A DNA stretch of 39,180 bases. Source: Betaproteobacteria bacterium. Lineage in GTDB: Bacteria; Pseudomonadota; Gammaproteobacteria; Burkholderiales; Burkholderiaceae. The stretch spans positions 1-39,180 of the forward strand of contig VGIH01000003.1 in the NCBI GenBank assembly GCA_016867965.1, in the 5' to 3' direction. Shown here one piece after another: positions 1 through 39,180 of this stretch. Both the position numbers and the translations under genes were made by a program. The notes under the pieces were generated by a model. It had not been told where the DNA came from and searched no databases. It saw nothing but the letters and a program-made list of their open reading frames with translations. Every line of letters starts with the position of its first letter. The first letter of the stretch is position 1.

Positions 1-182
1 ATCACAATAATGCGCTCATGAATATCGACCTGGGTGGCTGCAAGTCCAATTCCTGGCGCCTCATACATGGTTTGTGCCATGTTCGCGACAATCGTTTGGA
101 CTCGCTCATCCACGGCAGCTACAGGCTTAGCAACCTTATGCAAGCGAGGGTCGGGATAATGAAGGATAGGTAAAACAGGCAT
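1..182 (-). CDS. def: Peptide deformylase, N-terminal part (runs off window edge)
   Basis: Reverse translation from ATG at 182: [61 protein letters not shown], with typical Def motif GIGLAATQV. Confidence 0.93.
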
Positions 183-253
183 ATCCCAATTATCTTACAA
201 ACAAATCCGCCTAGCCCTCTAGTGCAGCCTTTTTACTCTCGTAACAATGAGGG

Positions 254-949
254 ATGCACAAGCAACTCCAATCAACCGCTAATTTTCGAATTCAATCGAT
301 CACACAAGAGTGTTCGTATTACCCAAAACGCTTATTGGATCTAAGTGACCCGCCAAAAAGACTTTTTTATATCGGGGATATTCAGTTATTGGCACAGCCC
401 ATGCTAGCAATAGTAGGGGCGCGTAAGGCCTCGCCCTCTGGACTCTTATTGGCGCAGCACTTTTCCAGCGCCCTGGGACTTGCTGGTTATCACATTATTT
501 CCGGGATGGCCTACGGGATTGATGGCGCCGCCCACCGGGGCATCTTGGATCTTAGGGCAACCTGTAAAACCATCGCGGTTTGCGGCAATGGACTTGATCG
601 GACTTATCCGCCCGAACATCGCGAATTGGCAACCCGCATCGCATTACAAGGCCTTTTACTCTCCGAATACCCCCCAGGAACCAGCCCAAAAGGCTTTCAT
701 TTTCCAAGGCGCAATCGAATCATCGCCGCCCTCTCTCTCGGAGTTGTGGTGATTGAGGCTGCCCAAAAATCCGGGTCCCTAATTACAGCCTATTTAGCAA
801 GCTCGCTGGGAAGAGAGGTTTTCGTTTTGCCTGGGGCGATTACATCACCCCTTTTCGAAGGGTCTCACCAACTAATTCAGGAGGGAGCGAAATTAGTTAG
901 GGGTGTCCAAGATGTGCTTGAAGAATTGCCTAGCATCCGCCTCCATTGA
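254..949 (+). CDS. dprA: DNA-processing protein DprA/Smf, short form (Rossmann-like core)
   Basis: 231 aa with DprA core motifs IVGARKAS, SGMAYGIDGAAHRGIL, GNGLDRTYPPEHREL, FPRRNRIIAALS, SGSLITA; in-frame TGA just upstream of the ATG. Confidence 0.9.
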   Translation: MHKQLQSTANFRIQSITQECSYYPKRLLDLSDPPKRLFYIGDIQLLAQPMLAIVGARKASPSGLLLAQHFSSALGLAGYHIISGMAYGIDGAAHRGILDLRATCKTIAVCGNGLDRTYPPEHRELATRIALQGLLLSEYPPGTSPKGFHFPRRNRIIAALSLGVVVIEAAQKSGSLITAYLASSLGREVFVLPGAITSPLFEGSHQLIQEGAKLVRGVQDVLEELPSIRLH

Positions 950-1152
950 GGGTGAATCAATGTAAGCCATTGAATTTAATGAATTTTTTTTTAGCTTGTG
1001 GTTATTAGTCCCGAGACTTGTTTGACTTTTTACAAAGACCTGGGCTAATAATAAAAAGGGGTGAAGACGAGTTCTTTTAAAAAACCGTTTAAATTAGTCT
1101 TCCATTTGGCCCTAATAGGGGTGCAAAAAAACATATCTTAATTAGGCATAGT

Positions 1153-3777
1153 GTGACAACCAGTACAAAGTCGAGCAGCAAAAAAAATTTAGTCGCTGAG
1201 CACCCAAAAGCGCTCATCATTGCTGAAAAACCATCAGTAGCAAACGACATTGCTAAAGCCCTGGGCGGTTTTACCAAGCATGACGAGTATTTTGAGAATG
1301 ATGCCTTTTTGATCTCATCGGCAGTTGGCCATCTTCTTGAAATTGCCGCTCCTGAAGAATACGAAGTCAAACGGGGCAAGTGGTCCTTTGCTAATTTGCC
1401 TGTGATTCCCCCGCATTTTGATCTGCGACCTATTGCGAAAACGGAATCTCGCCTGAAGGTCTTACAAAAGCTCATTAAGCGCAAAGACGTCAATCGTATT
1501 ATTAATGCCTGCGATGCGGGTCGCGAAGGTGAGCTGATCTTTCGCTTGATTACTCAGCACGCCAAAGCCGCGCAAAAAATTGAGCGCCTATGGCTTCAAT
1601 CCATGACACCCGCTGCAATTCGAGAGGGCTTTAATAAACTGCGCTCGGACGATGAGTTAATTCCCCTTGCTGATGCAGCACGCTGCCGATCGGAGGCCGA
1701 TTGGTTGGTGGGGATTAATGGCACCCGAGCCATGACCGCATTTAATAGTAAAAGTGGTGGGTTTTTTCTTACAACGGTTGGGCGCGTTCAAACACCAACC
1801 CTATCGATTGTTGTCCAGCGCGAAGAGCAAATTCGGAAGTTTGTATCCAAAGACTACTGGGAGGTGCGCGCTGAGTTCATTGCCGCGGCTGGGGTTTATG
1901 AGGGCCGCTGGATCAATCCCGATTTCAAGAAAGATCCCGCCGATCCTGATGCGCGAGAAAATCGCCTTTGGAGCGAGGCTGCAGCTAAGAGCATTGTGGC
2001 TGCTTGTCGAGGAAAAAAGGGCGGCGTCTCTGAAGAATCAAAACCCGCAACTCAACTGGCGCCCCAACTTTTTGACCTCACAAGTTTGCAGCGCGAAGCA
2101 AATGCTCGATTTGGTTTCTCTGCCAAAAATACCTTGGGGCTTGCACAAGCCTTATATGAGCGCCATAAGGTCCTAACCTATCCAAGAACGGATGCGCGCG
2201 CACTGCCTGAAGACTATTTGAATACGGTTCAAAAAACCATCGCGCTGCTTGGTGAAAACGCTCAAGAGTGCCGACCGTTTGTAGCCGCAATCCTTAAAGG
2301 CGATGGTAAAAAATCATGGGTCAAACCTAATAAACGGATTTTTGACAACAGCAAAATATCGGATCACTTTGCCATCATCCCTACACTCGAAGCGCCTAAA
2401 AATTTAAGCGAGCCCGAACAAAAGCTCTATGACCTAGTGGTTCGGCGATTCTTGGCGGTGTTTTATCCTGCCGCCGAGTACCGAGTCACCACCCGCATTA
2501 CCGAAGTGTCTGGTCATCAATTTAAAACCGAGGGCCGCGTATTGGTTGAGCCAGGCTGGTTAGCTGTTTATGGTAAATCGTCTCAAACAGACGATGAACT
2601 GGTGCCTGTCCAGAAGAATGAGTCCGTTCAAAACGAAACTGTTGAGCTGGTCCCTTTAAAAACAAAGCCGCCGGCGCGCTATAGCGAAGCAACCTTATTG
2701 TCGGCGATGGAAAGTGCGGGGAAATGGGTCGATGATGACGAAATGCGTGAAGCAATGGCTGAAAAGGGTCTTGGAACCCCCGCGACGCGCGCTGCAATCA
2801 TCGAAGGTTTATTGGCAGAAAAGTACATCGTTCGTGAGGCCCGCGAGTTAATACCAACCGCAAAAGCATTTCAATTGATGACCCTTTTGCGCGGTCTTGA
2901 CGTTTCTGAGCTCACCCAGCCCGACCTTACTGGAACCTGGGAACACAAACTAGCGCTCATTGAAGAAGGTAAGCTTGATCGCAACACCTTCATGCAAGAA
3001 ATTGCACAGATGACACAAAAAATTGTGAAGCGTGCAAAAGAATTTAATAGCGATACTATTCCAGGCGACTATGCAACCTTAAAAACTCCTTGCCCGCATT
3101 GTGGCAAGGCCGTGAAAGAAAACTATCGACGCTTTGCTTGTGAATCCTGCGGTTTTACGATTAGCAAAACCCCGGGTGGTCGAGCATTTGAGTACGAAGA
3201 GGTTGAATCTTTACTTAAAGAAAAAACTGTCGGGCCCTTACAGGGCTTTCGCAGCAAAATGGGCAGGCCCTTTGCGGCAATTATTCGTCTTACTGAAATA
3301 CCATTAGACGATGCTGATTATCCCAATGCGGGCTTCAAACTGGAGTTTGACTTTGGCAACTCAGGTGGAGAGGATGAAGAGACGGTCGACTTCACTGGCA
3401 GAGAAGCGCTTGGGGGGTGTCCAAAATGCTCTGGTGCCGTTTACGAAGATGGGATGCGCTATATTTGCGAACACAATACGGGCCGTGCTAAAACCTGTGA
3501 TTTTAAAACTGGGAAAGTTGTTCTACAACAAGAGGTATCGGCGGAACAAATTAAAAAGCTATTGAAAGAAGGCAAAACTGATTTATTGACCAACTTTAAG
3601 TCCAATCGCACTGGTCGTGGTTTTAAAGCTTATCTTGCCTTAGATCCCAAAGGAAAAATTGGCTTTGAGTTTGAGGCTAAAGCGCCCGCCAAAAAACGCG
3701 CTGGCGACAAGAGTGCAAGTGATTCGGAGTCCAAACCAAAACGCGCAAGTCGCTCTAAAGCAAAGTCCGAGGAATGA
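1153..3777 (+). CDS. topB: DNA topoisomerase III, long form with C-terminal zinc-ribbon repeats and Lys-rich tail (GTG start)
   Basis: ALIIAEKPSVANDIAKAL, NACDAGREGELIFR, GRVQTPTLSIVV, LTYPRTDAR, two Cys-rich C-terminal repeats. Confidence 0.93.
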   Translation: MTTSTKSSSKKNLVAEHPKALIIAEKPSVANDIAKALGGFTKHDEYFENDAFLISSAVGHLLEIAAPEEYEVKRGKWSFANLPVIPPHFDLRPIAKTESRLKVLQKLIKRKDVNRIINACDAGREGELIFRLITQHAKAAQKIERLWLQSMTPAAIREGFNKLRSDDELIPLADAARCRSEADWLVGINGTRAMTAFNSKSGGFFLTTVGRVQTPTLSIVVQREEQIRKFVSKDYWEVRAEFIAAAGVYEGRWINPDFKKDPADPDARENRLWSEAAAKSIVAACRGKKGGVSEESKPATQLAPQLFDLTSLQREANARFGFSAKNTLGLAQALYERHKVLTYPRTDARALPEDYLNTVQKTIALLGENAQECRPFVAAILKGDGKKSWVKPNKRIFDNSKISDHFAIIPTLEAPKNLSEPEQKLYDLVVRRFLAVFYPAAEYRVTTRITEVSGHQFKTEGRVLVEPGWLAVYGKSSQTDDELVPVQKNESVQNETVELVPLKTKPPARYSEATLLSAMESAGKWVDDDEMREAMAEKGLGTPATRAAIIEGLLAEKYIVREARELIPTAKAFQLMTLLRGLDVSELTQPDLTGTWEHKLALIEEGKLDRNTFMQEIAQMTQKIVKRAKEFNSDTIPGDYATLKTPCPHCGKAVKENYRRFACESCGFTISKTPGGRAFEYEEVESLLKEKTVGPLQGFRSKMGRPFAAIIRLTEIPLDDADYPNAGFKLEFDFGNSGGEDEETVDFTGREALGGCPKCSGAVYEDGMRYICEHNTGRAKTCDFKTGKVVLQQEVSAEQIKKLLKEGKTDLLTNFKSNRTGRGFKAYLALDPKGKIGFEFEAKAPAKKRAGDKSASDSESKPKRASRSKAKSEE

Positions 3778-4844
3778 GAGAGGGCCGGAATAAGGGCTGA
3801 GGCAAGCGTTGACCATAGCAGCCCTCGCGAACCAAGTGCGGTTGCTACATATAGATTTGGCATACCCGAAATAGCCCCCATGATCGGGAGTCGGTCTTTG
3901 CTCACGCAGCGCACCCCAACAAATTGATCGGCTACCGTTAGCTTGGCGGGATCAATTGTTTGTGGTTTCAATAGCCCTAAAGCCAGCTGACGATTGTGTG
4001 CATCACTTGCAGCACTTGGTTGTGTGGAATTCTGATTCTCATCATAGGTCGAGCCAACTAACCAGCGGTGCGATTGGGTCTCTGGATCCCAAACGGGAGG
4101 GGTGCAATAGCCATCGCCCGATAAATTTATTTTGGGGATGCAATCTAAGAGATCGGCCTGTTGATCGATTCTAAAAATGCTAAGCTGGCCGCGCACGGGC
4201 TTTAGATAAAGCTTTTGAGCAAATGAGGTTAAAAGATCTTGAGCGCCAAAGGCATTTGCTAGGACGACAGTTTGCGCTTTCGCTATACAACTGCCATTTT
4301 TATCAAAGGCTCGCCAGAGGTCGCCTTTAAGTTCAAGGTGTTCGATTGTGCTAGACCAAATGGTCTGCAATCCCTTGCAGGATAGAATTCGCTCTTTACA
4401 TAGCCCTGCGAGATTTATAGAGCCGGCGCCAGGAAACCAAACGCCTGCGCGCTCAATCCCAAAACGTTGTTGAGCATTCTCAGACGAAATATATTCACCA
4501 ATATCAGACGTGATGCCCAATTGAGTTAATTTGTTCTGTAATACCTTTTCATCAAGATCGGTCCCCATCTTAGCAAGGGCAAAAACGCCACGGTGATCCC
4601 ATGCGCCATCACAGTCAAGCTCGACCATTCGATAGGCGGACAACGCTAAACGATGTAGCCTACTGGCTGTGCGGCCAAGCGCTGGATGGGTAATTGCGCC
4701 ATCATGGGCTGATGTTGCTTGTCCTGGTCCGGACGCACCATCGACAACACACACCGAAACACCAAGGCGGTGATATTGATTGGCAATAGAGGCGCCGGCA
4801 ATGCCGGCACCGATCACTAAAACATCAACTGGTTTTGAAAGCAA
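3630..4844 (-). CDS. mnmC: FAD-dependent oxidoreductase resembling the C-terminal (cmnm5s2U34 oxidoreductase) domain of MnmC, stand-alone
   Basis: N-terminal DVLVIGAGIAGASIANQ dinucleotide-binding motif; C-terminal FVGVRCVSKDRLPIMG, LYVATALGSRGL, LLSPARFLAG as in MnmC family; 3' end overlaps topB antisense. Confidence 0.75.
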   Translation of the reverse strand: MLSKPVDVLVIGAGIAGASIANQYHRLGVSVCVVDGASGPGQATSAHDGAITHPALGRTASRLHRLALSAYRMVELDCDGAWDHRGVFALAKMGTDLDEKVLQNKLTQLGITSDIGEYISSENAQQRFGIERAGVWFPGAGSINLAGLCKERILSCKGLQTIWSSTIEHLELKGDLWRAFDKNGSCIAKAQTVVLANAFGAQDLLTSFAQKLYLKPVRGQLSIFRIDQQADLLDCIPKINLSGDGYCTPPVWDPETQSHRWLVGSTYDENQNSTQPSAASDAHNRQLALGLLKPQTIDPAKLTVADQFVGVRCVSKDRLPIMGAISGMPNLYVATALGSRGLLWSTLASALIPALSHSSDFALERLARFGLDSESLALLSPARFLAGALASNSKPIFPLGSKAR

Positions 4845-4849
4845 GTTGC

Positions 4850-6718
4850 TTATGCTTGAAAGCGATTGGCAATCTTAGTTTTGATTTCGAGTAGCTCTTT
4901 TGGTAAGCGCTTATCCAATTTATCAAAAAGCTCTTGGTGCAAATCCAGCTCGACCCGCCAATCATCGGCACGCACCGCGGTCGATTGATTAAATTGCTCG
5001 GGCGATAGGGCCAAACCATTCCAATTGAAATCTATATGACTTGGCGATAGGCCAAGAGGGGTTTCGGTTGCGCCTGCTTTGTTTTCGGCACGGCCCAAGA
5101 TCCACGCCAAGACGCGCATATTCTCGCCAAAACCTGGCCAAATAAATTTGCCGTTTTCATCTTTGCGAAACCAGTTCACTAAATAAATTTTTGGCAAAGT
5201 GGCGCCCTCTGCCTCAAGCTTCTTACCCATATTAAGCCAGTGCTGAAAATAATCGCTCATGTTGTACCCCGCAAACGCAATCATCGCAAACGGGTCGCGC
5301 CGCACGACACCAACCTTACCAGTAATCGCAGCAGTGGTCTCTGAGCCCATGGTTGCAGCCATATAAACGCCCTCGGTCCAGTTTCGAGCTTCGCTAATCA
5401 AGGGAACCGTATTTGAGCGGCGGCCGCCAAAAATAAACGCGGCTAATGGAACCCCTTCTGGGTTATCCCAATTTGGATCAACCGCGGGGTTATTAATAGC
5501 TGCTGTAGTAAAGCGCGCATTAGGATGCGCGGCTAAGAGGCCGGCTTTGCCATCTTCTGGTGTCCAATCCTTGCCCTGCCAATCAATTAAGTGGCTTGGT
5601 GGAGCCTCGGTTAGGCCCTCCCACCACACATCGCCGTCATCGGTAAGCGCCACATTGGTAAAAATAACATTTTCATTTAATGAATCAACGCAATTTGCAT
5701 TGGTCTCTCGATTGGTACCGGGTGCCACACCAAAGTAACCGGACTCTGGATTAATTGCGTAAAGACGCATCTGACCGGTTTTGGAATCTTTGCGAGGCTT
5801 AATCCAAGCAATATCATCGCCAACCGTTGTTACCTTCCAGCCCTCAAATCCTTTGGGGGGAATCATCATTGAGAAATTGGTTTTGCCGCAGGCCGATGGA
5901 AAAGCTGCTGCCACATGGTATTTTTTTCCTTCAGGGGAAGTAACCCCCAAAATCAACATGTGTTCCGCAAGCCATCCCTGTTCGCGCCCCATGGTTGAAG
6001 CAATCCGCAAGGCGAAACATTTTTTTCCTAGAAGAGCATTGCCACCATAGCCCGAACCAAACGACCAAATCTCTCGCGTTTCGGGATAATGAACGATATA
6101 TTTCGTTGGGTTGTTGGGCCAAACGACGTCTTTTTCTCCGAGTGCCAAGGGCTTACCAACCGAATGTACGCACTGAACAAATTCGCCATCGGTCCCTAAA
6201 AGCTCGAGAACCGGTTTACCCATGCGCGTCATGATGCGCATATTAATTGCTACGTATGGACTATCAGATAGCTCAATACCAATATGTGCGATAGGAGATC
6301 CAAGGGGGCCCATTGAAAAAGGAACGACATACATCGTGCGGCCCCGCATGCACCCCTCAAACAGCGGGGTTAGGGTTGCGCGCATTTCATTGGGGTCTAC
6401 CCAATTATTGGTTGGTCCCGCATCCTCTTGATGGGCTGAACAAATAAAGGTTCGGTCCTCAACGCGCGCCACGTCCATCGGGTCTGAAATCGCCAAATAA
6501 GAATTCTTCCTTTTTTGCGGATTTAGTTTCTTCAGACTACCGGCCCTAACTAATAACTCGCACAACGCATCGTATTCGGACTGAGAGCCGTCACACCAAT
6601 GGATTTGATTAGGCTGAGTTAACGAAGCGACTTCCTCAACCCATTGAATCAGTTTTACGTTCTTTACATAGGCTGGAACATTCAGATTCACTGTGACGGG
6701 ATTGGCTGGTTTATTCAT
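4850..6718 (-). CDS. pckG: Phosphoenolpyruvate carboxykinase (GTP)
   Basis: 622 aa; motifs [52 protein letters not shown]. Confidence 0.96.
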
Positions 6719-6818
6719 AGGACCCTCAAATGTAACCGGTTAATTTTTAACAAGTTTTTTTAATGTGCGAGCAAAATTTATAACGATTTTAACATTTGTG
6801 TAACGTTAAATTAACAGC

Positions 6819-8201
6819 TTATTTGCCAATACAGAACTCGCTAAATATCTTGCCCAAGAGATCGTCAGGCAGCAATTTTCCGGTGATTTCCCCTAAATGA
6901 TTTTGTGCGCAATAGAGCTCTTCGGCAAATAACTCCAAAGCTCGATTGCCCCCAAATCCATATGCCATGGCTTTTTGTATATGCTCCTTTGCAAGCACGA
7001 TGGCGCGAAGATGGCGCGAGCGCGCAGTGTAAATTCCACCCCCTGCGTTTCCTTCCCACCCCGCAAAATGCAAAATCATTTCTTGAAGTTGCCTGATGCC
7101 ATCACCTGTTTTTGCTGAAATAAAAATTTGTTTCGATTCACCGTCTGTTTTTGACTGAGCTGCTTGCAGGCTCTCTAGCAAATCTCGTTTATTTATTACA
7201 TCCAAAATATGAGCGCCTGAGTGGGCGCGCTCCCTGACCGTTTTTTCGATGCCTAAAAAATTCTGTTCGGGTGCTTGTGTAGCATCGTGCATTAGCAAAA
7301 CGATATCTGCTTTGGCAATTTCGTCCCAGGTTTGGGCCACGCCGATCTGCTCTACAACATCATTAGACTCCCGAATACCGGCGGTATCAATCACATGCAC
7401 GGGTATGCCATCGATCGAAATATTTTCAATGATTCGATCACGTGTCGTGCCCGCAATTGGCGTAACGATTGCCCGCTCTTCTCCAACCAAAGTATTTAAT
7501 AATGAGCTCTTGCCCACATTTGGTGGGCCAACCAGCGCAAGGCGGATACCATCGCGCAAAATTTTTCCTTGACTCGAAATTTTAATAATCTGGTCTAAAT
7601 CACTCATGATTTTTTCAAGGCGCTGCTTTGCGTTGGCAGCCTCAATAAACTCAATCTCTTCCTCGGGAAAATCAAGGGTCGACTCGACCAAAATTCGTAA
7701 CTGTGTAATTTGATCAATCAATTGATTAATTTCTTCAGAAAAGCGCCCTTGTAGTGAGAGACTTGCACCTCGTAAGGATGCGTCGCTTTGTGCATTAATG
7801 AGGTCTGCGATGGCTTCAGCCTGTACCAAATCAATCTTGCCATTTAAAAAAGCTCTCAATGAAAATTCGCCGGGCCCGGCGAGCATGATCCCTTCGGGGG
7901 TGCCAAGCTCTATGACGCGATTCAAGACCAGCTGCGTGACGCGCGGTCCGCCGTGGCAGTGAAGCTCAACCACGTCCTCACCAGTGAATGAGGCGGGCGC
8001 CTTAAAGTAAAGCAACAAAACTTGATCTAATTGCTCTTGGCGTGCATCTTTTAAAACCAAGAAATGTGCGAAACGCGGTTTAGGCTCAGCACCAAGAAGC
8101 GTCTTCGCAAGCCCAATAAGATCTGGGCCTGAAACACGAACAATCCCGACGCCGCCCGCGCCCCGAGGGGTTGCTATTGCAGCAATGGGATTTCTGTGCA
8201 T
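6819..8201 (-). CDS. mnmE: tRNA modification GTPase MnmE
   Basis: IAAIATPRGAGGVGIVRVSG, G1 GPPNVGKSS, DTAGIRES, C-terminal LGKIFSEFCIGK. Confidence 0.97.
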   Translation of the reverse strand: MHRNPIAAIATPRGAGGVGIVRVSGPDLIGLAKTLLGAEPKPRFAHFLVLKDARQEQLDQVLLLYFKAPASFTGEDVVELHCHGGPRVTQLVLNRVIELGTPEGIMLAGPGEFSLRAFLNGKIDLVQAEAIADLINAQSDASLRGASLSLQGRFSEEINQLIDQITQLRILVESTLDFPEEEIEFIEAANAKQRLEKIMSDLDQIIKISSQGKILRDGIRLALVGPPNVGKSSLLNTLVGEERAIVTPIAGTTRDRIIENISIDGIPVHVIDTAGIRESNDVVEQIGVAQTWDEIAKADIVLLMHDATQAPEQNFLGIEKTVRERAHSGAHILDVINKRDLLESLQAAQSKTDGESKQIFISAKTGDGIRQLQEMILHFAGWEGNAGGGIYTARSRHLRAIVLAKEHIQKAMAYGFGGNRALELFAEELYCAQNHLGEITGKLLPDDLLGKIFSEFCIGK

Positions 8202-8222
8202 TCAACCCCAACCCTTAGCCGC

Positions 8223-9944
8223 CTAATTGGCCGGTCGCTTAATAAACATTTGATTAATTTGCCACTGCTGAGCAATTGACAAAATATTGTTAACCACCCA
8301 GTACAGCACAAGTCCCGCCGGGAAGAAAAAGAACATGACCGAAAAGATGATCGGCATCCACAACATGATTTTTGCTTGAAGTGGATCGGGTGGGGTTGGA
8401 TTTAAGCGGGTTTGTACAAACATTGATACCGCCATAATGATTGGCAAAATAAAATAAGGGTCTGGCACCGAAAGATCCTTAATCCAAAGAATCCATGGTG
8501 CATTTCGCATCTCAACGGATGAAAGCAAGACCCAATACAGTGCAATAAAAACAGGGATCTGTACAACCACTGGCAAGCATCCACCCAGTGGATTAATTTT
8601 TTCTTGCTTGTAAAGGTCCATCATCGCGCGATTTAATTTCTGCGGATCACCTTTGAACTGCTCGCGGAGGTTCATTAATCGCGGTTGCACTTCTTTCATG
8701 CGCGCCATCGACTTATAGCTTGCGGCCGAAAGCGGGAAGAAAATTAATTTAATGATGAATGTTAAAATTACAATTGCCCAACCCCAATTTGCGACGTAAG
8801 AGTGAATTTGTTCTAAGAGCCAAAAAATTGGTTTGGCAATTACTGTAAAGTAGCCGTAGTCTTTAATTAGATCAAAGCCCGGGGCAATTTTTTCTAAAAG
8901 AGTTTCCTCTTGTGGGCCAATAAATAGACGGGTGCTCTCAATGTGACTCGATCCTGCTGCAAGTGCAGTAACAGGAATTTGTAAACCAATTCGAAACAGA
9001 TTTTGTTCTACCTTGCCGACATAAACATCTCGGGCTGCTTTGTCGCTTGGTATCCAGGCGCTTGCAAAGTAATGTTGCACCATCGCAACCCAGCCAGGCT
9101 CGCCCGCAGGTATTTGTTTAGGAATATCAACTTTGTTTTTTTCAATATCGGAAAAATTAATTTTGATGAATTTTTCTTTGTCGGTATATAAGGCCGGTCC
9201 TGTGAAGGTGCTATAGAACTCACTATCACTCACTGCGGAGCTATCGCGTACGATTTCGTTATAAAGAACTAAGCCGCCAGGGTTGGCCTGACCGCTAAGC
9301 TGTGTAATGCGGTGTTCGACTTCAACCACATAGCTGCCATCAGTTAAGTAATAGGTTTTTTCCAAGCGGACGCCGCCGCGCTCATTCACAAACGTCACAA
9401 ACGTTTTATTGTCGGTGCGGCCATTTTTGCCTATTGCAAACGAAGCCGTGTGATTGGGTAGCTCGGTGTTGCTCGCTGAAATCAGGCCTGATCGGACAAA
9501 ATATTGGTTTTGTGGGGTGATTTGCAACAGCGCAATCGGTTTTTGGTCGGGCGTTAATTGTTTTAACAGTTTTGCACTAATAACGCTTGCGCCCGTTGCA
9601 TTAATCTCGAGCTCTAAGACATCGTTTTTAATGGTGTGTTTTTCCCCGGGGGCTAAGTTGGGTGCATTAAATGCCGGAGCTCGCTGGGGAGCGGGCAGAC
9701 TCTCTGGCTTAGGAAGGTCGGTCGATTTTTGTGGCTGACTTGGGGTGGCTGATGGGGCCTGTGATGTGCTCGCTGGGGATGGTAAGGTTTCAGATGTTTT
9801 AGATGGGCTTGGAGTTTGGCTTGTAGGTGTTAGTGGCGTGGGCCCAAAGAGCGCTTGTCGTCCATCATAGATTAGCCAATTGTTGTAGAGCATCAAGCCC
9901 GAAATCGTTAGTACCGCCCAAAGGAGTGTTCGCTTAATGTCCAT
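8223..9944 (-). CDS. yidC: Membrane protein insertase YidC
   Basis: MDIKRTLLWAVLTISGLMLYNNW; C-terminal conserved membrane core (NPLGGCLPVVVQIPVFIALYWVLL); Pro/Ser/Thr-rich linker after TM1. Confidence 0.97.
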   Translation of the reverse strand: MDIKRTLLWAVLTISGLMLYNNWLIYDGRQALFGPTPLTPTSQTPSPSKTSETLPSPASTSQAPSATPSQPQKSTDLPKPESLPAPQRAPAFNAPNLAPGEKHTIKNDVLELEINATGASVISAKLLKQLTPDQKPIALLQITPQNQYFVRSGLISASNTELPNHTASFAIGKNGRTDNKTFVTFVNERGGVRLEKTYYLTDGSYVVEVEHRITQLSGQANPGGLVLYNEIVRDSSAVSDSEFYSTFTGPALYTDKEKFIKINFSDIEKNKVDIPKQIPAGEPGWVAMVQHYFASAWIPSDKAARDVYVGKVEQNLFRIGLQIPVTALAAGSSHIESTRLFIGPQEETLLEKIAPGFDLIKDYGYFTVIAKPIFWLLEQIHSYVANWGWAIVILTFIIKLIFFPLSAASYKSMARMKEVQPRLMNLREQFKGDPQKLNRAMMDLYKQEKINPLGGCLPVVVQIPVFIALYWVLLSSVEMRNAPWILWIKDLSVPDPYFILPIIMAVSMFVQTRLNPTPPDPLQAKIMLWMPIIFSVMFFFFPAGLVLYWVVNNILSIAQQWQINQMFIKRPAN

Positions 9945-9946
9945 AG

Positions 9947-10195
9947 TTAATAATTTGTGTGGATTAATTTTTGTTTGTTTTGCTCTGGATCAACCGGGTC
10001 GTAGCCACCGGCTGACCAGGGATTGCACCGCAAAATTCGCCAGCTGATTTTACCGATGCTTTTCAGAGTGGAGTGTTTCTTTAGGCATTCGCAGGCGTAG
10101 TCTGAACAGCTCGGCAGGTATCGACACTGCCCCCCAACATATGGGGACAAAATGAGCTGATAGGCCCTTACTAAATAACCCAACAGTCGGTTCAT
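9947..10195 (-). CDS. yidD: Membrane protein insertion efficiency factor YidD
   Basis: YQLILSPYVGGQCRYLPSCSDYACECLKKH; NPWSAGGYDPVDP; between rnpA and yidC. Confidence 0.95.
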   Translation of the reverse strand: MNRLLGYLVRAYQLILSPYVGGQCRYLPSCSDYACECLKKHSTLKSIGKISWRILRCNPWSAGGYDPVDPEQNKQKLIHTNY

Positions 10196-10551
10196 GAAAC
10201 CAGATCCTGTAGCTGGGTTTTTAGTTGTTGATATTCAGAATTTCGAAGTCTTCCGCGCGTAGATCGACCCACAGGCTGTTTTAGTCGGACGACAAGCTCT
10301 GAGAAATTACCGAGCGATCCTTTGCGGGTTAATTCACGCGCAGCCCGCTTAAGACGATTGCGGTCAACGGCGCGCTTTGCAAGCTTTTTAGCGATCGCTA
10401 GCCCAAGGTCAAGATTGCCTCGCTCTTTTGAATCGGCATAAACAGCCCAGGCTCCACAGCTAGTTGACCTGGTTCGCAAAAGGGCCTGAATTCGTGCCGA
10501 TTTCAATTCATTACACTGAGAGTCTTTTGCGACCTTTAGAGCGACGCGCAT
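10192..10551 (-). CDS. rnpA: Ribonuclease P protein component (start uncertain; a TTG at 10506 would remove the rpmH overlap)
   Basis: [24 protein letters not shown] matches the RnpA signature; rpmH-rnpA-yidD-yidC order. Confidence 0.93.
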
Positions 10552-10645
10552 TGAGCACCGCGCGACCGCCTTTGGTTTTCATGCGAACCCGAAATCCATG
10601 GGTTCTTTTACGACGCGTTACAGATGGCTGATATGTTCTTTTCAT
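10511..10645 (-). CDS. rpmH: 50S ribosomal protein L34 (44 aa, missing from the ORF track)
   Basis: Reverse translation: [44 protein letters not shown]. Confidence 0.98.
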
Positions 10646-10699
10646 GATTGTTCCTAAGAAAACCCTCTATTTTCTCTATTTGTTTGAATAGCGTCAACT

Positions 10700-10821
10700 T
10701 TATATCCGGGTTTTGCCTAATTATTTTTACCTACTATTGCAAACAATTGATTTAAATAAAAAAGCGCTCTTTACGCACAACTTATCCACAGCTTATCCCC
10801 TGTATTTTTACTTGTGGATAA
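10700..10821. promoter_or_regulatory. Candidate oriC / DnaA-binding region upstream of dnaA
   Basis: TTATCCACA at 10783-10791 and inverted TGTGGATAA at 10813-10821; near-match TTACGCACA 10772-10780 and weaker TTATCCCTG 10794-10802; AT-rich tract 10710-10765; rpmH/dnaA divergence. Confidence 0.8.
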
Positions 10822-10858
10822 CTTTTATCCCTCGCTACAATCAATTCCTGAATTTCAT

Positions 10859-12331
10859 ATGAGCAAACTAGAAATCCCCCCACTCCTTACACACCCAAAT
10901 CCACTTGGGTTTTGGGATTTAGCTATGGAGATTTTAGCTAAAGAGTTGTCACCACAACAATTCAAAACCTGGATTCAACCATTAAAATTAAAGGGGTATG
11001 ACGAAAGTGAGCGTTTACTACTAATTGGTGCTCCCAATCCCTTCAAGCTTGACTGGATTAAGCGCACCTTTTCTGCGAAGCTTCACGAAATCGCCTCCTC
11101 TTATTTTGGCAGCACTATTAACATTCAATTTACACTCGGCGCCGATTCTACGAGAGACCCCTCCAAAATCGTTAATGCAGTTTTCCGTCAAGAAAAAATG
11201 GTGGATGCTTCGGTTGACACCGCCGCGCCGCCGGGCGCCGCCCTTTCTGCTGGCGACTTCGGAACCGAGGGGCTAGAGATCGGGATTGGATCGACTCCCC
11301 ACGATCGCGACCATTCAAAGCTTAATCCCGGGCTAACTTTTGAGAGTTTTGTTACAGGCAAAGCAAATCAGTTGGCTCGTGCAGCATCCATTCAGGTTGC
11401 CCACAACCCGGGGGCGTCGTATAACCCAATGTTTTTGTATGGCGGCGTGGGCCTTGGCAAAACCCACTTAATACATGCTATTGGGAATCACCTCCTTAAA
11501 GAAAAGCCTGATGCCAAAATTCGATATATCCACGCGGAACAGTATGTATCTGACGTCGTGAGGGCCTATCAGCAAAAGGCATTTGATCGATTTAAGCGGT
11601 ACTACCACTCCTTGGACCTATTGTTAATTGACGATATTCAATTTTTTGGTGGAAAATCCCGCACCCAAGAAGAGTTCTTTTATGCGTTTGAGGCTCTGAT
11701 TAGTAATGGGGCACAAGTAATTATTACCAGCGATACCTATCCAAAGGAAATGGAGGGTATTGATGAGCGCCTCATTTCACGGTTTGACTCTGGATTAACG
11801 GTTGCCATCGAACCGCCAGAGCTAGAAATGCGGGTTGCTATTTTGATGAAAAAGGCGGCCATTGAAGGCATCCCGATGAGCGAAGATGTCGCATTTTTTG
11901 TGGCCAAGCACCTGCGTTCAAACATTCGGGAGCTTGAGGGTGCGCTCAGAAAAATCTTGGCATACGTTCACTTTCATGGCAAGGAAGTCAATATTGAGGT
12001 GGCGCGCAGCGCACTTAAAGATCTTTTATCTATCCAAAATCGACAAATTTCGGTTGAGAGTATCCAAAAAACGGTTGCCAACTTCTATAACATCAAGGTT
12101 GCCGACATGTATTCAAAAAAGCGGCCCGCCAACATTGCTCGACCGCGTCAAATTGCGATGTTTATTGCCAAAGAACTAACCCAAAAGAGTCTGCCCGAGA
12201 TTGGCGAGTTATTTGGTGGTAGAGATCACACCACCGTTTTGCATGCGGTTCGTAAAATTGCTGAGGAGCGCCAGCGCGATTCTCATCTTAATCACGAACT
12301 GCACGTTCTCGAACAAAGCCTTAAAAATTAA
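10859..12331 (+). CDS. dnaA: Chromosomal replication initiator protein DnaA
   Basis: Walker [32 protein letters not shown]-terminal [18 protein letters not shown] at 10859 preferred over the track GTG at 10814, which lies in a DnaA box. Confidence 0.97.
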
Positions 12332-12579
12332 CCTGTGGGTAACGCGTGGAAAGGTGGTGGGATAACTGTGTTGAGAAAAGCTTGATAGTTTTTTGAATGA
12401 GTTGTTTGTATTATCCTAATAAGATGTTGTTCACAATTTGTTCATGAGTTGTTTGGCACTTATGCACAGCAAATTTTCTCGAAAAGGCCTTGATTTCACT
12501 ATAAAATTTAACTTATAAGCAGAAAACACAACCCCCTATTACTACCACGATATAAATATACAAAGGAAATAAAAAAACA
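12332..12579. promoter_or_regulatory. dnaA-dnaN intergenic region with DnaA-box-like sites (possible second origin module or dnaN promoter control)
   Basis: TTATGCACA 12460-12468 (consensus TTWTNCACA); TTGTTCACA 12427-12435 and TGTGGGTAA 12334-12342 (one mismatch each); AT-rich. Confidence 0.55.
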
Positions 12580-16231
<3,652 letters not shown>

Positions 16232-16235
16232 TCCC

Positions 16236-16721
16236 ATGAAAAAAAACAAAGCCCCGAAAATCGTGGCGAAGTCATTTATTGCCGTTAAAAATTCCAAAAT
16301 TCATGGCCGCGGCGTTTTTGTAAAAAAAGAAATCCCTAAAGGGTCAGCAATCATTGAATATATTGGTGAACGGATTAGTTGGAAGGAGGCTTTGCGTCGT
16401 CACCCACATGACCCAGAGCAGCCAAATCATACTTTTTATTTTTCGCTAGACGACGGACGTGTTATCGATGCAAATGTTGGTGGGAACGCCGCTCGCTGGA
16501 TTAACCACTCCTGTAAGCCAAATTGCAAAGCGGACGAAATTGCTGTTGATGGTGAGGGTCGCGTTTTTATATTTGCGAAGCGCAAACTTCTTCCAGGAGA
16601 AGAGCTTTTTTACGATTATTCACTCAATTTGGACGAAAAGCCGACAAAAAAGTTGCTAAAGGAATACGCTTGCTATTGTGGCAACAAAAAGTGCCGAGGC
16701 ACAATGCTTGATATTGATTGA
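16236..16721 (+). CDS. SET domain-containing protein (predicted protein-lysine methyltransferase with post-SET Cys motif)
   Basis: GRGVFVKKEIPKGSAIIEYIGE, NAARWINHSCKPNC, GEELFYDYSL and C-terminal CYCGNKKCRGTM; starts 4 nt after the gyrB stop. Confidence 0.92.
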   Translation: MKKNKAPKIVAKSFIAVKNSKIHGRGVFVKKEIPKGSAIIEYIGERISWKEALRRHPHDPEQPNHTFYFSLDDGRVIDANVGGNAARWINHSCKPNCKADEIAVDGEGRVFIFAKRKLLPGEELFYDYSLNLDEKPTKKLLKEYACYCGNKKCRGTMLDID

Positions 16722-16733
16722 TTCGTTGTCATT

Positions 16734-16961
16734 ATGGTGTTTGTTTCCATCCAAGATTTAGAGGCCGCCATAAATTATTGGCGCACACAATCACCCTCTA
16801 AAGGCGACGAGTTAGTTTTATCCAAAGAAGCAGGCGCCTTAGCAAAGCCGTACGCACTGATGATTATTCAGGGGGCACAGCGCATACCGCTTGATATGCT
16901 TGATGAAGTTTGTAAAGAGGCGCTAGCCAAGTTTGTGGCTTGGAAGTCACAAGCTAAGTAG
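16734..16961 (+). CDS. Small conserved protein, probably DUF3717 family
   Basis: 75 aa, IQDLEAAINYWRTQSPSKGDE...ALAKPYALMII, recalled as the Burkholderiales DUF3717 pattern; in the gyrB-SET gene string. Confidence 0.6.
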   Translation: MVFVSIQDLEAAINYWRTQSPSKGDELVLSKEAGALAKPYALMIIQGAQRIPLDMLDEVCKEALAKFVAWKSQAK

Positions 16962-16984
16962 CCAACCATTCATTGCGCTAAATT

Positions 16985-17776
16985 TTGGAAACCGTAGTCG
17001 ACTTTAGTTCGTATCTTTGGCTTTTGCTTTTGGTAGCCGCATTTGCCTCTGGCCTGGTTGATGCAATTGCTGGCGGCGGCGGATTGATTCAGGTGCCCGC
17101 TTTATTTGCTGCTTACCCAGATACCCATCCCGCAACGTTATTAAGTGCCAATAAAGTTTCTTCGATTGGTGGAACGATTAATGCAGCTAGGCGGTATTTG
17201 CGTCACGCAAAGTTACCGTGGAATATTTTGGGCCCGGCCATTGTTGCTGGATTCATCGGCGCGCTTTTGGGTGCCCTAGCCGTTAGTGTTTTTCCGCCAG
17301 AACCTCTGCGTAAAGCGTTGCCGTTCATGTTGGCAGCCTTGCTTGCTTACACTTGGTTTGCTCCGAATATGGGCGCTGAAAATCGCCCTACCCACAAAAT
17401 AGGTCGTCATGAAGCTATTAAGGCGGTAGCCATGGGTTTGGTTATTGGGTTTTATGATGGATTTTTTGGGCCCGCAACCGGAAGCTTTTTTCTATTTGCA
17501 TTTGTTCGAATCTTTCACTTTGATTTTTTGCATGCTTCAGCAGCTACCAAGCTGGTAAATGTTACAACTAATCTAGCCACAATCCTGATGCTTACAAGCC
17601 TTGGTTTTATCGATTGGCCTCTTGGCTTGACTCTTATGGTTGCTAATATTATTGGTAGCCAAGTGGGCAGCGTCTTGGCAATCACACACGGTAGCCAATT
17701 TATCCGAAAAATTTTCTTGATTGTGGTTTTGGCGCTGATTGTACGATCAGCATACTCCGCATTTTTTTCTAATTAA
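16985..17776 (+). CDS. TSUP/TauE-SafE family membrane transporter (TTG start as tracked)
   Basis: GLVDAIAGGGGLIQVPALFAAYP, NKVSSIGGTINAARRYLRH, YDGFFGPATGSFF, multi-TM hydrophobicity. Confidence 0.88.
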   Translation: METVVDFSSYLWLLLLVAAFASGLVDAIAGGGGLIQVPALFAAYPDTHPATLLSANKVSSIGGTINAARRYLRHAKLPWNILGPAIVAGFIGALLGALAVSVFPPEPLRKALPFMLAALLAYTWFAPNMGAENRPTHKIGRHEAIKAVAMGLVIGFYDGFFGPATGSFFLFAFVRIFHFDFLHASAATKLVNVTTNLATILMLTSLGFIDWPLGLTLMVANIIGSQVGSVLAITHGSQFIRKIFLIVVLALIVRSAYSAFFSN

Positions 17777-17817
17777 ATCAATAGCTTATATTTTATATAA
17801 TGCATTAATTATTTTGA

Positions 17818-17833
17818 TGTTTCACGTGAAACA
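17818..17833. promoter_or_regulatory. parS: parS centromere-like site
   Basis: Perfect palindrome TGTTTCACGTGAAACA; parA/parB encoded downstream. Confidence 0.95.
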
Positions 17834-17849
17834 GTAAAAATGCTATGAT
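17821..17849 (+). promoter_or_regulatory. Predicted sigma70 promoter of mnmG operon, -35 inside parS
   Basis: TTCACG (17821-17826), 17-bp spacer, extended -10 TGcTATGAT (TATGAT 17844-17849). Confidence 0.5.
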
Positions 17850-17872
17850 CTACGCCCTAATTGGGCAAATCC

Positions 17873-19792
17873 ATGTTTTATTTCAAGAAATTTGATGTGA
17901 TTGTGGTCGGCGGTGGTCATGCCGGGACTGAGGCCGCTCTCGCATCGGCTCGCAGGGGATCAAAAACCCTCCTAATAACGCACAGTATTGAAACCCTGGG
18001 GGCAATGAGCTGCAATCCTTCGATTGGAGGTATTGGTAAGGGTCATCTGGTAAAAGAAATTGATGCTTTGGGTGGGGCCATGGCCTCAGCGACGGATGAG
18101 GCTGGCATTCAATTTCGAATTTTAAATTCCAGCAAAGGCCCGGCAGTTCGTGCGACGCGAGCCCAAGGCGACCGTATTTTATATAAGGCGGCAATTCGTC
18201 AGCGCCTAGAGAACCAGGCTAATTTAACCTTATTTCAAGCCGCAATTGATGATCTGATTGTTCATGGCGATCAGGTTCGGGGGGTTAAAACTCAAAGCGG
18301 GCTTCAATTTGAGGGAAGAAAGGTTGTGTTAACGGCCGGTACTTTTTTGGATGGAAAAATCCATATTGGATTGGCAAACCATAGCGGTGGTCGTGCGGGA
18401 GATCCTGCAGCAACCACCCTTTCAGCTCGTCTAAAAGAACTTAAGCTACCCCAGGGCCGCCTAAAAACCGGTACCCCGCCCCGCATTGATGGCAAGACGA
18501 TTAACTTCTCTGTTATGCAAGAGCAGGCTGGTGATCTGGACCCCATTCCATGTTTTTCATTTATGGGCAGGCCCGAGCAGCACCCTCCCCAAGTGCCGTG
18601 CTGGATAACCCATACCAATAGTCAGACACATGACATTATTCGTTCTGGGCTGGATCGTTCGCCCATGTATACAGGGGTCATTGAGGGGGTCGGCCCACGA
18701 TACTGCCCTTCAATCGAAGACAAGATCCATCGTTTTGCCACGAAAGAGAGTCACCAAATCTTCCTGGAGCCAGAAGGCTTAACGACTAATGAGTTTTATC
18801 CAAATGGGATTTCGACCAGTTTGCCCTTCGATATTCAAATGGCCCTTGTCCACAGCATTCGTGGGCTTGAAAGCGCGGATATTGTGCGCCCTGGATATGC
18901 CATTGAGTACGATTATTTTGATCCGCGACAACTCAAGCACAGCCTGGAAACCAAAGCGATTAAGGGCTTATATTTTGCTGGGCAGATTAATGGAACAACC
19001 GGATATGAAGAGGCTGCCGCTCAGGGGCTCTTGGCAGGTATTAATGCAAGCCTCTCCGCAGACGAGAAAGAGCCTTGGCTACCCAAAAGAAGCGAATCCT
19101 ACATTGGGGTTTTGGTTGATGATTTAATTACGCGCGGAGTACAAGAACCCTACCGAATGTTTACTAGCCGTGCCGAGTATCGTCTAAGCTTGCGTGAGGA
19201 TAATGCAGATGCGCGACTTACAGAGGCCGGAAGACGGCTTGGTCTGGTCGGCGATGAGCAATGGGAGTTTTTTTTAAGAAAGCAGGAGCATGTTTCACGT
19301 GAAACATTGCGCCTTCGTTCAGTGCGGGTTGGCCCGAAACATTACACTGCCGAACGGTTAGAAACCTTTCTTGGTCAAGCCTTGGCGCACGAGTGTAGCC
19401 TTGCAGAGGTTTTAAGGCGTCCCGAAGTTGATTATCGTTCGCTGATTCAGGTTGATCCCTCCTTTGCGGAAGAATCCCCAAGGCTTGAAGACCCCTATCT
19501 CGAGCGACAGATTTTTGACCAGGTGGAGGTTTCGATCAAATACGAGGGTTATATTGAGCGCCAACGAATTGAAATTGAGCGCCATGAGCATTATGAAACT
19601 CTTCGCCTTCCGCAAGACTTGGACTATTCCCTTGTTAAAGGCCTATCGGTTGAGGTCTGGCAAAAATTAAACCTGCATCAGCCAGAGACTCTGGGCCAGG
19701 CATCGCGCATTTCCGGGGTAACGCCGGCAGCAATATCCTTGCTTTTGGTCCACCTAAAAAAGGGTATTGCTAAGACCCAAAAAATGACATGA
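17873..19792 (+). CDS. mnmG: tRNA uridine-5-carboxymethylaminomethyl modification enzyme MnmG/GidA
   Basis: [66 protein letters not shown] at 17873 preferred over TTG at 17861. Confidence 0.97.
19291..19306. promoter_or_regulatory. parS: Second parS site, inside the mnmG coding sequence
   Basis: Perfect TGTTTCACGTGAAACA, in a region read as HVSRET in MnmG. Confidence 0.95.
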
Positions 19793-20436
19793 GCTTGGTG
19801 GTTGATAAGGGCCTAAAAGATTTTGGCCTTAGCCAAAGCGAGACTGCTGCAATGCAATATTTTTTAGGGGAGTTACAACGCTGGAATCGGGTTCACAATC
19901 TCACCGCCATTAATGAAACAGAGGCAGCGCTTCATTTGCATCTTATTGATTCGATTATTATTTTGCCAATTCTGCGACGTTACTTGCAATCCAATCAATC
20001 AATGATTCACATTGCCGATTTAGGGTCAGGGGGAGGTCTACCCGGCATCCCGTTGGCAATCCTTCAACCCTCTTGGTCATTTAGTCTGATTGAAATAAGT
20101 AAGAAAAAAGCCGCTTTTCTGCAGCATGTGCGAGGGGGTTTAGGGCTTGGCAATCTTCAAGTAATGGCAAATCGAGTTGAAAGTCTAGCGACGTCTCACG
20201 CAACGTCTTTTGACGCCATAACAGCACGAGCATTTACGCGTCTAAATAAACTGCTGGAGCTATCGGAACCTTTATTAAAATCATCGGGCCTTGTGTTTGC
20301 AATGAAGAGTCAACAAAGCAAAGAAGAAATCTCTGAGGTATCGAGTCAAGACTGGATGCTGCTGGAGGAGTGCCAGCTGTCTTTGCCTGGGCAACAGCCT
20401 GATCGCCGATTATTAGTTTTCCAATACCAACCGTAA
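19789..20436 (+). CDS. rsmG: 16S rRNA (guanine527-N7)-methyltransferase RsmG
   Basis: [40 protein letters not shown] overlap with mnmG. Confidence 0.95.
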
Positions 20437-20441
20437 AAATT

Positions 20442-21212
20442 ATGGCCAAAACATTCTGTATCGCAAATCAAAAAGGTGGCGTTGGAAAAACAACCACGGC
20501 AGTCAATTTGGCTGCAGGGCTCGTTGCTCAGAGACAGCGAGTTCTTTTGGTGGACTTAGATCCTCAGGGAAATGCAACCATGGGGTCAGGAGTTGATAAA
20601 TCATCGATTAAAAGTGGTGTGTATCACGTACTTATTGGGATTGCATCTGCGACTGAGGCAATCCAATTTTCAAAGGAATCTGGTTATAGTGTTTTGCCTG
20701 CAAATCGCGATTTGGCTGGGGCCGAAGTTGAATTGGTTGAGCTGGAAGGGCGAGAAGTAAGGCTAAAAAATGCACTAAACCAGCTTGCAGACCAATACGA
20801 TTTCATTTTGATTGATTGCCCCCCTGCGCTGTCTTTATTGACCCTCAATGGCTTATGTGCAGCAAATGGCGTGGTGGTTCCGATGCAGTGCGAATACTTT
20901 GCACTCGAGGGGCTTTCTGACCTTGTGAACACTATTAAGCAAGTTCATGCAAATTTAAATCCGGATTTAAAAATCATTGGACTTCTGCGGGTTATGTTTG
21001 ATGCCAGAGTCACCTTGCAACAGCAGGTATCAGAACAGCTCAATATTCACTTTGGAGACAAGGTGTTTAAAACAATTATTCCTCGTAACGTACGTTTAGC
21101 TGAGGCCCCTTCATTTGGTTTGCCAGGAGTCATCTTTGACAAATCATCCCGAGGAGCCCAGGCTTATATTGATTTTGCGGGCGAAATGGTTCAACGAATT
21201 AAAACCATGTAG
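20442..21212 (+). CDS. parA: Chromosome-partitioning ATPase ParA (Soj)
   Basis: IANQKGGVGKTTTAVNLAAGL deviant Walker A; VDLDPQGNATMGSGV; IDCPPALSLLTLN. Confidence 0.97.
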   Translation: MAKTFCIANQKGGVGKTTTAVNLAAGLVAQRQRVLLVDLDPQGNATMGSGVDKSSIKSGVYHVLIGIASATEAIQFSKESGYSVLPANRDLAGAEVELVELEGREVRLKNALNQLADQYDFILIDCPPALSLLTLNGLCAANGVVVPMQCEYFALEGLSDLVNTIKQVHANLNPDLKIIGLLRVMFDARVTLQQQVSEQLNIHFGDKVFKTIIPRNVRLAEAPSFGLPGVIFDKSSRGAQAYIDFAGEMVQRIKTM

Positions 21213-21219
21213 GCAAGCG

Positions 21220-22119
21220 ATGAGTGCAAGCAAGAAAAAGGGATTGGGGCGCGGTCTCGACGCATTATTAAGCGCCAGCAATAGGGGGGGCGACGCAAGT
21301 CCTCTCTCTGGAAAAGGATCGCAATCATTACCGCTGAAACTTTTGCAGACAGGTAAGTATCAGCCACGGATCATCATGGCCGACGAGCCTCTAAAAGAGC
21401 TCGCCGACAGCATTCGGGAGCGCGGTGTGATGCAGCCTCTTTTGGTTCGTGAAATTGAGAATGGGCGTTACGAAATCATCGCTGGCGAACGGCGCTTCCG
21501 AGCAGCAACGCTTGCTGGCCTTGATGAGGTACCCGTTCGGGTCTTGGAGGCCGACGATCAAGCTGCGGCAGCGATTGCGCTCATTGAGAACATGCAGCGA
21601 GAGGATCTAAACCCATTGGAAGAGTCGCGCGGATTATCACGATTAATTAATGAGTTTAGCTTTACCCATGAGCAGGCTGCGAAGGCTGTGGGCAAATCCA
21701 GGAGCGCCATAACTAACTTGCTTCGCTTATCGCAACTTTCAGGGGCGGTTCAAGCAATGCTTTTATCTGGTGATTTAGATATGGGTCATGCAAGGGCGCT
21801 TTTAACCCTACCGGGCTCAAGCCAGGTTGCCTTGGCCCAAAAAATTATTGCCCAAGGGCTTTCGGTGCGAGAGACAGAGCGATTGGCTAGTTCAGCAGCC
21901 CTGGCCGCTGGCGATTTATCCCGAAAAGCCCCCCTCAAAAGAAAAGTAGGCGCCTCAACAAGCCAAGATTACAGTCGCCTGGCACAAACCCTGTCGGATC
22001 TAGTGGGCCTAGAAGCAGTCTTTAAGACCAATAAAAAGGGTGGGGAGCTACGCTTTCACTACAGCCATTTTGATGAACTGGACGCCCTACTTAAGAAGTT
22101 GGGCATCGACAACGACTAA
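21220..22119 (+). CDS. parB: Chromosome-partitioning protein ParB (Spo0J)
   Basis: KKKGLGRGLDALLS, GERRFRAATLAGL, ENMQREDLNPLEES, GKSRSAITNLLRL; ATG at 21220 preferred over the longer tracked ORF. Confidence 0.96.
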   Translation: MSASKKKGLGRGLDALLSASNRGGDASPLSGKGSQSLPLKLLQTGKYQPRIIMADEPLKELADSIRERGVMQPLLVREIENGRYEIIAGERRFRAATLAGLDEVPVRVLEADDQAAAAIALIENMQREDLNPLEESRGLSRLINEFSFTHEQAAKAVGKSRSAITNLLRLSQLSGAVQAMLLSGDLDMGHARALLTLPGSSQVALAQKIIAQGLSVRETERLASSAALAAGDLSRKAPLKRKVGASTSQDYSRLAQTLSDLVGLEAVFKTNKKGGELRFHYSHFDELDALLKKLGIDND

Positions 22120-22139
22120 TTCACCCCGAGGGATACTAA

Positions 22140-22168
22140 TTGACCTTCCCGAGAGCAAATACTAAAAT
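22140..22168 (+). promoter_or_regulatory. Predicted sigma70 promoter of the atp operon
   Basis: TTGACC, 17-bp spacer, TAAAAT. Confidence 0.55.
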
Positions 22169-22180
22169 CTTGAGGCTTAG

Positions 22181-22681
22181 TTGATTCATAAAAAAGAGCA
22201 TTTGGCGCCAAAACCATCATGGCAAGAGCTTGATGAAGAGGCCGATTCTTTTAGAACCTACTCCATAGAAGAGATGGAGGTTCTTAAAAGGACCAACCGT
22301 AGTGCTTTTTCAAGCATGTCACCATGGGCCATCATCCTTTTACAGGTAATCATGACGCTTGTGATGGCAGTTGCTTGGTCAACTTTTGCAAACCCTCGTG
22401 GGCTGAGCGTTTATACTTATTCAGCTTTTGTGGGTGGCTTTATTGGATTTTTCCCTGCGGCCTTGTTTGCCCTGAGAATGGGCTTAGCAAATAAGCAAAA
22501 AAACAAAAGCCCCGGGAGTCTTTTGGCAGCAGTTGTTTCAGGTGAATTTTTAAAAATCGCTGTAACAATTGCGCTATTTGTAGGGGTGGCATTGAGTTAC
22601 CCAGATTTGCAGTGGATACCATTGCTAATCACGTATGTTGTGACGCTTAAGTGTTACTGGCTAGCGTGGTTTTGGCGGTAA
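22181..22681 (+). CDS. atpI: ATP synthase protein I (AtpI); start codon uncertain
   Basis: Position upstream of atpB; four hydrophobic segments; C-terminal YVVTLKCYWLAWFWR. Confidence 0.8.
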   Translation: MIHKKEHLAPKPSWQELDEEADSFRTYSIEEMEVLKRTNRSAFSSMSPWAIILLQVIMTLVMAVAWSTFANPRGLSVYTYSAFVGGFIGFFPAALFALRMGLANKQKNKSPGSLLAAVVSGEFLKIAVTIALFVGVALSYPDLQWIPLLITYVVTLKCYWLAWFWR

Positions 22682-22695
22682 ATGGTTTTAATTAA

Positions 22696-23586
<891 letters not shown>

Positions 23587-23601
23587 TCGTTTTATTTTTA
23601 A

Positions 23602-23895
<294 letters not shown>

Positions 23896-23944
23896 TTAAG
23901 GCTGGGTCGCTGACCCATACTTTGAGAGCACTGAAAGGAATATC

Positions 23945-24415
23945 GTGAATCTAAACGCGACATTATTCGCGCAAATGATTGTCTTCTTCATCTTGTGGTG
24001 GGTGGTCGCCCGCTTTGTTTGGCCGCCGCTTGTTAAAGCTCTTGATGAGCGTGCTACAAAGGTTGCCGAAGGTCTTGCAGCAGCAGAGCGCGGCAAAATT
24101 GATTTAGCTAATGCCACCAAGAAAGCAGAAGAGGCTATGGCCTCTGCGCGCCAAGAGGGTGTTCAGCGTGTTGCAGAGGCTGAGAAGCGAGCACAACTAA
24201 CGGCGGAAGAAATCAAGGCGAACGCTCACGCTGAGGCAGCTCGAATCATTGCACAAGCAAAATTGGATGCTGAACAGCAAGTCGGCAAAGCACGCGATGA
24301 GTTACGCAATCAAGTTGCGGCATTAGCAGTCAAGGGCGCTGAGCAAATTTTGCGACGGGAGGTTGATCCAAAATCCCATGCCGCTTTACTTGAGCAACTA
24401 AAGGCAGAACTATAA
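23945..24415 (+). CDS. atpF: F0F1 ATP synthase subunit b (GTG start)
   Basis: [29 protein letters not shown]; Ala/Glu-rich coil. Confidence 0.96.
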
Positions 24416-24952
24416 ATGGCCGATACTGCCACTATTGCGCGCCCTTACGCAGAAGCATTATTTGCAAGTGCAAAACCGAGCGATCTTGACGTTTGGTCAA
24501 AGCAGCTCGAGGAGCTGGCTGCTTTTTTTGAGAATAAAGAGTTATTGGCATTAGCCAATAATCCCAAGTTGAGCACGAATGATTTGGTCACTTTGGTCGA
24601 GGGTTTACTTAAAACGAAACCCTCCGAAGCGCTCGCGAATTTCTTAAAACTATTGGCCAATAACCATCGGTTAGTCGCACTACCTGAGATTTCTAAGCAG
24701 TTTTCTGCCATGAAAAATAAAAGCGAGGGCGCAGCAGAAGCGCTCATTACCTCCGCATTTCCTTTGGAGGGAAGCGCGCTTACAGACTTACTGAAGAGCC
24801 TTAAAAAGCATTTTGGTGGAAAAGATTTGCGTCCCACCGTGATTGTGGATCCCAACTTGATTGGTGGTGTTCATATTCAGGTTGGTGACGAGGTATTGGA
24901 CGGCTCCATTAGGGCAAGGTTGGCACAAATGCAAACCAACTTGAGCGCGTAA
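24416..24952 (+). CDS. atpH: F0F1 ATP synthase subunit delta
   Basis: TIARPYAEALF; VIVDPNLIGGVHIQVGDEVLDGSIRARL. Confidence 0.96.
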   Translation: MADTATIARPYAEALFASAKPSDLDVWSKQLEELAAFFENKELLALANNPKLSTNDLVTLVEGLLKTKPSEALANFLKLLANNHRLVALPEISKQFSAMKNKSEGAAEALITSAFPLEGSALTDLLKSLKKHFGGKDLRPTVIVDPNLIGGVHIQVGDEVLDGSIRARLAQMQTNLSA

Positions 24953-24996
24953 CGTATCGTTATTGAGATTATTCGATTTATATTTAGGAGCAATTG

Positions 24997-26538
24997 ATGC
25001 AACTGAACCCTTCCGAGATCAGCGAACTGATCAAAAGCCGAATTAATGAATTAGGGGTTGATTCAAAGATTCGTAATCAAGGCACGGTTATTTCTGTGAC
25101 CGATGGTATTTGTCGAATCTATGGACTCTCTGGCGTTATGCAAGGTGAGATGTTGGAGTTTCCGAACAACACAATTGGCCTAGCACTTAATTTAGAGCGA
25201 GACTCTGTGGGCGCTGTTGTTTTGGGCGAATACACGCATATTAAGGAAGGTGATTCGGTTAAATGCACAGGGCGTATTTTAGAAGTCCCAATCGGACCCG
25301 AGTTATTGGGACGCGTAGTAAACGCACTTGGACAGCCAATTGATGGTAAGGGCCCAATTAATACAAAACTTACCGATTACATTGAAAAAGTTGCGCCCGG
25401 AGTTATCGCGCGTCAGTCGGTTAGTACGCCTGTTCAAACAGGACTCAAGGCAATTGACTCAATGGTGCCAATTGGCCGGGGTCAGCGCGAGTTAATTATT
25501 GGAGATAGACAAACCGGTAAAACGGCTGTAGCAATCGACGCCATCATTAATCAAAAGGGCAAAGGCCTTTATTGTATTTATGTTGCGATCGGACAAAAAG
25601 CTTCGACTATTGTGAACGTCGTTCGCAAACTCACCGAACTTGGTGCCATGGAATACACCATTGTGGTTGCTGCTAGCGCATCAGAGTCTGCAGCAATGCA
25701 GTATTTATCCGCATATACGGGTTGCACGATGGGTGAGTATTTCCGTGATCGCGGCGAAGATGCGCTGATTATTTACGACGACCTTTCAAAGCAAGCGGTG
25801 GCTTATCGACAAATATCATTGCTCCTTCGTCGCCCTCCTGGTCGCGAAGCCTATCCTGGCGATGTGTTCTATTTACACTCTCGCTTACTAGAGCGGGCTG
25901 CCCGAGTCAATCCAGATTATGTTGAAAAATTTACCAACGGTGCAGTAAAAGGAAAGACTGGATCCCTCACCGCGCTCCCCGTGATTGAGACCCAAGCTGG
26001 TGACGTGTCTGCGTTTGTGCCAACCAACGTTATTTCGATTACGGATGGCCAGATTTTCTTGGAAACCGATTTGTTTAATGCGGGTGTTCGTCCTGCGATT
26101 AATGCCGGTATTTCCGTATCGCGTGTGGGTGGTGCAGCACAAACAAAAATTATTAAAAAATTATCTGGCGGAATTCGTACCGACCTTGCGCAGTATCGCG
26201 AGCTTGCAGCTTTTGCACAATTTGCCTCCGACCTTGACGAGGCAACTCTAAAGCAATTGGAGCGCGGTCGACGCGTTACTGAATTATTAAAGCAGCCTCA
26301 GTACATGCCCATGCAGGTTTGGCAAATGGCAGCATCGCTGTATTCGGTAAACAACGGCTTTTTTGATGACCTTGATATCAAGCAAGTGTTGCCTTTCGAA
26401 AAGGGCCTACACGAGCACCTTAAGTCTAGATATGCAAGTCTAGTTAATCGGATTGAAGATACGAAAGATTTAACGAAAGAGGATGAGGCCGCTCTCAGGG
26501 CCGCTATCGAAGACTTTAAGCGGTCAGGAACCTTTTAA
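24997..26538 (+). CDS. atpA: F0F1 ATP synthase subunit alpha
   Basis: [65 protein letters not shown]. Confidence 0.98.
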
Positions 26539-26549
26539 TCTAATTTACT

Positions 26550-27419
26550 ATGGCTAGCACAAAAGAAATTCGAAGCAAAATCAAGAGCGTACAAAATACG
26601 CGAAAGATTACCAAGGCAATGGAGATGGTTGCTGCTTCAAAGATGCGTCGTGCGCAAGAGCGAATGCGTGCAGCGCGCCCTTATTCTGAAAAGATTCGAA
26701 TTATCGCATCCCACCTTGCAAATGCAAATCCCGAGTATCGACCAGTGTATATGACTGTGCGCGATGTGAAGGCTGCAGGAGTAATCGTAGTTAGTACCGA
26801 TAAGGGACTTTGTGGTGGCTTAAACACTAACGTTTTTCGGGTTTTAACAAATCAAATTCGAGAATTCAAAGAAAAAAATATTTCGACCCAATTCACTGCG
26901 ATTGGCTCAAAGGGTTTTCAGTTTTTGAATCGAGCGAAGGCAAAAATTTTGTCCCAATCGGTGCACTTGGGAGATACCCCGCACATGGATATTTTGATTG
27001 GGGCTATTACTGCCCAATTAGAAGCATTTGAGCGCGGCGAGGTTGATGCTGTCTATTTAGCCTATACGCGATTTGTCAACACGATGAAGCAGGAGCCAGT
27101 GCTAGAGAAGCTTTTGCCTCTCTCGGGCGATGAATTAGCTCAAGATGCAAATGGCAAGGCTGGTTGGGATTATATCTATGAGCCTGATGCCGAGTCGATA
27201 TTAAATGGCTTACTTAAGCGCTACATTGAAGCGCTGATTTACCAGGCAGTAGCAGAAAATATGGCGTCCGAACAATCGGCGAGGATGGTTGCAATGAAAG
27301 CCGCGTCCGATAACGCCAAAAATGTGATTGGTGAGTTGCAACTGACTTATAACAAAACCCGTCAAGCAGCAATTACAAAAGAGTTGTCAGAAATTGTTGG
27401 TGGCGCAGCGGCAGTCTAA
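26550..27419 (+). CDS. atpG: F0F1 ATP synthase subunit gamma
   Basis: [30 protein letters not shown]-terminal [22 protein letters not shown]. Confidence 0.98.
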
Positions 27420-27439
27420 ATGATTAAGAGATTAAATAG

Positions 27440-28851
<1,412 letters not shown>

Positions 28852-28852
<1 letters not shown>

Positions 28853-29268
28853 TGGCAACCATTCGTGTTGATGTGGTCAGTGCAGAGCAGTCGATTTTTA
28901 GTGGCGACGCTAAATTCGTAGCGCTCCCTGGAGAATCGGGCGAGCTGGGAATTTTGCATGGCCACACGCCCTTAATTACGCGTATTCGGCCTGGTTCGGT
29001 ACGTATTGAAAAAGCCGATGGCGATGAAGAGTTTGTATTTGTGGCGGGCGGCTATTTGGAGGTTCAGCCAGACAGCATTATTGTGTTGGCTGACACCGCA
29101 ATCCGCGGGCATGATCTTGATGAGGCAAAGGCATTAGAGGCAAAAAAACGCGCTGAAGAAGCAATGCAGAATCGCGCAGGAGATTTTGATATCGCTCACG
29201 TTCAATCTGAGTTTGCTGTTGCCGCTGCCCAGTTAGCCGCCATTGCGCGATTGCGTCGTAAAAAGTAA
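28852..29268 (+). CDS. atpC: F0F1 ATP synthase subunit epsilon
   Basis: [38 protein letters not shown]; 1-nt overlap with atpD stop. Confidence 0.97.
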
Positions 29269-29273
29269 TTTAA

Positions 29274-30383
29274 TTGTTAGCAAACGATCGCTTCCTAAAA
29301 GCGTGTTTGGGCCAAAAAACTGATCGCACGCCTTTGTGGCTGATGCGTCAGGCTGGTCGATATCTTCCCGAATACAACGCAACTCGGGCAAAGGCCGGTA
29401 GTTTTTTAGGTCTTGCTAAAACACCCACGTATGCAACAGAGGTCACTTTACAGCCATTGGATCGTTATCCTTTGGATGCGGCTATTTTATTTTCGGATAT
29501 TTTGACCATTCCAGACGCGATGGGCCTTGGCCTTCAATTTGCTGCGGGCGAGGGGCCGAGCTTTGCAAATCCCCTCCGAACAGAGGAGGCTGTTAAAAAC
29601 TTAAGGCCAGCGGATCTGCATCAACTTCAATACGTCTTTGATGCAGTGGCACAAATTCGGAAGTCCTTGATCCAGGACGGCAAGCAACGCGTTCCTCTGA
29701 TCGGATTCTCGGGCAGCCCCTGGACGCTGGGTTGTTATATGGTTGATGGTTCGGGATCGGATGATTTTCGACATGCGAAGACCATGATGTTTAATCGGCC
29801 AGATTTGCTTAAACATGTTTTAGAAATCAATATTCAATCGGTAGCCGCCTATTTGACCGAGCAATTACGATCGGGCGCTCAAGCGCTGATGATTTTTGAT
29901 ACCTGGGGCGGACTGTTGCCCGATGGGTGGTATCAAGATATTTCTTTGGCAAGTATGCGTAAGGTGATTAATCAGCTTCCTCGAGAGTTAAATGGCCAAA
30001 AGGTGCCAGTCATCATTTTTACTAAAGGCGGCGGTTTGTGGCTTGACGACATGGCAGAATCTGGAGCCGATGTTATTGGACTCGATTGGACAATGTCAGT
30101 TGCAAAAGCACGATCCCGCTTGGTGGAAAAAAACAAAATAATTGCACTTCAGGGTAATCTTGACCCCTTGGCTTTATTTGCCAGCCCAGAACAAATTGAG
30201 GCGCAAGCTAAGAAAATTCTTGATAGCCTCAACAAAGCTCCGGCATTGAAGTCTGACCTTAATCCCCTTGATGGCCACATATTTAATTTAGGGCACGGAA
30301 TCTCTCAATTCACGAATCCAGATAGCGTCACCGTTCTAGCCAAGGCCGTTATCGAGCATTCAGAATATTTGCGCAGGGCCTGA
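29274..30383 (+). CDS. hemE: Uroporphyrinogen decarboxylase (TTG start)
   Basis: [49 protein letters not shown]. Confidence 0.97.
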
Positions 30384-30394
30384 TTTAGCCGTTT

Positions 30395-30422
30395 CCCCCT
30401 TTGCCGAAGCGGATTTAGGGGG
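30395..30422. repeat. Inverted repeat / hairpin downstream of hemE
   Basis: CCCCCT ... CCGAAGCGG ... AGGGGG; no following U tract on the plus strand. Confidence 0.55.
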
Positions 30423-30427
30423 TAGAC

Positions 30428-30624
30428 TTATGCACAAACAATAGGGACTCATTGGATTTCATGGGGATTGTGAATAGACCGCACGTCATGGTTTGAGTGT
30501 ATCCAATAAGTTATTGATTTAATTAAATATTTATTAGTCTTGATTTGATTCAAGTAAGTTAGGGTGCGCTTCCGCCTTTCTTCTTTACAGGCTTAATAAA
30601 CGGTTGTCCACAAAGTTATCCACA
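30428..30624. promoter_or_regulatory. DnaA-box cluster upstream of priA
   Basis: TTATGCACA 30428-30436, TTGTCCACA 30604-30612 (one mismatch), TTATCCACA 30616-30624; AT-rich stretch about 30508-30560 between them. Confidence 0.6.
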
Positions 30625-30646
30625 GATTAATCAACACACCATTTAA

Positions 30647-32725
30647 TTGAATCAATCAACGCCAATCATCGTTAAAGTAGTTGTTGATAGGCCTCTTCAA
30701 GAAGCTTTTGATTATTTATGGAATCAGGAATCTCTTCGGGTTAAACCCCAGATTGGGATGCTGGTAGAAGTCCCCTTTGGAAGAATAAGTCTGGTAGGCC
30801 TAATAATTGAAGTAACTACTTACTCTGAATTAAAGCAATCGAAATTAAAGGCAGTCCTTCGAGTCGCCCCTTTGATTCCGCTCAACGACCGTCTGATGGA
30901 ATTGGGGTATTTTGCATCCCAATACTACATTCATGGACTCGGCGAAACCCTTGTTTCGGCGATACCCAAATGGTGGCGCACAAGCAGTAACTGGAGCAAG
31001 CCACTACAACAATTAATTGCAAAGGAAAAGGCGACAGCGCAATCAAACAGTAAGAAGAAGATTGCCCAGAATCAGCTCAATGAAGAACAAACGCATGCAA
31101 TTCAGATACTGAGTAACCATCAAGCAGGAACATTTAATACATACCTTCTCAATGGGGTTACCGGAAGTGGGAAAACCGCCGTTTACCTTACGTTCATTGA
31201 ATCCTTGTTAAAACTCGATCGCGGCGCCCAAGCATTAATCATGCTGCCTGAAATTAATCTAACTCCACAATTACAAAGGCGGATTCAAGAGCACTTCCCC
31301 GAAGAGAACTTAGCGATACTTCATAGTGGATTAACAGAAAAACAACGTGGCATTGCGTGGCATCAAGCAATGACAGGGGCAGCGCGCATTGTATTGGGCA
31401 CGCGTTTATCGATCATGACCCCGTTGCCAAAATTGGTAGCGATCATTGTCGATGAGGAAAATGACAGCTCATTTAAACAACAAGAGGGTCTCGGGTATTC
31501 AGCGCGCGATCTCGCCATTTGGCGTGCGAAAAATGAACGGCTTCCAATCATTTTGGTATCGGCAACACCATCTTCCCAGACTTGGCACGCAGTAAAAGAA
31601 GGTCGGTATCAGGAAATTCAATTGTCCAATCGAGTCGGGGGATTTCAATTTCCCAATGTCGAGTTAGTTGCCCCTCATAAATCCTCACGTTCAATCATCA
31701 TGAGCCCTATGATGATCAGGGCGCTTGAAGTAAATTACCGCGAAGGCCGACAAAGTTTGGTATTGATTAACCGTCGCGGTATGGCGCCGGTGATTAGTTG
31801 TTCATCGTGCGATTGGTTGAGTGAGTGTGATCATTGCTCAAGTTATATGGTGATGCATCGCCAATTGGGCCACTTTAAAACGCCTATGCTGTGTTGTCAT
31901 CATTGCGGCCTCGTGAAGCCCATTCCTCAGGCGTGTCCATGGTGTAGTGACGTTGATTTGCAGCCCCTAGGTAGGGGGACCCAGAAGGTCGAGGATCAAT
32001 TACAAACACTGTTTCCGCAGGCAACCGTATTGCGTGTTGATGCCGATACTGCACGCACCAGCAAAAAGACCGAGGCACTGTTTCAAGAAATACATGACGG
32101 TGCGGCACAAATCATCGTTGGCACACAAATGCTAGCGAAGGGCCACGACTATAAAAATATCGGCCTAGTTTGTGTGCTGGATGCGGATGCAAGGCTGTAT
32201 TCAAATGACTATATGGCTCCGGAGCATTTATTTGCGCAGCTAGTTCAGGTTGCTGGACGGGCTGGACGTTTTAGTGGCGCACCCACGAAAATATTGATTG
32301 AAACTCGATATCCAGATGATCCCGTGTATCAATATATAAAAACATTTGATCTGGCAGGATTTATGGAGCATTTAATGTCTACCCGTCAGGAGGCGGGGTT
32401 GCCACCATTTAGCTATCAAGCTTTGGTGCATGCAGAGGCAAGGCAGAAAAAAGAAGTATTGACGTGGCTAAATCATGCAAAATTATTTTTGCAGAAGACC
32501 GCTTATTTACAAACGGGAATTACCGTCTTTGATCCAGTGCCCAAATCAATCGCTCGCCTTGGTGGGTGGGAGCGGTCGCAATTATTAATAGAGTCGCGTC
32601 ACAGGGCGCCGCTTCAGGCCCTACTTAATGAGCTTGAACACTATTTTCGCCAACAATCGCTCGGACGAATTTCAAAGGTGGGTAAAGTGCGCTGGTCAAT
32701 AGAGCGCGATCCATTATTTATTTAG
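30647..32725 (+). CDS. priA: Primosomal replication protein N' (helicase PriA), TTG start
   Basis: LLNGVTGSGKTAVYL; VDEENDSSFKQQEGLGYSARDLAIWRA; Cys-rich zinc region CSSCDWLSECDHCSSYM...CCHHCG...CPWC; QVAGRAGRFS. Confidence 0.96.
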   Translation: MNQSTPIIVKVVVDRPLQEAFDYLWNQESLRVKPQIGMLVEVPFGRISLVGLIIEVTTYSELKQSKLKAVLRVAPLIPLNDRLMELGYFASQYYIHGLGETLVSAIPKWWRTSSNWSKPLQQLIAKEKATAQSNSKKKIAQNQLNEEQTHAIQILSNHQAGTFNTYLLNGVTGSGKTAVYLTFIESLLKLDRGAQALIMLPEINLTPQLQRRIQEHFPEENLAILHSGLTEKQRGIAWHQAMTGAARIVLGTRLSIMTPLPKLVAIIVDEENDSSFKQQEGLGYSARDLAIWRAKNERLPIILVSATPSSQTWHAVKEGRYQEIQLSNRVGGFQFPNVELVAPHKSSRSIIMSPMMIRALEVNYREGRQSLVLINRRGMAPVISCSSCDWLSECDHCSSYMVMHRQLGHFKTPMLCCHHCGLVKPIPQACPWCSDVDLQPLGRGTQKVEDQLQTLFPQATVLRVDADTARTSKKTEALFQEIHDGAAQIIVGTQMLAKGHDYKNIGLVCVLDADARLYSNDYMAPEHLFAQLVQVAGRAGRFSGAPTKILIETRYPDDPVYQYIKTFDLAGFMEHLMSTRQEAGLPPFSYQALVHAEARQKKEVLTWLNHAKLFLQKTAYLQTGITVFDPVPKSIARLGGWERSQLLIESRHRAPLQALLNELEHYFRQQSLGRISKVGKVRWSIERDPLFI

Positions 32726-33114
32726 TTGCTAATACCAGACTCGTATTGACTGGCGCTCTGTAATAATCCAAGCTCGTTAAGAAATATTTTCTCGTCATTT
32801 GCTTGAATTTTAAAAAGCCAAACATGATAGGGTTGTGTGTTGATGCTCTCCGGATTTTCAGTAGCTACAGCATTAATTTCAGCAACGACCCCACTAATGG
32901 GCGCATGAATATCACTTGCTGCTTTAAGCGATTCAATCGTAGCGCATGCTTGACCTTGTTTTAAGCAAGATCCGATATCTGGAAGCTTTAGAAAAAGGAT
33001 ATCTCCGAGTGCTTCTTGGGCATGATTGCTAATACCAACCCAATAAAGACTATCGTCACCACGTTTAATCCACTCATGAGTTTGAGCAAATAAAAGATTA
33101 CTGAAAATATTCAT
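32722..33114 (-). CDS. gcvH: Glycine cleavage system H protein-like (lipoyl carrier)
   Basis: FAQTHEWIK, VGISNHAQEALGDILFLKLP, ESLKAASDIHAPISG lipoyl-Lys motif. Confidence 0.88.
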   Translation of the reverse strand: MNIFSNLLFAQTHEWIKRGDDSLYWVGISNHAQEALGDILFLKLPDIGSCLKQGQACATIESLKAASDIHAPISGVVAEINAVATENPESINTQPYHVWLFKIQANDEKIFLNELGLLQSASQYESGISN

Positions 33115-33156
33115 TAGAATATTTTAACTAATGAATCAAGAACTTATCATTACGCA

Positions 33157-33801
33157 ATGACTTTAAAGCTCGCTATTGTACCTGTGACGCCGTTTGAGCA
33201 GAATTGCTCAATTGTGTTTTGTGAAAAAACAAAAGAGGCGGCCGTTATTGATCCGGGCGGGGATTTAGAAAAAATTGAGGATGCCTTATCGAAACTTGAT
33301 GTCAAACTTTGTAAGGTGTTATTAACGCATGGTCATTTAGATCACTGTGCCGGGGCGAAAGAGCTCGCAAAAAAATGGCAGGTTCCCATAGAGGGCCCCC
33401 ATCACCTTGAAAAATTTTGGCTTGATCAACTTCCTGAGCAAACAGTACGGTTTGGTTTTGGGGAGGCCGAACCCTTTGAGCCGGATCGCTGGTTACTTGA
33501 TGGCGATACGGTTCAGCTTGGAGAGCATAAACTCAAGGTGTTTCATTGTCCTGGGCACACACCCGGCCACATCGTGTTTTATGATGAGCCAACCCGCCTG
33601 GCTTTTGTTGGCGATGTTCTATTTGCCGGCTCAATTGGGCGTACTGACTTTCCGAGAGGCAATCATGCAGATCTGATATCTGCAATCAAAACGAAGTTAT
33701 GGCCACTAGGAAATGACGTGCATTTTGTACCAGGTCACGGCCCAATGTCGACCTTTGGCCGCGAAAGGCAAAGCAATCCCTACGTGGGGGATGGCGTTTA
33801 A
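33157..33801 (+). CDS. MBL-fold metallo-hydrolase (YcbL/glyoxalase II-like)
   Basis: LTHGHLDHCAGAKELA; HCPGHTPGHIVFY; FVGDVLFAGSIGRTDFPRGNHADL; VPGHGPMSTFGRER. Confidence 0.92.
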   Translation: MTLKLAIVPVTPFEQNCSIVFCEKTKEAAVIDPGGDLEKIEDALSKLDVKLCKVLLTHGHLDHCAGAKELAKKWQVPIEGPHHLEKFWLDQLPEQTVRFGFGEAEPFEPDRWLLDGDTVQLGEHKLKVFHCPGHTPGHIVFYDEPTRLAFVGDVLFAGSIGRTDFPRGNHADLISAIKTKLWPLGNDVHFVPGHGPMSTFGRERQSNPYVGDGV

Positions 33802-33986
33802 GTTTTAGCGGAGCCGGTACGGTGAGTGCGGTTGTAGAGGCAACTGGCGCAAATCCAACGCTGTTTTCGGTTGCTTGTAGGAATCCAGGTGCCGCCTTCT
33901 AACCTTTTTTCCCGGCTGCATGAAGAGCAAAACTTAAGGCTGGGAGAAGTATCTTGGGTGGGAGTTGGGGTGGTTGACGTGGTCAT
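33798..33986 (-). CDS. Small Cys-rich (zinc-ribbon-like) hypothetical protein
   Basis: 62 aa with CSSC ... CASC pattern; stop codons shared with MBL gene; lies downstream of the desaturase. Confidence 0.6.
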   Translation of the reverse strand: MTTSTTPTPTQDTSPSLKFCSSCSREKRLEGGTWIPTSNRKQRWICASCLYNRTHRTGSAKT

Positions 33987-34021
33987 AACGGAATCTGATA
34001 AATCTTTTTGAAACCATTATT

Positions 34022-35170
34022 TTACCTCGTTTCCCCATTGTTAGAGGAGGTAAGCAGAACCCGAACGGAATCAGCCGTTTTTTTGCCATCAAAATCAAGC
34101 CAGGCCTTTTCTGTAAAATTATAAAGTTTGCAGGTCTTAGCGGTATCAAAATACCACTTCCAAGAGAAAGGTTGAACAATAATTCTTTCTGGCAATAGGC
34201 TTTCCAGTCGATCCTGGGCTTCCGGAAGGTTATAGAGGGGAACGCTCATGTCGACGTGATGCGCCGTATGCTCCATGATGTGATGCATCAGGGCTCCCCA
34301 ATAGAAGCCAAAAGTCAGGTGAACTGTGGTTGATACAAAAGGCTGCGCCCTTAACCACTCTGATTTATTGTCGTACCAACAAACTGCTGGATGGGTATGG
34401 TGTACATAAACAACAAAGCCAATCATCCCGTTCCAAAATAAGTAGGGAAGTACAAAGCCACACAGTAATGCGATCAGAACGGACTGCCCTGTGCTGATGG
34501 CAAAAAAGCTCAAAAGACCAATCCAGATCAAGGCAAAGGCGCTGACCAGAAGATTATCTTTTATAAAAATAGAACGATCTGCAGGACGGTATTTTTTATT
34601 CGGGAAGAACATTTTGTTCCACCAAATTTCAATTAAATAGTAGGCGACGGGACCCCAACCGCTTCGATAGTGCCGCTCTAAAAATTGTCGCCATTTGGGA
34701 AGGGCGTCATATTCAGACTTTGAAAGGGGCGCCCAAACAAAATCAAAGCCCTTGAGGTTGGTTTGTCCGTGATGGACAACGTTATGCCCGATATCCCATA
34801 GGCTGTATGGGGTAAGTGATGGCAAAAACGCGATCCGGCCAAGCACTTTATTTAAGGCGCGATGGGGGGTAAAGCTTTGATGGCACGCGTCGTGCCCCAA
34901 AATAAAGATTCTTCCCGTTATAAAGCCAGCAATTGCTCCGAAGAGAACCTTAATCAGAATATTCTCAAAATACACCGTGGCAGCAATGCTAAGAATCCAT
35001 AAGACGGCATCGAGAACTAGTAGCAAAATTGCCTTAAACGTTCTAGCCTCGGTCATTGGGCTTAGCCATGACCGAATAACCTTGCGGTGAGGAAGGGGAA
35101 GATCTGGGCTGAGGGGTGCCGGATTAACTAATGCTTGGTTGGAATGGAGGGCGATATTTAGCTCTGACAC
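34022..35170 (-). CDS. Fatty acid desaturase family protein
   Basis: His boxes GHDACHQS, HNVVHHGQTN, HHIMEHTAHHVDMSVP; multiple TM segments. Confidence 0.9.
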   Translation of the reverse strand: MSELNIALHSNQALVNPAPLSPDLPLPHRKVIRSWLSPMTEARTFKAILLLVLDAVLWILSIAATVYFENILIKVLFGAIAGFITGRIFILGHDACHQSFTPHRALNKVLGRIAFLPSLTPYSLWDIGHNVVHHGQTNLKGFDFVWAPLSKSEYDALPKWRQFLERHYRSGWGPVAYYLIEIWWNKMFFPNKKYRPADRSIFIKDNLLVSAFALIWIGLLSFFAISTGQSVLIALLCGFVLPYLFWNGMIGFVVYVHHTHPAVCWYDNKSEWLRAQPFVSTTVHLTFGFYWGALMHHIMEHTAHHVDMSVPLYNLPEAQDRLESLLPERIIVQPFSWKWYFDTAKTCKLYNFTEKAWLDFDGKKTADSVRVLLTSSNNGETR

Positions 35171-35238
35171 AGTGACTTTCTTAAGATCCTCAAATCATAG
35201 TGGTTTTTTTGGATTTCGGTGTTACGCAATGATGAAAC

Positions 35239-35314
35239 TGGCGCGCCCGGCAGGAATCGAACCTGCGACCCTTGGCTTCGGAGGCCAATACTCTATCCAC
35301 TGAGCTACGGGCGC
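35239..35314 (-). tRNA. tRNA-Arg (anticodon CCG), CCA encoded
   Basis: Minus strand GCGCCCGTAGCTCAGTGGATAGAGTATTGGCCTCCGAAGCCAAGGGTCGCAGGTTCGATTCCTGCCGGGCGCGCCA; 7-bp acceptor stem, anticodon loop CTCCGAA. Confidence 0.95.
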
Positions 35315-35412
35315 ATTTAGGACTAATCAGTATGTATTGTAAGTGCCTGAAACCAGGATGTTCTAGGTATACTTTATGCCATTCCTAATTAACCACACTT
35401 TTTCAAACCACT

Positions 35413-35937
35413 ATGAGCGAAGAGCACGGTAATTTAATTAAAAATACAAAGCAACTGAGTGTCGCAGTAATTGCTAGTTTTTTTGTACCCCTCATTATTA
35501 TTTTCTTACTGATTGTTTACGTTAGCAGTGGGAAAAATAAGCAGAATGTGGCTTCGGAAAAAAGTACGGAGACATTAATAAAGCCGGTTGGTAAATTAAA
35601 TTTCAAGGATGCGAGTGCTCCACGTGAAGTGCAAACCGGTGAGGCGGTTTATAAAACGGTGTGCGCTTCTTGCCATAACTCCGGCGCTGCTGGCGCTCCA
35701 AAGTATGGGGATTCGTCTTCCTGGGGCGGTAGACTTGCCAAGGGATACGATGCTCTTTATGCATCGGTTATGAAAGGCAAAGGTGCAATGCCTGCACGTG
35801 GCGGTGCAAGTCCAGCCGATGTTAGTGATTATGAAATTGCACGATCGGTTGTTTATCTTGCAAATTCAGCCGGCGGTAAATTTACTGAGCCCAAGGCTCC
35901 AGCCTCGGCACAAGCTCCGGCAGAACCAGCAAAGTAA
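35413..35937 (+). CDS. Membrane-anchored c-type cytochrome (cytochrome c5-like)
   Basis: N-terminal TM; CASCH heme motif; GKGAMPARGG distal Met region; Pro/Ala-rich tail. Confidence 0.9.
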   Translation: MSEEHGNLIKNTKQLSVAVIASFFVPLIIIFLLIVYVSSGKNKQNVASEKSTETLIKPVGKLNFKDASAPREVQTGEAVYKTVCASCHNSGAAGAPKYGDSSSWGGRLAKGYDALYASVMKGKGAMPARGGASPADVSDYEIARSVVYLANSAGGKFTEPKAPASAQAPAEPAK

Positions 35938-36834
35938 TTAACCACCACCTTTTTTTGCTTCAAGAGCAAGATCGTAGGCCTCATTTTTTTGAAGGCCATA
36001 CATTGATTGCAAAACTATTGAAAGATTTTTGCTGCTTAATTGCTTAGAAAGTAATTGAGCTAAGTGCCAAGGCTCATGGTTTTCCGAAATAGTTTTGCGA
36101 TTATTTCCTTCCAGGATAAAAACAAATTCACCTTTCAAGTGGTTGGGATTTTCAAGCCATCCTGGGATTTCATCGGCCCTTAATAAAAAAAGGCTTTCAA
36201 ATTTCTTACTAAGCTCTCGCCCAATACTTAGGCGACGACCATTGTCGAGAAGTTCGCTAAATCGAATTAAGGTTTTGGCCAAGCGATGTGGGCTTTCATA
36301 AAAAATGGTTGGAATCGGGCTTTCAATCATTAAGCGAAGCGCCTCTTCGAAATCATTTTTTGAGGTTGGTAAAAAACCAAGGAATTGAAACTGTCCGCGG
36401 GAGGCAATCATGACCTCACCAGCGATCGAGAGCATGGCGGTTAATGCACTTGGCCCTGGGATTGGAATAGTCTGATAGCCATTGATTTGAACCTCAGCAA
36501 CCAATCGAGCCCCAGGATCGGAGACTCCCGGGGTACCTGCGTCCGATAGATAGGCCCATCGTTCTCCCGCCTGAAGGTGATCCATAAGCTTTTTTGCTGC
36601 CTCAATCTCATTGTGCTCATGAATTGCCACCATTGGCTTTCTAATTCCATAATGTTTGAGAAGCAATAGGCTATGACGCTTATCTTCACAGGCAATTCCG
36701 TCAACAAGGTTCAGAATATGCAACGCCCTTAATGTAATGTCCCCCAAATTTCCGATGGGGGTGGCAACGACATACAAACTGCCGCTTGGAAAGTCCTGCT
36801 TTTGCAATGCATCGACTGACGGTATTTCCACCAT
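35938..36834 (-). CDS. rsmI: 16S rRNA (cytidine1402-2'-O)-methyltransferase RsmI
   Basis: GSLYVVATPIGNLGDITLRALHIL, CEDKRHSLLLLKHYGI, YLSDAGTPGVSDPGARLV, IPIPGPSALTAML. Confidence 0.96.
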   Translation of the reverse strand: MVEIPSVDALQKQDFPSGSLYVVATPIGNLGDITLRALHILNLVDGIACEDKRHSLLLLKHYGIRKPMVAIHEHNEIEAAKKLMDHLQAGERWAYLSDAGTPGVSDPGARLVAEVQINGYQTIPIPGPSALTAMLSIAGEVMIASRGQFQFLGFLPTSKNDFEEALRLMIESPIPTIFYESPHRLAKTLIRFSELLDNGRRLSIGRELSKKFESLFLLRADEIPGWLENPNHLKGEFVFILEGNNRKTISENHEPWHLAQLLSKQLSSKNLSIVLQSMYGLQKNEAYDLALEAKKGGG

Positions 36835-36932
36835 GAAGAACCCCTTTAGAATTGATTATCTCTGCAAATGAGTTGAAATGAAAATTACATATAACGGTAT
36901 TTGGGGATGGCAAAACAGAGCATAATATTGCG

Positions 36933-37541
36933 ATGAAAACAAAACCTTTCGATGAGCTAAAAGCTAGGGCACAGCAGCATTTTGTTGATAGTATTGCGAC
37001 AAAGCAGTTGGGGTCTCAGACCTTACCGTCAGAAATTGCGCGCGCCATTTTTTTGATCACGCAATCGATTGAGGCGGGCGGAAAAATAATGGCCTGCGGA
37101 AATGGCGGATCTGCGGCAGACGCACAACATTTTGCAGCTGAATTGATGGGGCGTTTTGAGCGTGAGCGTCGCGAGCTTGCCGCGCTCGCACTCACAACCG
37201 ACTCATCCATATTGACAGCCATCGGCAATGATTACAGCTATGAGGAAGTATTTAGTAAGCAGGTGCGTGGTATCGGGCGCCCAGGCGATGTCTTGTTAGC
37301 CATTTCAACATCTGGCAACTCAAAGAATGTAATTAAGGCGATTGAAGCCGCCAAAAAGATTGGAATTCATATTGTTGCAATGACAGGCAATGGCGGGGGA
37401 AAACTTACTGCATTACTCAGCGGTGAGGATGTTCACTTATGTGTTCCCGCAACCCGTACTGCGCGCATTCAAGAAACCCATTTACTTTTATTGCATTGCC
37501 TTTGCGATGGTGTAGATCATGTTTTATTCAGCGAGGATTGA
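36933..37541 (+). CDS. SIS-domain protein, DiaA / phosphoheptose isomerase (GmhA) family
   Basis: ACGNGGSAADAQHFAAELMGRFERERR; TDSSILTAIGNDYSYEEVFSKQV; LLAISTSGNSKNV; RIQETHLLLLHCLCDGVD. Confidence 0.92.
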   Translation: MKTKPFDELKARAQQHFVDSIATKQLGSQTLPSEIARAIFLITQSIEAGGKIMACGNGGSAADAQHFAAELMGRFERERRELAALALTTDSSILTAIGNDYSYEEVFSKQVRGIGRPGDVLLAISTSGNSKNVIKAIEAAKKIGIHIVAMTGNGGGKLTALLSGEDVHLCVPATRTARIQETHLLLLHCLCDGVDHVLFSED

Positions 37542-37542
37542 A

Positions 37543-38187
37543 ATGATGCGACTCGTCAAAATGGCTTGTACGGCCCTACTTGCTCTGCAGCTATCTGCTT
37601 GTGGTGTTTTAGTGGTTGGTGGCGTGGTGGGAGGCGCAACAATATTGGCGGATCGTAGAACGCCCGCGGTCCAGGCAATTGATTTAGGAATTAAGATTGA
37701 AGCTAATAGTCAGCTCTCCAAAAAGTTTGGGGATTCTGCACACATCGTCGTTGTCTCTTTTAATCAAAAGGTTCTTCTAATCGGCGAGGCGAAAGACGAT
37801 AACATTAAGACTCAGGCAGGCAATGATGTGAAGGCGATGAAGAACGTGCGCTCTCTATTTAATGAAATCGTGATCGGGCCCAATAGTTCATTTGGCCAAA
37901 GGGCAAGCGATACCTATTTGGCCTCAAACATTAAAACCCAACTCGTTTTTAGTCCTGATGTTCCCTCAAATTCCATGAGCATCTCGGTTGAAAGTGGCAA
38001 AGTTTATTTAATGGGGATATTGACCCAGAAAGAAGCTGATAAAGCCAAGCAAATTGTTAGCAAGGTTAGCGGTGTTAAGCAAGTATTTGCTTTCTTTGAC
38101 ATTATTTCGGAAGCCGAGAAGCGGCGCCTTGAGGAAGAGGGCAAAGCAAGAACTTCACAACCTGATACAAATCCTGCTCCAAACTGA
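37543..38187 (+). CDS. BON-domain lipoprotein, DolP/YraP-like
   Basis: Signal peptide with lipobox LSAC; GGATILADRRTPAVQAIDLGIKIE; two BON-like repeats; directly after SIS gene (yraP synteny). Confidence 0.88.
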   Translation: MMRLVKMACTALLALQLSACGVLVVGGVVGGATILADRRTPAVQAIDLGIKIEANSQLSKKFGDSAHIVVVSFNQKVLLIGEAKDDNIKTQAGNDVKAMKNVRSLFNEIVIGPNSSFGQRASDTYLASNIKTQLVFSPDVPSNSMSISVESGKVYLMGILTQKEADKAKQIVSKVSGVKQVFAFFDIISEAEKRRLEEEGKARTSQPDTNPAPN

Positions 38188-38363
38188 ATTTTGCAGCATT
38201 TTGCTCCAAATAATTAGTATTTACCCTAATATCTTGATCCATTACTTTTTCTAGATCCAAGGAGTTGGCCAGAAAGCCTTTTTAACCCATTGATTTCATT
38301 GCGGCCTAAATTTAGGGGGCTAATTTTGGGGTCGGGAAGCATCAAAATATTTATAAGAAGGTG

Positions 38364-38392
38364 TTGACATGTCTCTAAGGGTATGTCATAGT
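38364..38392 (+). promoter_or_regulatory. Candidate rRNA promoter
   Basis: TTGACA (38364-38369), 17-bp spacer, CATAGT; about 210 bp upstream of 16S. Confidence 0.45.
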
Positions 38393-38472
38393 TATGGACT
38401 TCGCTGAATTTACATGAATTATTTCTAGGTACAGCCTTCTTTAAAAATTAGTCAACCGATAATTGTGGGTAC

Positions 38473-38522
38473 TGAGTAGAGGCATCCAGTCCTTCGGGAC
38501 AGATGTAAATAAACAGTACTCA
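38473..38522 (+). other. 16S leader hairpin with C(UUCG)G tetraloop
   Basis: TGAGTA/TACTCA, CATC/GATG, GTCC-TTCG-GGAC nested complementarity. Confidence 0.6.
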
Positions 38523-38601
38523 TAGACAGTAAAAATGATTTGGTTTTATACCAAGTCAATTTCTTAAATGAGTGCGACGAACCGCAAGGTTCACAGGAAT
38601 T

Positions 38602-39180
<579 letters not shown>

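What the first reader, a model, noticed from the sequence alone, without database searches (positions are those of the whole stretch)
16236..16721. SET-domain lysine methyltransferase gene directly behind gyrB in the origin operon
Seen directly: a 161-aa ORF 4 nt after the gyrB stop with SET hallmarks (GRGVF, NxxRWINHSCxPNC, GEELFYDY) and a post-SET CYCGNKKCRG motif. Established: SET proteins are typical eukaryotic histone methyltransferases; bacterial examples include chlamydial NUE and Legionella RomA/LegAS4. Inference: coupling to dnaA-dnaN-gyrB suggests a housekeeping substrate such as a nucleoid protein, ribosomal protein or replication protein, rather than a secreted effector. It has no obvious secretion signal.
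Basis: partly seen in the sequence, partly recalled or inferred. Interest (0 to 1): 0.62.

Follow-up and report, generated by a model that had tools for sequence, protein, structure and literature searches.

The report
Bacterial SET methyltransferase coupled to gyrB
A small enzyme of the type that methylates histones in our cells is made from the DNA-gyrase operon of a free-living freshwater bacterium, and it looks like an old, strongly conserved internal enzyme and not an injected weapon, although its target is unknown.

Summary
Window 16236-16721 (+) encodes a 161-aa SET protein, 4 nt behind gyrB in dnaA-dnaN-gyrB, followed by DUF3717. The organism is a Polynucleobacter. SET hallmarks and a post-SET Cys motif are present, and the closest solved relative is MLL1/KMT2A SET.

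It is not a curiosity of one genome. All 37 genus genomes in a first sample carry exactly one copy. Intact copies start -8 to +6 nt from the gyrB stop. dN/dS is about 0.03, and divergence tracks gyrB (r 0.92). The family occurs in 277/300 Burkholderiaceae genomes and 69/300 across the order, usually near the origin. Outside Polynucleobacter its neighbours are topB, HU or metabolic genes; a separate gyrB-SET(-topB) arrangement exists in another family.

The genome has flagellar FlhA but no VirB4 and no separate injectisome SctV, and the gene is a pseudogene in one decaying 1.55-Mb genus genome. An effector role is therefore unlikely. It is not BurB-like (methionine S-methyltransferase).

Best reading: an intracellular protein-lysine methyltransferase with one conserved endogenous substrate. 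A nucleoid or DNA-topology protein is my leading guess, not shown. Origin proximity could by itself explain the gyrB adjacency. New member of a known kind, with an unusual genomic home.

The parts
16236..16721 (+). SET-domain protein, predicted SAM-dependent protein-lysine methyltransferase (161 aa)
16305..16622 (+). SET domain proper (Pfam PF00856, full length)
16671..16700 (+). post-SET CxCx4C-RG motif (C146, C148, C153), with C93 of NHSC a likely Zn cluster
   Evidence: Zn role inferred from KMT2A-type SET proteins
13733..16231 (+). gyrB; stop codon 4 nt before the SET start codon
16229..16238 (+). gyrB stop / SET start junction (TAA-TCCC-ATG), no obvious Shine-Dalgarno sequence; translational coupling inferred
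16734..16961 (+). DUF3717 (PF12512), 75 aa; linked to SET also in many Burkholderiaceae where gyrB is not
12580..13695 (+). dnaN
10814..12331 (+). dnaA
1153..3777 (+). topB (DNA topoisomerase III) with a Lys-rich C-terminal tail, in the same origin region; topB is the direct neighbour of SET in other lineages

Best explanation
The gene encodes an intracellular, single-domain SET protein-lysine methyltransferase that transfers methyl groups from SAM to a lysine of one conserved endogenous protein. SHOWN: the protein has the complete catalytic and SAM-binding motif set of KMT2-type SET domains and a post-SET cysteine cluster; it is under strong purifying selection; it is co-inherited with gyrB in Polynucleobacter, with the start codon right at the gyrB stop; relatives with the same SET-I (substrate) segment are spread over Burkholderiales, mostly near the origin. 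INFERRED: the catalytic activity, the translational coupling, and the substrate. My leading guess for the substrate is a nucleoid or DNA-topology protein (HU, a histone-H1-like Lys/Ala-rich protein, or a topoisomerase), as Go1-SET methylates MC1-alpha in Methanosarcina and cpnSET methylates Hc1 in Chlamydia. A ribosomal or other abundant protein remains possible. The confidence given is for 'intracellular lysine methyltransferase with an endogenous substrate, nucleoid/topology target most likely'; the first half alone I would put at about 0.8, the nucleoid/topology target alone at about 0.3.
For: Motifs and family. Exactly one copy in 37/37 genus genomes; 277/300 family genomes; 69/300 order genomes. 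Spacing of intact copies to the gyrB stop is -8 to +6 nt throughout Polynucleobacter. dN/dS 0.031; SET and gyrB nonsynonymous divergence correlate with r 0.92. The SET-I segment ISWKEALRRHPHDP..PNHTFYF is strongly conserved, which suggests one conserved substrate. topB is adjacent in Sphaerotilaceae, Thiomonas and family f49; gyrB and topB flank SET in f6; HU is next to SET in g27, g29 and g48 (PMC5390034). SETs at the f6 gyrB junction and the Polynucleobacter junction do not form one clade (AU p 0.022). Origin-proximal in 12/17 genera. Precedents: PMC3980110.
Against: No direct evidence of activity or substrate. Many other families have metabolic neighbours (acetolactate synthase, nicotinate phosphoribosyltransferase and others, read from sequence), so nucleoid/topology neighbours are a minority. 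General origin proximity raises the chance of lying next to gyrB or topB. The predicted structure is only moderate (pLDDT 73.7, SET-I region poorly resolved). Some Burkholderiaceae genera and reduced genomes lack the gene, so it is not essential.
Confidence: 0.55

Rival explanations
1. Position by location only: an origin-proximal lysine methyltransferase whose target has nothing to do with DNA (for example a ribosomal protein, elongation factor or other abundant protein) was moved behind gyrB by a local rearrangement and kept there for dosage and expression.
For: The family lies within 10% of the half-chromosome from dnaA in 12/17 genera. In most Burkholderiaceae it sits in a MarR-OYE-SET-TctE-DUF3717-PCD neighbourhood, and SET with DUF3717 appears to have moved together. 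Bacterial lysine methylation of ribosomal proteins is well known (established knowledge).
Against: Independent appearance next to gyrB (probably twice), topB and HU is more than a flat gene-content model would give (rough estimate, not corrected for origin proximity).
Confidence: 0.35
2. Host-directed nucleomodulin, as proposed for BtSET, LegAS4/RomA and NUE: secreted and methylating eukaryotic histones.
For: Sequence likeness to KMT2 SET domains; weak match to the AnkI/LegAS4 model over the SET domain only, 50.7 bits against a cut-off of 550. A Burkholderia thailandensis SET protein has been reported as a type III effector (PMC3980110).
Against: No VirB4 and only flagellar FlhA among FHIPEP proteins in a 95.8% complete genome. 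Found throughout free-living species. The copy in one decaying, reduced genus genome is broken by several frameshifts. Conserved with dN/dS 0.03.
Confidence: 0.04
3. Small-molecule methyltransferase of the BurB type (methionine to S-methylmethionine).
For: BurB of Burkholderia thailandensis is a proven SET-fold S-methyltransferase (PMC12542666, PMC7496086), so a SET domain does not guarantee a protein substrate.
Against: BurB is not among the 60 best PDB matches of P0001 or of the family profile, whereas a genuine BurB relative finds it first at 1.9e-35. BurB reads LLHSC where this family has an invariant NHSC Asn, and its region before HSC is quite different.
Confidence: 0.05
4. The substrate or partner is the small downstream protein DUF3717.
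For: SET and DUF3717 are adjacent or near in Polynucleobacter and many Burkholderiaceae. 19 of 22 order genomes with strong DUF3717 also have SET, Fisher p 8e-11, not corrected for phylogeny.
Against: DUF3717 is missing in many SET-bearing lineages, including g26 and f6, and in f49 it lies tens of kb away in several genomes.
Confidence: 0.1

Closest known systems
KMT2A/MLL1 SET domain (eukaryotic H3K4 methyltransferase)
   Same: Best solved relative by sequence (about 40% identity) and by fold search; the same HGxG, NHSC, ELxYDY and post-SET Cys motifs
   Different: Stand-alone 161-aa bacterial protein; different SET-I segment; Phe67 where MLL1 has a Tyr in its CYMF segment (read from the alignment)
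[quoted passage not shown] Ralstonia solanacearum RS_RS16825
   Same: Same kind of protein; the HU-divergent SETs found here (g27, g29, g48) are about 60% identical and fall in the same part of the tree
   Different: Divergent from HU in Ralstonia; coupled to gyrB here
BtSET (Burkholderia thailandensis; reported nucleolar effector)
   Same: Burkholderiaceae SET protein; reported H3K4 methylation (PMC3980110)
   Different: Whether BtSET is the ortholog was not tested here; an effector role does not fit the Polynucleobacter protein
BurB (Burkholderia thailandensis Met S-methyltransferase)
   Same: Small bacterial SET fold with a post-SET C-x-C-x4-C
   Different: Lacks the NHSC Asn; different substrate region; natural-product gene cluster
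Go1-SET (Methanosarcina mazei) and cpnSET (Chlamydia pneumoniae)
   Same: Prokaryotic SET enzymes reported to methylate nucleoid proteins (MC1-alpha, Hc1; PMC3980110)
   Different: Other lineages; substrate here not shown

Membership tests
SET-domain protein-lysine methyltransferase (Pfam PF00856, KMT2-like with post-SET) | Full-length SET domain above the curated cut-off | tested here: met
   86.9 bits against 22.4, profile 1-105
SET-domain protein-lysine methyltransferase (Pfam PF00856, KMT2-like with post-SET) | SAM/catalytic motifs HGxG, NHSC, YDY conserved in the family | tested here: met
   N90, H91, Y128 100%; C93, H23 and G24 99% of 186 sequences
SET-domain protein-lysine methyltransferase (Pfam PF00856, KMT2-like with post-SET) | Post-SET CxCx4C | tested here: met
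   C146, C148, C153 each 99%
SET-domain protein-lysine methyltransferase (Pfam PF00856, KMT2-like with post-SET) | SET fold in a structure model | tested here: met
   Foldseek best hit MLL1, probability 1.00, E 6e-12; the model is of moderate confidence and TM-scores are about 0.6
SET-domain protein-lysine methyltransferase (Pfam PF00856, KMT2-like with post-SET) | Lysine methylation activity | not testable with these tools
   needs an enzyme assay or proteomics
Secreted SET nucleomodulin (NUE, RomA/LegAS4 class) | Injection machinery in the genome | tested here: not met
   No VirB4; the one FHIPEP hit is FlhA; the genome is 95.8% complete
Secreted SET nucleomodulin (NUE, RomA/LegAS4 class) | AnkI/LegAS4 equivalog model | tested here: not met
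   50.7 bits against a cut-off of 550
Secreted SET nucleomodulin (NUE, RomA/LegAS4 class) | Shown translocation into host nuclei | not testable with these tools
   needs an experiment
BurB-type Met S-methyltransferase | Close sequence kinship to BurB (9L4T) | tested here: not met
   Not in the top 60 PDB matches; a true relative scores 1.9e-35
BurB-type Met S-methyltransferase | LLHSC and the BurB-type substrate region | tested here: not met
   Family has invariant NHSC and a different SET-I

The most novel reading that the evidence does not exclude
A bacterial chromatin-methylation system: the SET enzyme methylates HU, an H1-like protein or a topoisomerase, so that SAM status and growth tune nucleoid structure or DNA supercoiling, with enzyme output tied to gyrase production by translational coupling. 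It would be a native, non-pathogenic counterpart of eukaryotic histone methylation in one of the commonest groups of freshwater and soil bacteria.
Probability: 0.22. Interest if true: 0.8.

Novelty: new member of a known kind. Interest (0 to 1): 0.45.

Why it matters
Bacterial SET proteins are mostly discussed as weapons borrowed from eukaryotes. Here a SET protein is a conserved, slowly evolving, origin-proximal gene of mostly free-living bacteria, present once in every genus genome of the first sample. That makes the native role of bacterial SET enzymes directly testable in a small-genome, culturable organism: delete one gene and look for the lost methyl-lysine. A nucleoid target would show histone-style lysine methylation in ordinary bacteria.

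Tried and rejected
Effector reading: rejected on machinery, distribution and pseudogene data. BurB-type chemistry: rejected by PDB matching and motif comparison. Common ancestry of the two gyrB junctions: AU p 0.022 against; topB adjacency in f6 and f49 as one event could not be excluded (p 0.10). Monophyly of Polynucleobacter SETs plus g26 (which also has gyrB-SET) was not rejected (p 0.40). H1-like HC2 proteins as co-occurring substrate: enriched with SET (odds ratio 3.3, p 3e-5), but the model is low-complexity and phylogeny is not controlled, so I give it little weight. Phage carriage: no confirmed relative in IMG/VR with the conserved patterns. No convincing promoter or terminator signal at the gyrB-SET junction (no terminator on the coding strand, promoter-like hits few and weak). 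First gene calling on high-GC loci gave shadow ORFs and was redone. The EMBO Rep paper on BtSET was not held.

Full report
WHAT IS THERE. The ORF at 16236-16721 (+) is real: 161 aa, ATG start 4 nt after the gyrB stop. It matches Pfam SET over the whole profile (E 1.4e-24), and its closest solved relatives are KMT2A/MLL1 SET domains (E 2.7e-32, about 40% identity, including the post-SET part; family profile E 5.5e-36). Around it lie dnaA, dnaN, gyrB, DUF3717, a TauE-type transporter, mnmG, rsmG, parA and parB. topB is also in the window, at 1153-3777. Named relatives place the genome in Polynucleobacter.

CONSERVATION. In a first sample, all 37 genomes of the genus, own included, have exactly one SET gene. 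In the family sample 277 of 300 genomes have one or more. With the window protein as query at E 1e-8, 69 of 300 genomes of the order and 20 of 369 of the class match. Across 186 distinct sequences, N90, H91 and Y128 are invariant and the post-SET cysteines are 99% conserved. The SET-I stretch, which normally shapes substrate choice, is also strongly conserved, most of all among the closer relatives: ISWKEALRRHPHDP..PNHTFYF. In 42 genomes with full gyrB, dnaN and SET, median dN/dS is 0.031 for SET, 0.013 for gyrB and 0.022 for dnaN, and SET and gyrB nonsynonymous divergence correlate with r 0.92 (most pairs are near saturation at synonymous sites, so the ratios rest on the closer pairs). This is an ordinary vertically inherited gene under strong constraint.

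JUNCTION. In Polynucleobacter loci the intact SET start codon lies between -8 and +6 nt from the gyrB stop (several loci are the same genome fetched twice). No Shine-Dalgarno sequence is evident, so translation is probably coupled to gyrB; this is inference. Promoter and terminator scans add nothing.

NEIGHBOURHOODS ELSEWHERE. The gyrB junction is not general. In most Burkholderiaceae the order is MarR-OYE-SET, then TctE with a partner gene, DUF3717, PCD and phenylalanine hydroxylase. In Sphaerotilaceae, Thiomonas and family f49, SET is divergent from topB and often followed by birA. In g27, g29 and g48, SET is next to HU, as published for Ralstonia solanacearum, where HU methylation was already suggested (PMC5390034). 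In f6 the order is dnaA-dnaN-gyrB-SET with topB convergent. In other families the neighbours are mostly metabolic genes. The f6 and Polynucleobacter SETs do not group together (AU p 0.022), so the gyrB junction probably arose at least twice.

A CONFOUNDER. In 36 low-contig genomes from 17 genera, the SET gene lies within 10% of the half-chromosome from dnaA in 12 genera (using; contigs assumed circular, genera not independent). topB and gyrB are origin-proximal too in this genome. Part of the adjacency to topoisomerase genes may follow from this alone. I made only a rough estimate of chance by hand (about 0.1 expected nucleoid/topology neighbours among some 17 neighbourhoods, against four neighbourhoods observed); it ignores origin proximity and was made after seeing the neighbours, so I do not rest the case on it.

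NOT AN EFFECTOR. The genome has no VirB4, and its one FHIPEP protein is flagellar FlhA above the curated cut-off. In a 1.55-Mb genus genome with other broken genes (mnmG in two frames) the SET gene is broken by several frameshifts and a stop. Such decay would fit the obligate ciliate endosymbionts known in this genus (PMC5018217, abstract), but I did not identify that genome by name. A host-directed tool would more likely be kept there.

NOT BurB. BurB shows that a SET fold can methylate a small molecule (PMC12542666, PMC7496086). A real BurB relative found in passing retrieves BurB first at E 1.9e-35, while the window protein does not bring it into its best 60. BurB lacks the Asn of NHSC.

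STRUCTURE. AlphaFold2 on 36 sequences gave pLDDT 73.7 and pTM 0.64. Foldseek against the PDB puts MLL1 first, probability 1.00, TM about 0.6. This supports the fold. It is too coarse to judge the lysine channel.

CONCLUSION. Most likely an intracellular protein-lysine methyltransferase with a conserved endogenous substrate (about 0.8 for that half alone). A nucleoid or DNA-topology target is the best single guess (about 0.3), by neighbours and by the precedents Go1-SET/MC1-alpha and cpnSET/Hc1 (PMC3980110). DUF3717, the linked downstream gene, is a candidate partner (19 of 22 genomes with it have SET).

Noticed in passing
L147 around 6.7 kb, minus strand (genome G054, contig C5 near 67.7 kb; same order, family f19): A 574-aa fusion of an ornithine/DAP-type PLP decarboxylase with a C-terminal SET domain whose best PDB match is BurB (1.9e-35). 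BurB makes S-methylmethionine and BurI is the decarboxylase of the same pathway (PMC7496086), so this may be a single-chain Met to SMM to DMSP-amine enzyme.
   Followed up: partly
L141 4719-5215 (genome G017, 1.55 Mb): The only broken SET copy seen in the genus: several frameshifts and a stop; mnmG nearby is also split and fused to a TauE fragment.
   Followed up: partly
window 16961-16985; L070 and L141 downstream of DUF3717: The gap between DUF3717 and TauE/mnmG is a variable spot: empty here and in L061/L078, but about 5 kb of cargo in many relatives (in L141 genes that look like a branched-chain amino-acid ABC transporter).
   Followed up: partly
window 1153-3777: topB with a Lys-rich C-terminal tail; topB tails next to SET in Roseateles and Thiomonas are histone-H1-like (rich in Lys, Ala, Pro).
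   Followed up: partly
G000 contigs C75, C13, C5, C38 (L232-L235): Four HU/IHF-family proteins in the genome, two of them HU-like, as candidate substrates.
   Followed up: no
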